Assembly: GCF_007750395.1 (NCBI RefSeq)
Contig: NZ_CP036281.1
Span: 2,875,001-2,939,000 of the forward strand
DNA from: Polystyrenella longa
Lineage (GTDB): Bacteria > Planctomycetota > Planctomycetia > Planctomycetales > Planctomycetaceae
Direction of reading: 5' to 3'
DNA: 64,000 nucleotides
Every line of letters starts with the position of its first letter. Position 1 is the stretch's first letter. Positions 1 through 64,000 of the stretch are shown piece by piece. The notes under the pieces are model-generated. The model saw nothing but the letters and a program-made list of their open reading frames with translations, ran no database searches and was not told where the DNA came from. A program made the translations under genes and the position numbers.

Positions 1-25
1 TGAAGCTGACGTTGGAGTGATGTAA

Positions 26-51
26 TCTCCTACATGCATCCATGTAGGAGA
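26..51. repeat. perfect 11-bp inverted repeat (hairpin)
   Basis: TCTCCTACATG and CATGTAGGAGA flank a 4-nt loop and pair perfectly. No T-run follows on either strand, so this is not a standard intrinsic terminator. It could be an operator or the end of an upstream transcript unit outside the window. Confidence 0.6.
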
Positions 52-186
52 AGGTCACAAACAATAGTGGATATAAAACTGCCTTCAAAGAGGACTCCAC
101 CTTTACATATTCGCATGGGCATGATTAGATAAAGGGGCAGGTAGACAACTGTCCCAGTGTGCATTGCCTTATGAGACTTCAGAAAT

Positions 187-2346
187 ATGATTCCTGATCC
201 GTTCAATCGATCAAATCTTGATCCCTATTCAGTATGGCTCGGTATTCCAGCTCATAAGAGACCGCCAACTTATTTCGATCTACTGCATCTTTCGCCAAAG
301 GTCAATGATCGTGAAACCATCAAGTTAGCAGCCAAAAGACAAAAGTCTGTCGTTGATTCATTTCGAGGAAGCGAACATGAGGAATGGGCGGCCCGCATCT
401 CTTATGAAATTAATGAAGCGACCGTATGCCTATTGGACCCCACGTTGCGAAGGAGCTATAGGAATCGACTAAGAAATGCCGCACGAAAAGGCAAACTTTA
501 TTCAGCGAATGTCAAAGAGTCGATTCCCGCTTATATATATCGACAAATCGTTGGTGAAGAATCTGGCATTACTCGGGAGTTCGCTGGAGTAATGCTTGTC
601 CTCACGACAGCCATTCTCGTTACTTTAGTAGTCTCATTTCTTCTCCCTTGGGGATCTCTTCCTGAAATAGCACGAGAGCGTAGAGGTGTCCACGTCGATG
701 ATGTTGCTGCTCAGCCACCTAAGGATGTTGGAGAGAAAGCTCCAAATCCAATGGTTCCTGCCAAGGCATCAGACAACGCCCCGGTAGAAAAGATAGCGGA
801 GACGGAACAAGTCGGCGAGGTCAGGGTGTTCCAAGGTCATCAACAAGCGATCAATTCGGTCGCATTCTCTCCTGATGGAATGCTTATTGCATCGGGAAGC
901 GACGACAAGACTGTCCGTGTCTGGGATGTGAAAACTGGAATGTCTATTTGGACCGCATCACCATTTGGAACTCGGGTATTGAAAGTGTTGTTCAGTCCAG
1001 ATGGAAAAAAGTTGCTTGCTTGCGACCGAAAAGAACTCTACGAGTTCGAAAGTCGTAAAGGGAAAGTGCTGGAGACCTTTGAAATCGGAATGAGCGATTA
1101 TGTGGACATCAGTCGTGACGGTCGATTGCTGCTTAAGGCTCACAAGCAGGGAGCTCTCGTTGTATTTGATTTGGATCAAAAAAATCAGATCCTAAATCAG
1201 GAGCGTAATTGGGGCACAGCTATCGCCACATTTGATCCCAGTGGTGAGCATATCATCTACGGGGAGTATGGACTGGATCGTCAGAATCTCAAATCAAAGA
1301 ATATACAGAAAAGACTCATCAAACAGCTAGGTTATTTCGAAGGTCTCGATGTCTCACCAGATGGGCGTATATTAGCAACCGGCAGTGGTAAATTGTGGGA
1401 AGACAATCAAAACAAACTTGGCAATTGTCTCGTGAGATTGTGGAACTTGTATGATGGTTCGGAAGTAAAGCAGTTCTCAGAACATAGTGATTGGGTTCGG
1501 GCAGTGGCATTCTCGCCAAGCGGACAACATCTTCTTTCTGGAGGGGGAGGAACACCCAACGACTGGCATGGACATAGGGCCGGAGCCGACAGGAAGCTGC
1601 GATTGTGGAATGTCAATCCCCCTAAACTTAATAAAGAATTTGATGGACACAGGGCAGGTATTCTGTCCGTATGCTTTTCTCCAGATGGTCAATATGCCTT
1701 GAGTGGTAGTGCTGATAAAACGCTTAGACTCTGGAAACTTCCTGATGAACTCCCGATGGCGATAGCAAGAAAGTCGAATACCCCCCAGTCCAAAGCTGCA
1801 TTGCAAGAAAAAAAGAACACCACCCCACCCGTCACTACAGTCACCTACACGTTCGAGAATCGAGATTCCCTCAGACCATTCCGCTGTTCGGGGCGGTATA
1901 ACATCAAAGGCGGGGGTGGTCTGGAATTTCGCAAGCCAGAAAATGCAAATTTACCACATTCTAAGGCTGTATCAGCGTCAGAATTCACCTATCCGATCAC
2001 GGCCAATTTTCAAGTCTACGCTTTGTCTGACGCCACATATGACGTCTGGCCCGGATTATTCGAGAGTCTTACTTTTTACTGGGGGAACTACTACAACACC
2101 GTTACGAACATCAAAGTCGGGCCTGACATGCGGACGGTAAGAAACAGAAAGATTATGGCAGGTAAGCCCTACCAAATCGAGCTGTCGGTAGATGAAAACA
2201 GACTTTTTAAGATTAGCATCGACGGAGAATTGATTCACCAAGAAGTCGTAAATAACAATGTGAAACTCCAAGGTCCCATCGTTCTCGGCGGTGGCATCGG
2301 TCATGTTGTCTATAAGAAGGTAACCGTTACGGGACGAGAGTTATGA
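187..2346 (+). CDS. membrane-anchored WD40 repeat protein with planctomycete N-terminal domain
   Basis: The 719-aa protein opens with a domain typical of planctomycete Ser/Thr kinases and WD40 proteins (DPYSVWLGIP..RPPTYFDLL, residues 11-32), here without a kinase domain. One hydrophobic segment at about residues 130-152 probably anchors it in a membrane. WD40 repeats follow from about residue 214 (GHQQAINSVAFSPDG, SGSDDKTVRVWD) and recur at about 430-520. The last ~170 residues look like a beta-rich concanavalin/DUF1080-like domain. The likely role is a membrane-bound beta-propeller scaffold; no catalytic residues are visible. It lies outside the mobile region and is probably resident chromosome. 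Confidence 0.85.
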   Translation: MIPDPFNRSNLDPYSVWLGIPAHKRPPTYFDLLHLSPKVNDRETIKLAAKRQKSVVDSFRGSEHEEWAARISYEINEATVCLLDPTLRRSYRNRLRNAARKGKLYSANVKESIPAYIYRQIVGEESGITREFAGVMLVLTTAILVTLVVSFLLPWGSLPEIARERRGVHVDDVAAQPPKDVGEKAPNPMVPAKASDNAPVEKIAETEQVGEVRVFQGHQQAINSVAFSPDGMLIASGSDDKTVRVWDVKTGMSIWTASPFGTRVLKVLFSPDGKKLLACDRKELYEFESRKGKVLETFEIGMSDYVDISRDGRLLLKAHKQGALVVFDLDQKNQILNQERNWGTAIATFDPSGEHIIYGEYGLDRQNLKSKNIQKRLIKQLGYFEGLDVSPDGRILATGSGKLWEDNQNKLGNCLVRLWNLYDGSEVKQFSEHSDWVRAVAFSPSGQHLLSGGGGTPNDWHGHRAGADRKLRLWNVNPPKLNKEFDGHRAGILSVCFSPDGQYALSGSADKTLRLWKLPDELPMAIARKSNTPQSKAALQEKKNTTPPVTTVTYTFENRDSLRPFRCSGRYNIKGGGGLEFRKPENANLPHSKAVSASEFTYPITANFQVYALSDATYDVWPGLFESLTFYWGNYYNTVTNIKVGPDMRTVRNRKIMAGKPYQIELSVDENRLFKISIDGELIHQEVVNNNVKLQGPIVLGGGIGHVVYKKVTVTGREL

Positions 2347-2440
2347 ACAGATCGGTGATCAATAAGTCACATCGTAATTCTCTATGACTATCGAACCTTC
2401 TGAATGAAACGACCCTATAGGAAATCCCAAATTGTCGCTC

Positions 2441-2474
2441 AGCGATTTTTCGAAAAGCACATAAGAAAATCGCT
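2441..2474 (+). terminator. hairpin downstream of the WD40 gene
   Basis: AGCGATTTT and AAAATCGCT form a perfect 9-bp stem around 95 bp after the WD40 stop codon. The stem is A/T-rich on its inner side. It is a plausible terminator, although the following T-run is short. Confidence 0.4.
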
Positions 2475-2652
2475 TTCAGATATGAACCGAGTTTTTTCTA
2501 ACGGGAACTATAAAGAAAGTGCAACGTAGTCGCTTCAGAGCCGGGGGCGGGGTGTCTGGTAAATGACTTTTTTGCTTGGAATTGTTGCATTTATAGTTAT
2601 GCAACACGGGTGTCCGAGTCCCACAGATGTCTCTTAATTGAACGACAAAAGA

Positions 2653-2680
2653 GAAGAACTCCCGTCCGTGGGAGCTCTTC
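2653..2680 (-). terminator. probable terminator of the DUF6927-like gene
   Basis: GAAGAACTCCC and GGGAGCTCTTC form a near-perfect stem with a 6-nt loop. Read on the minus strand it is followed by TCTCTTTTG. It lies 14 bp past the stop of the minus-strand gene ending at 2694. Confidence 0.6.
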
Positions 2681-2693
2681 GTTTGACAAATTG

Positions 2694-3122
2694 TCAAGCA
2701 GATTCGATCTGAGCATTCCGTCGTTTCTGCCGACGTCGCTCATGGTGGGAATGGACGGTCTCTCGCCATTCAGTATTCCCTCCGAACTGATCCATCGGCA
2801 CCATCTCAAGGTACTTCATAGGACATGAGTAGTAGTACGGTCCCATTGCCTCATCCATATCCTTGTACCCCCATGCGTCCGACTGGTATCTCAAAAGGTC
2901 GCAGGCGATCCATCGCTCAGTCGGTTGAATGTCGCCGTCGTCTTTCTGAAAAGTTCGTTCCCAAACAGACCAGAGGACGCCCGAGAATGTATTGCCACGA
3001 AAGCAGTTAGCGAGACATGTTGTTTTCACCTCCATGCCGTCATCTCCTGTTCGTTCCCATTCTTGAGTTCGTTCAGCAATCAATTCTTTTCTTGATAGAC
3101 CAACTCTGAATAACCAACCCAT
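2694..3122 (-). CDS. DUF6927-like mobile-element protein
   Basis: The 142-aa protein begins MGWLFRVGLSRKELIAE. It has the pattern I associate with DUF6927, a family found on plasmids and integrative elements: a short N-terminal helix region, a 'LWSVWE' stretch, a 'W.ACDLLRY..D.WGYKDMDE' block and a basic tail. Its function is unknown. ACAGGAGAATC supplies a Shine-Dalgarno sequence just before the ATG, which supports the start. It sits 54 bp downstream of another plasmid-type gene (3177-3464) and probably shares its transcript. Confidence 0.75.
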   Translation of the reverse strand: MGWLFRVGLSRKELIAERTQEWERTGDDGMEVKTTCLANCFRGNTFSGVLWSVWERTFQKDDGDIQPTERWIACDLLRYQSDAWGYKDMDEAMGPYYYSCPMKYLEMVPMDQFGGNTEWRETVHSHHERRRQKRRNAQIESA

Positions 3123-3171
3123 TTTGATTCTCCTGTTTCAAGTGAAGAGTGTTGTTTAACACTTGAAGAGG

Positions 3172-3178
3172 AGGTGTC
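3172..3178 (-). promoter_or_regulatory. GACACCT motif, copy 1
   Basis: On the minus strand GACACCT lies 50 nt upstream of the ATG at 3122 and overlaps the stop of the preceding gene. Four other mobile-module genes have the same motif in a similar position. Its role is unknown. Confidence 0.4.
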
Positions 3179-3464
3179 AGTATTCTTCAGGCAGGAGTAT
3201 GGTTGTCGAAGAACGGTCTCCCTCAGTAATGATCCAGATCTTTGTTCCATCAGATAGCTTATAAGCAGACAGGATACGGAACCCTTCAGTAACCGCCTCA
3301 TCGTTGGCAGTTTTGTCTTCTTCATGAAGAACTCCCCAATCGCCCCTAACGTGACGACTTAGCAATGCAACCATTAATTCGTCTACTCTTTCGAAAGTAG
3401 CGATGGCTCCGGGGGTGGCGACGATTTGACCAAGATTGAAGAGTTGTTTCGATTGTTGGATCAT
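3177..3464 (-). CDS. small plasmid-related protein
   Basis: From the ATG at 3464 the protein is 95 aa. It contains the blocks FNLGQIVATPGA, LLSRHVRGDWG, EEDKTANDEAV and TTILLPEEY, which mark a small family of unknown function widespread on plasmids and ICEs. An in-frame ATG at 3503 would add 13 residues, but AAAAGGAACGTCAC before 3464 is a better ribosome site and the family usually starts near this point. It is good evidence that the region derives from a conjugative or mobilizable element. Confidence 0.8.
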   Translation of the reverse strand: MIQQSKQLFNLGQIVATPGAIATFERVDELMVALLSRHVRGDWGVLHEEDKTANDEAVTEGFRILSAYKLSDGTKIWIITEGDRSSTTILLPEEY

Positions 3465-3515
3465 GTGACGTTCCTTTTGGGGAGTAACAAAACTGAAGGA
3501 CATTGTTTCGTAATA

Positions 3516-3523
3516 AGGTGTCC
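3516..3523 (-). promoter_or_regulatory. GGACACCT motif, copy 2
   Basis: GGACACCT on the minus strand lies 52 nt upstream of the preferred start at 3464. It matches copies near 13365, 14035 and 15111. Confidence 0.4.
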
Positions 3524-3566
3524 TCAGTTTCTTTATCCCGGAACTAATGATCTCCCACTCCCTTTG

Positions 3567-6197
3567 CTATAGCCTTGGATCGACGGGTTCGCTCTCAAGA
3601 GCCAAGACGCCGAAGATGCACTCGTGAACTCTTCTCAATGGTTCCTTGCGGACAAATCGTTCTAATGCCTCAATACCGAGTGCAAATTCTCTAAGAGCGA
3701 GAGATCGCTTACGGCCAAGATTTCGATTTCTCAGGCGAGGTAAATTTTCATCGGAATCGTAGTCAGGGCTGTATATGATCCTTAGATATTCCTTTCCACG
3801 GCATTTTACGGCAGGTTGTACAAGTCCTTTCTTTCCTTGTACAACCCAATCAATCGGTTTGATAACCATTCCTTCGCCCCCACTCCCAGTAAGGTTTGTC
3901 CACCAGTCAATACCTGCTGAGATGCTATCCAAATCAGTGAGGTCGATGGTTTTGTGTACTGTAGGAGTAAGAATGTCGGTATCTTCTTTGCAGATTTTCT
4001 CCAGTGTTTCCATATGCCATAGATGATTTTGATCTGTGTGAACTTTGCCCTCTGTTGCCAACAGGTGGAAAGGAGCGAGTTTCAGCCCATTGATCGATTC
4101 AACAGGCCAGCAATACTGGCGATAGGCGGTGACAAAATGTTCGATGTTGCTCTGCCGATCACGGACATGAGCGAGAACGGATGCCATTCTGGAGTCGTGA
4201 TTTCCGTCTAGGCTCATTCGCTCAGCCGCCAGTTCGAGAGCACCGATGGCTTCGGGAAGTGATGCTTTTCCTGCGGCACCTACTGCGGCATATTGGGAGC
4301 GAAGTAACTCCTGTGCTTTTGCGGACCACGGCATCAGTTCGCAGTCAAAGCAAGCCCATGAGGTTTGGAACTGGTCCCAGAACCCGGAAGAGTCCATTGC
4401 AGCACGCAATCGATCAAGAAACTTCATTTCCAGTTCAGGATCGTTGAAGAATCGTCTGCCTGTGCGAGTGTAGACGACTCCGAATTCTCCTTCGGATACA
4501 CCGAATCGCTCTCGGGCGACATCTTCATCCCGACAGACTACAACGACGGCCCTTGACCCCATGTGCTTCTCCTCACACACGACCTGCGGGACACCTTGGC
4601 TGCGGAAGTACGAAAACGCTTCGGCGGGATGTTCCAGCAATCCCGACTCGTTTGATGTTTCGCAGGGTGACATTGTAGGAGGAAGATAAATAAGCCATTT
4701 GGGATTAACCGCAAACCGACTCATGATCTCCAACGCTGCGGTGGCATTCTCCTCCCGAATGGTCACATTGTGATGTAGTCGAGTAGACACGATTCGTTTT
4801 CCTAACACATCTTCAGCATCGAGAATGTCGTCGTGGATGTGCTGAGCCGACATTGAAGGTTGATCTTCATCTTTGAGAAACGGTCGAACCGGTATGCAGT
4901 AGGTCTGTTTAGCTGAAACAGAAATGAACTCCTTCTCTGGGTAACGAAGAGCCGTAAGTTTGCCTCCAAAGACACAGCCCGTATCAACATTCACTGTCCG
5001 ATTGAGCCATTCAGGAGAGGGAACAGGAGTATGGCCGTAGACAACCGACGCCGATCCACGGTACTCCCCTGCCCAGTTGTACCGCACAGGTAGTCCAAAC
5101 TCGTCGGTTTCGCCAGTTGTTTCTCCATATAGGGCAAATTCACGGACCTTGCCTGAACCTCTTCCCTGAAACTCTTCTTTCATCCCAGCGTGAGCTACAA
5201 CTAGCTTGTCATCGTCCAGAACGTAGTGACTCACAAGTCCGTCGAGGAAGTCAGCCAACTCTTTGCAGAACGGTTCACGAAGACCTTCGGGGAGGGCCTC
5301 GATTTCGGCCAGTGAGTTCTCCAACCCGTGTTTGATCTGGACGTTCTTTCCTCGTAACTTTCTCAGCAGCTTCACGTCGTGATTTCCGGGGACGCACAGA
5401 GCATCTCCGTTCTTAATCATGTTGCGTGCGATGCGGACCACGTCCAAGACACGAGGACCTCGGTCCACGAGATCGCCTACAAATATGACTTTTCGACCTT
5501 CGGTATGACGATATGAAACTTCTCCCCAGATGGAATCGTTGTCTACTTCTAATCGCTCATATCCCAACTGATCTAGCAATAGTTCTAGTTCATCACAACA
5601 TCCGTGAACGTCGCCTATAATGTCGAAGGGGCCATGTTCATCTCTCTTGTCGTTCCAAAGAGGAACTCTCTCAATAGTAGAAGCATCAATCTCATCTACA
5701 GAATCCATGACAAAAATGTGTCGAAATCCTTCTCGTTTCAGTAACTTTAAGGAACGCCTGAGTTGGGACCTTTGTTGTCGGATAACATGAGAACCAAATG
5801 TGCGGTCCTCACGATCTCTGTTGCGTTCAAGGCAAACTTTCTCAGGTGGATTCAACACAATTGCTACTGGCAGACAATGGTACTCCCTAGCCAACCTTAC
5901 AAGAGGTTTTCGAGCGTCGGCATGAATGTTTGTAGCATCAATAACTGTCAGGTGACCCCGTGCGAGTCGTTTGGCGGCTATAAAATTCAAGACCTCGAAG
6001 GCATCTCTTGTTGCTGTTTGATCGTTCTCATTGTTACTGACCAGTCCACGACAGTAGTCTGAGGAGAGAATCTCGCTCGGAAGGAAGTGCTTCCGGGCGA
6101 ATGTACTCTTCCCCGCCCCGCTAGGGCCGACGAGAACGACAAGTGAGAGTTTGGGTATTTTAACTTGCATGTGAAAACGCTTCGAATTGTTTAACAT
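3567..6197 (-). CDS. pnkp: polynucleotide kinase-phosphatase-ligase (bacterial Pnkp, RNA repair)
   Basis: Bacterial Pnkp heals and seals broken RNA ends together with Hen1. All three modules are visible in this 876-aa protein. The 5'-kinase has Walker A GPSGAGKS (24-31). The calcineurin-type 2',3'-phosphatase has GDVHGC, GDLVDRGP and GNHD (about 195-275). The C-terminal adenylyltransferase has the nucleotidyl-lysine motif EKHMGSR (around 545). The length fits the family (about 850 aa). Most relatives start close to 'PKLSLVVLVGPSG', so Met10 (6170) may be the true start. It is the last gene of a minus-strand operon headed by hen1. No catalytic motif looks damaged. Confidence 0.95.
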   Translation of the reverse strand: MLNNSKRFHMQVKIPKLSLVVLVGPSGAGKSTFARKHFLPSEILSSDYCRGLVSNNENDQTATRDAFEVLNFIAAKRLARGHLTVIDATNIHADARKPLVRLAREYHCLPVAIVLNPPEKVCLERNRDREDRTFGSHVIRQQRSQLRRSLKLLKREGFRHIFVMDSVDEIDASTIERVPLWNDKRDEHGPFDIIGDVHGCCDELELLLDQLGYERLEVDNDSIWGEVSYRHTEGRKVIFVGDLVDRGPRVLDVVRIARNMIKNGDALCVPGNHDVKLLRKLRGKNVQIKHGLENSLAEIEALPEGLREPFCKELADFLDGLVSHYVLDDDKLVVAHAGMKEEFQGRGSGKVREFALYGETTGETDEFGLPVRYNWAGEYRGSASVVYGHTPVPSPEWLNRTVNVDTGCVFGGKLTALRYPEKEFISVSAKQTYCIPVRPFLKDEDQPSMSAQHIHDDILDAEDVLGKRIVSTRLHHNVTIREENATAALEIMSRFAVNPKWLIYLPPTMSPCETSNESGLLEHPAEAFSYFRSQGVPQVVCEEKHMGSRAVVVVCRDEDVARERFGVSEGEFGVVYTRTGRRFFNDPELEMKFLDRLRAAMDSSGFWDQFQTSWACFDCELMPWSAKAQELLRSQYAAVGAAGKASLPEAIGALELAAERMSLDGNHDSRMASVLAHVRDRQSNIEHFVTAYRQYCWPVESINGLKLAPFHLLATEGKVHTDQNHLWHMETLEKICKEDTDILTPTVHKTIDLTDLDSISAGIDWWTNLTGSGGEGMVIKPIDWVVQGKKGLVQPAVKCRGKEYLRIIYSPDYDSDENLPRLRNRNLGRKRSLALREFALGIEALERFVRKEPLRRVHECIFGVLALESEPVDPRL

Positions 6198-6258
6198 TCG
6201 CCTGAAGTGATATCTGGACTAACAATGCTCCTGACGAACAGAGCTACTTTACCTGAAG

Positions 6259-7029
6259 TCATGTTACTTGATGTGACATTCGCAATCGCACAAGTAGATC
6301 GTTTAGAGCCGCAGCACCACTTGGCTGATCTGGGAGTTGGCATTGTTCGAAGGCTTCCTCAAGGTTAGAGCGCAATCGCTCATATTCCTGTTCGTGAAAC
6401 GAAAGGTCGGCCTGATCCAGTGTGCCTTTCTCGTTACCATTAACCTTCCGCTCGATAAGTTCAGGTAAATGTGGGAGTTTAAATGTGTCGTTTAGATGAA
6501 CTAGATTTGCCTCGACCGTGCCCGTTCGCATGAGATGAATTCCCGTCAGCAGAACTCGGTAGACATACAACAGAGGCTTGACCCGAGGTGGATCTTCCTT
6601 CTGAAACAACTTCCACTGCGTGGCTGCGAAGCCAAGGTAATGGTGGGCATGATGCTTCGTCAGACAGTCAGGGGTGATGGCCTTGAGCTCCTCATGTTCC
6701 GGTGTCGTGTGAATGATGAGCGGTGATAGCACCTGTTCCATGACATAACCGTTCTTATTCAGCATCAGCCCGAAGAACTTTTTGGCGTCGTGAGTCACAA
6801 GGTCGATTTCCATGCCGTCGAAAATGCCCGAATTCTCAATGGTTTCCCGTCCATCACGGAGGCCGACCACTGCTTTCAGTGGCAACAGATGTACGCCACG
6901 CAGGTCGAAGTCTGAATCAGGAGACGGAAAGCCATACAGGTGCGCTCCACTGATAGTGGCGAACAGCAATGGGTAGGGATGATCATTGATCTGTTTATGC
7001 AATCGAGGATCGCATTGAGCGTCATTCAT
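6259..7029 (-). CDS. nucleotidyltransferase of the RNA-repair operon (first paralog)
   Basis: The 256-aa protein has a polymerase-beta-type nucleotidyltransferase core, with GAHLYGFPSPDSDFDLRG supplying the glycine turn and the DxD metal site near residues 28-45. It resembles the predicted nucleotidyltransferases (COG3541-like) often linked to Pnkp/Hen1, which may add nucleotides to healed RNA. Its start overlaps the ATP-grasp stop by 4 bp, so the two are translationally coupled. It is distantly related to the gene at 7928-8878 but lacks that protein's N-terminal extension. The substrate is unknown. Confidence 0.85.
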   Translation of the reverse strand: MNDAQCDPRLHKQINDHPYPLLFATISGAHLYGFPSPDSDFDLRGVHLLPLKAVVGLRDGRETIENSGIFDGMEIDLVTHDAKKFFGLMLNKNGYVMEQVLSPLIIHTTPEHEELKAITPDCLTKHHAHHYLGFAATQWKLFQKEDPPRVKPLLYVYRVLLTGIHLMRTGTVEANLVHLNDTFKLPHLPELIERKVNGNEKGTLDQADLSFHEQEYERLRSNLEEAFEQCQLPDQPSGAAALNDLLVRLRMSHQVT

Positions 7030-7931
7030 AATTTGCTAGTCCTTGTCGCCAGTGCATCATAAAAGTCCATTGGATGGCATCGTGCTGGTAATCCAGAAAC
7101 TTGAGCATCGCCGAGTTCTACAATCATCCAGTTTCCGTCCATTGTTCTCGCAACATCGCAAGTGAAGAAGCGACTTCGGACATTCCTAAGTAGGTTTTCA
7201 AAATGTGTGATTGGCGGTTCAACCGTCCCTTCTTGACCTTCCCAATAGGGAGCCCCGGAAATCACTGATCCATCAACTACAAACAGCCGGAATTCCAACG
7301 TGAGCGGCATTCCACTTTTGGGGTGGACTCCAATAGGCTCGAATTTGACAAACTCTCGAAATACCAGTCCGCCTTGTAAATCGTCATCCTGTAATTCAAT
7401 GAAACGATTTACGACCTGTGCAACCTTTTCGGCGTCCGATGCATTGGGGATAAAACAGGCTTCATTCCATTCGTGTTTCCTTGATTTTACATAGTCCTTC
7501 ACAATGACCGGAGCCGTTCCGAATTGCTTCACTAAATCATTTATAGCTTTCATATCCCAAGAAGTTGATGCCGATTGCATCCAAATGGATCGTGGTGTGT
7601 GGCCAGCAATAGCTGAGTAACTATTGGGAAGCCAGTGGCAGTGCAAGTATTCGTCGGGTGAAGTGATGAGTCGAATATTGCGGCGGCAAAGGGCGTCGTG
7701 CATCCCCTTGTATTCGTTTGGAGTTAACATCCATCCTCGATAGATTGCAGTCTCCAACTCACTTGTCACCTCCACAAAACGAGCAGATGCTTCTGCATCG
7801 CCATTGCGTAAGGCTGAAAAATCGATCAACTCGAAAGCGAAGCCCGCTTCGGAAGCTGCAACTGATTCATCCTTGTAAGACGAGTCTACGGATCGTGGCA
7901 TCAAGTCGTCGTTGCAGAACACGATTCTCAT
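7026..7931 (-). CDS. ATP-grasp domain protein of the RNA-repair operon
   Basis: This 301-aa protein shows an ATP-grasp layout. An N-terminal pre-ATP-grasp region is followed by VIVKDYVKSRKHEWNEACF (about 145-163, nucleotide-binding Lys) and a C-terminal block 'NWMIVELGDAQVSGLPAR' (about 270-287) with the metal-binding acidic residue. Such ATP-grasp proteins are known companions of Pnkp/Hen1 RNA-repair cassettes; the ligated substrate is not established. It overlaps both neighbours by 4 bp (ATGA), so its stoichiometry is probably fixed with the two nucleotidyltransferases. Confidence 0.8.
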   Translation of the reverse strand: MRIVFCNDDLMPRSVDSSYKDESVAASEAGFAFELIDFSALRNGDAEASARFVEVTSELETAIYRGWMLTPNEYKGMHDALCRRNIRLITSPDEYLHCHWLPNSYSAIAGHTPRSIWMQSASTSWDMKAINDLVKQFGTAPVIVKDYVKSRKHEWNEACFIPNASDAEKVAQVVNRFIELQDDDLQGGLVFREFVKFEPIGVHPKSGMPLTLEFRLFVVDGSVISGAPYWEGQEGTVEPPITHFENLLRNVRSRFFTCDVARTMDGNWMIVELGDAQVSGLPARCHPMDFYDALATRTSKL

Positions 7932-8878
7932 GGCAATTCGCCTCCGACTGCGGCCCTTCGAGCTTTGACCAGAAAGTCGTTGGCCTTCTCGTAGTCAGGA
8001 CGTTCTGGCAGCTTTGTCTCTTCCATTGCTTTTTCAAATTCTTTATGGAGGGCAAGCCGCCATTTCTCTGTTTCTTCCCACTGCATTTCGCCTTTTTTAA
8101 TTGCCAAGAGTTGTTCTCGATGGTCGTCCACTCTCACCGGAACGAATCCTTCTCGCAGCACATTAATTCCCGAGATAAGCAGTCGGATCAGGTGCATGAC
8201 GTGTTTCCACTTCGCCTGCCCCTGATTGCGGATATCGGCCTGCATCTTCTTAAACTGCGACATGACATAGCCGTTGTAGGTCTGGTAAACTAGCCGTGAC
8301 AGAAACATCGACCGCATAGCCAGTAGTTCGTCGGCCAACGGCGTGGTCTTCTCGATTAATGGTGTGTAGAGGCACTCCAGCACGTTCGGATTCGCTTTGA
8401 GTGCCAGCACGAGAAACTTTTGGATTTCCCAGTACGCCTCTTGCGTTGGTTCGCATTCGAGTTGTTCCGGCACACCATACAGCGACCATTGCAGTTCGGC
8501 AGGCGGCAAATAGAATCCACGTCGGTCGATGTCAGAATCACTGTCAGCCAAGCCGTAAGCTTGAGATCCGATGATGCACTGGAAAATGACTCGTTGGAAA
8601 AGATCAATACGGCCCGAGGAGATCTTACTATTGCCGATCTCGCCTTCCTTGAGTTTGGCCAGCAGCGTAATTTCACTTGGCATTAATATTTCTTCGACTC
8701 CATCTGTAAATCGGACCCGATAGGAATAGTCAAAGTCTCTCGGTGATTTTATCACTACGCCCACAGAGCCACGAGGATGCAGTGTTTGACCGTTCTGACC
8801 AATAACACCCTTTAATGTTACGACCTGTGATCCGACAGAGAATATCAAGTTGGCATGGTTGCTGACTCGTTTAGACAC
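7928..8878 (-). CDS. nucleotidyltransferase with N-terminal SH3/KOW-like domain (second paralog)
   Basis: The 316-aa protein has a beta-rich N-terminal ~85 residues (GSQVVTLKGVIG, RGSVGVVIKSP, YRVRFTDG) resembling a KOW/SH3 fold. A nucleotidyltransferase core follows, with GSQAYGLADSDSDIDRRG (around 102-119, metal-binding DSDID). The C-terminal helical part (LLISGINVLREG) matches the same region of the 256-aa paralog (VLLTGIHLMRTG). Its start overlaps the end of hen1 by 8 bp. The added domain may bind RNA; that is inference. Confidence 0.85.
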   Translation of the reverse strand: MSKRVSNHANLIFSVGSQVVTLKGVIGQNGQTLHPRGSVGVVIKSPRDFDYSYRVRFTDGVEEILMPSEITLLAKLKEGEIGNSKISSGRIDLFQRVIFQCIIGSQAYGLADSDSDIDRRGFYLPPAELQWSLYGVPEQLECEPTQEAYWEIQKFLVLALKANPNVLECLYTPLIEKTTPLADELLAMRSMFLSRLVYQTYNGYVMSQFKKMQADIRNQGQAKWKHVMHLIRLLISGINVLREGFVPVRVDDHREQLLAIKKGEMQWEETEKWRLALHKEFEKAMEETKLPERPDYEKANDFLVKARRAAVGGELP

Positions 8879-10256
8879 GTTCGAAAACTCCCATCTGCGT
8901 TGGTGCTCCGACCTTTTCGTCTTCTGGCCCTACTGGCAGAAATCGAACGGAGTAACCATGTTGCTCTGCAACTCCATTTGCCCAGTCCTGAAACTCCTGA
9001 CGATTCCACTCGAAGCGGTGGTCAGAATGACGGAATTGACCAGCAGGGAGTGTTTTCCACATCACATTGTATTCTCGGTTCGGTGTCGTTATTAAAACCG
9101 TTCGGGGTTTGGCAAACTCAAATATAACTCTCTCGAAAGCTGACAGTCTTGGTGGGTCGAGATGTTCTATCACTTCAACGACAGCAGCAGCATCAAAACC
9201 TTCCAGTCGTTTGTCACGATAGATCAATGACCCATGTAATAAATTTAATCGTTTCCCCAGCCGTTCAGGAATTTGATCCAACTTCAATCGTTTTTGTGCC
9301 ATTTCCAACGAACGAATCGACACGTCCATCCCAACAATCTGTTCAAACTGTTGATCTTGGAGTAAATCACGAAGAAGTTTTCCTTCTCCGCAGCCTAGGT
9401 CAAGAATAGTGCGGGCACCACTAGCTCGAAGTGTTGCCATGACCGCTCCGAGACGTTGATCATTTAGAGAAAAAGATGTTTCAAGCAACTCTTCTTGTAC
9501 TTTCGTCAATTGATTCTCTGCTGTTTCAATATCTTGTCTCTCGTCCAGTTGGACCAGCGTCTGAGAGTAAAGGCTGGATAGGTTCTTCAAATAACGGCGA
9601 GTGATCTGCTCTTTTTCTGGGTGGGATGATAACCATCCTTCTCCTTTTGACAGCAATTTCTGCATTTCATCCTCGCCGACGAAATAATGCTTATCATTGT
9701 CGAACACTGGAATGAGGACATACAAGTGCGTCAATAATTCTGAAAGTGTCTTCGTACCAGAAATAGTGACGGAGTAATAATCACTTTCGCCCCACTCTGG
9801 GAAATGCTCATCCAGTGGATGACGTACTGCTTCAACTGAGTACCCTATTGGTTCAAAAATTCGCTGTAAAAAGTTTTCTCCACCTCGCACTGGAAGAACT
9901 TCCAATCGGGCGACCAATGGAATCGGAGTCGTGACTAGTTGCGGGCGATCTTTGCATCGACCTCCCATTGCAGTGTTAAATAATTGAGAAATTGCCACGC
10001 TCATGAACGAAGAGGCAACATAAGGGCGGTCATTGACATATTGAGCAACTTGGAAGCTTTGTTTCCCTCGGACCATCCCAACTGGGTCTACATCAAGCAG
10101 TAAACAAGCAGTGCACCGCTCTTCTGTCGCTTCAGGGTAAAAAACGTGTGCTTTACCATAGCTAAAGTCGAAGCTCTGGAACCGGTCTGGGTGTTTGTGT
10201 AAAAGGAAACCGAGATCTGTGGCTGGTTTATGTTCTGTTGTAATTGTGAGCAGCAT
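8871..10256 (-). CDS. hen1: Hen1 RNA 3'-terminal 2'-O-methyltransferase
   Basis: This 461-aa protein has the two-part layout of bacterial Hen1. The N-terminal domain (LTITTEHKPATDLGFLLHKHP, AHVFYPEA) partners the Pnkp ligase. The C-terminal methyltransferase has the SAM motif TILDLGCGEGKLL (about 289-301), EVIEHLD and the 'FRHSDHRFEW' metal-binding region. Hen1 methylates the 2'-OH at a cleavage site before ligation, so the repaired RNA resists a second cut. It is the first gene of the five-gene operon running down to pnkp, with 8-bp and 4-bp overlaps between the first four genes. Confidence 0.95.
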   Translation of the reverse strand: MLLTITTEHKPATDLGFLLHKHPDRFQSFDFSYGKAHVFYPEATEERCTACLLLDVDPVGMVRGKQSFQVAQYVNDRPYVASSFMSVAISQLFNTAMGGRCKDRPQLVTTPIPLVARLEVLPVRGGENFLQRIFEPIGYSVEAVRHPLDEHFPEWGESDYYSVTISGTKTLSELLTHLYVLIPVFDNDKHYFVGEDEMQKLLSKGEGWLSSHPEKEQITRRYLKNLSSLYSQTLVQLDERQDIETAENQLTKVQEELLETSFSLNDQRLGAVMATLRASGARTILDLGCGEGKLLRDLLQDQQFEQIVGMDVSIRSLEMAQKRLKLDQIPERLGKRLNLLHGSLIYRDKRLEGFDAAAVVEVIEHLDPPRLSAFERVIFEFAKPRTVLITTPNREYNVMWKTLPAGQFRHSDHRFEWNRQEFQDWANGVAEQHGYSVRFLPVGPEDEKVGAPTQMGVFERV

Positions 10257-10920
10257 TGGTTAGTTAAGGTTCCACTTCCGATGTAGTTAGTAATTGCAGA
10301 CTTCACTCTCAAAGCACGCATCTTTCATAATGATAAGTTGGCCGCATTTCTCTCACCGATGAAAGCTAATAGCCATTGAAATTATCTGGCTTAACAACTT
10401 GAGATGCCTCAATGTCTGTCCATTGGCAGAAGAAGACTGAGTTGTTAGGAAGTATCCAGTGGATTAATTTATGACCTATTCAACCACAAATCGATCTTTG
10501 TCACAATCAAATGGAATCTCGTTAGCATTGAAATATCTGTTTCCCCGGTACAGCAGAGGGGCTCCTAGTGACGATGGGCGTCGTAAATAACCTATGATGT
10601 CAATTATGTGTGTTGCCGTTCGCTCGTCCGATTATGATCCAATTTCTTATGAATTTATTACACTTTCCAGCTCTTCCTGAGTAGTAATCGATTTTGCGGG
10701 AGAATTGACAAGGTGTTCCAGATGCTCTGGCCAAACATATTAATAGCGACGAAATACCTTTTTCTTTATTCAGACATCGAATTGTTCATCTTCTCATAAA
10801 AATGGCAGATCATCATAATGGTCATAGCTTACATTTCGCACGTTACATCCCCGTGTCTGAATGTTTTTACGTTGGACACTGAGTAGTTGATAAGGTTCAA
10901 GACGATATTTCGAACCGTAG
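10257..10920. other. intergenic region, 664 bp
   Basis: No convincing coding frame was seen. The right part is downstream of the recombinase gene and the left part is upstream of hen1, so it should hold the hen1 promoter. A spaced inverted repeat (TTAACAACTTGAG near 10390 and CTGAGTTGTTAG near 10437) is the only structure I noticed. Confidence 0.5.
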
Positions 10921-11832
10921 TCAATAAACCAATCGATCCGTCGCCTCCGCCAGTTGCTCCTCAGTTCGCTGACAGTATCTTTTGGTGGTGTTCAGATTCT
11001 CATGCCCAAGTATTTGGGCAAGAGAAACCAGATCACCGGGGTTATCATCGAGAAACTGATGAGCCATCGTATGCCGGAGCAGATGGGGATGAATCTCAAC
11101 ACCACACAAAGCGGCATATTTATCAAAAAGGTTTCTCACTCCCCGATCCGTTAATGGTCCCCGTTCTCCGATGAATACCAATGAGGTGTCAGATGGAGGT
11201 CGCATTTCAAGCCACATGTCAATGGATCGGCGTGCAGGTAAAGGAAGTGGTACTGTTCTCTGTTTGTTGCCCTTCCCCTGACGGAAAACGACCGATCCGC
11301 TTCTCTCACTAATCATGAGGTCATCGATTTCCAGATTAACTAAGTCGCCTACTCTACAACCTGTGTAGAGAAACAGGTTGAAGATCGCTTTGGATCGGGT
11401 GTCTTGACGTAGTTCAACCTCTCGAAGAAGTCGCCGGACTTCAGAACGATTCAGCCCTTTAGGAGCAAGTGCTTGACGTTTCAGCTCTTTGACTGGTTTG
11501 GCTGGGTTTGATTCGAGGTGTCCCTTTTCCATCAACCATTGCAGCCATCTTCGGATCGACACGAGGCAACGATTGACCGTGGCGACAGCCTGTCCTTTCT
11601 CTCGTCGCAGGTAATCTCGAAAATCGGATATATCCCTTACGGTGATCCGTCTGATTGTGAACGGTTCCAGATTGGCAGTTGAGAACCATTGGGCGAATTT
11701 ACGAATGTCTTGGGTCATCGCTCTTACCGTATTTCGAGAGAAGTCATGTTCATTGAGGAACCGATTGACGAGAGTCCCCTCCTCAGTACCGGCAGGAATA
11801 TTTTGAAAAACATTATCGCCCGAATTCTTCAC
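10921..11832 (-). CDS. tyrosine recombinase/integrase
   Basis: The 303-aa protein has a SAM-like N-terminal core-binding domain ([22 protein letters not shown]) and a catalytic domain. The catalytic residues are Arg in [12 protein letters not shown] (about 168), the HxxR box HLLRHTMAH (about 245-253), His/Trp-equivalent LGHENLNTT, and the nucleophile in TKRYCQR (about 282). The length fits XerC/D-like integrases of mobile elements. Two short genes upstream (excisionase-like, RuvB-like) are on the same strand. It is the best candidate for mobilising the left module; its att site is not identified. Confidence 0.9.
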
Positions 11833-11901
11833 GGCTTATCTCCACAAATTAGACACTAAGTAGACATCGAATTCCCCAAACTCCACCGATAATGGCTGTT
11901 A

Positions 11902-12375
11902 TCACCCCAGATTATCGGTGGAATCCTGACGCTTCAGATGCAGGAACACGGTTTGCAAAACGACCGACTCATCAGTTTGATTGATCCCGGTCGGGAAGCA
12001 TTCACCCACTGCCTGCTCAATGTCTTTACCTTTGACATTTGTCAAACCTAGGGACGCCAGATCATTGATCAGCTCATTGTACTTCTGTGACGCTGAAGGT
12101 TGTTTCACTCTCTTTGGTTTAGAAGTAGGTGTCGCCGTTCCTCTCGAGTAAAAGAGAATCGGCTTTCCATTGACTCCACAATTTCTACGCCGGACTTCAA
12201 GACAGACTTCTTGCAGATCTTCTGGGTAGAATGGTCGTTTGTTATTTAAACGATAAAGCGGTGAGGGAAACACTCCCTCTTTAGCGAGCTGATAAAACCG
12301 AGCTCGACTCAATCGGCACATACGTGCCATCTCAGCTACAGAAACGATGGTTTTTGTTCGTATTTCGACAGACAT
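11902..12375 (-). CDS. excisionase/MerR-like DNA-binding protein
   Basis: The 157-aa protein carries an N-terminal helix-turn-helix with wing (VAEMARMCRLSRARFYQLAKEGVFPSPLY..NNKRPFYPEDLQEV, residues 13-57), typical of excisionase-like proteins. A basic linker (TSKPKRVKQPSAS) and a C-terminal helical part follow. It lies 69 bp upstream of the integrase and 21 bp downstream of the RuvB-like gene. It may direct excision or regulate the integrase; a specific function is not proven. Confidence 0.7.
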   Translation of the reverse strand: MSVEIRTKTIVSVAEMARMCRLSRARFYQLAKEGVFPSPLYRLNNKRPFYPEDLQEVCLEVRRRNCGVNGKPILFYSRGTATPTSKPKRVKQPSASQKYNELINDLASLGLTNVKGKDIEQAVGECFPTGINQTDESVVLQTVFLHLKRQDSTDNLG

Positions 12376-12396
12376 TAGACAGAATTCCTTCGGAAA

Positions 12397-13341
12397 TTAG
12401 ACAGAGTTTGTACGCAGTTCGGACAGGTGATCCTGTCCCGCTTGCGTCAGCAGACGCTTACCTTGATCGTCTTTGGTGACCAGCCCGCTTCGTATCAGGA
12501 AGCTTTCTGTGACATTACTCACTGTTCTTGTGGGGAGTCCCAATAGGGAGGCGACCACGTTTAATCTTGTGGCTCCACCACTAACGATTTCCAGATATTT
12601 CTGCTCCGTAACGTCGAGTCCGAGGTGATCTATTCCCTCCAATTCACATCCTCGAAAAAGATGATCAGGAACGATGTGATGTTCCCCTTCGGAACGGCAA
12701 ACTCGATGACACGACTGAAGCAGTCTAAGAGCAATCCGAGGTGTCCCTCGTGACCGGATTGCGATCAATGGAAAGACGGTGTTCTCAACAGACCACCCCA
12801 GTGAGAGAGCTCTTTGTTTGCATAACGTGAAGAGTTCGTCATCTGAGTAGTATTGATAACGCAGCGTTAATCTCATGCGATCCCGCAATGGTTGCAACAG
12901 GCAATGTTCATCGGTAGTTGCAAGAAGCAAAGTGAAGTCCGCAAGTGCGATGCTTTTAGGCGACTTTCCCCCGCTAACAATGATCTTTCGTTTGTCCAGT
13001 GCGAGATAGAGAGCCGTCTGATATTCCTTTTTGAGTTCGTGAGCTTCGTCGATGAAGACGATTGATTTGTCTTTCGCCGACAGTAGCACCGCATTTAGAT
13101 CAGAAGGTGTCGCAATCGATTGCCCTAAGACTTCATGGAAATCACTTGCCATTTCACTGGCGATTACCTGAGCCAATGCGGTTTTTCCCAAGCCGGGACC
13201 ACCCGTTAAAAGTGAGTGGTCGAAAATCTTTCCATCCATCTGGGATGCATCTAATGCCACGGTGACTTGATCAATCACCCTACTCTGCCCGATGAGATGA
13301 GCGAGTGAAGTGGGTGAAGATGAACTGATATCGTTTTTCAT
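12397..13341 (-). CDS. RuvB-like AAA+ ATPase
   Basis: The 314-aa protein has the RuvB order of motifs: LAHLIGQSRVIDQV, Walker A GGPGLGKTAL (about 48-57), Walker B IVFIDEAHEL (about 93-102), sensor 1 LLATTDE, the arginine region RDRMRLTLRY, and a C-terminal winged helix (RLNVVASLLGLPTRTVSNV). Chromosomal RuvB is the Holliday-junction branch-migration motor; this copy is divergent and sits among mobile genes. It may serve element recombination or replication. ATAAGGAGAAATAA before the ATG is a good ribosome site. Confidence 0.85.
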   Translation of the reverse strand: MKNDISSSSPTSLAHLIGQSRVIDQVTVALDASQMDGKIFDHSLLTGGPGLGKTALAQVIASEMASDFHEVLGQSIATPSDLNAVLLSAKDKSIVFIDEAHELKKEYQTALYLALDKRKIIVSGGKSPKSIALADFTLLLATTDEHCLLQPLRDRMRLTLRYQYYSDDELFTLCKQRALSLGWSVENTVFPLIAIRSRGTPRIALRLLQSCHRVCRSEGEHHIVPDHLFRGCELEGIDHLGLDVTEQKYLEIVSGGATRLNVVASLLGLPTRTVSNVTESFLIRSGLVTKDDQGKRLLTQAGQDHLSELRTNSV

Positions 13342-13364
13342 TTATTTCTCCTTATTCCATGAAT

Positions 13365-13371
13365 AGGTGTC
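13365..13371 (-). promoter_or_regulatory. GACACCT motif, copy 3
   Basis: GACACCT lies 24 nt upstream of the RuvB-like ATG on the minus strand. It has the same orientation relative to its gene as the copies upstream of 3122, 3464, 13988 and 15066. Confidence 0.4.
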
Positions 13372-13388
13372 ATTAACTTCATTGAAGG

Positions 13389-13988
13389 TCAAGTTGTGGC
13401 GACGAAATGTAGGTTGTCGAATGCTTCCCTGAGCTCATTCTCATCGAGATATCCACCTTGATCATCTCTGTTTTCAATCGCTGACGGATTGTTATCTGAG
13501 AGCCAACAGAAGACTTCATCTTCCCATCCCTCAGGTAGGTCGTATTCGTCCTTCAGTCGCCACACAGCGTCGGTAAGGTTTTCCATCGTGGCTTCCATTT
13601 CCCGTGCGCTGTAATCCTCTTCGTCGAGGATAGGATAGGTGTCCTTTCTCTCCTGCAAATCGAGGTAGGTCTTGAATGCGTCTGTGATTTGGCCGTGTCT
13701 GATAACACGAATGGAGAAACCATCAATGTGACCCACTGCCCAATGGTTATGGGATTCGAAGACCACGTCGGCATCGTCTGCTTCTGAATAAGGTGTCAAT
13801 TCTCTCTCGATGACGGCTGCGTTCGACAGATCAAGAAGTCTGCTGTCTCGGTGATGGGTATAGATAATTGCCCAGTTGTCAGCGTCAGTAAGTTCTTCCA
13901 TACGATCCCAGATGAAACAATCAAAACGTTTCCAGTTCCCAGCGTATTCATTGATCGCTTCTTCGTGTGATTGGTCACAAGTGGTCAT
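13389..13988 (-). CDS. hypothetical acidic protein of the mobile module
   Basis: I do not recognise this 199-aa protein. It is acidic, with a Trp-rich N-terminal half (WAIIYTHHRDSRLL, SHNHWAVGHIDGF) and a C-terminal ELREAFDNL tail, and has no signal peptide or membrane segment. A good Shine-Dalgarno (GAAAGGAACG) precedes the ATG. It sits between the ArdC and RuvB-like genes, with the GGACACCT motif 47 nt upstream, so it is probably element cargo or a maintenance gene. Confidence 0.7.
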   Translation of the reverse strand: MTTCDQSHEEAINEYAGNWKRFDCFIWDRMEELTDADNWAIIYTHHRDSRLLDLSNAAVIERELTPYSEADDADVVFESHNHWAVGHIDGFSIRVIRHGQITDAFKTYLDLQERKDTYPILDEEDYSAREMEATMENLTDAVWRLKDEYDLPEGWEDEVFCWLSDNNPSAIENRDDQGGYLDENELREAFDNLHFVATT

Positions 13989-14034
13989 CAGTGCGTTCCT
14001 TTCGATGGATTGTTGATCGTTATGAACGCTAAAG

Positions 14035-14042
14035 AGGTGTCC
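14035..14042 (-). promoter_or_regulatory. GGACACCT motif, copy 4
   Basis: GGACACCT on the minus strand, 47 nt upstream of the ATG at 13988. Same motif as the other mobile-module copies. Confidence 0.4.
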
Positions 14043-14102
14043 TTAATCGGCTGACAGTAGTTCGCTGTAAGTGTCGAGTATGTTATGGATTGACGACTGT
14101 CC

Positions 14103-14146
14103 GCTGGAATAGTGCTGGGGGCATGCTGGAACAGTGCTGGAGGTGA
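14103..14146. repeat. 22-bp tandem direct repeat, two copies
   Basis: GCTGGAATAGTGCTGGGGGC at 14103 recurs as GCTGGAACAGTGCTGGAGGT at 14125, with few differences. Each copy itself contains GCTGG twice. It lies between the ArdC terminator and the next gene's promoter. It could be a protein-binding site. Confidence 0.6.
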
Positions 14147-14161
14147 CGAGCAAAATGAACA

Positions 14162-14181
14162 AAGGGGACCGAAGTCCCCTT
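14162..14181 (-). terminator. intrinsic terminator of the ardC-like gene
   Basis: On the minus strand AAGGGGAC and GTCCCCTT pair perfectly across a TTCG tetraloop, followed by a T-rich stretch (TGTTCATTTT). It lies 10 bp after the stop of the minus-strand ArdC gene. Confidence 0.75.
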
Positions 14182-14190
14182 AACTTTTAC

Positions 14191-15066
14191 TCACGTTGTC
14201 GAAGCCAGTTGCTCGCTATAACTCAGGAGATAATCGACAGCTTTTGATGCCTGCGATGAGGCGTCAAAAATGAACTTTGGGTCGCCCTTCATTTTCTTCA
14301 GCCAGCCATCGAGATAGGCGGCGTGATTGGAGATGTTTTCAGCAAACGGGATTTCCAATTCTCCCATGAGGAAACAGGCTCCCAGTTCAGCGATGAGCTC
14401 TCCCATTTCGTATCCATACTTTTGCCGTTCCCAGTTAAGACGAGGCTCTGTCCAATGAACCAGTTCGTGAAAGATCGTTTCGTAATAACCTGCCGGTGAC
14501 TCGAACTGTCCGACAGGAGGGCACTGAATGTAATCCCCACCCAATGAGTAGTAGGCAGAGCTACCGCCATAACGGATATCGGCATCCGTCGATCTGATGA
14601 GCTCTTCTGCTCTTTCGTATCGTTCGAAGGTGTCGGTAGGTTGCGGATCGCCACTGACTTGGAAACGGTCCAGCCCTTCCGTTTGTTCAACATTAAAGAC
14701 GGTAAACTGTCGCATGATGAAGTAGGACTCTTTGTTTTCTTCACCATTCTGAGATACAGTCTTTCGTTCGATGGGTTTCCAGAGGACGATCTTCGTCCCC
14801 TTCTCTCCCTTTATGACCTGTCCTCCAGAAGCCTGAATCTGCTTATAGGTCGCCCACCATTTGGACTGATATCCGTGTCGCATAGCGGCGACTTGCAGGA
14901 TGATCTGGTTGACTCCACGGTAACGGTCACCGGAGGATAGGCTGGTTGCCATTCCTGCATTTCGATTGCACTTCCATGGACGACGCCAAGGAAGAATTTT
15001 GCCATTTGTCAAAGAATCGATGATCTGATTGGTGATGTCGGTACGAATATCGTCTTGTTTAGTCAC
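14191..15066 (-). CDS. ardC: ArdC-like antirestriction protein (ssDNA-binding plus zincin domain)
   Basis: The 291-aa protein has the N-terminal single-stranded-DNA-binding domain of the ArdC/DUF1738 family (ITNQIIDSL..GKILPWRRPW, SSGDRYRGVNQIIL, GEKGTKIVLWKP). A C-terminal zincin-like metalloprotease domain has HELVHW (zinc ligands, about 213-218) and GELIAELGACFLMGE. Plasmid ArdC protects incoming DNA from host restriction. The start is GTG at 15066, preceded by CGAGGAGAAACGAC. Its presence fits conjugal entry of this module. Confidence 0.9.
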   Translation of the reverse strand: MTKQDDIRTDITNQIIDSLTNGKILPWRRPWKCNRNAGMATSLSSGDRYRGVNQIILQVAAMRHGYQSKWWATYKQIQASGGQVIKGEKGTKIVLWKPIERKTVSQNGEENKESYFIMRQFTVFNVEQTEGLDRFQVSGDPQPTDTFERYERAEELIRSTDADIRYGGSSAYYSLGGDYIQCPPVGQFESPAGYYETIFHELVHWTEPRLNWERQKYGYEMGELIAELGACFLMGELEIPFAENISNHAAYLDGWLKKMKGDPKFIFDASSQASKAVDYLLSYSEQLASTT

Positions 15067-15110
15067 GTCGTTTCTCCTCGTGTTTGAGTAGTTGATAACG
15101 ACGATTAAGT

Positions 15111-15118
15111 AGGTGTCC
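15111..15118 (-). promoter_or_regulatory. GGACACCT motif, copy 5
   Basis: GGACACCT on the minus strand, 45 nt upstream of the ardC GTG start. It lies in the 350-bp region between ardC and the divergent EEP gene, which otherwise holds no gene I can support. Confidence 0.4.
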
Positions 15119-15416
15119 TTTATGGCCTTCAGATGTTGATCAGTGGATGGTAGCGAATAATTACGCTACCTTTTGCTGCCTAGACTTGGAGAACATTCCC
15201 TGAAGTATCACAGTCCAGTGCCTTGCGGATCGTAAGTGTAAAGCTGAGATGTAATCACGAGTTGCCCCATTGAAAAACCGCTATAAGATTGACTTGGTCT
15301 GGTTGAGACTCGAAAATGGTTCGGTATCTGCACTCCGACATACGATTGACCAAGCAGAATGTGATGTATTTCGCATTCTCTGGCAGAAACGACTTCTTGA
15401 CCTAAGGTAAAACTCG

Positions 15417-16277
15417 ATGAAACGACTCTTATTCGCTTTTGTGCTTCTGGCTGCGGTGGGGCAAAATGCGGTAGCTGAATCTCTGAACGTAATGACATGG
15501 AATATTCGTTACAACAATCCGAATGACGGAATCAATGCTTGGTCGAATCGGAAAGATTGGGTGGCAGAGATTATCCTCGAAAACAAAGTGGACATCGTTG
15601 GATTTCAAGAGGTGCTCGTCGAACAACTGGAGGACTTGAAAGCTCGGCTACCGGAAATGGGCGTTTATGGCGTTGGTCGGAATGATGGCAAAAACGCTGG
15701 CGAGTTTACTCCAATATTCTTCCGTAAGGATCGTTTTGATTTGCTCGACCAATCGACATTCTGGCTTTCCATGACACCCGACAAGACTGCCAGCAAGGGA
15801 TGGGATGCATCCCTGCCACGAATTGCAAGCTGGATAAAGCTCAAGGATCGCCAGACAGGAACGGTCTTTTATGTGATGAATACACACTTCGATCACCGTG
15901 GAAAGCAAGCACGAACTGAGAGTGCGAAACTGTTATTGAAACAGATGCGAGAACAATTTGCTGATCACCCTGTCATTCTCACAGGCGACTTTAACACGAC
16001 TCCAGACTCGCCTCCGTACAACATCCTGACTGGAAAAGACACTCAAACCCATCCAGTGTATCTTGATGCCTACAAGCATTCGGCACAGAAACCCCAAGGT
16101 CCAGATTCGACTTGGAACGGATTTAAAGCGATTGTTCCTGATCGCCGAATTGATTTCGTTTTCGTCAACAAAAAAGTTAAAGTCGAGCAATTCAAGACCC
16201 TTCAGGACCAGCGGGACGGTCGCTTCCCATCAGATCACCTACCTGTCCTCACAGAGCTTGAATTCATGCAGGAGTGA
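15417..16277 (+). CDS. secreted endonuclease/exonuclease/phosphatase family hydrolase
   Basis: The 286-aa protein starts with a clear signal peptide (MKRLLFAFVLLAAVGQNAVA) and then follows the EEP fold: MTWNIRYN (metal Asn), IVGFQEV (Glu), NTHFDHRG, LTGDFNTTPDS, RIDFVFV and SDHLPV (catalytic Asp-His). Exported single-domain members of this type are common in Planctomycetes; substrates may be phosphodiesters or sugar phosphates. It starts the first plus-strand stretch and is divergent from ardC. Confidence 0.85.
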   Translation: MKRLLFAFVLLAAVGQNAVAESLNVMTWNIRYNNPNDGINAWSNRKDWVAEIILENKVDIVGFQEVLVEQLEDLKARLPEMGVYGVGRNDGKNAGEFTPIFFRKDRFDLLDQSTFWLSMTPDKTASKGWDASLPRIASWIKLKDRQTGTVFYVMNTHFDHRGKQARTESAKLLLKQMREQFADHPVILTGDFNTTPDSPPYNILTGKDTQTHPVYLDAYKHSAQKPQGPDSTWNGFKAIVPDRRIDFVFVNKKVKVEQFKTLQDQRDGRFPSDHLPVLTELEFMQE

Positions 16278-16370
16278 CGTGGTGATACTGATTATGATGG
16301 CATCTTGAAGTCGGTAAGTCTAAAGAATGCTCTTGTACGCTCAAGGTACGAGTGAGTAGCTGTCAATGGG

Positions 16371-16835
16371 ATGGAACATGACATGTTGAAATCGATGAAT
16401 GGTTCTTCGTCATACGATAATCATCTTTGGCGAATCATCATCCGTACCGCCATTATCTGGCTCATCCTAATCGGTGCTGAAATTATCCACGGTGTCCTTC
16501 GAGCAATTACGCTCGTGTCTATGGTTGGCGAGTTCCGGTCCAATCAGATTGGAGTCTTCACCGGCTCCCTTATCATCTTTGCCATTTCCTACTTAAGCAT
16601 TCACTGGATTGGTGCCAAAACGAATGATGAATTACTGCTGGTTGGGATGATATGGTTGATCCTGACCGTTTCATTTGAGGTACTATTCGGGCGTTTTGTG
16701 GCTGGATTATCATGGAAACAACTTTCCTCCAGTTACAATCTACTAGAAGGAGGACTGATGCCGATGGGGCTGATATTCCTGTTCTTCAGTCCGATGATTG
16801 CTGCTTCGTTAAGGAAATATGGTGGAAAAGATTGA
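16371..16835 (+). CDS. small four-helix membrane protein
   Basis: The 154-aa protein has about four transmembrane segments (IIRTAIIWLILIGAEII, VFTGSLIIFAISYL, LLVGMIWLILTVSFEVLF, LMPMGLIFLFFSPMIAA). A downstream ATG at 16386 is equally possible as start. Its end overlaps the AlkB start by 17 bp, so the genes are coupled. I do not recognise the family with certainty. Its function is unknown. Confidence 0.7.
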   Translation: MEHDMLKSMNGSSSYDNHLWRIIIRTAIIWLILIGAEIIHGVLRAITLVSMVGEFRSNQIGVFTGSLIIFAISYLSIHWIGAKTNDELLLVGMIWLILTVSFEVLFGRFVAGLSWKQLSSSYNLLEGGLMPMGLIFLFFSPMIAASLRKYGGKD

Positions 16836-17388
16836 TCTTGCTGAAGGAGGAGTACTCTTATACGAACCAGAGTTTCTTCCTCCCACACTGTCGGAACAAT
16901 ACTTTGTCGAATTGCGAAATCATTGTCAGTGGGAGCAGAAGCCCGGCTTATTTGGTCACATGCAACCGAGACTGATTGCGTCCTACGGAGACGAGGGGAT
17001 CAGCTACAAGTATTCCGGCGTGGTAAATACCGCCCTACCATGGACTGAGACGCTGCTGGAAATTAAAGAAAAGATCGAAGCTATCCAAGGGGAATACAAC
17101 TACTGCCTATTGAATTGTTATCGGACAGGATCAGATAGCATGGGGTGGCACGCAGATGACGAACCGGAAATGGGCAACGTAATCGGCTCACTGTCGCTAG
17201 GAGCAACCCGTAAATTTAGGATTCGTCATAATGCCACCCGAGAGACGAAGACATTTCAGGTTGGAAATGGAACGCTCATCATTATGGCAGGCACTATGCA
17301 GCAGTTCTGGCAACATGAGGTTCCTAAAACGAAACGACATGTTGGCGAGCGAATCAATTTAACTTTCAGAAAGATTGTGAAGGAGTAG
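16819..17388 (+). CDS. alkB: AlkB-like 2-oxoglutarate/Fe(II) dioxygenase
   Basis: Members of this family oxidatively remove alkyl groups from DNA or RNA bases. In this 189-aa protein the iron ligands are H111 and D113 (MGWHADDE) and H166 (FWQHEVPK), with 2-oxoglutarate-binding Arg at 178 and 184 (ERINLTFR). NCYRTGSDSMGWH and the following SLSLGATRKFRIRH block match the ALKBH2/3-like type. The length fits. It lies in a small plus-strand operon with a membrane protein and a secreted protein; no alkyltransferase or ada gene is adjacent. Confidence 0.9.
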   Translation: MVEKIDLAEGGVLLYEPEFLPPTLSEQYFVELRNHCQWEQKPGLFGHMQPRLIASYGDEGISYKYSGVVNTALPWTETLLEIKEKIEAIQGEYNYCLLNCYRTGSDSMGWHADDEPEMGNVIGSLSLGATRKFRIRHNATRETKTFQVGNGTLIIMAGTMQQFWQHEVPKTKRHVGERINLTFRKIVKE

Positions 17389-17393
17389 CGAAC

Positions 17394-17909
17394 ATGCCGG
17401 TATACCTCCCTGTCCTTCTTTTTGCATCCATTCTTTTTTTCATGGATTGCACATATGCTGCCTGTGAATCGCCGTTTGAGATCACGACGGAACATACTCA
17501 AGACAATGTTGAGGTCAGTGTCGCAGAGAAATCAGTCATCATTTCAATTCACAGTCCATTCGGAATCAGTCAATCGATCATTGAACGCAAAACAGAACAC
17601 TGGCCAGAAAAGGTAATTCTGCGTCTATACCTGAAGGGGATGGAGCACCTCAAAATCACGAATGAAAAGGTGGTGCTTGAGGCTGCGGTTTCGAGTACTG
17701 ATGTCCGTTTATGGATGAATGGGAAAGAAGACCTGCCTATTAACGCCCAAAGCCCGTACTGGATGGATATTCGCAAGGTCGGAAAAGATGGCAAACCTGT
17801 TTCAGAGATTCCGCTCACTGACGGATACTTTGAGATGGAGTTGCCCAAAGCGATGTTGAAGAACAATCCTAAATCGATAACGTTTAACTGGATCGACTTT
17901 TACCGCTGA
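17394..17909 (+). CDS. secreted hypothetical protein
   Basis: The 171-aa protein has a signal peptide (MPVYLPVLLFASILFFMDCTYA) followed by a beta-rich domain without recognisable catalytic motifs (ISIHSPFGISQSIIERK, VILRLYLKGMEHLKI). It starts 5 bp after the alkB stop and ends 13 bp before the FrnE fusion, so it is in the same transcript. I cannot assign a family. Confidence 0.7.
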   Translation: MPVYLPVLLFASILFFMDCTYAACESPFEITTEHTQDNVEVSVAEKSVIISIHSPFGISQSIIERKTEHWPEKVILRLYLKGMEHLKITNEKVVLEAAVSSTDVRLWMNGKEDLPINAQSPYWMDIRKVGKDGKPVSEIPLTDGYFEMELPKAMLKNNPKSITFNWIDFYR

Positions 17910-17922
17910 ACAGGGAGAGTTA

Positions 17923-18894
17923 ATGACTATTACAGTTGATGTGATTTCGGATGTCATCTGCCCATGGTGCTACATCGGCAAACGACGACTTGAGAAAGCG
18001 ATTCGTGTACTTGATGGAAAGAATCAAGTTCAGGTCCACTGGCATCCATTCCAACTCAACCCGACGATGCCGAAGGAAGGCATCCCTCGTAAAGAATATC
18101 GCACCAGAAAGTTTGGAAGCTGGGAACGGTCACTAGAACTGGATGCACAGGTCATTGCTGTGGGTGAATCCGAAGGGATTCATTTCGCATTCGATAAAAC
18201 GAAACGAACACCGAATACGGTCGATGCCCATCGGCTCATCTGGCTTGCCGGTCAGAACAATTGTCAGGATGCGGTTGTTGAAGCCCTGTTCCGAGCCTAT
18301 TTCACAGAAGGCAGGGACATCGGCAATCGTAAAATACTCATTGATGTCGCTACCGACGTTGGATTGGATCCCAAATCTGCCGAACTCATGTTTAACAACG
18401 ATGAGGGACCGGATGTTATCTTAAAAGGTAGAGAACTCTCTCAACAGCACAATGTGGACAGCGTTCCATTCTTCATTGTTAACAAAGAAGTCACGTTGTC
18501 CGGTGCTCAGGAGCCTGAAACCTTCCTTCAAGCATTCAATGTATCCAATAACAACTCCAGACCGACAAAACTTCTTTTCGTTTGCAGCAAGAACAAATGG
18601 AGAAGCCTGACAGCAGAGCGAATTTTGGATGGTGTGAACGGGTTTGATGTAAGGTCGGCAGGTACGGAAAATGATGCTCGAATTAAGGTTACAGCGGGAC
18701 ACATTGGTTGGGCAGACAAGATCTTCGTAATGGAGAAGAAACACCGGCGACGGCTGGAAGCGAAGTTTGGAGATAGTCTGTCTGGTAAGGAAGTGGTATG
18801 TCTGAATATCCCAGACGACTACAAACTGATGGACCCGGCTTTGGTCGACTTGTTGTTAGAAAAACTAAGTCCCCAGATTACGATTCCTGACTAA
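17923..18894 (+). CDS. FrnE/DsbA-like oxidoreductase fused to a tyrosine-phosphatase-like domain
   Basis: Residues 1-205 are a complete FrnE/DsbA-family domain with the CPWC redox site (13-16) and the cis-Pro region SVPFFIVN. Residues ~215-323 form a second domain matching the small predicted protein-tyrosine phosphatases (COG4551-like), with the CX5R loop CSKNKWR (Cys about 221) and SAGTENDARIKV. Each part is usually a separate protein; no stop or frameshift separates them here. The joint role is unknown; redox control of the phosphatase is one possibility. Confidence 0.85.
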   Translation: MTITVDVISDVICPWCYIGKRRLEKAIRVLDGKNQVQVHWHPFQLNPTMPKEGIPRKEYRTRKFGSWERSLELDAQVIAVGESEGIHFAFDKTKRTPNTVDAHRLIWLAGQNNCQDAVVEALFRAYFTEGRDIGNRKILIDVATDVGLDPKSAELMFNNDEGPDVILKGRELSQQHNVDSVPFFIVNKEVTLSGAQEPETFLQAFNVSNNNSRPTKLLFVCSKNKWRSLTAERILDGVNGFDVRSAGTENDARIKVTAGHIGWADKIFVMEKKHRRRLEAKFGDSLSGKEVVCLNIPDDYKLMDPALVDLLLEKLSPQITIPD

Positions 18895-18903
18895 GGGTCA
18901 TTC

Positions 18904-19281
18904 ATGCGTCAGGTAAAATCGATCTCCAAGTTCATTCTGGCGATCTTTATGATCGTGGCAGGGACGATGCACTTCGTGAACCCCGAGTTCTTCCTGAAGA
19001 TTGTTCCGCCCTATCTCCCGCTTCATAAAGAACTGGTCCTGATCAGCGGCGTTTGTGAGATTCTGCTGGGTGTGATGCTGTTGATTCCCCAAACTTCTCA
19101 TCTGGCGGAGTGGGGAATCATAGTCCTGTTGATTGCCGTGTTTCCCGCTAATATCTATCTCTATCAGAATCAAGAGATTCTTCCGGCCTCACCGCTCATT
19201 CACCTGCTCCGACTTCCGCTACAGGGAGTTTTCATACTCTGGGCCTACTGGCATACAGGACGGGAAGAGAGGAAACCATGA
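18904..19281 (+). CDS. DoxX-like membrane protein
   Basis: The 125-aa protein has four hydrophobic segments and the DoxX-family features ILAIFMIVAGTMHFVNPEFFLKIVPPYLP at the N-terminus and NIYLYQN near the third helix. DoxX-like proteins are small quinone-linked or structural membrane proteins of unclear role. The gene starts 9 bp after the FrnE fusion and overlaps the start of a truncated downstream gene by 4 bp. Confidence 0.85.
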   Translation: MRQVKSISKFILAIFMIVAGTMHFVNPEFFLKIVPPYLPLHKELVLISGVCEILLGVMLLIPQTSHLAEWGIIVLLIAVFPANIYLYQNQEILPASPLIHLLRLPLQGVFILWAYWHTGREERKP

Positions 19282-19448
19282 ACCTGAAGCCAATCCTCCA
19301 AGCCATCCTCGAAGATTATGCCCTGCCACTTAATGGCGATCATGGCGTTACGCATTGGGCAAGAGTTCTTGAGAATGGTCGCCGGTCCATAGCGGTCAAA
19401 ACTATGAGGTTGTTAACGGCAACGCAAGATGCAACGATGTCTTCGTAG
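19278..19448 (+). pseudogene. 5' fragment of an HD-type hydrolase gene
   Basis: ATG at 19278 opens a frame reading MNLKPILQAILEDYALPL..HGVTHWARVLENG, the N-terminus of a small HD-domain hydrolase family. After roughly 38 residues similarity is lost and the frame ends soon at a TAG near 19448. The remainder of the gene is missing and is replaced by methyltransferase-like sequence, so the gene was truncated by a recombination event. Confidence 0.6.
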
Positions 19449-19678
19449 CACCAGTCGGAGGCAATCCGTCATGGAACGATCATCCTGCTGTGTTCCCAGA
19501 GTCATTGGCTGATCAGTTGATAGCGACATTCAGTCAAGAAGGTAACTTAGTTCTAGACCCGTTCGTCGGCAGCGGAACAACCTGTGCCTCAGCCAAGAAG
19601 CTTGGGAGAGACTTTCGGGGATTCGACATCAGCAAAAAATACGTAAAACTGACTTTGGAGCGATTGAGTGAAGTCTAG
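19357..19678 (+). pseudogene. 3' fragment of a DNA methyltransferase gene
   Basis: A different frame, open from about 19357, reads NPSWNDHPAVFPESL, LVLDPFVGSGTT and ISKKYVKLTLERL. This is the C-terminal end of an N4/N6 DNA methyltransferase including the SAM-binding FxGxG motif. The N-terminal target domain and the catalytic (D/S)PPY motif are absent. It abuts the truncated HD gene and marks the left side of the BREX-like locus. A GTG at 19490 could start a 62-aa remnant. Confidence 0.65.
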
Positions 19679-20029
19679 CCCATTGAAGGGAAAGCGAGAT
19701 GGTTTCTCTCAAAAACGGAACCTTGTTCAAACCAGCGATTTTGGATGAATAGAGAACTGGATCTCCCCCAGTCCGACGCTCCTTATCAAGTACTAATCTG
19801 AAGCAGTCTGTAAATTATAGTGCAAAGACACTGTAACCCATTTTGTAAGTAGTGATTTATGTTAATAAGCAGCGATTTATCAGTTGGCGGTGTACAAATA
19901 CCCCTGCCTGCTTGAACATACGCACACAGTTCCGTAGACTGTTCTATTTCAAGGACTTAATGAGTATCCACTTCTCAGGCACCATTCAGTGATTTTGCGT
20001 GATCACCTGATTTATATTGGACTTTCGCT
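19679..20029. other. 351-bp region upstream of the BREX-like operon
   Basis: No gene is seen. A repeated string (AGTGATTTATGTTAATAAGC / AGCAGCGATTTATCAG) lies near 19850-19880. The promoter of the operon should be here. The first ATG at 20030 lacks an obvious Shine-Dalgarno sequence. Confidence 0.4.
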
Positions 20030-22771
20030 ATGCTGGGCTTAACGCTCCGTGAAGAATTTCGAGGCAAGCGTCTCAAGGGGACGACTGTTGATTTCAAGAA
20101 CCAGTCCGGCACCGGGGCGCTCGATGTGTCTGCCGCTGAGTTCTTAAGTATCACTTACCCTTCGCACGATCTTCTCAAGACGATTGAGGCCACCCAGCAG
20201 GGGCAGTCTCGCCCCGTCGTTCTCCTAGGTTCAAGAGGTCAGGGTAAGTCGCACTTGATGGCGGCACTTTTCCATTTGTGCCACAACTCGGAAACAGGTG
20301 CTTCGTGGCTCAGCGAGTGGGCAGAGCATCTAAAGAACCCGCAGATTGGCAATCTGAAATTGCGAAACGATTGTTTCGTGATTGCCGAGAGTCTTCATCT
20401 TCAACGATACAAGTATCTGTGGGATATTCTATTTGCGATCCACCCTAAGGGTAACTACTACGAGGGCAAATGGTCAGGAATGGGCGAGAAGAAAACGGAT
20501 GTGCCCAGCTACGACTTGATGATGGAGATGTTCACCGATCAGCCGACCGTGCTGATCCTTGACGAATTCCAGACATGGTACGAAGGTCTTACCAACACTA
20601 AGCAATACCCTTGGCGGAATTGGGCATTTAACTTCATTCAGATTCTTTCTGAGATCGCTCAGAAGAACCCGGAGAAGCTTGTTCTTGTTGTCTCGGTACG
20701 TGAAGGCAACTCAGATGCTTACCAGCAGATTCGTCGTGTGAACCCCGTAGATGTGGACTTCAAAGGCCCATATGCTAAACGAGATCGTCAACGGCTTCTC
20801 TTGTACCGCATCTTCGAGAACCGGATGCAGGTTCCGAATGGCGACATTGCCAAAGCGACTGCTGCCCATGTCAGCGAGTATTTTCGACTCAGCAAAATTC
20901 CACCGCAGGAACACGAGAAGCGAACCGAGGACTTCGTTGAGTCTTACCCTTTCGCTCCACACCTGCTGAAATTGCTGGACGATCAGGTGCTTATCGCCAC
21001 GGATGCTCAAGAAACCCGTGACTTGATAAAGATTCTCGTCGATCTTTTCAAGACCTACGACAGCAAAAAAACGTTGATCACCGCCGCCGACTTTTCCTTG
21101 ACCAATGAGAAAAGTGGCGTGGCGTCGTTACTGGACTCCGTGGCGAACCAACTCCACAAAGACCTACGAGAAAAAGCCCTCCGTAACTACGAAGTAGTCG
21201 TCGAAGCTGTTCCCAATGCCAATACCACCATTTCCCACGCCGAAGAGATCATTAGTGCTCTTTGGCTGCGTTCGCTAACCGTCGATCAGATGGCGGGTGC
21301 CGAGCCCTACGAACTTCAAATCGACATCACCGGCGACAAGCCCATCGACGACAATCGGTTCGAAGTCGAGTTGGCGAACATCGTCGATAACAGCTTCAAC
21401 ATTCATCAGGTCGGTAGTCGGCTGGTCTTCAAGCGAGAGGAGAACGCTCGCTCTAAACTGATCGCACACGCTAAGAACGGCAAGCTGTTCCAGAACGGCG
21501 AAGACATCGATCATCTCGCCAAGGAAATCCGAGCCGTAATCAGCGGTTCAGAAGATGTCTCGGCGAAGCATCGTGTGGTTGTCCTAAAGAAGAAGTGGCA
21601 AGGCGATCCTTGGTCGGAGTTCGACGAAAAGCAACAGCCCAAAAGCTGGAACGATGGAAAGCTACCGCTGGTAGTCGTGCCCGACTATCCCGAAAAGCTA
21701 GAAGTCATCCTCGGTAAATGGCTCAAGGACAATATGCAGGAGAATCGCAACACGCTTCGATTCCTGCTGCCTCAGAAAGGCACCGGAAACGTTTACTATG
21801 ACCGGGAACTGCTAGTTCTCGCCAGAGCCGTCTTTCTGGCGATGAAGTGGAAGACGACCGAAAAGGTCTACGCCGAACTTGAACGATCCTTTCGTAAGGA
21901 CGAATTGATCCCCAAGTTGAAGAGTCGGTTCGACCGTTTCGCTTTGCTCAGCGAGTGGAACTACGCCGAACCTGCAAAGTGCCAATTCGAAGAAGCCAAG
22001 CACGATGCTCAGGGTGATAAGATTCCTGACGCTGTGGATCGTCTCGTACGGGAAGAAGTCTTCATTCCGGAAGAGTTCGAGGAATATGTTCTCAAGCTCG
22101 CCGAAAACTCCGAGTCGGTTGGCAAACTGCTCAAAGATCTAAAGGAGCCAAGACCGGGAGGCAAACCTTGCATTCCATGGCTGGGCGAGATCGCTGTCAA
22201 AGAGCGAGTGATCCGCATTTGTGCTGAGGGACAGATCGCACTGAACCTGCGAAACATGGAAATGCTTCAAGCGAAACCGAGCGAAGATCCCGACGACGCT
22301 TGGACACGCATGAAAGGCAAGCTAGGCACGGGCAAGCATCTCGATGAAACGATTATGTTGCTGCCTGACGCCGTATCCGTCAGCGGTGGAAAGACAGTTG
22401 TAACCGATCCTGTAACTGGTGAGACGAACAGTGTCGAAGTTGTAGACACGGACGGAACAGGTTCATTTATCGACACCGGTAGTACAACCACGGGCGTAAC
22501 GACTACCGGTAGTGGCGGTGTTCCCGGCAATATCTTTGGTGGCGACGATGAAGTCTCAACCGTCTCCAAGAAACCCTGCTCTGCTCCTCCGACATCTGGT
22601 CTGAATCTGCTGGGTCAGGTCGAGTCATGGGGCATTGGTCCCGCTACGAACGTCAACAACGTCGCTTTGAAGATCGGAAAGATGACCGGGGCACAGCTTC
22701 AGGATCTCATCAAGGATCTGCCCGATGGCGTCACCTTCGGCTTGGACTTGGAGAAGGAGGAAGGTAACTGA
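20030..22771 (+). CDS. DUF499-type AAA+ ATPase (BrxC/PglY-like)
   Basis: This 913-aa protein has the DUF499 architecture: an N-terminal P-loop ATPase with GSRGQGKSHLM (about 67-77) and Walker B VLILDEFQTW (about 177-186), a sensor-like VVSVREG, then long helical and beta regions. Near the C-terminus there is a Gly/Thr-rich linker (about 810-845). DUF499 ATPases are the BrxC/PglY component of BREX and Pgl systems and are required for host protection and phage exclusion. It is the first gene of the operon; its stop overlaps the next ATG by one base (TGATG). BrxC proteins are often longer (about 1200 aa). Confidence 0.85.
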   Translation: MLGLTLREEFRGKRLKGTTVDFKNQSGTGALDVSAAEFLSITYPSHDLLKTIEATQQGQSRPVVLLGSRGQGKSHLMAALFHLCHNSETGASWLSEWAEHLKNPQIGNLKLRNDCFVIAESLHLQRYKYLWDILFAIHPKGNYYEGKWSGMGEKKTDVPSYDLMMEMFTDQPTVLILDEFQTWYEGLTNTKQYPWRNWAFNFIQILSEIAQKNPEKLVLVVSVREGNSDAYQQIRRVNPVDVDFKGPYAKRDRQRLLLYRIFENRMQVPNGDIAKATAAHVSEYFRLSKIPPQEHEKRTEDFVESYPFAPHLLKLLDDQVLIATDAQETRDLIKILVDLFKTYDSKKTLITAADFSLTNEKSGVASLLDSVANQLHKDLREKALRNYEVVVEAVPNANTTISHAEEIISALWLRSLTVDQMAGAEPYELQIDITGDKPIDDNRFEVELANIVDNSFNIHQVGSRLVFKREENARSKLIAHAKNGKLFQNGEDIDHLAKEIRAVISGSEDVSAKHRVVVLKKKWQGDPWSEFDEKQQPKSWNDGKLPLVVVPDYPEKLEVILGKWLKDNMQENRNTLRFLLPQKGTGNVYYDRELLVLARAVFLAMKWKTTEKVYAELERSFRKDELIPKLKSRFDRFALLSEWNYAEPAKCQFEEAKHDAQGDKIPDAVDRLVREEVFIPEEFEEYVLKLAENSESVGKLLKDLKEPRPGGKPCIPWLGEIAVKERVIRICAEGQIALNLRNMEMLQAKPSEDPDDAWTRMKGKLGTGKHLDETIMLLPDAVSVSGGKTVVTDPVTGETNSVEVVDTDGTGSFIDTGSTTTGVTTTGSGGVPGNIFGGDDEVSTVSKKPCSAPPTSGLNLLGQVESWGIGPATNVNNVALKIGKMTGAQLQDLIKDLPDGVTFGLDLEKEEGN

Positions 22772-23766
22772 TGTCAACATTCAACGCCGATCTTCTCGAA
22801 TCCGTCACAACAAGTTCACCGCAACAGGCATGGGGCGATATTGCCGATCATCTCTGGCAGACCTTCTCCGCTCCGATAACACCGGCTGTCGCTGAATCCG
22901 AAATAGTCAAGCGAGACCGAAGTATCATCGAACTCGAAAACACAGTATCCGGTTCTTGCTGGGACTTATGGTATCAGTTCGAATCCAGTGTCCCTAAAGC
23001 CAGTCACGGAATTGTGGAATTCTGGAATCGCATTCAGGGAGGAAAAGCGGTACTGATCCTCGATGGCATCTCGTTACGGGAAACGCCTTGGTTGCTTCAG
23101 CAAGCCAGCGACCGAGGTTACACTGTTCACACTGCTGGTCCACGTGGCTCCGAACTGCCCTGCGAAACATCTCCGTTTGCCAAGTCACTCGGCTTCGCTC
23201 AGCGATCCGCTTTGGAGAACAACGGTGCCGGTGGTGCCCACAAGCTGGCCGGTGCCGGTACGGAATCCTCCAACCTCAACTGGAAAGACTGCATCGGGCT
23301 GGTCGGTACTCAGGAAGGCTTCGTCTTCTGGCATCACTTCCCCGATGAACGAATGCACGACTTGTCGGTGCCCGGTGAAGGACTTCACAAGTTGGCCAGA
23401 GAGACGCACGAGCATCTCACATCCGATGACTTCTGGGCGTTCGTCGAACGGCTGGCGACCGGACGACGGATCATCATCACCAGCGATCACGGTTACGCCG
23501 CCTGCGGACTGTTTCCCGATCTCGTGGACAAGGAACAGGTCGATTATATGAAAAAGCTCTTCAAGAGTGGACGCACGGCGACCAGCGACAGCGACGACGG
23601 AGCATGGGTGCCGCCGATTGACCTGCGGCTGGCAACCAGCCACGGATCGCACCGTTACGTTCTCGGTCGGCGAAAATGGAAGAGTGCCGGAGGCTACCCC
23701 ACACTGCATCACGGCGGCTTGTCGCTGCTTGAAGTCTTTGTCCCATTTATTGAATTAAGCAAATGA
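22771..23766 (+). CDS. pglZ: short PglZ-like alkaline-phosphatase-superfamily protein
   Basis: The 331-aa protein has the metal-site pattern of the PglZ domain: AVLILDGISLRETPWL (D98), TSDHGYAACG (D239, H240) and HHGGLSLLEVFVP (H313-H314). PglZ is the signature component of BREX. Canonical PglZ proteins are about 800-900 aa, so this is essentially the catalytic domain alone; no frame break is seen around it. It overlaps the DUF499 gene by 1 bp and the methylase by 4 bp, so the three are translationally coupled. Confidence 0.8.
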   Translation: MSTFNADLLESVTTSSPQQAWGDIADHLWQTFSAPITPAVAESEIVKRDRSIIELENTVSGSCWDLWYQFESSVPKASHGIVEFWNRIQGGKAVLILDGISLRETPWLLQQASDRGYTVHTAGPRGSELPCETSPFAKSLGFAQRSALENNGAGGAHKLAGAGTESSNLNWKDCIGLVGTQEGFVFWHHFPDERMHDLSVPGEGLHKLARETHEHLTSDDFWAFVERLATGRRIIITSDHGYAACGLFPDLVDKEQVDYMKKLFKSGRTATSDSDDGAWVPPIDLRLATSHGSHRYVLGRRKWKSAGGYPTLHHGGLSLLEVFVPFIELSK

Positions 23767-26700
23767 CGAAGGCAGCGATGAAAGCATCTCAGGAAACACT
23801 CTTACCAAACAGGGAAAGTTCCAGTTCCGTGGCAAAGGCAAAGAAGAAAACCAAAAAGGAAGCACTTCAGGAAGCAGTCGCCGAGGCGGTGAGTGCCGGG
23901 CGGGAACTGCACTTGGAGTCCGTGGACTTCTCCGATCCGAATCGCCCCAAGACCTGTCTCGAAGTCGATTTTCCGATTCTGCCGATCAACCATGTTGCCA
24001 CAATTGAGGGGAACGCCGGGAAGCCAATCTACCAGATGTCGAAGTGGTGGGCACGGCGACGGTCGAGCGTGTTCCGGGCGATGTTAATCGCTGCGGCGAC
24101 AAAAGCTCCCGAAGATCAAGGGGAAGCTGCGAAGCTCGTATGGGACGCCTACTACGGCAATCACCAGAAGAATGAAGCATTCCGCAAACTGAAAGTCGCC
24201 GACATCTTCATGGGGGGCGGCACGACCATTGTGGAAGGTGCCCGTCTCGGAATGCAGATGTACGGCAACGACCTCAACCCGGTCGCTTGGCTGGTCGTCA
24301 AGAACGAACTGGCTCAGGTCGATCCGAAGGAGGTTCAGAAGCTCCTCGACGCCATCGAAGCCGAAGTCAAGCCGCAGATCATGCCGTTCTACGCCTGTGA
24401 TTGTCCTCGTGGGCACAAGGGGAAGTGGACGCACAAGCCAACCGACAAGGTAATGGGAGCGGACTTCGATCCTCTCACCCTGACACCAGAGCAGCGACCG
24501 GAATACGAGTACGCAGGACCGGAGGTCATCTACACGTTCTGGTCGAAGCATGGTCCCTGTCAGGCATCCGAGTGCAACCATCGCACGCCGATCATGTCCT
24601 CGCCGGTTGTCGCAGTGAAGACACTGACAGTGAAGGCATGGCAGAATGTTGAATGCAGCAAATGCGGCATTCACTTCGATGTAGAAGAACAAAATGCACG
24701 CATCGCCCCATCTGCCCTGTACGTCGTCGCTCCCGATGAGAAGCCACATACAATTCGTACAGACGACTGCTCCTACAGTTGTCCCAAGTGTGGACAGACA
24801 GCAGCCAAGTCGCTTGGCAAATCCAAGAATAAGAAGATCGACCTGACACTGTTAGTCCATCCCGATTGGCTCAAGGGATCGCCGAGCAAAGACGCCAAGG
24901 GTAACTGGTTGGGTGGAAGCGTCACGGATACCGCTGAAGCGACTGCGGCATGGAATCAGGAACGTGCCAAGAATCTGAAGCTGGTCGAGGTTCGAGGTAC
25001 GCTTCCAGACGAGATTGAATGTCCTGACACAAAGGAAGTCGTCCGAACGGGAAAGGACGGTGGAACAGTTCCCGGCAAATCAAAATTCAAATGTCAGGAA
25101 TCAACTTGCGGTAGAGAGCAGGACGTACTCACATCAATAAAGTCGTCAAAGAGGTCTGGTCCAGTTTCGATTTATGCGGTGCAAGGGTATTGCCCGACTT
25201 GCGACGATGAACGCCGCCCATACGGAGGTCGGTTCTTCTCACTGCCAAATGCCATCAAATTCGATGCTGCTAGACGGGCATTTGACGCCAGCAAAGACTT
25301 GAGTTCTATACCGACGAGTGAGTTGCCGTATGGTTTTATGACGCACATGAACAACGGCGGCATTCCTAACCACGGTTACACTCATTGGTGGACGATGTTC
25401 AATCACCGCCAGTTGCTTGTCCACAGCCTCTTGGTTAAATCGATCTGTGAATCGAATGCTTCAGAGTCCGCCAAGGAATTCGTTCTTGGAGGTTTTCAGC
25501 AATACCTTAGAAATCAGAACATGTTCTGCATTTGGAATACTCAGGCAGATAAGCTTGAGCCAATGTTCTCCAACAGCAATTTTCATCCAAAAGCGACCGT
25601 TGTCGAGAACTCTGTATTTTCAAAGCTTGGTCGTGGGAACTGGGCATCAAGTGCAGCGAACATTCTTCAAGGACTGGTATGGCGGCAGGAGCCTTGGGAA
25701 CTCGTTTCGACGCACTATCTTGAAGAAGCGATTCCGTCACTGAAAGGGCAAGTGACCGGTAAGAGCGAGAAGACTCTCTGCGGAGACCCGGTTTTACCTA
25801 CCAGCACGCTGACCTGTCGTTCGTCTTCTGATCTCGCAACGATTGCGGCAGGATCGTTGGATTTGGTAATCACGGACCCTCCTTTCGGTGGATTGCTCCA
25901 CTATTCTGAACTCGCCGATTTCTTTCATGTGTGGCTTCGTCTGGCATTGAAAGACAAGTACCCAGATGTCTTCGGTTCCGAGTATACGCCAAAAGTGCTT
26001 GAAGCGGTCGCAAATCGAGCACGTCATGGCGATGACGCAGATTCCTTCTACCAGAAGCTGTTGACTGAGTGCTGGCGAGAATCATTCCGTGTCTTAAAAC
26101 CTGCTGGCATTCTTGCGTTCACCTTCCATCACAGTCAGGACGAGCCGTGGGTGGCGGTCCTTGAGAGTCTGTTTCAAGCAGGGTTCTATCTTGAGTCGGC
26201 TTACCCGATCCGTAGCGACGAGACGAAAGGCGAAGGAGCGAAGCCCGGAACATTCGGTTCGCAGCAGATCGAGTTCGACATCGTTCACGTCTGTCGCAAA
26301 CGATTGGAAGAGCCAGAGCCAATCAGTTGGGCACGGCTCCGGCGGCAAATCATGCGGGATGTTCGCCAGCTTCAAGAGATTATTGAGCAACATCAGAAGG
26401 AAGGACTCGGCGAGGCAGACCTGCAAGTAATCCGCCGTGGCAAGGCTCTGGAATACTACTCCCGGCACTACGGTAAAGTTTACATCGAGAAGGGACGAGA
26501 AGACGAGTTCACCGTCAAGGAAGCCCTCGTCGGCATCAATCAGCTTCTCGACGATGAGAGTGACACCACCAGCGAAGCCCCGCCCGTGCTCGCCGAGCCA
26601 TACACCCGACAGTTCCTTCGCCTGTTCGCCGACAAGAGCAGTCTCGAACGTGACCAGTTGCAGAAATACCTGCGTGGCACGGGCGTCTCGCCGTCCGAGT

Positions 26701-27068
26701 TCTTGGAACGAGGCTGGTGTAGCGAAGAGAAGAAAATCTTCACGATCACGCCGCCGCTCGAATGGGCACAGCAGTGGAAGGGGAAAGCCCGCAAGGGAAT
26801 GTCCCGTGACTTCGATCAGACCTTCTTCCTCATCGGTGCCTGTTATGACGAGAGCGGTATCAAAGCCAGCGACACTCTCAACAGCGGCAGTTTCGTCCCG
26901 CACCCCGCCATCAGCGACTTGCTCGACTGGTTCGGTAAACACGGTAGCGACTCGAACATGAAATCCGCCGCCAAGCGAGCCAAGCAAATCTACTCGTCAT
27001 GGCTGGCGAAGAACACCACGCAGGTCAGCACCCAACGGACGCTGTTCGACTTGGAGGATGAGGAATGA
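23763..27068 (+). CDS. DUF1156 adenine-specific DNA methylase with zinc ribbons (PglXI-like)
   Basis: The 1101-aa protein begins with the DUF1156 signature (FPILPINHVATIEGNAGKP, KWWARRRSSVFR) and has SAM motif DIFMGGGTT (about 149-157). A central zinc-ribbon-rich part has several CxxC pairs (CSKCG, CPKCG, CPTCD), and the catalytic motif is DPPFGG (about 705). This is the COG1743-type methylase, called PglXI in BREX type 3, which marks host DNA. A Lys-rich N-terminal extension (AKKKTKKEALQEAV) precedes the domain. It overlaps PglZ and the lipase by 4 bp each. Confidence 0.9.
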   Translation: MTKAAMKASQETLLPNRESSSSVAKAKKKTKKEALQEAVAEAVSAGRELHLESVDFSDPNRPKTCLEVDFPILPINHVATIEGNAGKPIYQMSKWWARRRSSVFRAMLIAAATKAPEDQGEAAKLVWDAYYGNHQKNEAFRKLKVADIFMGGGTTIVEGARLGMQMYGNDLNPVAWLVVKNELAQVDPKEVQKLLDAIEAEVKPQIMPFYACDCPRGHKGKWTHKPTDKVMGADFDPLTLTPEQRPEYEYAGPEVIYTFWSKHGPCQASECNHRTPIMSSPVVAVKTLTVKAWQNVECSKCGIHFDVEEQNARIAPSALYVVAPDEKPHTIRTDDCSYSCPKCGQTAAKSLGKSKNKKIDLTLLVHPDWLKGSPSKDAKGNWLGGSVTDTAEATAAWNQERAKNLKLVEVRGTLPDEIECPDTKEVVRTGKDGGTVPGKSKFKCQESTCGREQDVLTSIKSSKRSGPVSIYAVQGYCPTCDDERRPYGGRFFSLPNAIKFDAARRAFDASKDLSSIPTSELPYGFMTHMNNGGIPNHGYTHWWTMFNHRQLLVHSLLVKSICESNASESAKEFVLGGFQQYLRNQNMFCIWNTQADKLEPMFSNSNFHPKATVVENSVFSKLGRGNWASSAANILQGLVWRQEPWELVSTHYLEEAIPSLKGQVTGKSEKTLCGDPVLPTSTLTCRSSSDLATIAAGSLDLVITDPPFGGLLHYSELADFFHVWLRLALKDKYPDVFGSEYTPKVLEAVANRARHGDDADSFYQKLLTECWRESFRVLKPAGILAFTFHHSQDEPWVAVLESLFQAGFYLESAYPIRSDETKGEGAKPGTFGSQQIEFDIVHVCRKRLEEPEPISWARLRRQIMRDVRQLQEIIEQHQKEGLGEADLQVIRRGKALEYYSRHYGKVYIEKGREDEFTVKEALVGINQLLDDESDTTSEAPPVLAEPYTRQFLRLFADKSSLERDQLQKYLRGTGVSPSEFLERGWCSEEKKIFTITPPLEWAQQWKGKARKGMSRDFDQTFFLIGACYDESGIKASDTLNSGSFVPHPAISDLLDWFGKHGSDSNMKSAAKRAKQIYSSWLAKNTTQVSTQRTLFDLEDEE

Positions 27069-28243
27069 AGTGGGTGACCTCCAACCTCCTGCCGCTGTCG
27101 ATTCTGGCTGCGATCTGCCTGATCGTGTTCTTTGCCACTTTCGTGCGAGTTCGCTTCGTCAAACCGAACTGGATTATGTTCGGGATCGGAGCGGTACTGC
27201 TGGCGGTGGTCGTGGTTGGGGTCATACAGATCATCCGTAATCCTGCCGGTCAAGTTGAGACCGTAGACGAGGAAGAACACGACGGTCCGCTCCCTGAGAT
27301 TCCAAAGACGGCGTTGGAGCGGTTACGTCTCGACTGGAATTCGCAGAATGTCGCCAACTGGTCTGCTTCAGAAACATTGGCGGACATCAGTGAGATCGCC
27401 TACCAGCCACCGCACGAAGCGGAACGGAGCTATCAGGCTCTCGGCTTCACGCAAGTGATGCCGGTCGTTCAAGGCTCGATGATCGGATACGTCATCACAG
27501 GCGAGAACGTGACGGTTGTCGCCTTTCGAGGCACCGACTTTAGCGAGGTCTCGGACTGGATCGCCAATCTTGGCAGGTCGGCGACCGACACGCAACACGG
27601 ACAGGTTCACAAGGGCTTCTACTTCGCCTACCAGTCGATGAAGCAGCAGGTTGATGCGATCCTGACCGAACGGGACACGACAAAACTGTGGGTCACTGGA
27701 CACAGCCTCGGCGGGGCACTCGCTCTGATGTGTGCCTACGACCTCGAAGAAATTGAGCATCGGAGACTGAACGGCATTATCACTTTCGGACAGCCGATGG
27801 TCGCCCAGCAAGAGTTCGCCGACTACATCGACACGCTGCTGATCGGTCGGTACGCCCGCTTCGTTAATCGGGACGACATCGTGCCGAAGATACCGTCCAG
27901 CCACGTCGCTTGCGGATCGCTCGTCTGGTTCACCGACAATGGCGTGAAGCGGTCGAAGTTCAAGCGGGTTCTGTACGGAGCCGCCAATCCCAATGAAGCA
28001 CCGGTGGGTGACGCTGGTGGAGAAGATGAGGCTGAGATCAAGCCGCTGACCGACGCTGAATTTGAAGCTCTGCAAGCCAAGCTGAAGGCAGAAAACGCCG
28101 AAGCAGAACGGCTTCCCGAAGGGACGCCGATTGTTACCTATCAGGCGGCGGCATCGTCCCTCGTCGATGACCACTCGATGTGGTTGTACCTCGACAAGAT
28201 TCGCACCTTGCTCGGAGTAAACGCCCCGGAGGAGCCACAGTGA
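27065..28243 (+). CDS. membrane-anchored class 3 lipase in the BREX-like operon
   Basis: This 392-aa protein has two N-terminal transmembrane helices (about residues 5-27 and 37-60) followed by a Lipase_3 alpha/beta hydrolase. The catalytic triad is visible: S214 in VTGHSLGGALAL, D270/D271 in NRDDIVPK, and H370 in DDHSMWLY. RGTDFSE..DW (about 158-167) supplies the oxyanion-side motif. It starts inside the methylase stop (ATGA), so it is built into the operon rather than a neighbour. Lipases are not core BREX parts; phospholipase effectors that destroy the inner membrane are known in CBASS. An effector role is inference. Confidence 0.85.
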   Translation: MKWVTSNLLPLSILAAICLIVFFATFVRVRFVKPNWIMFGIGAVLLAVVVVGVIQIIRNPAGQVETVDEEEHDGPLPEIPKTALERLRLDWNSQNVANWSASETLADISEIAYQPPHEAERSYQALGFTQVMPVVQGSMIGYVITGENVTVVAFRGTDFSEVSDWIANLGRSATDTQHGQVHKGFYFAYQSMKQQVDAILTERDTTKLWVTGHSLGGALALMCAYDLEEIEHRRLNGIITFGQPMVAQQEFADYIDTLLIGRYARFVNRDDIVPKIPSSHVACGSLVWFTDNGVKRSKFKRVLYGAANPNEAPVGDAGGEDEAEIKPLTDAEFEALQAKLKAENAEAERLPEGTPIVTYQAAASSLVDDHSMWLYLDKIRTLLGVNAPEEPQ

Positions 28244-28259
28244 GACAGGAGCGTAAGTA

Positions 28260-28772
28260 ATGCAATCACCACTCGTGAATGACGATCTCTGGAATCGCCG
28301 TGGCATTTCGTTGCTGTGGGACGCCGACGAATTGAACAAGCTCTGCCAGCCAAAGCAGGTCATCAGCCTGCGGCAGTTCCGGCAACTTCATGCCAGCGAT
28401 TGGAACGATGTTGATTCCTACATGGTCAACGATGCGTTGATTGTTGGGGGATTGGAGAGTGTCATTGACGCACTCCCCCCTGAAGAAATGACACGCTGGC
28501 TGGAACAGAACATTTACCAGTCCCTCGTGTCCTACCAACGAGAGGTTGCCGGTGGAGGCGATCAAGCGGCGTTGATCTTATGGATGGTCGAGCATTCCCG
28601 GCTCAAGCACCACATCAGCGAAGATGCGTGGCTGTGGCACTGTGGCGGTGAGCATCGAAACCACCAGATTCCACTGAGCAACTGCCTGTTCAACGGAGCA
28701 CAGCTCGACCTCACAGAGATTCATGACGCCAAGGGAAACCGCCTCGGCTTGTACCACCCAAGGATTTCGTAG
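28260..28772 (+). CDS. hypothetical protein of the BREX-like operon (170 aa)
   Basis: I do not recognise this 170-aa protein. It is soluble, with a helical middle (MTRWLEQNIYQSLVSYQRE) and a C-terminal part LWHCGGEHRNHQIPLSNCLFNG in which His and Cys residues cluster. It begins 16 bp after the lipase stop and ends 5 bp before the next frame, and its codon use resembles the upstream G+C-richer genes. It could be a small accessory such as a BrxA/BrxB analogue, but I see no motif to support that. Confidence 0.7.
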   Translation: MQSPLVNDDLWNRRGISLLWDADELNKLCQPKQVISLRQFRQLHASDWNDVDSYMVNDALIVGGLESVIDALPPEEMTRWLEQNIYQSLVSYQREVAGGGDQAALILWMVEHSRLKHHISEDAWLWHCGGEHRNHQIPLSNCLFNGAQLDLTEIHDAKGNRLGLYHPRIS

Positions 28773-28777
28773 AAATT

Positions 28778-29569
28778 GTGATCATGAACGCAGATGATAC
28801 CTCAATGGAAAGCCTCTCGGACTTCATGAAGGACCACACAGCTATGCACGACGAGCTTCCATTCGTGCATAGCACTTTGTCATCTAACATGAGAAGCATT
28901 GCTGAGAACGATGAATTAACTCCTCAACACTGCAATGTGTTTGATGAACCACTGCTGTATTTTTTCTATGGTCGTCCTTCATACCGATCTCGGATTGGGA
29001 CGATGCCAAATACAACCATTCCGTTTTGCCCTGTCTGCTTCATCCTTAAAGGCAATCGTTTACCCGCACCACCAGCCAGAATCTATCCGTTCGATTCAGG
29101 GGCTGCAAAGTCCGACCGATTTGATCCCCCTGTCAATTCCTCTGATGTAGACAACTTTGAGCTTGATCTTTCATTTGAAGCGATCCGCAAATTCACAAAC
29201 CGCTTCTTCGAAACAAATGGTGAGTATTTTTTTGGCAACCCTCGAAGAGAGGTGTTCATCCCGCCCGATGCAGAATCAGCACGACAATACTATGAACTTG
29301 TTACAATCGAGGGAGAGACAGAACATGATGATCGCAGGTCAGCAATCGAAATTCAGTATCGAGAAAACATTAAACTGCGGGATCGTCTCTGGGCAGTCGT
29401 GCTTCCGTTGAGTTTGATGGAGGATGGTGAATTACGCCATAAAATTGTTACTGAATGGGGGGCGTATCCGATCACCTATAGCACAACAAAAGGAATGGCT
29501 CCTTCCAGCTACAGTGCAACCATTCGGGTTCTCTATGAGAAGTGGCTCCAAATTGGAGGGATGATCTGA
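28778..29569 (+). CDS. hypothetical 'FYGRPSYR' protein
   Basis: The 263-aa protein carries LTPQHCNVFDEPLLYFFYGRPSYR (about residues 46-69) and IPFCPVCFILKG..YPFDSGA (82-109). I have seen this pattern in uncharacterised proteins of defence-type islands but cannot name the family. There is no transmembrane segment. A/T-rich codon use contrasts with the methylase and helicase genes on either side. Its stop overlaps the next ATG by one base (TGATGG), so the two act as a pair. An ATG at 28784 is an alternative start. Confidence 0.7.
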   Translation: MIMNADDTSMESLSDFMKDHTAMHDELPFVHSTLSSNMRSIAENDELTPQHCNVFDEPLLYFFYGRPSYRSRIGTMPNTTIPFCPVCFILKGNRLPAPPARIYPFDSGAAKSDRFDPPVNSSDVDNFELDLSFEAIRKFTNRFFETNGEYFFGNPRREVFIPPDAESARQYYELVTIEGETEHDDRRSAIEIQYRENIKLRDRLWAVVLPLSLMEDGELRHKIVTEWGAYPITYSTTKGMAPSSYSATIRVLYEKWLQIGGMI

Positions 29570-30177
29570 TGGCAGATGAAACTACTGGAATGCTCGTTGG
29601 ATTCGTTCACCCGACTGGAACACTCCGTTTCCCGACTTTTCTGATTCCAGTTTTCGAAGTTCAGGGACACCTTTCTCTACAAGATGGAAACTGTGACGGA
29701 AAAATAGAGAAATTTAATCGATTGTACCCGATCGATCATATCTGGATGAAGGAGAAGCCATTTCGTAAGCACGCCGAAAAGCGATTCTTCATCATTTGGG
29801 AGATAGCGAAAGAGCGGAGCTATTTCGATATTCTTCCGATGTATTTCGTTCATGGCATGACTGACAACAGTGTTGAACGTGTTCAGATTGGTGATGACTT
29901 TCGGATTGCATACGCTGATCGCATTACTGGCGTGCGGTATGGCAACAAGTTGTCTTTACGGAAGTATCTTGTCAGTTCGGCAGATTTTTATGCTTACAAT
30001 CCGTTTTTTGCATTAGAAGTGGCTGAGTTTATTGGCAATAAGAAGCAGTATCAGAGAGCCCTTGAGAGGGCTACAAATATCCTGATGGGTGAAAATGAAG
30101 ATATAGCGTTCGCATGGCGCAGAATGATGCAAAAGGAAGATGAAGATAATGACAATAACACAATGGCAAGGCAATAA
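29569..30177 (+). CDS. hypothetical partner of the FYGRPSYR protein
   Basis: The 202-aa protein starts at the ATG overlapping the previous stop; the frame is open further upstream, but that would run deep into the neighbour. It begins MADETTGMLVGFVHPTGTLRFPTFLIPVFEV and ends with helical sequence (FALEVAEFIGNKKQYQRALERATNIL). I do not recognise it. It shares the A/T-rich codon use of its partner. The next gene starts with GTG directly after the TAA. Confidence 0.65.
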   Translation: MADETTGMLVGFVHPTGTLRFPTFLIPVFEVQGHLSLQDGNCDGKIEKFNRLYPIDHIWMKEKPFRKHAEKRFFIIWEIAKERSYFDILPMYFVHGMTDNSVERVQIGDDFRIAYADRITGVRYGNKLSLRKYLVSSADFYAYNPFFALEVAEFIGNKKQYQRALERATNILMGENEDIAFAWRRMMQKEDEDNDNNTMARQ

Positions 30178-32937
30178 GTGACTGAAGAACTTACGATTAT
30201 TCCCGGACAACGTATCCGTCACGCCGAATTCGGTGAAGGGGTTGTCGTTGCTGCTGCGACCAACGGATTCGTGAGAGCATTTTTCGGCGGCGGCGAGCGT
30301 CAGGTTCCCGTTGTCTCGATCACGCCGATTCTCGGTCGGTCTGAGCAGGTCGTCCGCAACGTTGGTTCCGGCGAACGTCGCAATCGACGAGCATGGCTGG
30401 CCTACCAAGCTCATGCCTTGCCACTTATTGAAAGTGCAGCAGCACTCACTTCCGCCAAAATTGATCTCTTGCCTCATCAGGTCGTGCTGACGCACAGGAT
30501 CGCTACGGCATCGCCACGCCGCTACCTGATCGCTGATGAAGTCGGGTTGGGAAAGACGATTGAATCAGCGTTAATCCTGAGGGAGCTTGCCAGTCGGGGC
30601 GAACTCAATCGAGCATTGATGGTGGTTCCTGCGGGGCTGGTCAACAACTGGCACCGGGAGTTGAACGAAGTCTTTAATCTCGACTTCGAGGTTTTCGGTA
30701 GTCAGGGAGATGTGACCGACCGAAAGTCGAACGCCTTCGTGAAGCATGACCGTTTAATCGCCAGCGTCGATACGCTCAAACGTAAGCCACGAGTCAAACG
30801 GCTGATGGACGCTCCGCTGTGGGACTTGGTGATTTTTGATGAGGCACAGCATCTTACGGCGAGTAAGTCTGGCGGCAAGCTGAAGAAGACCGACAACTAC
30901 CGGTTGGCTGAATCACTCAGGAGCCACTGCCGTGACTTGATTCTGCTCTCTGCCACGCCACACCAAGGCGATCACTATCGGTTCTACATGCTGATGCAGC
31001 TTCTCGATCCGACATTGTTTACTTCCCCTGACGACATGATTGAGAACCGGCATCGACTGAACTCAATCATCTTCCGTCGCACCAAGGCGGACGCCTGCCG
31101 ACCAGACGGTTCGACGTTGTTCGCTCGACGCTGGGTTCACACCGAATCGTTCGTGATGTCGGAGGTTGAGCGAGAATTCTACAACGATCTCCACGTCTAC
31201 CTGATGGACGGCTTTGCGCTCGCCAAGCAGCAGGGGAATAAAGGTCGGGCACTCGGCTTCGTGATGACGATCTTCCAGAAGATCGCTGCTTCGAGCTTCG
31301 CCGCCGTCCACCGCACGCTGCGTCGTCGGTTGATTGCCCTGACCGTGCAAGAAGGATTGATGCACGACAGCAAGCTCGACATCGACGCTCGTGATGCGGC
31401 TTTCGCTGAGGCTCGTCAGTTGATCCAGCGTGAGTTCCACCTGACTGAAGACCGGCTGGGACAAATTGAAGCCGAACGTGTGCTGGCTGATCTCAAGCGT
31501 CGAATCGTCAAGAAGATGGATGACGACGATCTGGCGATGCTTTCGAGTGAATACTCATCGGAAACGGAGACCACTGCATCTGAGGATTCGGCGATCATCG
31601 CCGTGGAACTTGCTCTGCCCGAAGAACGGCAACGCATTCGAGACCTATTGACGAAGTTCCCACCTGAAACAGAGACCAAGGTCAAGAATCTCATCAACGC
31701 CCTTGGCACGCTCTGGCAACAGGATTCGTCGGAGCGGGTAGTCATCTTCGCCACGTATCTCGGCAGTGTCGAAATGCTTGGCGAAGAGATTGAACGAGCT
31801 TATCCCGGTCAGGGCGTCGTTGTCCTGAAAGGTGGCGATCATGGAACCAAACTCTCCGCTGAAAAGCGTTTCAAGCAACCCAACGGTCCCAGAGTGATGA
31901 TCTGCACCGCCGCCGGTCGTGAGGGGATCAACCTGCAACACGCTCGTGTGCTGTTCAACTTCGACCTTCCTTGGAACCCAATGGACTTGGAACAGCGAAT
32001 TGGCCGCATCCATCGCTACGGTCAGAAGCACACTGCACAGGTCTACAACCTTGTGTTGTCAGACACCATCGAGGGCAAAATTTTCCTTCTGCTCGATGAC
32101 AAGCTGAAAGAGATCGCCAAGGCATTGGGCAAAGTCGATGAACACGGCGAAGTCGCTGAAGACCTGCGGTCGCAGATTCTTGGTCAGCTATCAGAGCGAC
32201 TCAGTTACGAGAGCCTGTATGCACAAGCAGTCTCTGATCCTGAACTGAAGCGAACTCGTCTTGAACTCGAACAGGCTCTTTCGAATGCTTCTGAAGCGAG
32301 AAACGTCGTCTATGAATTGTTCCAAGACCTTGACGGCTTTTCACTTAATGACTACCAACCGTTCTCAGACACTAGTGAAGGGATGGACGAGATCGTCCGC
32401 TTCGTCCGCACAGCAGCCGAAGACGAGGGCAAGGCATTCCGCCCTGAAGCCAACGGAGTGTTCGTAGTGACAACGCCTGACAACGGCGACCCACTTCGGT
32501 TCACTACCGATCGAGATTCCTCCATTGAGGCGGAGAACATCGACCTTCTCGGACTCGATCATCCAAACGTAGTTCAGTACATGCAGCGGTTCCGTAGCTT
32601 GCCCGATGAGCAGATCGGCATTCGAGTCCGTTCCGATGATGGACGCACCGGCGTTCTATCCATCTGGCACGTGACGACGCAGGGTGAACGTAGCGAAACT
32701 CGAAACCAAATGCTCTCGCTGGCTGTTAATGGCGAAGGCCAGCGTATCCCGTCATGGGAGAAGCAAGTCGACCGACTTTTCCAATTTTCGCCAGCATCCT
32801 CAAACAGTGAACCGCAGATCGACCTCCTGACCGAGTTGCTAGAGCCAATGATCCACCGAGAGCTAATCCACCGAGGCTTCCTTGCCGAAAACCGAGGGTA
32901 TGACGCCCGGCTGGTTGGCTGGGTGGAGGTTGTGTGA
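30178..32937 (+). CDS. SNF2-family helicase/translocase (BrxHII/COG0553-like)
   Basis: The 919-aa protein opens with a beta-rich N-terminal module (GQRIRHAEFGEGVVVAAAT) found on this helicase group. Superfamily 2 motifs follow: motif I ADEVGLGKTIES (about 119-130), motif II FDEAQHL (about 219-225), motif III LSATPHQGD, and motif VI QRIGRIHRYGQ (about 605-615). A helical C-terminal part (about 690-919) follows. COG0553 helicases are the BrxHII component of BREX types 3 and 5. The GTG start abuts the previous stop. All ATPase motifs appear intact. Confidence 0.9.
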   Translation: MTEELTIIPGQRIRHAEFGEGVVVAAATNGFVRAFFGGGERQVPVVSITPILGRSEQVVRNVGSGERRNRRAWLAYQAHALPLIESAAALTSAKIDLLPHQVVLTHRIATASPRRYLIADEVGLGKTIESALILRELASRGELNRALMVVPAGLVNNWHRELNEVFNLDFEVFGSQGDVTDRKSNAFVKHDRLIASVDTLKRKPRVKRLMDAPLWDLVIFDEAQHLTASKSGGKLKKTDNYRLAESLRSHCRDLILLSATPHQGDHYRFYMLMQLLDPTLFTSPDDMIENRHRLNSIIFRRTKADACRPDGSTLFARRWVHTESFVMSEVEREFYNDLHVYLMDGFALAKQQGNKGRALGFVMTIFQKIAASSFAAVHRTLRRRLIALTVQEGLMHDSKLDIDARDAAFAEARQLIQREFHLTEDRLGQIEAERVLADLKRRIVKKMDDDDLAMLSSEYSSETETTASEDSAIIAVELALPEERQRIRDLLTKFPPETETKVKNLINALGTLWQQDSSERVVIFATYLGSVEMLGEEIERAYPGQGVVVLKGGDHGTKLSAEKRFKQPNGPRVMICTAAGREGINLQHARVLFNFDLPWNPMDLEQRIGRIHRYGQKHTAQVYNLVLSDTIEGKIFLLLDDKLKEIAKALGKVDEHGEVAEDLRSQILGQLSERLSYESLYAQAVSDPELKRTRLELEQALSNASEARNVVYELFQDLDGFSLNDYQPFSDTSEGMDEIVRFVRTAAEDEGKAFRPEANGVFVVTTPDNGDPLRFTTDRDSSIEAENIDLLGLDHPNVVQYMQRFRSLPDEQIGIRVRSDDGRTGVLSIWHVTTQGERSETRNQMLSLAVNGEGQRIPSWEKQVDRLFQFSPASSNSEPQIDLLTELLEPMIHRELIHRGFLAENRGYDARLVGWVEVV

Positions 32938-32979
32938 TGGCAGTCATCCATCGATGCTTTAGATTTCAAGGATAATACC

Positions 32980-35763
32980 ATGCGACAAATTCCCAAAGAA
33001 CTCATAGCTGCCTTGAATTCAGGTCAGTGCATCGCAGTCATTGGCTCCGGTCCCTCCAACGAATTGAGATTTCCGTCGTGGAAGACGCTCGCCGAAGAGT
33101 CAGTCGCTCTCGCCAAGGAAACTTCGAAAGACAAATTCAACGAAGACCTCTTCCGCCGTCTTATTGAAAAGGAAGATTACCCCAAATTATTCAAATACGC
33201 AGAGGCGTTGCTTGGCCGCAGCACTATCCTAAAACACATACACAAGCGACTCACAGAGCATACATCGTCGCTCAGGGGTTCGTCACTAAAAGGAGAGGCT
33301 TATACTTGCTTGGCTTCGTGGCCTTTCAAGTTCTACCTTACGACCAATTGGGATTCGGAGATTTCTCGCCATCTCGAATTCGAAACAGAGTTCTTTTCGA
33401 CGCTATCTAACTCGAAACCCGAATTGACTCAACTGTCCGTTGGTACGAAAAAACAAATTGTCCACTTACATGGAACACTCGCTGAAGGCGATTCTGTAGT
33501 TCTAACAGATGATGATTATCAGCGGTTCAAAGTTGAAGACTCGCACCGATATTTTCAGGAGACATTGATCTCGCTGTTTCGAACATTCCCAATTCTTATT
33601 GTCGGCCATAGTATGCGAGACCCGGACATACAAACTGTATTAGAGTCCGCCAAGCAAATTGCTCCTGCAAAGAGAACAATCTTCATGATTGCAGCAGACG
33701 TCCAAAGAGAGGATATTGATGAATACTTGAGCAAATACAACATACACATCATCAGCTACAACGGACGTAACAATCATAAAGAATTACAGACTCTTTTAAA
33801 GGCGATAGATTGGTTTGTCATCCCTCGCCTCCAGACCGCACAATTACCTCTTGATCCACTTACTGAAGCCGAAATAGACCTTGCAAGTTCTCTGCTCTTC
33901 TCAAATTCTCTATATGACAGTTCAACCGACAATACTATTCTGCGGCGTCTGATTCGCCCTCAGGTCTTACGCATATTGGATCTCGCCCCCACAGGTTGTT
34001 GCAAAGAAGATATTTGTGAGAAACTGATTCCACATACGCTTCGGTCGTTACCTTCTACAGCGTCAGGACTTTCAGAAACACTTGAATCTTTGTCTGAGAT
34101 TGGCTTCATTATGCTCGACGAAGTGTCATGGAAGCTGACTGACAATGGAAAAACGGAATTAGGCACCATAAAGACTCAAGCGAAGCTGCAAGATGAGCAG
34201 GTCTCCCAATCACTAATTGCACATCTGACCGCAGATGGTTTTTCGAATGAAGACATCGGTCGAGCCAGAAATTCGCTCCTTACCTCGATTGCAGAAGTCT
34301 TTCGAAGACGAGGAGTAGCCGCAGCTTCGTTCGTTTTCCGCAATCAGGCTTTTGAACCAGTCGACATGGCCGAGTTGTTTGAGGCCATCACTCGTTCCGT
34401 CAGTTGGATCGAGTCTTTTGAGGCCCGCCAAACTGTTGTCGAGTTTGTGATCGATCTGTTTACCAAACCCACGGAATCTCAGCGGTCATACTTGGCACGC
34501 CTTTCTCAGGGGTTCTTTGCAGTACACATCTTTGGTGCGGCACAGTTTGCTTCACAACCCCGAACAGACTTGCTTCGTAAATCTAGTTGGCTTCTTGATT
34601 CAAACGTACTGATTTACCTTTTTGCGGTCGGGTCGCCGCTTAGCACATTATCTCAAGACATCTGTAGCAAATCCAAGCAACTTGGAATAACTCTCACAAC
34701 AACCAAAGCGTTGGTGGAGGAAGCTCTCAAGGGTCTTCATTGGGCAAGTTGTATGTGCGAAGACCTGAGTGCCGAAGAGGAAATGGAGTTCATACTTCAA
34801 GAGTTTAACGGAGCGAAGTATCGACAAAACCCGTACATTGAAGGGTTTGTTGGGCTTTCGAGAAAGCTAACACTTCGTAGATTCAAAGAGTATCGTCAGT
34901 ACCTGAAAATCGACACTCTTGAAAAAGCTGTGGAACGGGTCAAAGAAGTTGGTGTGAAGATCGTGAGCATAGAGGAAGATACATCCGACGATGCCGAATT
35001 GTCCATTTCCGAGGTCGCACAGAATATCGAGGAGGAACGTATCCGGAGAGGCACAGGTAGAGGTGGTGAAAAGCAGGCTTTAATTGAAGCTGAGGTGCTG
35101 TGTCTACTCGTAGAGGAAAGACGGACTAAATCCAATGAATCTGAAGGTCTTGCCCCTGCGTATTTTGTTAGTACAAGTCGGCTTCTCGATCAGATGTACG
35201 GAAATGAATATGGCATTATAACATGGACGCCTGAAGTACTCTTCCGTCATCTGTCGCTTCTGTCCCCCAGCAATAACGATGACGCCTCCATAGTTGAAGC
35301 GATGGCGATTGAGTACTCTAAACTAGGCATCTCACTCATCGATGAAGATGCATTTCGCTCGTATTTCGAGCCACTAATTAGCACCAGCAGATTGTCCTAT
35401 CAAAGAGAGAAGTCTTCTTTCATTACTGCTGTGGAAGGCGAAGCGAGTAGAACCGTCGAAGAATTGGATAGCGATTTCGAGTCTGTGTCAGACATGGCAA
35501 AGCCGCTGTTTGTTTCGCAAATGTATTGGCGAGAGCAGGCTAGCGAGAAGACTCAACTCCGAAGGGAACTCAAGCAAGCGTTGGAGCGTAAGGAGGCGTT
35601 AGATTCAAAACTTAAAAAAGAGGAAAAGGAGTGGGAGGAGAGGAGCAAGAGGACAGTTGATCACTACGAGAATCGCATCCGTAATCTCACAGACCCAAAA
35701 CGGCGACGCAAGTCTGAGAGAAAGGCAAAGAATAAAGCGAGTCGGCGACGAAAGAAAAAGTGA
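32980..35763 (+). CDS. SIR2-like NADase domain fused to a PIN-like nuclease domain
   Basis: This 927-aa protein has an N-terminal SIR2-type domain: AVIGSGPS (19-26), TTNWDSEI (around 124), VHLHGT (about 160-165), and ILIVGHSMRDPDI (about 206-218). A middle helical region is followed by a PIN-like domain beginning WLLDSNVLIYLF (D540), with E580/E581 in LVEEAL. The last ~60 residues are a charged coiled coil ending in a Lys/Arg-rich tail. SIR2-type NADases are abortive effectors in several phage-defence systems; coupling to a PIN nuclease suggests a dual effector. It starts 42 bp after the helicase and is probably co-transcribed. Confidence 0.85.
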   Translation: MRQIPKELIAALNSGQCIAVIGSGPSNELRFPSWKTLAEESVALAKETSKDKFNEDLFRRLIEKEDYPKLFKYAEALLGRSTILKHIHKRLTEHTSSLRGSSLKGEAYTCLASWPFKFYLTTNWDSEISRHLEFETEFFSTLSNSKPELTQLSVGTKKQIVHLHGTLAEGDSVVLTDDDYQRFKVEDSHRYFQETLISLFRTFPILIVGHSMRDPDIQTVLESAKQIAPAKRTIFMIAADVQREDIDEYLSKYNIHIISYNGRNNHKELQTLLKAIDWFVIPRLQTAQLPLDPLTEAEIDLASSLLFSNSLYDSSTDNTILRRLIRPQVLRILDLAPTGCCKEDICEKLIPHTLRSLPSTASGLSETLESLSEIGFIMLDEVSWKLTDNGKTELGTIKTQAKLQDEQVSQSLIAHLTADGFSNEDIGRARNSLLTSIAEVFRRRGVAAASFVFRNQAFEPVDMAELFEAITRSVSWIESFEARQTVVEFVIDLFTKPTESQRSYLARLSQGFFAVHIFGAAQFASQPRTDLLRKSSWLLDSNVLIYLFAVGSPLSTLSQDICSKSKQLGITLTTTKALVEEALKGLHWASCMCEDLSAEEEMEFILQEFNGAKYRQNPYIEGFVGLSRKLTLRRFKEYRQYLKIDTLEKAVERVKEVGVKIVSIEEDTSDDAELSISEVAQNIEEERIRRGTGRGGEKQALIEAEVLCLLVEERRTKSNESEGLAPAYFVSTSRLLDQMYGNEYGIITWTPEVLFRHLSLLSPSNNDDASIVEAMAIEYSKLGISLIDEDAFRSYFEPLISTSRLSYQREKSSFITAVEGEASRTVEELDSDFESVSDMAKPLFVSQMYWREQASEKTQLRRELKQALERKEALDSKLKKEEKEWEERSKRTVDHYENRIRNLTDPKRRRKSERKAKNKASRRRKKK

Positions 35764-35984
35764 AGTGTTAGGTATGTTCACCTACTAGTTGCCGGTTTTT
35801 ATGCCCCAGCGAGTTTTGGGGTATCTGAAAATGTTCCTGCAAAAGCTTCTGTTTTTGCTATGTCTTGGATGACGTAACGCAAGCTGCTGACGACGATGGT
35901 GAGCGAGTCCACTTCCACTTCGAGAACGCCGATGCTACAAAACAATGGTAAAACATCTTGTAATGAGACCCTGATGGTGTTCCG

Positions 35985-36671
35985 GTGAAAATCCTATTTC
36001 TTCACGAAGAAAAAAACGACAATGTGGACGTCATCTCGACGTGCTTAATCGCTGCCGGTCACGAGGTCCTTAGACGTCCTCTCAACGATGCTGATGTAGA
36101 TCTTGCGATAAACATCGCCCAACAAGATTATGACCGTTATCGACCTAATGTCGTAATAGGACAGCACTTTGGCGGCACTATCGCCATGGAGCTTGATTCT
36201 GGAGAGACGCCACTCACCCTGCTCTATCCCGATTGGAAGAAATGGGGACTAAACACCAAACTAAAGTCAAACTCGGTGATCCTGCATTCACGATTTGACG
36301 ATGTGGTGCCCTTCACCGACTCCAAGGAACTTTTCGCCAACAGTGGTCTACCACCAGAAACTCTCATTGCCGTGGGGAACGACCACTCTCTGACTGATGA
36401 AGAATCATTGTCTGTTCTTCTTTGGGCATGTGATTTGTTGGTTTCGGGCGAAGAGATGATCTCCCTGCATGAAACGTCTCAAAACGACGCCAGTTATGTC
36501 TGCGACTCGTGTGGGGAAACGATAATCATTCCTCTTGATGTCACTGAAGGCGTGAATCAGACCTATGTCGAAGATTGTCCGGTCTGCTGTCACCCCAATA
36601 CGATTCACGTACTGCTAAGTAATGACGGCAGTGCTCAGGTATGGTCTGAACCGGAACAGGATCACGACTGA
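35985..36671 (+). CDS. alpha/beta-hydrolase-like protein lacking the catalytic Ser, fused to a CPXCG zinc-binding domain
   Basis: The 228-aa protein has an alpha/beta hydrolase domain (1-150) with the acid and His in SRFDDVVPF and GNDHSLTD. At the nucleophile elbow VVIGQHFGGTIAM carries His61 where relatives have Ser. Residues ~165-215 form a CPXCG-type domain (CDSCGETI, CPVCCHPN). The start is GTG at 35985. It may be a pseudoenzyme or use a changed chemistry. The 220 bp upstream of it hold a short remnant-like frame but no supportable gene. Confidence 0.75.
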   Translation: MKILFLHEEKNDNVDVISTCLIAAGHEVLRRPLNDADVDLAINIAQQDYDRYRPNVVIGQHFGGTIAMELDSGETPLTLLYPDWKKWGLNTKLKSNSVILHSRFDDVVPFTDSKELFANSGLPPETLIAVGNDHSLTDEESLSVLLWACDLLVSGEEMISLHETSQNDASYVCDSCGETIIIPLDVTEGVNQTYVEDCPVCCHPNTIHVLLSNDGSAQVWSEPEQDHD

Positions 36672-36779
36672 TTTACGCTAATTACGTCACAACTACTCCA
36701 ACTATTCAGATGCACTGGATTTGCTTGCATAGACGCTTGGACTTTCGGGGTAATAGGCACAATGAATCAGTATCGGTGA

Positions 36780-37583
36780 TTGAACTTCATGGAAAGAAAA
36801 AGCATGTCCCACGTCCATAATTTGCTTGAAGCCTATGCAGAAGTAGGAACTGATCCGCCAGACTGGGCTTATCCCTCCCATGCGAGCATCCCGTTTATAG
36901 GAAAGAACTATGGTAGATGGAATGGAGTCATTGTTTATGCTAGTGCCGAAAACTTGGCTCAGTACGAACGAGAACCTGAAACACTTCCTGATTATTTCAA
37001 CGATGACAGAATTCTTAATCGCCATCGAACTGCTTTTGAATGTGATTCAAACAGAAACTTCTTTCGACACGTTCATATGGCACCCTTCGATAACGGCAGC
37101 TTGATTGTTGCTGCCTCGTACTTCATATGGCGACAACATGGAGAAATGATCGATGAGCCTGTGGATCTACTGGAATCAATTGCTGTTGCGAATTTCTGCA
37201 AATACTCAATTTCGGGGAAGGTCAACAAAGACTATGCTGGGGACACGATTAAGCTCACTCATTCTATTCCTTACGTCATGGCAGACGTTGGTCAGCTACA
37301 ACCTTCAGTGGTTCTGATGCCGAATAGTATCCTCAAGAAGAAGGCTGTTCGGGACTCAGTCAGAGAAGCATTTCCACATACATCTTTCGTGGGAATTCCC
37401 CAGTTCAATAGCACAGTAGTAAATACACATCTCAAAAAGCATGCCGACAGAGCTGCACAGCTTGAAGTAGAACTTGAGGGGACCTCATTGGCAAGATGGA
37501 TAGACAACTTGACTGGCTATGCTTCGGGGTATCCATACCGGTATCTAGTTGAAATTGATGAAGTCTTGGCTGGAAGTAACTGA
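36780..37583 (+). CDS. hypothetical protein (267 aa)
   Basis: I cannot assign this soluble 267-aa protein. It contains IPFIGKNYGRWNGVIVYASAENL (about 38-60), a block with HVHMAPFDNGSLIVAASYF and VVLMPNSILKKKAVRDSVREAFP near the C-terminus. The overall look (small molecule or base-binding pocket, 'PNS' loop) recalls uracil-DNA-glycosylase-type folds, but I could not match the catalytic motifs. Met9 is an alternative start. It is flanked by noncoding stretches on both sides. Confidence 0.65.
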   Translation: MNFMERKSMSHVHNLLEAYAEVGTDPPDWAYPSHASIPFIGKNYGRWNGVIVYASAENLAQYEREPETLPDYFNDDRILNRHRTAFECDSNRNFFRHVHMAPFDNGSLIVAASYFIWRQHGEMIDEPVDLLESIAVANFCKYSISGKVNKDYAGDTIKLTHSIPYVMADVGQLQPSVVLMPNSILKKKAVRDSVREAFPHTSFVGIPQFNSTVVNTHLKKHADRAAQLEVELEGTSLARWIDNLTGYASGYPYRYLVEIDEVLAGSN

Positions 37584-37821
37584 TAGTGATGTCCAATTTG
37601 GGGCTTGCTTAAGCCGAACGCTACCTTTTTGTAGTATGAGGTCTGCTCCATCATGAATCGGTTGCAGAAATGGGACCGATCTCATCGAGGAGTTCAGGAA
37701 GAAGGGGTAGGCTATCGGACTAACCGGTTTACAACCAGACAATAGACATGGAGAGCCGAAATAAGTTAAACGGAAGGCAGCGTGAGCAAAGTACCTTGTT
37801 TGCAACCCCGATCTATTTATT

Positions 37822-38859
37822 TTACATCCTCGCCGGTCGGAATTCGAACGTGGCCTTAACTATACCGTGGTCGGTCGTACCGCTTTCCTTATGGTCTTCC
37901 CGGTTCAAATGATCGTTCATGATTTCCGAGCCCACGAAAGCCCAGATTCGCTTCCGTGAGTTGTCGTAAAACTCTTGGGACACCAAAATGTGATCGAGCG
38001 ACTCCCTGCTGTTCTGATGCACGTGGGTGTAATAAACGTCCCGCTCACTGCGATATTCCTGTAGCGTCCCAGTCGAGTACAAATCAACGTCGCTACCGCC
38101 TTGAGTCAGCCCGCCGAGTAGATAGTTCGGCTGACCGGTGATGATATTGAGCGTATTGCTCCGCTTGTCGTCGTTCAGATCACCGAGGACGACGACCGGA
38201 TTGTCATTTCCTTTCATCGCTTCGGTCAGCAACATTCGCAAGGCGGATGCTTCTGCGGTACGACGAATGGTTGAGAGTGCCGCCCCGACGCCTTCTCGGT
38301 GGCGGCTGTAGAAAGGTTTATCAGATTTGAACCAGTCTTCGCTATCAACCTGTGCGGGCATCTTCGACTTCAGGTGTGTCACGAACACCGAGATTTCATT
38401 GCTGTCGTCGTGTGACTTAATGCGGAAGTGCAGCACCGGTCTTGAAAAACTCTTGAGCGACACCGAGATTTCGGGCGTTTGTGGATCGTCGCCACTGTCG
38501 AACAACAAGAACTTGTCTGGAAAGTTCACGATCCATTCTGGTTCTCCGACAAGCATCTCCTTCCGCACGGCACCGGCACAGATGATCTTGCCGCCCTTGT
38601 GCGATGTTGGTGCAAGGAGCGTGTATTGTGACGACAATTTCGCCTTCTTGAAGACGTTAGCCAGTGATTTGCGGTGCCACAACTCTTGAAAGCCCCACAC
38701 ATCGGCATCGACTGTGGCGATCGTACGTCCCAACCACTCGACCTTCTTAAGATACTGCTCTTCGGTCCAGCCTATCGTGTTCCGGTACATTGGTAGACCG
38801 GGTTCGTTGGTGTTGAAGAGGTTACAGGTCGCAAACGACAGTCGCTTTCTTGCAGCCAT
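37822..38859 (-). CDS. endonuclease/exonuclease/phosphatase family protein
   Basis: The 345-aa protein lacks a signal peptide and has EEP motifs: FATCNLFN (metal Asn), WGFQELW (Glu), VTHLKSKMP, VVLGDLNDDKRSN, and LDHILVS with a final TTDHGIV (catalytic His). It is therefore a cytoplasmic phosphodiesterase or nuclease. It has an additional central insertion (about 100-150) compared with minimal members. GAAGGCATCAAA supplies a ribosome site. No operon partner is visible. Confidence 0.85.
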   Translation of the reverse strand: MAARKRLSFATCNLFNTNEPGLPMYRNTIGWTEEQYLKKVEWLGRTIATVDADVWGFQELWHRKSLANVFKKAKLSSQYTLLAPTSHKGGKIICAGAVRKEMLVGEPEWIVNFPDKFLLFDSGDDPQTPEISVSLKSFSRPVLHFRIKSHDDSNEISVFVTHLKSKMPAQVDSEDWFKSDKPFYSRHREGVGAALSTIRRTAEASALRMLLTEAMKGNDNPVVVLGDLNDDKRSNTLNIITGQPNYLLGGLTQGGSDVDLYSTGTLQEYRSERDVYYTHVHQNSRESLDHILVSQEFYDNSRKRIWAFVGSEIMNDHLNREDHKESGTTDHGIVKATFEFRPARM

Positions 38860-39190
38860 TTTGATGCCTTCACTGGTTATTGGGAAGTTTCAAAACTCAC
38901 TATTTTCAACTTGATTGCGATGACTTCATTTGTAATCTAACAAAACGAAACGACAAATTATCAAAGCATCGTCACAGTTGAGGACAAAACATTTGCGAAT
39001 ACACTAAACGGACTCCCACGAATCACTTCTCTGGCCTTGGTAACCGGCTGTCAGGTTTCAATCATACGTTACTACGCTTGAATCTGATGGAGAGCATTTT
39101 ACCGCATCGGGGCAACTAGAAGTTAGTTGATATGGATTGAAATACGCACTGGTGTGAAGCCCATAATCGTCTTAGCTTAAGGTGCGTTTG
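38860..39190. other. 331-bp intergenic region
   Basis: It lies between two minus-strand genes and is A/T-rich. It should contain the promoter of the EEP gene and the end of the graspetide operon. I see no gene or strong hairpin. Confidence 0.4.
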
Positions 39191-40096
39191 CTAATTTTGA
39201 GGAACCCCAGCATTTCCTTGTTGTGCCCCTAGCGACTCCAGTATTCGCTTCACGATAGCGTCTTCATCCACGACAGCCTCATCCCCACGTTCGCCCATAG
39301 GTCCGACTTGCCCCTCGCCACCACGTTCACCTTTCGGGCCAATCTGTCCTTCCTTACCCTTTTCACCTCTAGGACCACGTAGCATCTCGGTAAGTACCGG
39401 ATCACTGCGAAGTTTCAATAAAATTCGCTCAGTCTCCTCTTTAGGAGAAGTTGACAGAATACTGACTGAGAATAGTCCAACAAATACAGCAAAAGCGAAC
39501 AGAGCAAAGAATCGAGCGGATTTATAAAGGTCTACCAAATAGTTAGTTCGATTGTCCATGTCGGTCTGACATAGAAGATACCCGTTGATCATGCTTTTTT
39601 TGAGATTCGATGCGTCGAGTTCCACTTCGTCTTGTTCAATCGATATTTCACTCTCACATCCCACACCGAAAAACACAAGTAGCAGTGTAATAGTGTTCAT
39701 CAGGGCGAGTATAGCTAGAAAACCAATCAGTCTCATCCATGTATGTTCAAAAGCGAGTGCTTTCGGCGTTAGAAACCCAACGAGACCCATTAATACTGAA
39801 CTTATCGTGATCAGCGTTTTGCACTTATCGGTGATTGCAGTTCGACGATGTTTTGCATTGTCCAAGCACTCTTTCGATGCGGATAACAATAAGTCGAGCT
39901 CTTTTGCATTATCCAAGTTGCGATCAGAATAATTATGCGTCGAGTACCTCCCTGTGCGAACGTCATTTAGAGCTACATTCTCCAACCCATACAATCGCAG
40001 CGAGTAATAGGCTAGGTAATTAACCAACCAAGTTCGCAATAAATAACAACAGTCTAGGATGGTTTGGATAATATTTTTAAGTTTGGCTTGTCGCAT
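39191..40096 (-). CDS. membrane protein with C-terminal collagen-like repeats, last gene of the graspetide operon
   Basis: The 301-aa protein has three or four transmembrane segments (LITISSVLMGLVGFL, LIGFLAILALMNTITLLLVFFGV, FFALFAFAVFVGLFSVSIL). It ends with 11 uninterrupted Gly-X-Y triplets (from GPRGEKGKEG to MGERGDE, about 241-273) and a short tail. Collagen-like repeats can form a trimeric stalk. It starts 12 bp after the ATP-grasp stop, so it probably acts with the peptide pathway, perhaps in export, anchoring or immunity; that is inference. I do not recognise the membrane domain for certain. Confidence 0.75.
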   Translation of the reverse strand: MRQAKLKNIIQTILDCCYLLRTWLVNYLAYYSLRLYGLENVALNDVRTGRYSTHNYSDRNLDNAKELDLLLSASKECLDNAKHRRTAITDKCKTLITISSVLMGLVGFLTPKALAFEHTWMRLIGFLAILALMNTITLLLVFFGVGCESEISIEQDEVELDASNLKKSMINGYLLCQTDMDNRTNYLVDLYKSARFFALFAFAVFVGLFSVSILSTSPKEETERILLKLRSDPVLTEMLRGPRGEKGKEGQIGPKGERGGEGQVGPMGERGDEAVVDEDAIVKRILESLGAQQGNAGVPQN

Positions 40097-40108
40097 TTCG
40101 GTACTACC

Positions 40109-41062
40109 TCATTCATGGGAGAACGACCTTATGAACGAATTCGAAATCGTTGTTCCCGCCGATAGATCGAGCCATGCCCACTGCCCATTCGGGTTAACTT
40201 CCAAAAAGTGCCATTTTCCATCGAAGTCGACGGCCATGTCGATAGCGGCGAATCGCAAGCCGTAATGGGTGACTAGGTTCCTTAGTGACGAGGCTACAGA
40301 TTTGGGTAATTCAATTTGTGTGTATTCGACGTCAGACATGTTATTGCGGCGAATATCACATCGCTGAGCACCCGTACTATCCATGGCATACAATTCAACG
40401 GCATGAATCGCAGCGTCAACGATTGTGATCCGTACATCGCTCCTTTTGCGAAGGAACTGCTGGAATAAGGTGGGACAATTGACAAGGTCACTTGATGCTT
40501 CGAGGTGGTGATTCTCGACTCGACATGTATAGATCAAAGAGTCATTATGTCCCTCTCGCTCTATGTAGCCGCCCGACATTGGTTTCACGATAACCTGACC
40601 TTTGTGTTGCTCAAAGAACTTTTTTGCTTCAGCGGATTCTTGAGTCACCAGAGTGTCGGGGATGTAAAATCCGAGCGATCTTGCCGTTGTGAGTTGTTCT
40701 AGCTTGTGAGATGCTTGGACGTTCGCAGATGGATGATTCATCCACCGACACGTGGGAACATGTGCAAGAAAACCTTCGATGGCCTCTGCCCATTCTTCAA
40801 GAGCGAAACGATCTTCGGGCGAGTCGGAGAATTTCACATTATTTAACTGTTCTGGCCGGCGATACCAGATGTTAACGACATCGAGTGGAGAAAGTTCGTA
40901 CGGCCCAGTCGACAGGAGAGGTTCCCCATTGCGGTATGCGATTGTGGTGTCGGTTAGCAGTGTATCAGTATCAAGCCGTTTCAGCGGTATGCCAGCGTCA
41001 ATTAGAAGAGGCACAAGGTAGTCCGCCGTAGCGTCTTGACTGTTGGTTAAAATCAAGAGCAT
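40109..41062 (-). CDS. MvdC/MvdD-like ATP-grasp graspetide ligase
   Basis: Such ligases form ester or amide links between Thr/Ser/Lys and Asp/Glu side chains of a precursor peptide. The 317-aa protein has the family layout: N-terminal LILTNSQDATADYLVPLL, the 'WYRRPEQLN' block and WMNHPSANVQASHKLEQL (Asn-His-Pro motif, about 117-134). These are followed by ATP-grasp motifs VIVKPMSGG and FLEVNPNGQWAWL (metal-binding Glu/Asn, about 284-296). Its start overlaps the precursor gene stop by about 10 bp. Only one ligase is present, so it must process all cores. Confidence 0.9.
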   Translation of the reverse strand: MLLILTNSQDATADYLVPLLIDAGIPLKRLDTDTLLTDTTIAYRNGEPLLSTGPYELSPLDVVNIWYRRPEQLNNVKFSDSPEDRFALEEWAEAIEGFLAHVPTCRWMNHPSANVQASHKLEQLTTARSLGFYIPDTLVTQESAEAKKFFEQHKGQVIVKPMSGGYIEREGHNDSLIYTCRVENHHLEASSDLVNCPTLFQQFLRKRSDVRITIVDAAIHAVELYAMDSTGAQRCDIRRNNMSDVEYTQIELPKSVASSLRNLVTHYGLRFAAIDMAVDFDGKWHFLEVNPNGQWAWLDLSAGTTISNSFIRSFSHE

Positions 41063-41382
41063 CGAGGCAGAGCCTTGTAATATTTACGTCCGGGATCTTC
41101 GTCAGCTATTTCGGCTCGAACTGCCGTCGTTGTCTTTGTGGCAGTTAATAGTGTGCGTGGAGATCCAAGAGTTCCTGAAAGCCTATCCTTGTCACACTGC
41201 TCTGTGGCAACTCTCGTCGAGGTCATAGTGCCCGCCCTAACCGCATAATACGATGAGTGCTTTGGATCAGAATCCGGCTGTTCTGTAAAAACTTGCGTTT
41301 TGGTCATTGTTCCGGCAAGAAGGCTGGATAAGTCATCGGCAATGCAATCCTCCTGAAACTGTACGATGAAAGCGAGTGCCAT
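41053..41382 (-). CDS. graspetide precursor A with three core repeats
   Basis: The 109-aa peptide has a short leader (FIVQFQEDCIADDL, residues 5-18) and three cores with the same acceptor and donor spacing: T25/T27/T29-E34-D37-D39, T52/T54/T56-E61-D64-D66, and T82/T84/T86-E91-D94-D96. This fits TxTxTxxxxExxDxD, three Thr facing three acidic residues per core. Each core is followed by a spacer of about 13-15 residues. GGAAAGGTTAAAC supports the start. It lies directly upstream of the ligase gene and 3 bp after precursor B. Confidence 0.85.
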   Translation of the reverse strand: MALAFIVQFQEDCIADDLSSLLAGTMTKTQVFTEQPDSDPKHSSYYAVRAGTMTSTRVATEQCDKDRLSGTLGSPRTLLTATKTTTAVRAEIADEDPGRKYYKALPRCS

Positions 41383-41385
41383 CGT

Positions 41386-41604
41386 TTAACCTTTCCGATT
41401 GAATATGAAGTAACGATGACTAGCCCTGTCAGCGTCACTTTCTTCTTTGCTAACTTCTGTCACTGTCCTAGTTCCTGCCTTTATTTTAGAGATATTGGGG
41501 GCCATTGGCGAGTAGAGAATCATCTCTTCAAAACGCAGAATGAACGGGTTTAGGCGAGTGGCAGATTTTCTAGAATGGGGGTTGTGGCAACGACTGTTCA
41601 ACAT
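41386..41604 (-). CDS. graspetide precursor B with one core
   Basis: The 72-aa peptide carries one core T45-T47-T49-E54-D57-D59, again TxTxTxxxxExxDxD, near its C-terminus. Upstream, NPFILRFEEMI (19-29) resembles FIVQFQEDCI of precursor A and may be the ligase-recognition part of the leader. CGGAGGTACACA precedes the ATG at 41604, a strong ribosome site. It is the first gene of the four-gene minus-strand operon. Confidence 0.8.
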   Translation of the reverse strand: MLNSRCHNPHSRKSATRLNPFILRFEEMILYSPMAPNISKIKAGTRTVTEVSKEESDADRASHRYFIFNRKG

Positions 41605-41906
41605 TGTGTACCTCCGTTTAAATTACGGATGAATTTCTCGAGTTTTATTCTTTTCAGTATAGCAAATAATTATACTCGTGTTCAACAAACCAAGAGGAAG
41701 GCGAAGTTCCGAAGATGTTCTAACAAAACCTTAAGGTCAATTGCAAAGACACTTCGAATTGTTCTGGGGATCATTAAAACGCAACGCAGAGAAGTAGGGT
41801 CGTAATCTATTACTCAAATGATGCTCTAAATGGGAATTAGAAAATGAGAATGATTATGGGGCCAGCTCAGAGGGATAAAGCCAGAAAATAACGAGCGGAG
41901 CCGACT

Positions 41907-42542
41907 CTACCCCCCACAAATTCCACATGCCTTTCCATCATCCGGGCTGCATTCTCTGCCGCTTTTTGTATTCTTGAAATACTCACAGCTTTGATTGTGG
42001 CGAACGTTTGAAGACGTGTTCAGCCAGTATTCTGCGTCAGGCGCTGTGGGTTGGTTTTCAGCCTTCCGTTTCCTAGTTCGAAACTCCCACGGAGGGATTG
42101 GGTTGTCGTCCTCCCATAACCCCCTATGTTCCTTTTTTGCTTCTATTTCCGCCTCGGATAACGACTGGTCGCTGTTGTACTTCTTGTAATGCCATGCCCA
42201 GCCATCTTCGACCATCTTAGCATTGATGTTTGCATTCTTGAGGAAGATGATTCCGAGTGTTCTCTCGTATTGATCCTCCCCTGTTTTCTTTACGATCACC
42301 CTCTCGTTGAAAATCATTTTCGACAGAGCTTGCTTAGATTTTGTCCCAAAGCTTTGACCGGATTCAGGGGCGTCGATCCCTTCGAGTCGAACCTTGATCG
42401 TCTGACGGTTGACCAACACACGAACTGTGTCTCCATCTGTCACTCCGACGACTTTGCCCTCAAGCTGCTCGATTACCTTTTTTTGCTCAGCGAACAGCAA
42501 GCTGCATGCGATTAGGACGGCCAAAACGATGGCAGTTCGCAT
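41907..42542 (-). CDS. secreted staphylococcal-nuclease-like protein (thermonuclease family)
   Basis: From the ATG at 42542, preceded by AAGGAGACCC, the protein is 211 aa with a signal peptide (MRTAIVLAVLIACSLLFA). The SNase domain has VTDGDTVRV, KVRLEGIDAPE, FNERVIVKK and DQYERTLG, with the expected Arg and Asp residues. A C-terminal His/Cys-rich tail (HNQSCEYF, GRECSPDDGKACGICGG) may bind zinc. An upstream ATG at 42596 gives no sensible signal peptide. It probably degrades extracellular nucleic acid. Confidence 0.85.
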   Translation of the reverse strand: MRTAIVLAVLIACSLLFAEQKKVIEQLEGKVVGVTDGDTVRVLVNRQTIKVRLEGIDAPESGQSFGTKSKQALSKMIFNERVIVKKTGEDQYERTLGIIFLKNANINAKMVEDGWAWHYKKYNSDQSLSEAEIEAKKEHRGLWEDDNPIPPWEFRTRKRKAENQPTAPDAEYWLNTSSNVRHNQSCEYFKNTKSGRECSPDDGKACGICGG

Positions 42543-42756
42543 CAGGGTCTCCTTGTGAAATGGCGTAGAAGTGGTTTGTGTCTTCGTCGATATCAAACTA
42601 CCAGCTTCGTTGACAGAAAAGCAAGTAGCATGTCATTATTGTAGCTGTGCGTGGATCACCGAAGTTCACACTAATTCCGAAAGAATGGGGTATAAACAGC
42701 CATCGCCCGAGCTTCGGGTTTTTTAAGAATAGGCTGACTTCAACCTGAGTGAAAAC

Positions 42757-43728
42757 ATGCGATATTGGTGGGTCAATCAGAATCAAACATACGAAGCCGA
42801 GCTGAATGGTGGCTACATTTGGTCTCCAAAAAGGAACAAGAATGGTGTCAGAAATCAGTTCTACGAGAATATGCGTGAGGTGTCCCCCGGTGATCTCGTC
42901 TTCTCTTTTCGTCGTAGAAAGATTCCAGCGGTAGGTGTAGCTTCCTCCTACTGCTATGAGGCTCCGAAACCCGACGAATTTGGTACTGCCGGACAAAATT
43001 GGGAAAAAGTCGGTTGGCGGGTCGATGTTGCTTACACAGAGATGTCTGAACCGATAACTCCTAAGGCTCATATCGATGTTATTCGACCATTGTTGCCCGG
43101 AAAATATTCGCCACTCCAGCAGAATGGTGATGGTCTACAATCTGTTTATCTCGCTGCAATCAGTCGGGAACTCGCTGACTTACTTCAACAACTGTTGGAG
43201 GGGGCAGGTAATCCTCGTGTAGACACTGACAACATATCGCAACTTGACAGATCTGATCTCGTTCATGAAGAGCTTGAACGACAAATTGAGGATCAGATTG
43301 ACCAATCAATAGAAATAGAGTCCACAGAAAAACAGCAACTTGTAAAATCTCGACGAGGACAAGGACTGTTTCGTTTGAATGTGCAAGAATATGAAAAAGC
43401 TTGTCGCATTTCTGGAGTTTGCGATACTCGTTTTCTGATTGCAAGCCATATAAAGCCGTGGCGTTCCTCAACGAATGTGGAACGGCTTGACGGTGAAAAC
43501 GGGCTCTTTCTGAGTCCAAACATCGACTCGCTTTTTGATCGAGGTTTCATTTCTTTCGATGATAACGGCAACTTACTTGTAAGCCCGGTCCTCGATACTC
43601 AGGTCATGTCTCAGTTAGGCGTCCCTGCCGTACAATCTCTCAATGTTGGTCGATTTACTTCTGGGCAGATGAAATATCTTGCCCATCATCGTCGTGAAGT
43701 GTTTTTAGAGTCTGGGCGACAATCATGA
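42757..43728 (+). CDS. EVE/PUA-like plus HNH_2 endonuclease
   Basis: The 323-aa protein starts RYWWVNQNQTYEAELNGGYIWSP and VSPGDLVFSF, features of an EVE/YTH-like modified-base-binding fold (about 1-140). A C-terminal HNH_2 nuclease follows: RFLIASHIKPW (about 227-237), NGLFLSPNIDSLFD and GFISFDDNG. Such fusions are predicted modification-dependent restriction enzymes. Its stop overlaps the next ATG (ATGA), pairing it with a second nuclease. It is divergent from the thermonuclease gene. Confidence 0.85.
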   Translation: MRYWWVNQNQTYEAELNGGYIWSPKRNKNGVRNQFYENMREVSPGDLVFSFRRRKIPAVGVASSYCYEAPKPDEFGTAGQNWEKVGWRVDVAYTEMSEPITPKAHIDVIRPLLPGKYSPLQQNGDGLQSVYLAAISRELADLLQQLLEGAGNPRVDTDNISQLDRSDLVHEELERQIEDQIDQSIEIESTEKQQLVKSRRGQGLFRLNVQEYEKACRISGVCDTRFLIASHIKPWRSSTNVERLDGENGLFLSPNIDSLFDRGFISFDDNGNLLVSPVLDTQVMSQLGVPAVQSLNVGRFTSGQMKYLAHHRREVFLESGRQS

Positions 43729-44504
43729 GTACCTTCATACTAACATGGAATCCAACACGCTGGGATTGGAAGAATTTCGATACTGAAGTGATAGAAAGTC
43801 AAGATGGTCGGATCGTAAACAAATCATGGAGTGCTGGCGTTCGCCGTAAAGTCGAGATCGGAGACTCGGTCTATTTGTTCCGTCAATCTTCTGAAAGAGG
43901 GATTATCGCATCAGGTCGAACGAAGTCTTCCGTTTATGAAGGTGATCACTGGGATGGATCTGGGCGAAGAGCTAATCTGGTGAATGTTGATTTCGACCAT
44001 ATACTTCCAATATCAGATGTATTGCCCGCTGATGAACTGAACGATGCCAACCTTGGCGTTAAATGGATTAATATTCAGGCGTCTGGTAGCAGTATTCCTG
44101 AGGAATCAGTAGATCCACTGAAAACACTTTGGGAAGATCATCTAATCCGAATCGGTTATAACTTCTCGACGCCCGATGAGGTTCAGGTGCCTGCACGTTT
44201 CTTCGAGGGAGCAACCCGAACAATCTCTGTTAATTCATACGAACGTAGTGTCGCCGCCAGAAAAGCATGTATTGAGCACCACGGACTAAGCTGCTCAGTG
44301 TGTGATTTTGATTTCGAAGCGACTTATGGCGAACTAGGTAAGGGGTTCATTCACGTTCACCACCTCACCGATCTTGCGACCATCAGAGAAGAATACGAAA
44401 TCAATCCGATAAAGGATCTACGACCTGTGTGTCCGAACTGCCACGCTATGTTGCACCGACCTGAAAAGACTATGAGTATTGAGAGTCTTCGGGCACAGCT
44501 ATGA
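43725..44504 (+). CDS. EVE-like plus HNH (McrA-type) endonuclease
   Basis: The 259-aa protein has an N-terminal EVE-like part (FILTWNPTRWDW, VEIGDSVYLFRQSSERGIIASG). A C-terminal McrA-type HNH domain follows: CSVCDFDF, IHVHHLTDLA (catalytic His pair) and LRPVCPNCHAMLH (zinc and catalytic residues). It differs in nuclease type from the upstream partner, suggesting two cutters that share recognition of modified bases. The 4-bp overlap shows coupled translation. Stops are intact. Confidence 0.85.
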   Translation: MSTFILTWNPTRWDWKNFDTEVIESQDGRIVNKSWSAGVRRKVEIGDSVYLFRQSSERGIIASGRTKSSVYEGDHWDGSGRRANLVNVDFDHILPISDVLPADELNDANLGVKWINIQASGSSIPEESVDPLKTLWEDHLIRIGYNFSTPDEVQVPARFFEGATRTISVNSYERSVAARKACIEHHGLSCSVCDFDFEATYGELGKGFIHVHHLTDLATIREEYEINPIKDLRPVCPNCHAMLHRPEKTMSIESLRAQL

Positions 44505-44716
44505 CTTTTTCGTGAGTCACAAACCTGAACGTCGGATTTACTTCGCAGTATACATGCCCCAGTGAAGCAAGTGAGACCGAGTAACTCTTCTATGGGTAAC
44601 CCGTCATTCAAATCAATTAATCGTCTATTTGTCCGAGTACACAAATTGGACTGTTGTCTCCAGTGCCGAACATGGTAGTCGTTTCGGCTGCGTTAAAAAC
44701 CAACTCTGACAATTTG

Positions 44717-45133
44717 TCAAAACCCTTCTTCCGCCCAACAGACATCAGGCTTTAGTGTTGGATCAGTCAGAAGGAACTCTTCCCATTTTTGCACGAGAAG
44801 AGCCCCTTCCTCCATACTGAGAGTCACACATACACCGCCATAACACACGTCCCAAGACAATTCTTCTGCATCCTCTCCTTTAACGTCGATAAACGCCGAT
44901 AAGATCACACCCGGCTGGTTACGGTGAGAGGTAGCGTACCACGTCCGCCGCCCTTCCCAGACATGGTCTCTGACTGGAGGCAATTGATAGCCCTCCTCCA
45001 TGTTTGCGAAAGTCATCTGATCGACCATCGCTTGGACTTCTTCGACCCATAGATCATGGAGCGAAATGTCATCGCCGATATAAATGCGGCAAATCCTGCC
45101 CGGATGCCACCAATCAAATTCTATCTCTCTCAT
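44717..45133 (-). CDS. hypothetical protein (138 aa)
   Basis: I do not recognise this protein. It begins REIEFDWWHPGRICRIYIGDD and is rich in Trp and acidic residues (VCYGGVCVTLSMEEGALLVQKWEEF). ATTGGAGGCGATTA before the ATG is a good ribosome site. It is the last of three short minus-strand genes (45613 down to 44717) that look like small cargo genes of a mobile element. Confidence 0.6.
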   Translation of the reverse strand: MREIEFDWWHPGRICRIYIGDDISLHDLWVEEVQAMVDQMTFANMEEGYQLPPVRDHVWEGRRTWYATSHRNQPGVILSAFIDVKGEDAEELSWDVCYGGVCVTLSMEEGALLVQKWEEFLLTDPTLKPDVCWAEEGF

Positions 45134-45158
45134 TAATCGCCTCCAATTCTGAGGAATT

Positions 45159-45332
45159 TCAGAAACCCACTTTGGACCAATCGTGTTTGTGTTTCTTTTG
45201 TCGTGATTTCTGAGCAGCTATATCCTCAGCTTCCTCCTGTGGTATTTCATCGCTGCTATTCAAGGTTCCTGCACAAAACTCACGCCATCCGGGAATCGAT
45301 TCCAGAAACTCGATTTGCCATTGTTCCAACAT
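45159..45332 (-). CDS. small hypothetical protein (57 aa)
   Basis: The frame starts MLEQWQIEFLESIPGWREF and ends with the basic stretch KSRQKKHKHDWSKVGF. Its ATG overlaps the stop of the upstream 93-aa gene by one base (TGATG), which implies translational coupling and supports a real gene despite its size. No own Shine-Dalgarno is seen. Its function is unknown. Confidence 0.55.
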   Translation of the reverse strand: MLEQWQIEFLESIPGWREFCAGTLNSSDEIPQEEAEDIAAQKSRQKKHKHDWSKVGF

Positions 45333-45613
45333 CAAATCACCTCACACTGTTTGTCAAAGATTTCACCCGTGCGATAGTTCATCCTGTGGACGACGACCTC
45401 TTGAATTCGTCTACCCACTTTTTGCCATTGTCGTAATTCAAAACAAGCAGTCTCTGGTATGGTTTGCCCATAGTTAGGCATAACCTGTCTAAGTTGATCG
45501 ACGGTCGAGTCGGGGTCACCCCAGTCATCTTCGAGACCATGTTGATAGATTCTGTCCGTTGGTGAGCTCTTGTAAGCCCATTGGCATTTTCCAAGTAAGT
45601 TTCTGAGTTTCAT
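45332..45613 (-). CDS. small hypothetical protein (93 aa)
   Basis: The 93-aa protein starts MKLRNLLGKCQWAYKSS and contains VDQLRQVMPNYGQTIPETACFELRQW and VVVHRMNYRTGEIFD. CGAGGAGAAAGAA before the ATG is a strong ribosome site. It is coupled to the 57-aa gene. I cannot name a family. The 365 bp upstream of it have a weak overlapping frame that I rejected. Confidence 0.6.
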   Translation of the reverse strand: MKLRNLLGKCQWAYKSSPTDRIYQHGLEDDWGDPDSTVDQLRQVMPNYGQTIPETACFELRQWQKVGRRIQEVVVHRMNYRTGEIFDKQCEVI

Positions 45614-46243
45614 TTCTTTCTCCTCGACTTTAGTGTTGTTTCATTCTTCATGTGCTGCCTTTCGGATGCGGGAGTATGTCTAATGCAAAACAAGAGCTCA
45701 CCCTGTCCTCGGCTACTTCCAACAGTGGGCATGGTCGACGCAACCGCAGCCACGGTTCCGGCTGCAATAGGTGTTTTAATATCTAGCATCGCAACTTCAG
45801 TATTGCGATTGATGAGACCTTCCTCACTCGGGAAGGTACAGAAGGACGCCTTAAGAGACCTCGTCCCGAGGTGCATGGCGCTCCAGTAGCTTGTGTGGTA
45901 ACTGTCTTCGTAATTCGTAGTAATCTGAGGCGGAATATTATGTGAATTCTCTGAACTGGTCAAGATCAGTTCAGTCAATATAAAATACTGGGCAGGTCGT
46001 ACATATTGTTATATTCCAGCGGTGTTCCAGCAAATGTTTGTATGTATATAAATGGCATGCATATATCATGATCCTGCCTCCACTCTTGTTTTGAATCCAA
46101 AAACGATGTAAAGAGTATATTCGGGAGTTCCAATAAGTATTTTAGGGATGAAAACACCGGTTGGGAAATATATATAAACGTTCCGTTTCTTGATGATTTT
46201 ATTGACAAAAACTCCGGGTAATCAGTTTTAGAGACAAAAAAAA

Positions 46244-46271
46244 CTCTGCTGCATCAGACGATACAGCAGAG
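46244..46271 (-). terminator. intrinsic terminator facing away from the replication gene
   Basis: CTCTGCTG and CAGCAGAG form a perfect 8-bp stem, extended by ATC/GAT inside the loop. On the minus strand it is followed by eight Ts. No minus-strand gene lies just upstream of it, so it would stop a transcript that starts inside or near the replication gene. Confidence 0.65.
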
Positions 46272-46282
46272 AAAACTCCGAC

Positions 46283-46311
46283 TTGGCGAAAATTTTAAAT
46301 AATAGTATAAT
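46283..46311 (+). promoter_or_regulatory. sigma70-type promoter of the replication gene
   Basis: TTGGCG and a perfect TATAAT are separated by 17 bp, 40 bp before the ATG at 46351. CAGGAG lies about 14 nt before the ATG. The promoter is one of the clearest in the window. Confidence 0.6.
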
Positions 46312-46350
46312 GCTTCAGTAATAAATGTTACAGGAGCCATACTATAAGTT

Positions 46351-48018
46351 ATGCGAAAACTCAATATATATAGAAGTAATAAGAAGATAAATACGTCGGT
46401 CAAATCCAAGGCAGACAATAAAAAAGAAGAATATTCTCGGCGGCAGTTCGACGAAGAATTGAAATACATCGCAGCCACTCTCGCTGAAGAAGATAAACTG
46501 CTGAAAAGCCACAATACAAAAATTGGACGGAAAGCATCCTGTTCTTGCGGATGTGGTTTTAAGGTAAAAAAATGTCGTAAGAGAAACGAAACCATTTATA
46601 AATGGCTTCGGGATCGGACTTCGTCGTATTGCATTGGTGAATTGTGCGACGGCACGTGTCGAAAATGCAAAGATGCAAAAGCCGAGGGGAAAGAACCCGC
46701 CCCGCATCCTCGTCCGTCAAATACAAAACGGCAGGTGATGAATTCTCATAAGGGCAAGTTCCGTTGTCGAACAATGCGAAATGCTCATTATGACAAGCAT
46801 TTCGAGTCTACTGAGACTCGTTACTTTGCTGGAAACGATGAGGCAAAGACATCACTGACCCTCATCGGAATCGACATAGATTGTAAGCACAAAGGGAGCG
46901 ACTTTCGGGGGACCCTTGAGGGAGCCGTGGCTTTCGCCAAATGGCTAAAAAAGAATGTGTTTCCCGATATGTATTATGAAATAAGCACCAACGGAAACGG
47001 TGTCCACGGTTACGTCGTCTTGAACAAAGGTGGCGGCGGTGCGGAGTACATCAACGGTCTACTTAAGCGGCTACAAGCTCACCTACGTAAGCTGCTCTTG
47101 GAAAAAGGATTTGACGTTGGAGATGTTGAGGTAAAAGGGATGCTACCAGTTCGAAAATGGGGGGAAAAGAAAGGACAATTGCTGTCTTACAAGTCGGGCG
47201 GTCTGATTAAGCTGCCTCGGGAACGTCACCGATTCGATGAACTCAAGGATACGACAATTGTTGAAACTCTCGACCTACTGAAGTTACCAGTGGTCGAGCA
47301 AAAATCTACTCTTCCGAAGTCTTCGGTCACGAAAACCTCCAAGGGTGGTTCAATCTCTGGGAAGCTCTTCATTGAAGAAGAACTTGCAAAGCTGAATGGA
47401 CATTATCTGAGATGTGCAGAAGCCTTGCTTGGAAAGGAGAAGCTCAAGGTAAACGGAAAAAACCGATCAACAGTATCTGCTGAGTATCTCGCTGTTTACT
47501 TGATGCTCGGCAAATATTTTACGGAGAATATGAATTCGGACGGTAGTTTGCCTTGGTTAAGATGGAGCCAGACTTGGAACGCTGTTTACGAAGAACAAGA
47601 TATTTCCATCGAATTCAACACGGCTCGAAATGCGGCATGTCGCAGGTATCTTGATTCGTTGGGATTGATTTCTTGGCAGGACAATACCTTTGCCATGGGT
47701 GTAAGGGATGATGATGGGAAAGTTCTCAGAAAAGGTCGTGCAATGAGATGGCAGTTTGACGAAGTGCTTATGCAGTTGTTGGAGGCTCAAGAGCAGGAAA
47801 CAGGCTGTGAAATAGGGGATTCTTCTTCTAGAGGGGGGGGAGGGACATCCTTATGTGTAACACGATTCCACTCTCTTCTGGAATCAATTGATTTCATCCC
47901 CCCTGAACAGCGAAATGTCCCTGAAATGGTAGAGCTCGACTATTATGAGCGGCTGAGATACATCCTTGTTGATGAAATAATCAGCCCCATCGAGGGTCAG
48001 CTAATTTTAGCTGCTTAA
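46351..48018 (+). CDS. primase-like (AEP-type) replication protein of a mobile element
   Basis: The 555-aa protein has a Cys-rich N-terminal part (CSCGCGFKVKKC, CDGTCRKC, about 64-112). A core follows with the motifs expected of archaeo-eukaryotic-type primases in plasmid Rep proteins: GIDIDC (DxD, about 174-179), STNGNGVHGYVV (the small-x-His motif, about 211-222), DVEVKG, and KSGGLIKLPR. The C-terminal part contains winged-helix-like sequence. It probably initiates replication of an integrated plasmid-like element. The sequence upstream is strongly A/T-rich, as expected of an origin. Assignment is by motif only. Confidence 0.65.
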   Translation: MRKLNIYRSNKKINTSVKSKADNKKEEYSRRQFDEELKYIAATLAEEDKLLKSHNTKIGRKASCSCGCGFKVKKCRKRNETIYKWLRDRTSSYCIGELCDGTCRKCKDAKAEGKEPAPHPRPSNTKRQVMNSHKGKFRCRTMRNAHYDKHFESTETRYFAGNDEAKTSLTLIGIDIDCKHKGSDFRGTLEGAVAFAKWLKKNVFPDMYYEISTNGNGVHGYVVLNKGGGGAEYINGLLKRLQAHLRKLLLEKGFDVGDVEVKGMLPVRKWGEKKGQLLSYKSGGLIKLPRERHRFDELKDTTIVETLDLLKLPVVEQKSTLPKSSVTKTSKGGSISGKLFIEEELAKLNGHYLRCAEALLGKEKLKVNGKNRSTVSAEYLAVYLMLGKYFTENMNSDGSLPWLRWSQTWNAVYEEQDISIEFNTARNAACRRYLDSLGLISWQDNTFAMGVRDDDGKVLRKGRAMRWQFDEVLMQLLEAQEQETGCEIGDSSSRGGGGTSLCVTRFHSLLESIDFIPPEQRNVPEMVELDYYERLRYILVDEIISPIEGQLILAA

Positions 48019-48431
48019 ATCGGAGTGATACTGCGTACTTTTACTTTGAAAAAGTGTCAAAAGACAGAGTCGGTACACCGCAATACAAAAGTTGTATTTA
48101 TGGTCGCACGGTCCTCAGTCAGATGTGACCATATTCCCTTCGCTGTAAGGTACAAAGCATAAAGGTAAGTCGAGACAAAGTGTTTTGAGGCGAAACTGAA
48201 GGTGTGAGGGCAAAGTACAAAAGTTGGATTCTGACCATCTATTTGCCACATAGAGGGAGTCTGGTGCCCCGCTCTGCTCTTTCCTGCGACTTCTCGGTCG
48301 CCAGTTGGTTCATGCCGTGCGTTTACAAATTGTCAGACTTGCGTTGCGAAAAGAGTTATCTTTCATCTGAGCTCCCTGAAAAATATTGATAATTAATAAC
48401 CATCTACGGACGGGATGTCACCCAGACAATG
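48019..48431. other. 413-bp intergenic region
   Basis: It lies between the convergent replication gene and the minus-strand winged-helix gene. No gene or strong hairpin was seen. Confidence 0.4.
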
Positions 48432-49040
48432 TCAGGGCATTTGTCTGGATGGCGCTCGAACGTATCCTCCCCTCGTTTTATTGAGCAGTCCGATCTCAAC
48501 CAAATGGGCTAAATGCCCTCGGTTGGTACCATGGTGACTTACACCAGCCTTCTTGCATATCTGTTTTCCAAATTGAGGTGTGTCATCTGCGGCCTTATAA
48601 AGTGCAAGCTGAGTGTCAGAAAGTGTTGATGGATCCACTTTGCAACGTTCATCAAGAACAGGCAACGCCTTGTCGATTAAAGACGTGAGGTTGAGTAGTT
48701 TCTCCTGAACACCCTCAAGAACTTCGGCGACACGATTATTCGAGGGCGATTGAAAGTGTGAAAACTCCTCTTCCTTCAAATCAAACCGTTTTGCAATTGA
48801 TACTGGATCAAAACATTGTGGGGGGAGTCTCTTGGGAAATGATGGGTCAACTTCTTGGGATAACTCCTGTATATAGGCGAAGATCATAACGAAGCCTTCC
48901 AGATTCCACTTACCGTGGGATCCTAAGGTGACAATTTGGTTTTTCCATCTGTCGATAATTTGTCTCACTTTGTTTTTAGGATCCTCTGATCTGGCTTCCT
49001 TGATTATTTTGTCGAGAATGACTTGAGATTTATTTGACAT
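48432..49040 (-). CDS. winged-helix DNA-binding protein
   Basis: The 202-aa protein has a helical N-terminal half and a C-terminal winged helix (LSDTQLALYKAADDTPQFG, ICKKAGVSHHGTNRGHLAHLVEIGLLNKTRGGYVR, about 137-194). TTAGGACAGGTCA precedes the ATG. It lies next to methyltransferase genes on the same strand and may regulate the module. I do not know the family. Confidence 0.6.
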   Translation of the reverse strand: MSNKSQVILDKIIKEARSEDPKNKVRQIIDRWKNQIVTLGSHGKWNLEGFVMIFAYIQELSQEVDPSFPKRLPPQCFDPVSIAKRFDLKEEEFSHFQSPSNNRVAEVLEGVQEKLLNLTSLIDKALPVLDERCKVDPSTLSDTQLALYKAADDTPQFGKQICKKAGVSHHGTNRGHLAHLVEIGLLNKTRGGYVRAPSRQMP

Positions 49041-49162
49041 TGACCTGTCCTAAAAAATGGGGATGAAATTGGTTGTTTGTGATGGTGACGTTACGACAGT
49101 CATCGATATTGCTAAGATGGCTGCTTGGTATTGCTGAAGGCGGAAAAAACTTTTACAAAAAG

Positions 49163-50071
49163 TCAAACCTGCGTTTCATCTTCGGGGGTTAGAAAAGTTG
49201 TACTTGCATGCGACTTCAAAAACGCATTGATACGTTCGACACGATCATGGCTGTCGGCATGAATTAGGCGTTCTTTAGCCATCGCCACGTAGTCAGCGTT
49301 CTGCTCCATGCCGAGGAAATGACGATGGTTAAGCAAGGCCATTTTCGGCGTCGTGCCACTCCCGCAGAATGGATCAAAGACTACCTGATCGGTCTTGCTG
49401 AAGCTTGTTATTAGGTCCTCGGCAAGTTTCTCTGCCATTAACGAAGGATGACTGCCGACAAGGTGGTAGTCTTTGGTTGTGCCCCGATACCCAATGGCGT
49501 AGTCCCACACATTGGTCCTGTATCCCCACTCATTGATCATGTGGTCATGAGGGAATGCTTTCCTCTTTTCGCCATTGGGCTTTCGCATTTGACGAGGCTC
49601 CTTGATTACACCTGCCTTCTTGTTGCGTTTGTCCTGATTTAGGTAAACGTTCTCTGGCGAATCACCTTTGCACAAAACATAGATGTAATCGAAATTGTTT
49701 GCGTACCGTTTCTGATTCGGATTCGTTGGAGGGCATCCCGTTGGGACACCAATAATGGATTGGTATGGCGTCAGCGAAAGCTCATAGACGAAAAACAACT
49801 TCTCTCTCTCCGCCTGACAGTTTTCCGCCCCCTTGACGATTTGATTGCGTACGATCCAGCAGACGACACCTCCCTGTTTAGTAATCCGAGTAAGTTCCTC
49901 GGCGACCTGCTTGAATACGTCAAAGTTATATGGTGGACCGTTGTACGTCCTCACATCGCCGTAAGGTGGAGAAGTGACCGTGAGATCGATGCAGTCGTCG
50001 GGGAGCTGCTTCATACCGTGCACGCAGTCGGTATGGAGTATTCGATTGAGAGGTAAAATGGGTTGATCCAT
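49163..50071 (-). CDS. DNA methyltransferase (N4/N6 type), first tandem paralog
   Basis: From the ATG at 50071 the protein is 302 aa. Catalytic motif IV is VTSPPYG, and SAM motif I FDPFCGSGTT is near the C-terminus, followed by FLGMEQNADYVAMAKERL. This is the beta-class order. A longer frame from 50137 adds MSGQFFTTPF, but this piece mirrors noncoding DNA upstream of the other paralog and AAGAAAG supports the internal start. It is highly similar to the gene at 50184-51053. There is no restriction enzyme nearby, so it looks like an orphan. Confidence 0.85.
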   Translation of the reverse strand: MDQPILPLNRILHTDCVHGMKQLPDDCIDLTVTSPPYGDVRTYNGPPYNFDVFKQVAEELTRITKQGGVVCWIVRNQIVKGAENCQAEREKLFFVYELSLTPYQSIIGVPTGCPPTNPNQKRYANNFDYIYVLCKGDSPENVYLNQDKRNKKAGVIKEPRQMRKPNGEKRKAFPHDHMINEWGYRTNVWDYAIGYRGTTKDYHLVGSHPSLMAEKLAEDLITSFSKTDQVVFDPFCGSGTTPKMALLNHRHFLGMEQNADYVAMAKERLIHADSHDRVERINAFLKSHASTTFLTPEDETQV

Positions 50072-50097
50072 GAGTAATTTCTTTCTTGAAAACGGGG

Positions 50098-50150
50098 TTG
50101 TGAAAAATTGTCCAGACATAAAAACCTGACGAAGCAATCGCTCCGTCCTT
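50098..50150 (-). repeat. duplicated intergenic segment between methyltransferase genes
   Basis: GTGAAAAATTGTCCAG(A/T)CATAAAAA occurs here and at about 51081. Each copy is followed by a hairpin-forming GACG..CGTCCTTTTC string: GACGAAGC/GCTCCGTC here, one mismatch; perfect in the other copy. The duplication that produced the two methyltransferases therefore included this terminator segment. Confidence 0.65.
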
Positions 50151-50183
50151 TTCGGGGAAAACGAATTCAGTGCGTTACTCTCG

Positions 50184-51053
50184 TTAGGGCTTAAATGAGC
50201 TCAAAAACCTATTGATTCGCTCAACTCGATCATGCGTTTCGGCATGAATGAGGCGTTTTCTTGCCATTTCCACGTATTTAGCGTCCCGTTCCATACCGAG
50301 ATATCGGCGGTGATTGAGCATCGCCAATTTCAAGGTCGTACCGCCTCCCGCAAACGGATCAAAAACCAACTGATCGGTCTTGCTGAAGCTGGTTATTAGA
50401 TCTTCGGCGAGTTTCTCGGGCATGAGTGCGGGGTGATTTACAATGTGGTAATCTTTGGTCGTACGCCCGTATCCAAGGGCAAAGTTCCACACGTTTGTGC
50501 GGTACCCCCACTCTTTGACTATATACTCATGTGAGCCTGAGTTCTTTATCTCTCCCTTAGCGTTTCTATGCTGGCGAGACTTCGTAGCGGCACCTACATT
50601 CGTGTTGCGTCGGTCCTTGTGAAGGTAGACGTACTCGGGTGAATCACCTTTGCAGAAAACGTAAATGTAATCGAAATTGTTTGCGTACCGTTTGTGAGAT
50701 ACGTCCGTAGGGGGAGAGCCTGCCGGAACAAGAATGATGGTCTGGTGCGACTTAAGAGAAAGCTCATTGACGAAGAACAACTTCTCTCTCTCCGCCTGAC
50801 AATTTTCAGACCCTTTCACAATTTGGTTCCGAACAACCCAGCAAATGACACCTCTGTGTTTAGTGATACGGGTGAGTTCCTTTGCGACTTGCTGAAAAAG
50901 TTCGGACGTATAGGGCGGGCCATCATAGGTCCGCAGATTGCCGTAGGGTGGAGAGGTGACAATGAGATCGATGCAGTCGTCTGGCAGGCTTTTCATGCCC
51001 TCCACACAGTCGGTGTGAATAATCTGATCCAGAGGTAATTCGAGGTATTCCAT
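50184..51053 (-). CDS. DNA methyltransferase (N4/N6 type), second tandem paralog
   Basis: From the ATG at 51053 the protein is 289 aa. It has IVTSPPYGNLRTYDGPPY (motif IV), FDPFAGGGTTLKLAMLNHR (motif I) and YVEMARKRLIH. Most blocks align with the neighbour without gaps, so it is a recent duplicate that has begun to diverge in its middle (about 125-200), the likely target-recognition part. AGGAAAG upstream supports this start; the frame from 51101 would begin at the edge of a terminator hairpin. Confidence 0.85.
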   Translation of the reverse strand: MEYLELPLDQIIHTDCVEGMKSLPDDCIDLIVTSPPYGNLRTYDGPPYTSELFQQVAKELTRITKHRGVICWVVRNQIVKGSENCQAEREKLFFVNELSLKSHQTIILVPAGSPPTDVSHKRYANNFDYIYVFCKGDSPEYVYLHKDRRNTNVGAATKSRQHRNAKGEIKNSGSHEYIVKEWGYRTNVWNFALGYGRTTKDYHIVNHPALMPEKLAEDLITSFSKTDQLVFDPFAGGGTTLKLAMLNHRRYLGMERDAKYVEMARKRLIHAETHDRVERINRFLSSFKP

Positions 51054-51104
51054 GGGCGATAACTTTCCTGAAAAAGGTGCAGTGAAAAATTGTCCAGTCA
51101 TAAA

Positions 51105-51134
51105 AAAAGGACGGGGCGATTACCCCGTCCTTTT
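51105..51134. terminator. bidirectional intrinsic terminator
   Basis: AAAAGGACGGGG and CCCCGTCCTTTT form a perfect 12-bp palindrome around a 6-nt loop, with A and T runs on either side. It ends the minus-strand gene whose stop is at 51158. Confidence 0.85.
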
Positions 51135-51157
51135 CATAAAAAACAAACATATTGCGA

Positions 51158-51742
51158 CTATGCGACGACCTCTAAAGTGGAGAGCTGATGGTCAATCTGG
51201 TCGAGGAGTGAACGGCACTCTAAAACGTATTTACCGATTTTTTCATGTTCTTCACTAGCGAGAGAATTGATCCGGCTCGACAAGTAACGAATAGCCTCAG
51301 TTGTATATACCATCGCTTCAATAAAGGGCATTTCCTGAGGGGGAGCAGGTTCTCGTTTGGGCAGGTCTATGAAACCCATCCGAGTTGCGATCTCTTTGAT
51401 ATGCCGCCCTGTGGCCTTTTCATCGGACTCCAAAACCTTTTCCCAGACAGCACGTCGCTCTTCCGTCAAGAGCTTCCCGAGCACCCTACATTGTCCTTCA
51501 TTAGTCGGCCTGCTTTCGAAGTGATCCAAATCCACAATCACGGACGCAGCTTTGATGTAGTGAGAGACCGTTCCGGCATCCATTGACCAGCGATCCCGGC
51601 AGTACTTAGGAAACGATTTGTACTTTGGTTTCCAAAGTTCTAGTTCTTGAATTTCCGAGAATGCAGCACACATGGCAAAGAAGCCTGTGGAGCCGTCGGT
51701 AATAATCGATTCACGTTTTTTGAGTTCAGATACATTCGTCAT
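51158..51742 (-). CDS. ParB/KorB-like HTH protein
   Basis: From the ATG at 51742, preceded by TTTGGAGAAATTGT, the protein is 194 aa. It has the pattern FPKYCRDRWSMDAGTVSHYIKAASVIVDL followed by PTNEGQCRVLGKLLTEERRAVWEKVL. This is common to ParB-like helix-turn-helix proteins of phages and plasmids. A longer frame from 51790 adds an unlikely N-terminus. It probably regulates or partitions the element; the repeat array directly upstream is a candidate binding region. Confidence 0.65.
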   Translation of the reverse strand: MTNVSELKKRESIITDGSTGFFAMCAAFSEIQELELWKPKYKSFPKYCRDRWSMDAGTVSHYIKAASVIVDLDHFESRPTNEGQCRVLGKLLTEERRAVWEKVLESDEKATGRHIKEIATRMGFIDLPKREPAPPQEMPFIEAMVYTTEAIRYLSSRINSLASEEHEKIGKYVLECRSLLDQIDHQLSTLEVVA

Positions 51743-51924
51743 ACAATTTCTCCAAAAAGAGGTGCCCGTACGGGCGAAGCAAAAGTACACCTGCTACATA
51801 CAGGTGCGAGGGTTGTCAGAATTACACGTTGATCGATAAGGTCAGATTTCGATGTGGCTCATCTGCGATTCGAGGCAGCAATCACTTTTCTGTTCCATGT
51901 GTTCTTCAAATTCAAAATGTTAAG

Positions 51925-52389
51925 TTGAGGCAAAAACGGTTAACGACACCTCGTCAGCAGGTGTCGAAAAGTCCGATGGAACTAGGTGAAAATAACCTAA
52001 GGCACTTGTTTTAAATGAGTTAGGGCGTTTTCTGAGTTGAGGCAAAATCGCCATACATGTCTGTAGAGAGGTGTCATCGTTCAGTTTTAAGTGGCAAAGA
52101 GTGGTGTTTTCATGTTTATGAGTGAGGTCTGTTCACGCTCATCTCTCACAGGTGTAGAAGGTGTCCCCTCAAGTTCTGGTCGAGGTGGGAGTACGCACAA
52201 AAACGCTACAGGCACTCGGGTTACGCCCACTCAGAAGTTGGGGCAATAAAAGTGGTAGCGGTGTTTGAGAAGGTGTCAGTTGTTAGATCAGGTGACGCCG
52301 AAAACTGTCCCAAATAGCTTTTCACAAATGAGTTAGGACGATTTTTAAGTAGGGGCAAAATTCCCAATTGGATTTGCTGGAAGGTGTCC
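51925..52389. repeat. iteron-like array, five AGGTGTC units at ~110-bp period
   Basis: AGGTGTC occurs at 51959, 52069, 52159, 52271 and 52382 (spacings 110, 90, 112, 111). In four units a (T)TGAGGCAAAA-like string (TTGAGGCAAAA, TTGAGGCAAAA, TTGGGGCAATAA, TAGGGGCAAAA) lies 32-34 bp to its left. The first unit also has a perfect 8-bp inverted repeat CGACACCT/AGGTGTCG. It fills the 677-bp gap between the ParB-like and Dam-like genes, with no supportable ORF. It could be an origin, a partition site or tandem regulatory RNAs. Confidence 0.65.
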
Positions 52390-52419
52390 TTAATTTGATT
52401 TTGTGCTAAAATCGGGTGC

Positions 52420-53508
52420 ATGAATGAGCACCATCAAAAGCTATTCCGCAACAATCTCCGAACGTTGCTCCGCCGAGAGATGCTCTCTCAAAAGCAGGCG
52501 GCAGCACAAATTGGGGTGGACTACAAATGGTTCCGGAGGCTCTGTCATCGAGGGCTTGCTCGCCCAGATCGACGGACGCTAGATGAGCTAGAAAAGGTGG
52601 CGACGTTTTTTGGTACGACGGTATCTGGTTTATGGATCCAGCAGAATCAACCTCGTAATCATCTCCCCAGTCTGATCAAGTGGACAGGTGGCAAGAGGAG
52701 GCAGGCGAAAGAGATCGTAAGCAGGTTTCCGAGGAGAATAGGCACTTATTACGAACCGTTTCTGGGGGGAGGGTCGGTCCTGTATGAGCTACTTAGAAGT
52801 GGTGCCCATTGTGAACAAATAATGTGCAGCGACATTTGCCGACCTCTGATAGAGATTTGGCAAATTGTCAGAGACGACCCACGCTCAATTAGCGATTTCT
52901 ATGACCAGATTTGGCACCGATTGAGAAACGATGGTCCTCAAGTCTTTCTGGAAGCCAGAGCTCAATTCAATAAGACGGGTGACCCCTATCTGTTCTATTT
53001 CCTGCTTAGGACCTGTAGAAACGGGTTGGTGAGGTTTAACCTTAGAGGTCGCTTCACAGCCAATCTCCACCATGGCAGACATGGGATGAAGCCGGATAAA
53101 GTGAAACTTGTGGTTTCAGAATGGTCACGCTTGTTGAGAACAAATGACGTGCGTTTCTACGTTCGTGATTATCAGCGTGTAGAATCGCAACCGGGAGATG
53201 TGCTCTATCTCGACCCTCCGTATCAGGTGAAAAGCAGCAGTCGTTTTTATACCGGGATGATTGAGTTCGATCAGTTCTACCGTTGGCTCAGAAGTCAGCA
53301 GGGATCGTACCTGCTTTCTTTGAATGGTCTGTGGGGAGGAGAGGATCGTAGAGTCGATGTACCTCAGGACCTGTATGATGAGCACAGTTATCTGGACGCA
53401 GGTAAAAGCATGTTATCTCAGTTGAGTGGGAAAAAAGCGGCTGTCCTAAAAGATAGTTTGTACGTGCGACTGAAGTCGCCCGTTGCCGGTATCGATGTAC
53501 AGGAATAG
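52420..53508 (+). CDS. Dam-type adenine methyltransferase with N-terminal HTH domain
   Basis: The 362-aa protein has an XRE-like helix-turn-helix at residues ~8-65 (LLRREMLSQKQAAAQIGVDYKWFRRL). A D12-class methylase follows: SLIKWTGGKRRQ, YYEPFLGGGSVLYELL (motif I), CSDI and LYLDPPYQVKSS (motif IV). The extra HTH lets it bind and perhaps regulate a specific site, as in self-regulating methylases. The AGGTGTCC copy at 52382 lies 31 bp upstream of its start. No restriction endonuclease partner is visible. Confidence 0.9.
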   Translation: MNEHHQKLFRNNLRTLLRREMLSQKQAAAQIGVDYKWFRRLCHRGLARPDRRTLDELEKVATFFGTTVSGLWIQQNQPRNHLPSLIKWTGGKRRQAKEIVSRFPRRIGTYYEPFLGGGSVLYELLRSGAHCEQIMCSDICRPLIEIWQIVRDDPRSISDFYDQIWHRLRNDGPQVFLEARAQFNKTGDPYLFYFLLRTCRNGLVRFNLRGRFTANLHHGRHGMKPDKVKLVVSEWSRLLRTNDVRFYVRDYQRVESQPGDVLYLDPPYQVKSSSRFYTGMIEFDQFYRWLRSQQGSYLLSLNGLWGGEDRRVDVPQDLYDEHSYLDAGKSMLSQLSGKKAAVLKDSLYVRLKSPVAGIDVQE

Positions 53509-53576
53509 AATGAATCCCTTTTGCAAACCCACGGCCAATACATTTAATCAGGCGTATTAAGGCGAAAATCAATAAA

Positions 53577-53999
53577 ATGAAGTCACACACCGAATACTTG
53601 ACCTTCAACCTCCCGGCTCGGATGGCGTTCGAGAACATCACGCCGAAGATCGAGGAGATCGTTCAGAAGAGCGGGGTTAGGGAGGGCTTGCTCTTATGTA
53701 ATGCAATGCACATTACTGCGTCTGTTTTTATCAACGATGACGAATCGGGTCTCCACGAGGATTACAAGAAGTGGCTGGAAGGTCTCGCCCCTTTTGATGC
53801 GTCACCACAGCGATACGCCCACAACCGAACCGGCGAAGACAACGCTGACGCCCACATGAAGAGACAGATCATGGGCCGGGAAGTCGTCGTGGCGATCACA
53901 GATGGAAAGCTGGACTTCGGCCCATGGGAGCAAATTTTCTACGGTGAGTTCGATGGTCGCAGGCCCAAGCGGGTGCTGGTTAAAGTGATCGGGGAGTAG
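53577..53999 (+). CDS. yjbQ: YjbQ/UPF0047 family protein (secondary thiamine-phosphate synthase-like)
   Basis: The 140-aa protein matches the UPF0047/YjbQ family end to end: [43 protein letters not shown] and a C-terminal [32 protein letters not shown]. The conserved His and Asp/Glu residues are present. Members show weak thiamine-phosphate synthase activity; the natural role is uncertain. It looks like a housekeeping gene that has been carried along or lies beyond a module boundary. Confidence 0.9.
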
Positions 54000-54001
54000 T
54001 C

Positions 54002-54343
54002 ATGAGATTCCCGTGTCCAGCTTGTGGTTATTTGGTCTTCGACGAACCTCCGGGGAGCTATGACATTTGTGGGGTGTGTGGGTGGGAGGACGATCCCGTG
54101 CAACTTCGACATCCGTGTATGGGAGGCGGGGCAAACAAGCCGAGTCTTTGGGAATGGCAGCAGGCAGTCCTGCCCACGTTATCCACGGAGACTGCTTCCG
54201 AACCCGACCTTCAACGCTGTTCTGATTGGCGACCGTTGGAGGAAAAAGACTGCCATGACATAGACGACACTCCTCGAAGTAGCAGAGAATACTTTGAGTC
54301 TGCTGGTGGTGACAGTCCGGCCTACTACTGGAGGAGGACGTGA
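54002..54343 (+). CDS. CPCC-type cysteine-rich protein
   Basis: The 113-aa protein starts RFPCPACGYLVF and continues YDICGVCGWEDDPVQ, two CxxC knuckles suggesting a small zinc-binding module of the CPCC family. A less ordered tail (ENYFESAGGDSPAYY-like) follows. It begins 2 bp after the yjbQ stop. Members often occur as immunity-type or stress small proteins; no specific role is evident. Confidence 0.7.
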   Translation: MRFPCPACGYLVFDEPPGSYDICGVCGWEDDPVQLRHPCMGGGANKPSLWEWQQAVLPTLSTETASEPDLQRCSDWRPLEEKDCHDIDDTPRSSREYFESAGGDSPAYYWRRT

Positions 54344-54346
54344 CCA

Positions 54347-54670
54347 TGACTGATCCGAGGCATCAAGTGGCTTGACCCTTGGATACCTGAACCCGATGAA
54401 GACGGTCTGCTGGCGAAAGAACTCCGAAGGGAAGTGTGTGATCGTCATATCTTGTTCGGCGTCAATGCCCGAGCCGTTGGAAAAAGAATTGACTGCGACG
54501 ATGTTCTGTTTGTCACCGATGATCCCCGCAAACCCATTGCTGTTGTTCATCTGACATGGAAGTTCGAGACTGATCCAATGTGGCCGGTTACGAACATCTT
54601 CAATGGATGGCAAGACTGGATCGAGAATTGCATGATGAAAGATCACAGCGACTACACGAACTGTGAATGA
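54347..54670 (+). pseudogene. small hypothetical gene with a frameshift near its start
   Basis: ATG at 54347 reads only MTDPRHQVA before a stop, while another frame from about 54354 is open: GIKWLDPWIPEPDEDGLL, DCDDVLFVTDDPRKPIAVVHLTW, and so on to TGA at 54670. A one-base shift around 54360 would join them into a protein of about 105 aa. A GTG at 54434 could still start a 78-aa product. The family is not recognised. Confidence 0.5.
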
Positions 54671-54677
54671 CAACAGC

Positions 54678-54968
54678 TCAACTCTCGAAGGAACGGAGCA
54701 GCTTCACGATTTGCTGAGGATGCCGCCAGAGCTTGCCGGTTCGAGTCCTGAACCCAAAGTCGTTCAGGGCTTCGCAGACTTCCATGAGGGTCTTCCCTTG
54801 ATCTCGGAGTTCAGCGGCCTTCGCAGCGATTTCGGCGTAAACATCTCGAAGTTCAGCAGGTATGATGTTCTTTGGTCGCCGTGGTTTTGGTGTCGGCGGG
54901 GTCGGTTTCCGGGTGGAAATCAAGAGTATCCCAATCGGGGTTAGGAATTCACGAAATCCACGTGGCAA
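54678..54968 (-). CDS. short recombinase-like C-terminal fragment or hypothetical protein
   Basis: The 96-aa frame has a Pro/Arg-rich start and then ELRDVYAEIAAKAAELRDQGKTLMEVCEALNDFGFRTRTGKLW, a helix-turn-helix resembling the linker region of large serine recombinases (LN..G..TR.GK.W). If so it is only a remnant of a much longer gene. It runs against the neighbouring plus-strand genes. Confidence 0.45.
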   Translation of the reverse strand: MPRGFREFLTPIGILLISTRKPTPPTPKPRRPKNIIPAELRDVYAEIAAKAAELRDQGKTLMEVCEALNDFGFRTRTGKLWRHPQQIVKLLRSFES

Positions 54969-55183
54969 CTGTTTTATGTTTTTGTCGATATTGGAGTGAG
55001 CTATTCAGCGCTGGAACTCGTTGTCGATTTGAAGGATAACAGAACAATACCCTACTCTTCAATCGACATGTATTCCAACATTGGAGACAAGATCGACGTA
55101 CATATCAACGTATTAGAAGACCAAGATAAACAGATTGGATATACTGAGAAAAGTTAGACTTAAGACCACAGGAGAATCGAGTG

Positions 55184-55513
55184 ATGGGAAACAAAAAGCT
55201 TCTCGCTGCGATAAGTCAACTTTCAGACCGGACAGAGCGATTGGAGAGTAAGCTCGAAGAATTGCTTCAAGTGCTCGAAGATCAAGAGCATCGAGATGAA
55301 CGATCACCTCCTAAAGAGTTCTTTACACCGATTGAGGTTGCGAAGATGTTAGGTAAGTCGTCTTATACGGTTCGAGAATGGTGTAGGTTTGGAAGAATGG
55401 AAGCGAGGAAGAGGCAGACAGGACGTGGTGATGCTCTGGAGTGGGAAATCGCAGCATCCGAAATAGAACGGTTTAAGAATCATGGTTTGCTTCCTCGTCC
55501 TACGAGATATTGA
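55184..55513 (+). CDS. excisionase-type HTH protein
   Basis: The 109-aa protein has an N-terminal coiled coil (LLAAISQLSDRTERLESKLEELLQVLED) and a C-terminal HTH_17-like domain (FFTPIEVAKMLGKSSYTVREWCRFGRMEARKR, residues ~47-78), as in excisionases and Alp-type regulators. ACAGGAGAATCGA precedes it; GTG at 55181 is an alternative start. It lies just before a putative att scar and direct repeats, which fits a role in recombination directionality. Confidence 0.75.
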   Translation: MGNKKLLAAISQLSDRTERLESKLEELLQVLEDQEHRDERSPPKEFFTPIEVAKMLGKSSYTVREWCRFGRMEARKRQTGRGDALEWEIAASEIERFKNHGLLPRPTRY

Positions 55514-55609
55514 TTACTGTGTAGATATATGATTGCTAATGGTCTCATGTTTTCTCAGGATGCCACTCCCATTGCACCCAAGCCTACATAATATCGACGG
55601 CCTCAAAAG

Positions 55610-55650
55610 TGACTAAAAAATTGACTAAAAGAATGTGAGAAATGACTAAA
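55610..55650. repeat. three TGACTAAA direct repeats
   Basis: TGACTAAA occurs at 55610, 55622 and 55643. The cluster lies between the excisionase-like gene and the putative att scar and could hold excisionase or integrase arm sites. Confidence 0.5.
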
Positions 55651-55727
55651 TCGACGTCTCTGAAGTGTTACATGAGAACTGTGATATAATCTAATAAATA
55701 AGGGGTGAAATGAGGTGTGGTGATGTC

Positions 55728-55797
55728 AGGGTTTCACGATTCCCGCCGCCTCCATTCAACAAGCCGCCGGCGATTCTTCGCCGAGCGGCTTTTTTTC
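55728..55797 (+). other. tRNA/tmRNA 3'-end fragment plus terminator (possible att scar)
   Basis: GGGTTTCACGATTCCC followed by GCCGCCTCCA looks like the T-arm and acceptor 3' end of a tRNA or tmRNA, but no 5' half lies upstream. It is followed by CATTCAACAAGCC, nearly the same as the sequence after the tRNA at 57042, and by a strong hairpin (AAGCCGCCGGCGA..TCGCCGAGCGGCTT) with seven Ts. Element integration at a tRNA or ssrA 3' end leaves such fragments. Confidence 0.5.
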
Positions 55798-55957
55798 TGA
55801 AATATCCAACCATCTTGAACTGGCTATAAAAACAGAGCAAATCTGACTCAACAAAGGGTGTCAGGACGGTTTGTGGTAAATTATTCTCTAATGACGGATT
55901 CCAGAATCCACTCATCGCCAGGAATCCACTGATCTCTTAATGACTTTCGGGCTTTGG

Positions 55958-56596
55958 CTACGATGTTTCTAAGCCGAGATGCGTTCTGATTTGTTTGCTT
56001 GGAAGGTATGGGCGTTCAAGAGGTGTGATAAGTTCATCGAATCGCTCTCCAGATGCATTCGCACGTTGGCCTGCGACGAACTCGCTCATGTCAACAATCT
56101 CGACAATCTCCCGTTTACCATAAGCTTCAAGTGTTTCCCCACGCAAACCAAGTTGGATCGCTTTTCGTTCTTCCTTGTCACCATTTGGAAGGTGATCAGG
56201 GTCCCACTGGAGTCGCACTTCCGATTGCGATAAAGCGGATTTCCACGCTTCGTGAGTGACAAACTGTTCAGGCTTGAACGACGACGGGACAGCCTGATTC
56301 AAAATCGAATCGAAGAAGTCTCGGTTAAGCCGAATACCAAGTACAACTTTCTGTCCGGAAGACTGCCCCCAATTACTGCGGTACATCATCCAGAGGAAAT
56401 TTGGTTTGATCCAACTCATTCGGCTATACCTGAACTCACCGCCAAAGTAGCCATTACTAGCGGCGAATAAACCGATTTTAGGTGAATATGCTTGGTAAAC
56501 CCAGATTGTGTCGTCATCAAAACTAGCCAAAATGTGCTTGCCTGACGATGGCCAACGCCTCTTCTGATCGAGATATCGTTCGGTGGGTAATTTCAT
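55958..56596 (-). CDS. DUF4291 family protein
   Basis: The 212-aa protein matches DUF4291: ILASFDDDTIWVYQAYSPKIGLFA, RMSWIKPNFLWMMYRSNWG and QKVVLGIRLNRDFFDSIL. The family is widespread, cytoplasmic and uncharacterised. It ends with PYLPSKQIRTHLGL. It lies outside the presumed att scar and is probably native chromosome. No operon partner. Confidence 0.9.
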   Translation of the reverse strand: MKLPTERYLDQKRRWPSSGKHILASFDDDTIWVYQAYSPKIGLFAASNGYFGGEFRYSRMSWIKPNFLWMMYRSNWGQSSGQKVVLGIRLNRDFFDSILNQAVPSSFKPEQFVTHEAWKSALSQSEVRLQWDPDHLPNGDKEERKAIQLGLRGETLEAYGKREIVEIVDMSEFVAGQRANASGERFDELITPLERPYLPSKQIRTHLGLETS

Positions 56597-56964
56597 TTTC
56601 GTAGGTACTCTCTAGAAACTATGCAATCGTCGAAACCATTGACGGCTCCATCAAGTGCTTTTACGAAAGCGGCTTTATAACCGACGCCAATATAAAAGTA
56701 CGTTAAAGTATAAAAGCTTATTGGTACTTGCGGTCGTAAATCATTTCGCAACTGAGCAGATTGCATAGTCCATTTATCAACGCCTCAATTAGTGAGCCGA
56801 GAGTTCATCTCCTCAATTTGCAGTCCTGTTTCGGAGAGCGGGTATATTCTCTGGAAAACCAGCATCAGGCTATGTATCGCCTGATCGAATAGATGCTGTT
56901 CGTGCACGTCACTGGTCCAAACTGGAGCGAAAAAGGCAGGAAAAAGCAGATAAAGAATGACTAA
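56597..56964. other. intergenic region upstream of the tRNA
   Basis: 368 bp with no supportable gene. It should contain the tRNA promoter and the promoter of the divergent DUF4291 gene. Confidence 0.4.
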
Positions 56965-57042
56965 GGCGGTGTAGCTCAGTGTGGTAGAGCGCCCGGCTCT
57001 TAGACCGGGTGGACGCTGGTTCGACCCCAGTCACCGTCTCCA
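56965..57042 (+). tRNA. tRNA with an 8-nt anticodon loop (possible Lys-CTT)
   Basis: All four arms fold: acceptor GGCGGTG/CACCGTC (one G-T pair), D-stem GCTC/GAGC, anticodon stem CCCGG/CCGGG, and T-arm GCTGG-TTCGACC-CCAGT. A discriminator T and an encoded CCA follow. The anticodon loop is CTCTTAGA, eight bases. With T33 as the second loop base the anticodon would be CTT (Lys). The extra base makes the identity uncertain; it could be a frameshift-suppressor type or a decaying tRNA. Confidence 0.75.
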
Positions 57043-57048
57043 TTCAAT

Positions 57049-57083
57049 AAGCCGCCGGCGACTTATCTCTGGGCGGCTTTTTT
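57049..57083 (+). terminator. tRNA terminator
   Basis: AAGCCGCC and GGCGGCTT pair around a 15-nt loop, followed by a run of Ts. It closely resembles the terminator behind the tRNA-like fragment at 55728. Confidence 0.8.
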
Positions 57084-57230
57084 GTTAGATAGTAGACTGT
57101 CGTGGAGATGTTGGGCTTTGTCGAGGATGGCGTTGCCCAATTGTGAGACAGTGACTTTAACCAAGTAATCTAAACCTGATGAGGAGTAGGTATTCACCAT
57201 TCATCAACTCTTTCTTCTTATGATCTAGCA

Positions 57231-58649
57231 TCAATCGCTCGACCGACTCGCTGGCATGGAACGGTACCAGTTTACGACCAGGTCACTTAACACTTTCGAT
57301 TGTTTGGTATTGGATTCAGCTAATGAAGTCGTTTCTCCAGGGTCTGCGATGACGTCGTAGAGTTGGGGGCGGGAACCGTCATAGTCGCAGAGCAGTTTCC
57401 ATTTGCCGTGGCGTACTGCCAGGTCGGGCAGGTTCTTAAATCCGTAATAGCTTTTGCGGTCTGGGGGGCGGCTGAAGAAGAGAGGAGATTTTCTTGATGT
57501 AGTCGATTTTCCTAGAAGGGTACTTAGGATATTCTCCCCATCCAACTCCACAGTCGACCTACTCTGAATACCGGCCATATCCAATAACGAGGGAGCCAAA
57601 TCTATGGCGGAAAAGACGGACTCTTTGTTGACCGAGCCTGCGGCATCGTCGGGAGTCATTCCTGGTGCCCATACAATCAACGAGGACCGAATACCTCCTT
57701 CATAAAGATGAGTTTTGAAACCTTTGAAGGGGCCAGCTTGACCTGCACCTTTCTCCGGACCGTTGTCGGAGCAGATCAGCACAATGGTGTTGTTTCGCAG
57801 GTCATCATCGCTTCTGATGAAATCGAACAGTTTCCCGAACTGTTTGTCCATCTCCTCCAGAACGGCGAGGTAGAGTTCACGTTTGTTATTTGTTTGTTTG
57901 ATCCGTTCGTAAGAGGGCCAATAAGGGCTGTGCACGTCATCGGGCCAAAGGTTGACATAAAAAGGTTTTTCTTCCATTTTTGCGCGTTCGATAAATGTCA
58001 ACGCGGCATCGACGAACCCCGACGTGATTTCAGATCGCTGCATCCAAATGACCGGTTCTCCGAGATTGACAGCGTCCTGCCAGATTCGCCCCGTTTCGCC
58101 TTGTTTGTTAATCGTTAAAGGCAAAAGATTGGCCCCCATTCCTTCGAAGTTCGTCAATGATTCATCGAAGCCGTATTCTGTGATTTCAGGTGCATCGGTG
58201 ACATCACGCTGACCTCCCATATGCCACTTACCGAAATGGCCTGTGGAGTACCCCGCTTGCTGCAGGCTGCGTGCGAGCATCGGGGCCTTGGGATCCAGCC
58301 AGTTCGCCATTCCTCTTTTCTTGTTTTGCTCTCGATGGGCCAAGTAAGATGTAATGCCCCATCGTTGGGGATAAGTTCCCGTTGAAATCGCCACCCGAGA
58401 TGGAGAGCAAATCGGAGAGTTGACATAAAACTGTTCGAAGGCAATCCCTTCTGAAGACATTCGGTCAATGTTCGGGGTCGTGGCATCTTTATTCCCGAAA
58501 CATGAGAAATCGCCCCAACCCATATCGTCAATAAACACAAGTACGATATTGGGACGAGTGGCCCCCTTCGCATTTGAAGTGGACCAAGGGAGAAGGGAGA
58601 TCACAAACAGGATCACGATCAATAATAATCTACGTCGTAAAATTCTCAT
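57231..58649 (-). CDS. secreted type I (formylglycine) sulfatase
   Basis: The 472-aa protein has a signal peptide (RRRLLLIVILFVISLLPWSTSNA). The sulfatase core has metal residues D41/D42 (VFIDDMGWGD), the formylglycine site C81 in CSPSR (CxPxR), GTYPQRWG, GHFGKWHMGG and a downstream CSDNGPEKG. Such enzymes cleave sulfate esters from polysaccharides and are greatly expanded in Planctomycetes. Activation requires a formylglycine-generating enzyme, not seen here. Length and motifs are complete. Confidence 0.95.
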   Translation of the reverse strand: MRILRRRLLLIVILFVISLLPWSTSNAKGATRPNIVLVFIDDMGWGDFSCFGNKDATTPNIDRMSSEGIAFEQFYVNSPICSPSRVAISTGTYPQRWGITSYLAHREQNKKRGMANWLDPKAPMLARSLQQAGYSTGHFGKWHMGGQRDVTDAPEITEYGFDESLTNFEGMGANLLPLTINKQGETGRIWQDAVNLGEPVIWMQRSEITSGFVDAALTFIERAKMEEKPFYVNLWPDDVHSPYWPSYERIKQTNNKRELYLAVLEEMDKQFGKLFDFIRSDDDLRNNTIVLICSDNGPEKGAGQAGPFKGFKTHLYEGGIRSSLIVWAPGMTPDDAAGSVNKESVFSAIDLAPSLLDMAGIQSRSTVELDGENILSTLLGKSTTSRKSPLFFSRPPDRKSYYGFKNLPDLAVRHGKWKLLCDYDGSRPQLYDVIADPGETTSLAESNTKQSKVLSDLVVNWYRSMPASRSSD

Positions 58650-58781
58650 CTCATTCCTATTGTCTACGTATAAATCTCAAGTGCTGGCTCTTGGAATATC
58701 GTAACCTTCAAACAACATGTAAATCACTGAAAACTTGCAGCGGAATATCTGAATAAGCCAGACTGGAGAGCGTCTTTGGTG

Positions 58782-59936
58782 CTACTCTTGCTCTCCGAAG
58801 TACCCTGCCAGAATATCTTCCCAACTGGGATTAGAGGTTTGTCTTAACAGGACCTGATTAATCACTTCACGCAGGGGGCTTTCGCTGGGGAGGGCGAAGG
58901 CGTAGCTTTGGCGTTCGAAGGTGACGGGCAGTACGAAGACTTCGCCGGAGTAATTCTGGTAGGCCTGATATTTCAGGATGGGGGCGTCGTACACAACCGC
59001 GTCGCATTTGTGGGTAGCCAGGCTGGCCAGAGCAGAGTCGACGTCGGGATGTTTCGTTGACATGATGTGTCGTGATCGAAGGTAATCGACGGAGGTTGAA
59101 CCTGTGACTGTGGCGACCTTCGCTTTCGATAAATCCGCGGGGCCACTGATGCGTCCGCGAAGTTCCGTTAAAGTCAGAGCCGAGGTCACTGCGGCAGTGA
59201 ATCCGGCAATGATGAAGAGGCCGGCAAACATCCAAACCAGGCCAATCATGCGGCCACCCAAAGTTCTGGGGACTTTGTCACCGTAGCCTACAGTGGTCAA
59301 GGTTACGGCCGCCCACCACATACCGGCGGAGATCCCTCTGATCCAGCCCTTATTGAACTGCTCTCGGTTATGGCGTCTTTCAAACAGGTAAATACCCACG
59401 GCACTGATCAGCATTGCGAGAAATAGACCTGCGACGATGCGCATGAAGGTTTTCGAGAACACGGCCTCGATAATCCCAGACCATCCAGATCCACGTTGTT
59501 TCGAACCGACGGCAATTCCGAGGCCGGAGGTGTGAAAGGAGTGGGTGAAGTCCATGCGTTTTTCACGGTCGTAGTTCATCGTAAGTGCGGCAGCAGCCAG
59601 ATCGACTTCCGAGTTTTCAATGGCATCCAGCATTTCTGCCAGAGAAAGGACTTTAAATTCGATGGCGACTTCATGACCGGATTTGTATTCGAGTTCTGCC
59701 TGAATCGCACGAAGAAGTTCAATACTGATTCCCGACCATTGTCCGTCTGCATTCCGCATGGCAAATGGAGGGACTTCTCGGGTGGCGACGATGAGCTTGT
59801 CCGGAACTTCGAGCTGCGGTTGAACGTCGACAGCTTCATCATCCTGACCATCTTCCTGTCCTAAACCGATGGCAGGGATTATTAGTAGGAGCATCAGGAA
59901 TAGGATTCCTGGTCGAACGGATGAAGCAAAGGTCAT
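58782..59936 (-). CDS. GluR0-like ligand-gated potassium channel
   Basis: The 384-aa protein has a signal peptide, a split periplasmic-binding (SBP_bac_3) domain (residues ~45-145 and 262-380), and between them two transmembrane helices around a pore loop with the potassium filter TLTTVGYGD (212-220). This is the layout of bacterial ionotropic glutamate receptors: amino-acid binding outside gates K+ flow. ISIELLRAIQ and MDFTHSFHTSGLGIAV are typical ligand-domain motifs. It follows its paralog by one base, so the two are co-transcribed. Confidence 0.9.
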   Translation of the reverse strand: MTFASSVRPGILFLMLLLIIPAIGLGQEDGQDDEAVDVQPQLEVPDKLIVATREVPPFAMRNADGQWSGISIELLRAIQAELEYKSGHEVAIEFKVLSLAEMLDAIENSEVDLAAAALTMNYDREKRMDFTHSFHTSGLGIAVGSKQRGSGWSGIIEAVFSKTFMRIVAGLFLAMLISAVGIYLFERRHNREQFNKGWIRGISAGMWWAAVTLTTVGYGDKVPRTLGGRMIGLVWMFAGLFIIAGFTAAVTSALTLTELRGRISGPADLSKAKVATVTGSTSVDYLRSRHIMSTKHPDVDSALASLATHKCDAVVYDAPILKYQAYQNYSGEVFVLPVTFERQSYAFALPSESPLREVINQVLLRQTSNPSWEDILAGYFGEQE

Positions 59937-59937
59937 G

Positions 59938-61053
59938 TTAATCTCCTAAATATCGATACAGCAGCTCTTCCCAGGCATCGCTTTCCCGGTAACGCAGAAG
60001 TTCTTCGTTGAGTGGTTTGCGAAGTTTGCTGTCGGCTTGAAGGGCGATTGCGTATTCCTGCACGTTGAACAAGACAGGCAGCACATCGATCCGGTTGCTG
60101 AACTCCTCGCTTGCCAGATATTTCAGTAACGCGGCGTCGTAAACAACGGCATCGGCCTTGTCGGTGTCGACAGACTGAATCGCTTCTTGCGGTGTATTAT
60201 ATTCTCGAAAGAAGATACGCCGTTGCCTCAGGTAATCGGAACTGGTACTTGAGGCCACCGTCGCCACACGAACGTGATGCAGATCCGTCACCCGGGCGAT
60301 TCCGGAATCGAGTTGCTGAACTGTGAGAACGGAGGTGATGACCCCGGTCAGAATGGATAGAATGACGATACTGGTAATCATCGCAATGGTGGCGAGTATG
60401 CGTCCCATCTTGCTGGCAGGAACAACTCCCTTGTGTCCCAGCAATAAAGTCGTAGACCACCAGACCCCCATGCCGATCCCCTGCCTGCGTTTCCCACCGA
60501 ACATAGCGGTGTTTTGCTTTCTTTCAAACTGCCAGAATAACAGACCGCAAACGATGACGAGACAGATCATCGCCAAAACAAGCTTGATTAGGCGACTGGA
60601 TACGATCCGCTGCACCAGCACCCAGGGACTGGTCTGTTCCCGTGAGTTAACTGCAATGCCCAACCCTGTTGAATAGTGTGGATGACAGAACCCGACTCGT
60701 TCATGACGATCTGATGTGACGCTGATCGCGGCAACTGCAGCGTCGAGCTCACCCGCTTCCAACTTGGTAAGCATCTCGTCTAGAGTCAGTTCCTGAAACT
60801 CAAACTCCAAATTTAACTCATGTGCAAGATGTCTCCAGAGTTCGATACTAATCCCGGTCCATGAGCCGTCCGGGTTCTTGATAGCGAATGGTGGACTTTG
60901 TTTCGTCCCGACTTGAAGGATCTCTCTGTCTCCGTTTGCAGTCAGGGTTTCTGTCTGAACGGATGGTTCCTGCGCTCTCAGCGTGGTTGACCAAGTTGAC
61001 ATCCCTAAAATGACTATAGTCAACAGTGCCGGGCGGAACAGCGAATCCATCAT
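59938..61053 (-). CDS. GluR0-like receptor with a non-canonical pore loop
   Basis: The 371-aa protein has the same order as its neighbour (signal peptide, SBP_bac_3 split by two membrane helices and a pore loop). At the filter position it has WWSTTLLLGHKGVVP (199-212) instead of TVGYGD, with two residues fewer. It probably does not select K+; it might conduct other ions or act as a regulatory subunit with the downstream channel. The ligand domain is intact (AIKNPDGSWTGISIELW, PHYSTGLGIAV). It is the first gene of the pair. Confidence 0.85.
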   Translation of the reverse strand: MMDSLFRPALLTIVILGMSTWSTTLRAQEPSVQTETLTANGDREILQVGTKQSPPFAIKNPDGSWTGISIELWRHLAHELNLEFEFQELTLDEMLTKLEAGELDAAVAAISVTSDRHERVGFCHPHYSTGLGIAVNSREQTSPWVLVQRIVSSRLIKLVLAMICLVIVCGLLFWQFERKQNTAMFGGKRRQGIGMGVWWSTTLLLGHKGVVPASKMGRILATIAMITSIVILSILTGVITSVLTVQQLDSGIARVTDLHHVRVATVASSTSSDYLRQRRIFFREYNTPQEAIQSVDTDKADAVVYDAALLKYLASEEFSNRIDVLPVLFNVQEYAIALQADSKLRKPLNEELLRYRESDAWEELLYRYLGD

Positions 61054-61380
61054 ACCAAATTATCCAAACGTGCCATTCAATGGATCATCATGATCGCAGC
61101 ATGGCTATTCTATTCTCGGTCATAGCGCGTAGATTTCAAGATTCCTGTGGTGAATCCTGACTGACAAGATGACCGATTCGTATCGAGCGATACATTGTTA
61201 ATGAAATGTGAAGATTTCATGATATCAGACATGAATCCTCACACCTACCCCTACAGGGTTTGAACCTGATCGCGAAACGCAGGTTGGTGCATCAGTATCG
61301 CCTGACTCTTCTTTGATAAGTTGGTCTTAGTTGTGTATTCTCAGTCGCGTATTATGTACCGAGTGAGTGAACAAGCCTGT
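61054..61380. other. 327-bp intergenic region with a palindrome
   Basis: It lies between the ceramidase-like gene (upstream, minus) and the receptor pair. An imperfect inverted repeat (GTGAAGATTTCATG / CATGAATCCTCAC, 61208-61242) could be an operator for the receptor operon. No gene was found. Confidence 0.45.
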
Positions 61381-62841
61381 TTACGGTTTCGATTTTGTAA
61401 ACAGTTCGTTGATGGATGTGACGGTCTCTTCAGTGAGAACTTGGCCGCCAGCTGGCCCCACGAGGTTGCTTTCAATAACGGCACTGTAACTTCCTCCACC
61501 CACGGCCCGTTCTGTAGGAACGTAACTTCCTGGCCCGCACAACTGAATGACGAATGTTTGCAAAGCGGGACTGCGCGATTTCATCTGGGTTCCAAAGTTG
61601 GTGAAGAGTTCAAAATCGTTTGTGACGATGGCAACGTCGCCCAGACGCATTGAATGCAGTTCCATCTCATAGGGTTTTTCGGTTCCCGCCTGTTGCTCTT
61701 TATAGCGATCCAATACGGATTGTTTCCAGTTTTTGATCCACTGCTTGGAAGGATCTTTTTCATACTCCTTGATTTCTTTCTGAATGCGAACGTAGTCCTC
61801 TTCGCTCACTTGCTGTTTGGGAAGTTCAATCGTTTTCACACGATGTTCAAAAACCAGATCAGCATGTTTCTCCTGCTCTGCTCCCGCGTAGGCTTCTTCC
61901 CAACCCGATACGACTCGGTCAGCAAAGGTTTCCAGTACCGTCCGCCCCAGGAGTTTCTGCATTCGTTCTTCCGCTTTTTTACGGTACATCATGCGAGGAA
62001 CCTGATCGCCTGCGGCTCCAATCCATCCGAGAACACTCAGGTTCTCGCCATATTTCTCTCGTAGCATTTCGCGGACAGGATGCCAGTAATCGGCGTTAAC
62101 GGCCGAGCGACCTTCCACGGCCTGCGCGGGGCAGGCGACATTGATCGCCGTTGCCAGCAATTCGTCGTTCTCGTCCCAGCAGAAAAGCACTTCCAATCCG
62201 TGATCTTCATATCCTTCGATACCCCGAAAGTTCTCAACCGCTCGGTTACCGTACATCTTCGCGGAACCATCGGCATAAAGAACTCGCCGGTTTTGCGCCA
62301 CAACGGCGTGCCCCAATCCCCAGGCTACTTTCCCCTTCACGCGTGAGTTCCAGGCTTCGACAATAGCATTGGCAATCTGAGTCGAGGCGAAGTCGACATA
62401 TTCCCTGGGATGAGTGATTCCTGTTTCAGGCAATGCATAGCGGCCTTCAATCAATGTTGGTGCAGTATGGGTATGCGTGGCATTCAGAACGATTTTTCTA
62501 ACGTCGATCTCTTGAAGTTGCGTAGCGACCTTTTCTCTTACCGCTTCGAGAATCCCCCCTCGGATACAGACCAGATCGCAAGAGACCATGATCGCATAAT
62601 CATTCCCCTGTCCTGCCTCGCGCGACTCCAAAACCAATACTGTCGCGAGAATATCGCTTTCCACGGTTGTCGCTATCCGTGTTCGCATCTGTCCAGTCAA
62701 GGAGACTGGAAGCTCTGGGGTGATATTCGTCGTCGTCGAACCAATGTATAACTCGGCCGCTTCTGTGCGAGTTGCATTGACCGCGATCAGCAGGAATGGA
62801 ACCAGGTAGATAAACAGGATTCGTCTTGGATTGTAATTCAT
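61381..62841 (-). CDS. neutral/alkaline ceramidase-like secreted protein
   Basis: The 486-aa protein has a signal peptide (RRILFIYLVPFLLIAVNATRTEA). The N-terminal fold resembles neutral ceramidases and related planctomycete proteins: IGSTTTNITPELPVSLTG, VSCDLVCI and the metal-binding NATHTHTAPT (about 118-127). The C-terminal domain is shorter than in canonical ceramidases. The substrate is unknown; sphingolipid amides are one option. It is the only clear lipid-hydrolase-like secreted enzyme here besides the operon lipase. Confidence 0.8.
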   Translation of the reverse strand: MNYNPRRILFIYLVPFLLIAVNATRTEAAELYIGSTTTNITPELPVSLTGQMRTRIATTVESDILATVLVLESREAGQGNDYAIMVSCDLVCIRGGILEAVREKVATQLQEIDVRKIVLNATHTHTAPTLIEGRYALPETGITHPREYVDFASTQIANAIVEAWNSRVKGKVAWGLGHAVVAQNRRVLYADGSAKMYGNRAVENFRGIEGYEDHGLEVLFCWDENDELLATAINVACPAQAVEGRSAVNADYWHPVREMLREKYGENLSVLGWIGAAGDQVPRMMYRKKAEERMQKLLGRTVLETFADRVVSGWEEAYAGAEQEKHADLVFEHRVKTIELPKQQVSEEDYVRIQKEIKEYEKDPSKQWIKNWKQSVLDRYKEQQAGTEKPYEMELHSMRLGDVAIVTNDFELFTNFGTQMKSRSPALQTFVIQLCGPGSYVPTERAVGGGSYSAVIESNLVGPAGGQVLTEETVTSINELFTKSKP

Positions 62842-62897
62842 GTTTTCACTCGGAACGATAAAGATATCAGTTTGAAGCAGCCACGCTCAGTAGACCG

Positions 62898-63212
62898 TTA
62901 ACTAATGGAACGGGACGACATAGACAGAGGTTGAAAGTCGGCTTCTTGAAAGTCATCGACATATTTTAACCAGTATGAGTGAATGAACTCTGTGTGCCGG
63001 GGATGTGCGGAGTACTCGTCGTATTCATTTTGGGAATCGAAATTCATCGTGATCCCATACTGATGCGAGTTTTTCGGACTTACCTGTTGGCGGACGGCGA
63101 AGTCCTGAACTCCCGGAATCGTCGATAATTCAAGGGCGGCATTCAAAAAGATCTCTTCCGTCTGACGGTCGACCGTCGGTTTTAACCGGAATGTTACAGT
63201 GTGTTCGATCAT
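62898..63212 (-). CDS. Dabb (stress-responsive A/B barrel) family protein
   Basis: The 104-aa protein begins MIEHTVTFRLKP and has the ferredoxin-like A/B barrel pattern with ALELSTIPGVQDFAVRQQVS, TMNFDSQNEYDEYSAHPRHTEF. Members are small dimeric proteins of varied function. It lies 56 bp upstream of the ceramidase-like gene on the same strand and may be in its operon. Confidence 0.85.
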   Translation of the reverse strand: MIEHTVTFRLKPTVDRQTEEIFLNAALELSTIPGVQDFAVRQQVSPKNSHQYGITMNFDSQNEYDEYSAHPRHTEFIHSYWLKYVDDFQEADFQPLSMSSRSIS

Positions 63213-63298
63213 GTTGATTCCTCAATAAGTGCCAGTTCTATCACATGGAAATTGGGGCTTTCCACAATCACTGTAACTGATTTCCGAGGAGGTGCAAA

Positions 63299-63688
63299 CT
63301 ACCCCGGGTTCACTTCAATGAGATATAAGCCCGCGCAAGCCGTCGCGAATAGAGTCATGCTCAAGATCGCCAGAACCCATTGGGGTATACTGATTGAATG
63401 ACCTTCCTGGAGCTTGTTAATCGCATCGCGATATGCCCAGAACGCCAGTAGAAACATCAAAGCACCCGCAATGACAAAAATGCTTGCTAGCAACCGAACG
63501 AGCCAGAAGGGTTCGGCTTCCGTCATTAACTTGGCGATGGCAAACCCCGTTGCCGTGGAGGCCAACCCCGTCCGAACCCAGGAACTGTAGGTCCGTTGTT
63601 CAGACAAGAATGTTCGATGTATGGCCGCTTCCGTTCGTTCCTCCGCCAATTGATTACGTAGATCTGATGAGGATGGACTTGAGTTCAT
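63299..63688 (-). CDS. DUF202 (YidH-like) membrane protein
   Basis: The 129-aa protein has the DUF202 pattern: RTFLSEQRTYSSWVRTGLA, then three transmembrane helices (STATGFAIAKL, LLASIFVIAGALMFLLAFWAY, WVLAILSMTLFATACAGLYLI). The family is uncharacterised. It is separated from the Dabb gene by 86 bp on the same strand. Confidence 0.85.
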   Translation of the reverse strand: MNSSPSSSDLRNQLAEERTEAAIHRTFLSEQRTYSSWVRTGLASTATGFAIAKLMTEAEPFWLVRLLASIFVIAGALMFLLAFWAYRDAINKLQEGHSISIPQWVLAILSMTLFATACAGLYLIEVNPG

Positions 63689-64000
63689 GAAAGGTATTTT
63701 CTGCGAGCGGATGACTTAAGTGCGAATGGATCGTGGGTGAGAAGTGTTTCATCTTACATGCTTCCTTAAATTAAGGAAGGTGGGGCCCTTCTAGACATTA
63801 TCCGGACGGGATCGGTTTCGCAATTAATAATACAGAGGTCATCACACTTCGATCGGTGTTCTTTACATTACTTGGAGGAAAATGAGTTAATGATGCTCAG
63901 CTAGTGCGGTTTGAAAAGGAGAAGAGACCCCTGCCCTGTTTGATCGGAGGGGGCGAAATTATTAACTTACCCACGGCGAGTCGAAACCGTCGCCTGAAAC
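63689..64000. other. 312-bp right-edge region
   Basis: No gene is supported. It contains the promoter side of the DUF202 gene; a TTCCTTAAATTAAGGAA inverted repeat lies near 63762. Confidence 0.4.

Follow-up and report, generated by a model that had tools for sequence, protein, structure and literature searches.

A probable planctomycete graspetide operon with one- and three-core precursors and a collagen-tailed membrane protein

Gene order, precursors and ligase

In a 64 kb stretch of Polystyrenella longa DNA (the whole stretch analysed, hereafter the window), two adjacent short genes with repeated Thr/Glu/Asp motifs lie beside an ATP-grasp ligase gene, raising the question of whether they encode graspetide precursors, how their cores would be cross-linked, and what part a neighbouring membrane protein might play. 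In order of transcription, all on the minus strand, the locus comprises precursor 1 (41386..41604; 72 aa, one core), precursor 2 (41053..41382; 109 aa, three cores), a graspetide-synthetase-like ATP-grasp ligase (40109..41062; 317 aa) and a membrane protein (39191..40096; 301 aa) with three predicted transmembrane segments and a collagen-like tail. Because these open reading frames are spaced by a 3 nt gap, a 10 nt overlap and a 12 nt gap, the four genes look like one operon. A ribosome-binding-like GGAGGT (41610..41615, minus strand) lies five bases before the ATG of precursor 1, and a consensus scan gave, as weak evidence, a sigma-70-like promoter match, TTGAAC-18-TATACT (41656..41685, minus strand); the scanned stretch contains nine promoter-like sites versus a mean of 4.3 in shuffles. 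We consider it very probable that the four genes form a graspetide biosynthetic operon. The range given in the initial annotation covers the membrane-protein gene without mentioning it.

The core pattern T-x-T-x-T-x4-E-x-x-D-x-D is matched exactly four times. In precursor 1, the core TRTVTEVSKEESDAD (41428..41472) places the donors and acids at T45, T47, T49, E54, D57 and D59; precursor 2 contains TMTKTQVFTEQPDSD (41266..41310; T25/T27/T29/E34/D37/D39), TMTSTRVATEQCDKD (41185..41229; T52/T54/T56/E61/D64/D66) and TKTTTAVRAEIADED (41095..41139; T82/T84/T86/E91/D94/D96), all on the minus strand. The identical offsets that the initial annotation reported for four cores are thus exact, and its counts of three and one stand, but their order is reversed if its 'precursor A' is the first transcribed gene. 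When the pattern was back-translated and searched against the window, all four matches fell inside the two precursor genes, and 100 dinucleotide shuffles of the window gave a mean of 0.00 and a largest value of 0. The proposed common leader block is also present, as FILRFEE in precursor 1 (residues 21-27; 41524..41544, minus strand) and FIVQFQE in precursor 2 (residues 5-11; 41350..41370, minus strand), both positions being calculated from residue numbers; the expression F[ILW]xx[FL][EQ]E fits 12/12 Planctomycetota precursors from nine loci. A literature search did not pair the core motif strings with graspetides among the matches listed. As description only, a loose, post hoc expression places an A-I-P-R-like segment after 20 of 31 cores, and a Gly precedes the outermost donor in 15 of 31.

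Judged by profile matches, PDB-chain matches and alignment, the ligase is a member of the graspetide-synthetase superfamily. It matches NCBIfam TIGR04187 (E 6.5e-76, 255.5 bits; curated cut-off of 350 not reached), MvdC (E 6e-50, 170.1 bits; cut-off of 425 not reached) and MvdD (E 7e-49, 166.7 bits; cut-off of 475 not reached), and its nearest PDB chains are 9bou, 5ig9, 7mgv, 5ig8 and 7m4s. The earlier description as 'MvdD-like' is loose because TIGR04187 scores better. Across 12/12 aligned ligases, 31 columns are invariant, including Lys, Arg, Asp, Glu and Asn residues of the kind used by ATP-grasp enzymes, which we take to be the catalytic columns. The genome contains one full-length match to the ligase, plus one that is partial and weak (E 4.9e-4). 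Among eight proteins scanned (those of the cluster plus four encoded nearby), we recognised no peptidase or transporter, no SPASM maturase of the grasp-with-SPASM kind and, by Pfam, no isoaspartyl methyltransferase like that of graspimiditide (group 13). When neighbours outside the cluster were compared, 35985-36671 alone showed a partial match, close to the related locus L020.

Searching with the ligase identified further Planctomycetota loci, and in 8/8 of these the gene immediately upstream encodes a repeated-T/E/D precursor with this leader block, in agreement with the graspetide reading first put forward for this DNA. Two of the eight are weaker: the L009 core is shortened to T-x-T-x-S-x-E-x-x-D, and in L006 three donors and three acids occur together in 0/4 repeats. 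Multi-core precursors of the relatives contain two to six matched cores; a one-core homologue of precursor 1 is found in the L007 and L008 genomes and homologues of precursor 2 in these and in L003; both L007 and L008 have the one-core gene ahead of the multi-core one. Ligase relatives at 1e-10 also occur in 79 plasmid records, of which 16 were examined, and there are relatives in two phage records; in viral contigs, an alignment query led to 14 loci and a single-protein query to no match. An Acaryochloris plasmid relative with a broken ligase copy has no precursor recognisable by eye. A small tree of ligases does not place the planctomycete clade as sister to an alphaproteobacterial/phage clade whose cores are similar. 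One- and three-core precursors sharing one ligase would make a clean system for studying how one enzyme deals with cores in tandem.

Linkage pattern of the cores

Comparison of 59 related cores provides a handle on the number of links: the third acid is present in 26/28 cores with a third donor versus 12/31 without (p=1.1e-5). Related cores are not independent of one another; collapsed by locus, the coupling of outermost donor with outermost acid has p = 0.024, and within Planctomycetota p = 0.026. Rows were kept if both inner donors and ExxD/E/H were present, which removed, among others, the middle L009 repeat; L030, seemingly from the phage already represented by L041, and L035 (a copy of L034) were omitted, and of 26 extra loci screened for cores, the 5 with matches entered the test and 21 did not. 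Among offsets E+1 to E+7, the sole significant positive coupling is at E+5. The third acid is missing from two of the cores that have a third donor. Two couplings are negative and significant: the third donor with an acid at E+2 (p=5e-4), and the acid at E+5 with a donor-type residue immediately preceding the inner Thr (p=0.03). One L003 core has a Lys at a donor position, and Lys is described as another graspetide donor (PMC13097080). This donor/acceptor coupling favours three links per core, and we think it fairly likely that the three are nested. These loci make up a compact graspetide family of planctomycetes; since the third donor of a core and its third acid tend to be present or absent jointly, the linkage pattern should be predictable from a core and testable by dehydration counts.

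The ester chemistry, nesting, target and membrane-protein role that we infer are as follows. The ligase would bind the leader block of each precursor and activate the three acidic side chains of every core (one Glu, two Asp) as acyl phosphates, which would then be esterified to the three Thr. The links would most likely be nested, with an innermost T-E, then a T-D and an outermost T-D, creating a three-rung hairpin; full modification would place 3 links in precursor 1 (-54 Da) and 9 in precursor 2 (-162 Da). The four-residue loops of the window cores (EVSK, QVFT, RVAT and AVRA) would form the variable, target-facing part of the product, and their targets may be serine proteases, as with the first-studied graspetides; EVSK/EVKR loops would point to trypsin-like ones. 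The collagen-tailed membrane protein would be a dedicated partner, its simplest role being export or anchoring of the product.

The same data bear on a thuringinin-like arrangement, in which each core would have only two Thr linked to two acids, its third Thr and third Asp remaining free. Thuringinin repeats are described as carrying two ester links each (PMC12291112), 23/28 cores of the alphaproteobacterial and phage relatives have only two donors (TxT-x4-ExxD type), and the third acid is kept in the 12 cores noted above that lack a third donor. However, third donor and third acid show coupling, both are retained in all four window cores, and Ser or Lys, which are donors too, replaces Thr in L003, L005 and L009 (the L009 case lacking the third acid); we regard two links per core as unlikely. 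Three links could also be crossed into a cage in the style of microviridin or of rosaritide, which is described with three interlocking lactones joining S, S and T to D, D and D (PMC13097080), and the coupling test concerns the outer pair only. Nevertheless, outermost-outermost coupling is what nesting predicts, and with its short loops of 3-4 residues and its multi-core precursors the family is like the hairpin types OEP6-1, plesiocin and thuringinin as described in PMC12291112, making crossed links rather improbable. That the ligase adds a group or amino acid to the repeats as acceptor sites without cyclisation, like RimK or a glutamate ligase, is very hard to credit: RimK-family and glutathione-synthetase profiles match it weakly and the top-scoring PHROG family (1.5e-19) bears the name 'ribosomal protein S6 glutaminyl transferase', but the TIGR04187, MvdC and MvdD profiles and graspetide-synthetase structures match far better, and a leader block with cores ordered donor before acceptor fits graspetides.

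The membrane protein partner

The membrane-protein gene adjoins the ligase in 9/9 Planctomycetota loci, with a collagen-like tail on the product in 8/9, and in a sample of 397 genomes 4/4 ligase-bearing genomes also encode the protein; in one further genome (G282) it is present and a ligase match is absent at 1e-40. In the window protein the Gly-X-Y stretch spans residues 241-271 (39284..39376, minus strand); Pfam Collagen matches this protein at E 2.9e-4, below cut-off, and the best of ten aligned membrane proteins at 8.2e-9. In phages and on plasmids of alphaproteobacteria, too, relatives lie 3' of the ligase, and loci with another precursor type (L026, L028, L045, L047-L049) have downstream membrane ORFs, for which an hhalign value of 13.8% does not establish homology with the planctomycete family. 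The membrane protein alone gave no match by tblastn against plasmids.

Two models of the protein were made (pLDDT 75.6, pTM 0.58; pLDDT 85.5, pTM 0.75), and fold searches with both returned mainly generic helical bundles: the best Foldseek E was 0.12 in PDB and 0.12 in BFVD, and the best VIA Z scores, 11.2 and 10.9, lay among unrelated bundles. One unnamed BFVD entry, S5VYM5, matched with Foldseek probability 1.00, TM 0.41/0.63 and E 0.2. In a PDB profile search with the family, the matches examined were almost all collagen, and removal of the tail left nothing convincing. Other weak matches were DUF2721, 8xMP and DsbB; literature on 8xMP gave nothing relevant among the matches listed. A PycTM/SLATT-like effector, suggested by eye and weakly by PADLOC, was not upheld by hhalign (0.3%, and at most 2.9% in a second comparison).

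In place of an exporter or anchor, the membrane protein might be an immunity or defence effector and the operon a conflict module. Some neighbours in the window are defence-like, PADLOC matches occurring in 4/9 proteins scanned, as a raw count; AbiE, ABC-three-component or SIR2 genes adjoin the ligase at L026, L028 and L049, where the precursor type differs; and PADLOC gives weak PycTM/2TM matches for the relatives at L008 (1.9e-4) and L012 (0.036). Against this, PADLOC has no match for the window membrane protein or for 7/9 relatives scanned, and comparing its family profile with four PycTM proteins gave no significant match. We find the conflict reading doubtful and keep export or anchoring as the simplest role. 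A bolder idea, and a long shot, is that the protein is an obligate partner: trimerised via its Gly-X-Y stalk, it would present or deliver the multi-core hairpin peptides at the surface of the cell, forming a multivalent, membrane-tethered array of inhibitors for conflict with proteases, predators or phage; if true, a graspetide product would act on a dedicated scaffold instead of being secreted free.

Comparison with known graspetides

The microviridin (group 1) ligases MdnB and MdnC are homologous to the window ligase (5ig8, 5ig9), and the PFFARFL-like microviridin leader block resembles the one found here. However, microviridins use two ligases and a TxKxPSD core, whereas this locus has one ligase and, by eye, TxKxPSD is absent from both window precursors. 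The plesiocin core motif, TTxxxxEE, is likewise absent from the window precursors, and PDB chain 7drm, which we take to be PsnB, matches the window ligase at only 2e-5; the likeness lies in the tandem repeats. Plesiocin (group 2) repeats are described with two esters each (PMC12291112), and plesiocin itself as a serine protease inhibitor with a hairpin pattern (PMC13097080). Corallotide (group 15) is similar as a repeated-motif graspetide discussed beside collagen, but in the available text of PMC13097080 'collagen-like' refers to a peptide product without Gly-X-Y, whereas here the collagen-like tail belongs to a separate membrane protein. A literature search on collagen-like sequences together with ATP-grasp led to that paper and to a Bacillus pumilus genome paper. 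OEP6-1 (Lee group 6) forms three nested cross-links in a stem-loop, the arrangement predicted from sequence for the cores described here; unlike this locus, it is described, in the available text, without a collagen-tailed partner (PMC12291112).

Compared by description, the cluster is nearest to the thuringinin-type multi-core graspetides. The core motif of thuringinin itself is TxxTxxxExxDxD. In the available account, thuringinin-type graspetides correspond to precursor cluster 13 of Makarova 2022, covering groups 3, 5 and 6 of Lee 2020, and their loci were already known to contain an uncharacterised membrane protein, cluster 18, mostly without a known transporter (PMC8939145); the available main text makes no mention of Planctomycetes. 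As far as published descriptions go, both systems combine multiple T/E/D repeats per precursor, a conserved hydrophobic leader block and a single ATP-grasp ligase, and a membrane protein is encoded in the loci of each (9/9 here). In contrast to the thuringinin type as described, the present system spaces three donors and three acids identically in its cores, divides one and three cores between two precursors, and has a membrane protein that carries a collagen-like tail.

Organization of the probable graspetide operon

Four minus-strand genes make up a probable graspetide operon. Precursor 1, a one-core gene of 72 aa (41604-41386), is the most upstream. The three-core precursor 2 (41382-41053; 109 aa) comes next, followed by the ATP-grasp ligase (41062-40109; 317 aa) and a membrane protein (40096-39191; 301 aa). 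A gap of 3 nt separates the two precursor genes, precursor 2 and the ligase gene share 10 nt, and the membrane gene begins 12 nt beyond the ligase. GGAGGT is found five bases 5′ of the precursor 1 ATG, and a sigma-70-like match ~50 nt upstream of precursor 1 is weak evidence. The identical spacing that the initial annotation described in the four cores is exact: all read T-x-T-x-T-x4-E-x-x-D-x-D, and the back-translated pattern matches four times in 64 kb, always inside precursors 1 and 2, and never in 100 shuffled sequences.

The ligase had been described as MvdD-like. It does match the MvdD profile (7e-49), as it does MvdC (6.3e-50), but TIGR04187 is the top NCBIfam match (E 6.5e-76; 255.5 bits, cut-off 350), the scores fall below the curated cut-offs of all three families, and the Pfam MvdD pre-ATP-grasp domain match is weak (4.2e-4, below cut-off). 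Six PDB sequences match at ≤1e-3: 9bou (3e-34), 5ig9, 7mgv, 5ig8, 7m4s and, far the weakest, 7drm (2e-5). An alignment of 12 ligases contains 31 invariant columns, including K120, K160, D236, R238, D275, E288 and N290.

Nine proteins encoded in the 20-48 kb part of the window were compared with PADLOC, and as a raw count four match at 1e-5: an HmaB-like methylase (4.3e-36), an HmaA/BrxH-like SNF2-type helicase (1.9e-94), an LmuA/ThsA-like protein (8.7e-27), which we take to be SIR2-like, and an HNH enzyme (6e-27). They lie on both sides of the operon, and the region (23763-44504) resembles a defence or DNA-modification neighbourhood. The 228-aa protein at 35985-36671 looks by eye like an alpha/beta hydrolase; its 62% match over 61 aa (L020) lies immediately 3′ of the membrane gene in the genome of L007, another Planctomycetota locus.

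Distribution and conservation of related loci

Few genomes carry the ligase. With a threshold of E 1e-40, a class-level sample of 397 genomes contains 4 carriers and a phylum-level sample of 392 contains 2 (window genome counted in each); of 154 genomes in the class of G557, G557 itself is the sole carrier. The window genome, one 6.1 Mb contig, holds a single full match besides a weak, partial one. A genome-contig scan added four loci (L003-L006) labelled Phycisphaerae or Sedimentisphaerales MAGs; with the window, L003-L010 give nine Planctomycetota loci.

A precursor directly precedes the ligase in 9/9 of these loci, and the shared leader block noted initially recurs as F[ILW]xx[FL][EQ]E in 12/12 precursors. 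The window layout, a one-core gene and then a multi-core gene, recurs in L007 and L008, and all three one-core genes keep T-x-T-x-T-E-V-x-[KR]-E-x-x-D-A-D. Three loci depart from the core pattern: L009 has shorter T-x-T-x-S-x-E-x-x-D cores without the third acid, none of the four L006 repeats combines three donors with three acids, and just one of the three L010 cores retains all three donors. An A-I-P-R-like segment follows 20 of the 31 Planctomycetota cores (loose post-hoc regex, next 20 residues) and a Gly precedes 15; both are possible processing or structural signals.

At each of the nine loci the membrane gene is the next one after the ligase. By hydropathy, six of the proteins have three segments, whereas L003, L006 and L009 have four that partly overlap; structure models predict long helices, consistent with three transmembrane passes. 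R84 and K91 are invariant in 14/14 aligned proteins. Pfam Collagen matches 8 of 10 aligned proteins (residues 241-271 in the window protein); judged by the alignment, the two without a match are L006 and L012, the latter a relative from Agrobacterium. When the collagen stretch is left out of the profile, 5 of the 397 class genomes match: the four ligase carriers, all inside the profile and thus matching by construction, and G282. There, a collagen-tailed protein of the same family (L057 4993-5847, minus) stands with no ligase recognised in the surrounding minus-strand ORFs that were inspected, nor any genomic match at 1e-40.

In eight relatives outside the phylum with TxT...ExxD cores, the ORF next to the ligase again encodes a membrane protein. 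Six of these proteins have three predicted segments, that of L012 has four that partly overlap, and the longer L042 ORF has six. The hhalign comparison with the planctomycete proteins (probability 96.7%, single-comparison E 3.9e-10) supports homology. In a midpoint-rooted FastTree, the nine planctomycete ligases form one clade (support 1.0); the eight alphaproteobacterial or phage ligases with such cores form a second (0.89), joined by L036, where no core was found. The tree is small and does not place these clades as sisters, so it does not show that core and ligase arose together once.

Phage and viral contigs also carry the three genes for precursor, ligase and membrane protein, their TxT...ExxD cores having two or three donors (L030 and L041 (Leptospira phage), L037, L039, L042, L050). 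A further group of precursors ends in a near-invariant C-terminus, KKNDLETGEDQKG or KKQDVETGEDQKG or a close variant, and adjoins a ligase and membrane ORF on plasmids of rhizobia, Martelella and Azospirillum and on one viral contig (L026, L028, L045, L047-L049); three of these loci (L026, L028, L049) adjoin AbiE, ABC-three-component or SIR2 genes, likewise a raw count. Acaryochloris plasmid pMB09 (L011 4001-5675), the best plasmid match, carries a broken ligase in five pieces (42% identity) with a transposase annotated upstream and no precursor recognised; by eye, the pieces that follow resemble the membrane protein, though tblastn gives just E 0.13. This broken copy suggests movement of the cluster into a cyanobacterium.

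Covariation of donors and acids

To 59 anchored cores ([TS]x[TS]x(3,4)ExxD/E/H; 20 ORFs, 17 loci: nine Planctomycetota, the others alphaproteobacterial plasmids, one phage record and viral contigs) we assigned a third donor when T, S or K occupied the outermost place. An acid at E+5, the outermost acid, accompanies 26 of the 28 third donors and occurs in 12 of the 31 cores lacking one (Fisher p=1.1e-5). Counted as both, donor only, acid only and neither, Planctomycetota cores (n=31) give 21, 2, 4, 4 (p=0.026), the remainder (n=28) 5, 0, 8, 15 (p=0.013), and one row per locus and combination 10, 2, 7, 12 (p=0.024); the larger values are the fair ones because cores within a locus are related. 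Across E+1 to E+7, significant positive coupling occurs at E+5 only, with negative coupling at E+2 (p=5e-4). Conversely, of six donor positions only the third-donor place is significantly positive for the E+5 acid (p=1.1e-5), and the position immediately preceding the inner Thr is negative (p=0.03). In one L003 core the outer donor is Lys, which PMC13097080 names as a donor alongside Ser and Thr.

This coupling favours a link between the outermost Thr and the outermost Asp, and hence nesting. From its family membership, the ligase would bind the leader, proceed through acyl-phosphate activation and form esters. Three nested esters per core are our best-supported guess, and a reasonably probable one. 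Two links per core are a less probable alternative, as are crossed links, with the coupling favouring nesting over the latter. Plesiocin and thuringinin are described as carrying two esters per tandem repeat (PMC12291112).

Predicted function and known graspetides

The loops EVSK, QVFT, RVAT and AVRA would likely face the target. The product may inhibit proteases, as, according to Makarova 2022 (PMC8939145), did all graspetides characterised by then; PMC13097080 (2026) reports no significant bioactivity for the compounds tested. The membrane protein would first be a candidate for export or anchoring, with display or conflict as alternatives.

The 2026 survey adds 19 groups to the earlier 24, of which groups 34 and 35 have long, repeat-bearing precursors, and its collagen remarks concern corallotide. 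'Planctomyc' is absent from the main text of both PMC8939145 and PMC13097080. A literature search on motif strings gave nothing relevant among the matches listed, and the core may be identical with that of an already described group. The closest known setting is that of PMC8939145, whose precursor cluster 13 carries Lee group 3, 5 or 6 repeats and whose membrane-protein cluster 18 is described as specific to thuringinin loci and likely involved in peptide transport. For the predicted topology, the counterpart is OEP6-1, described as having three nested cross-links in a stem-loop (PMC12291112).
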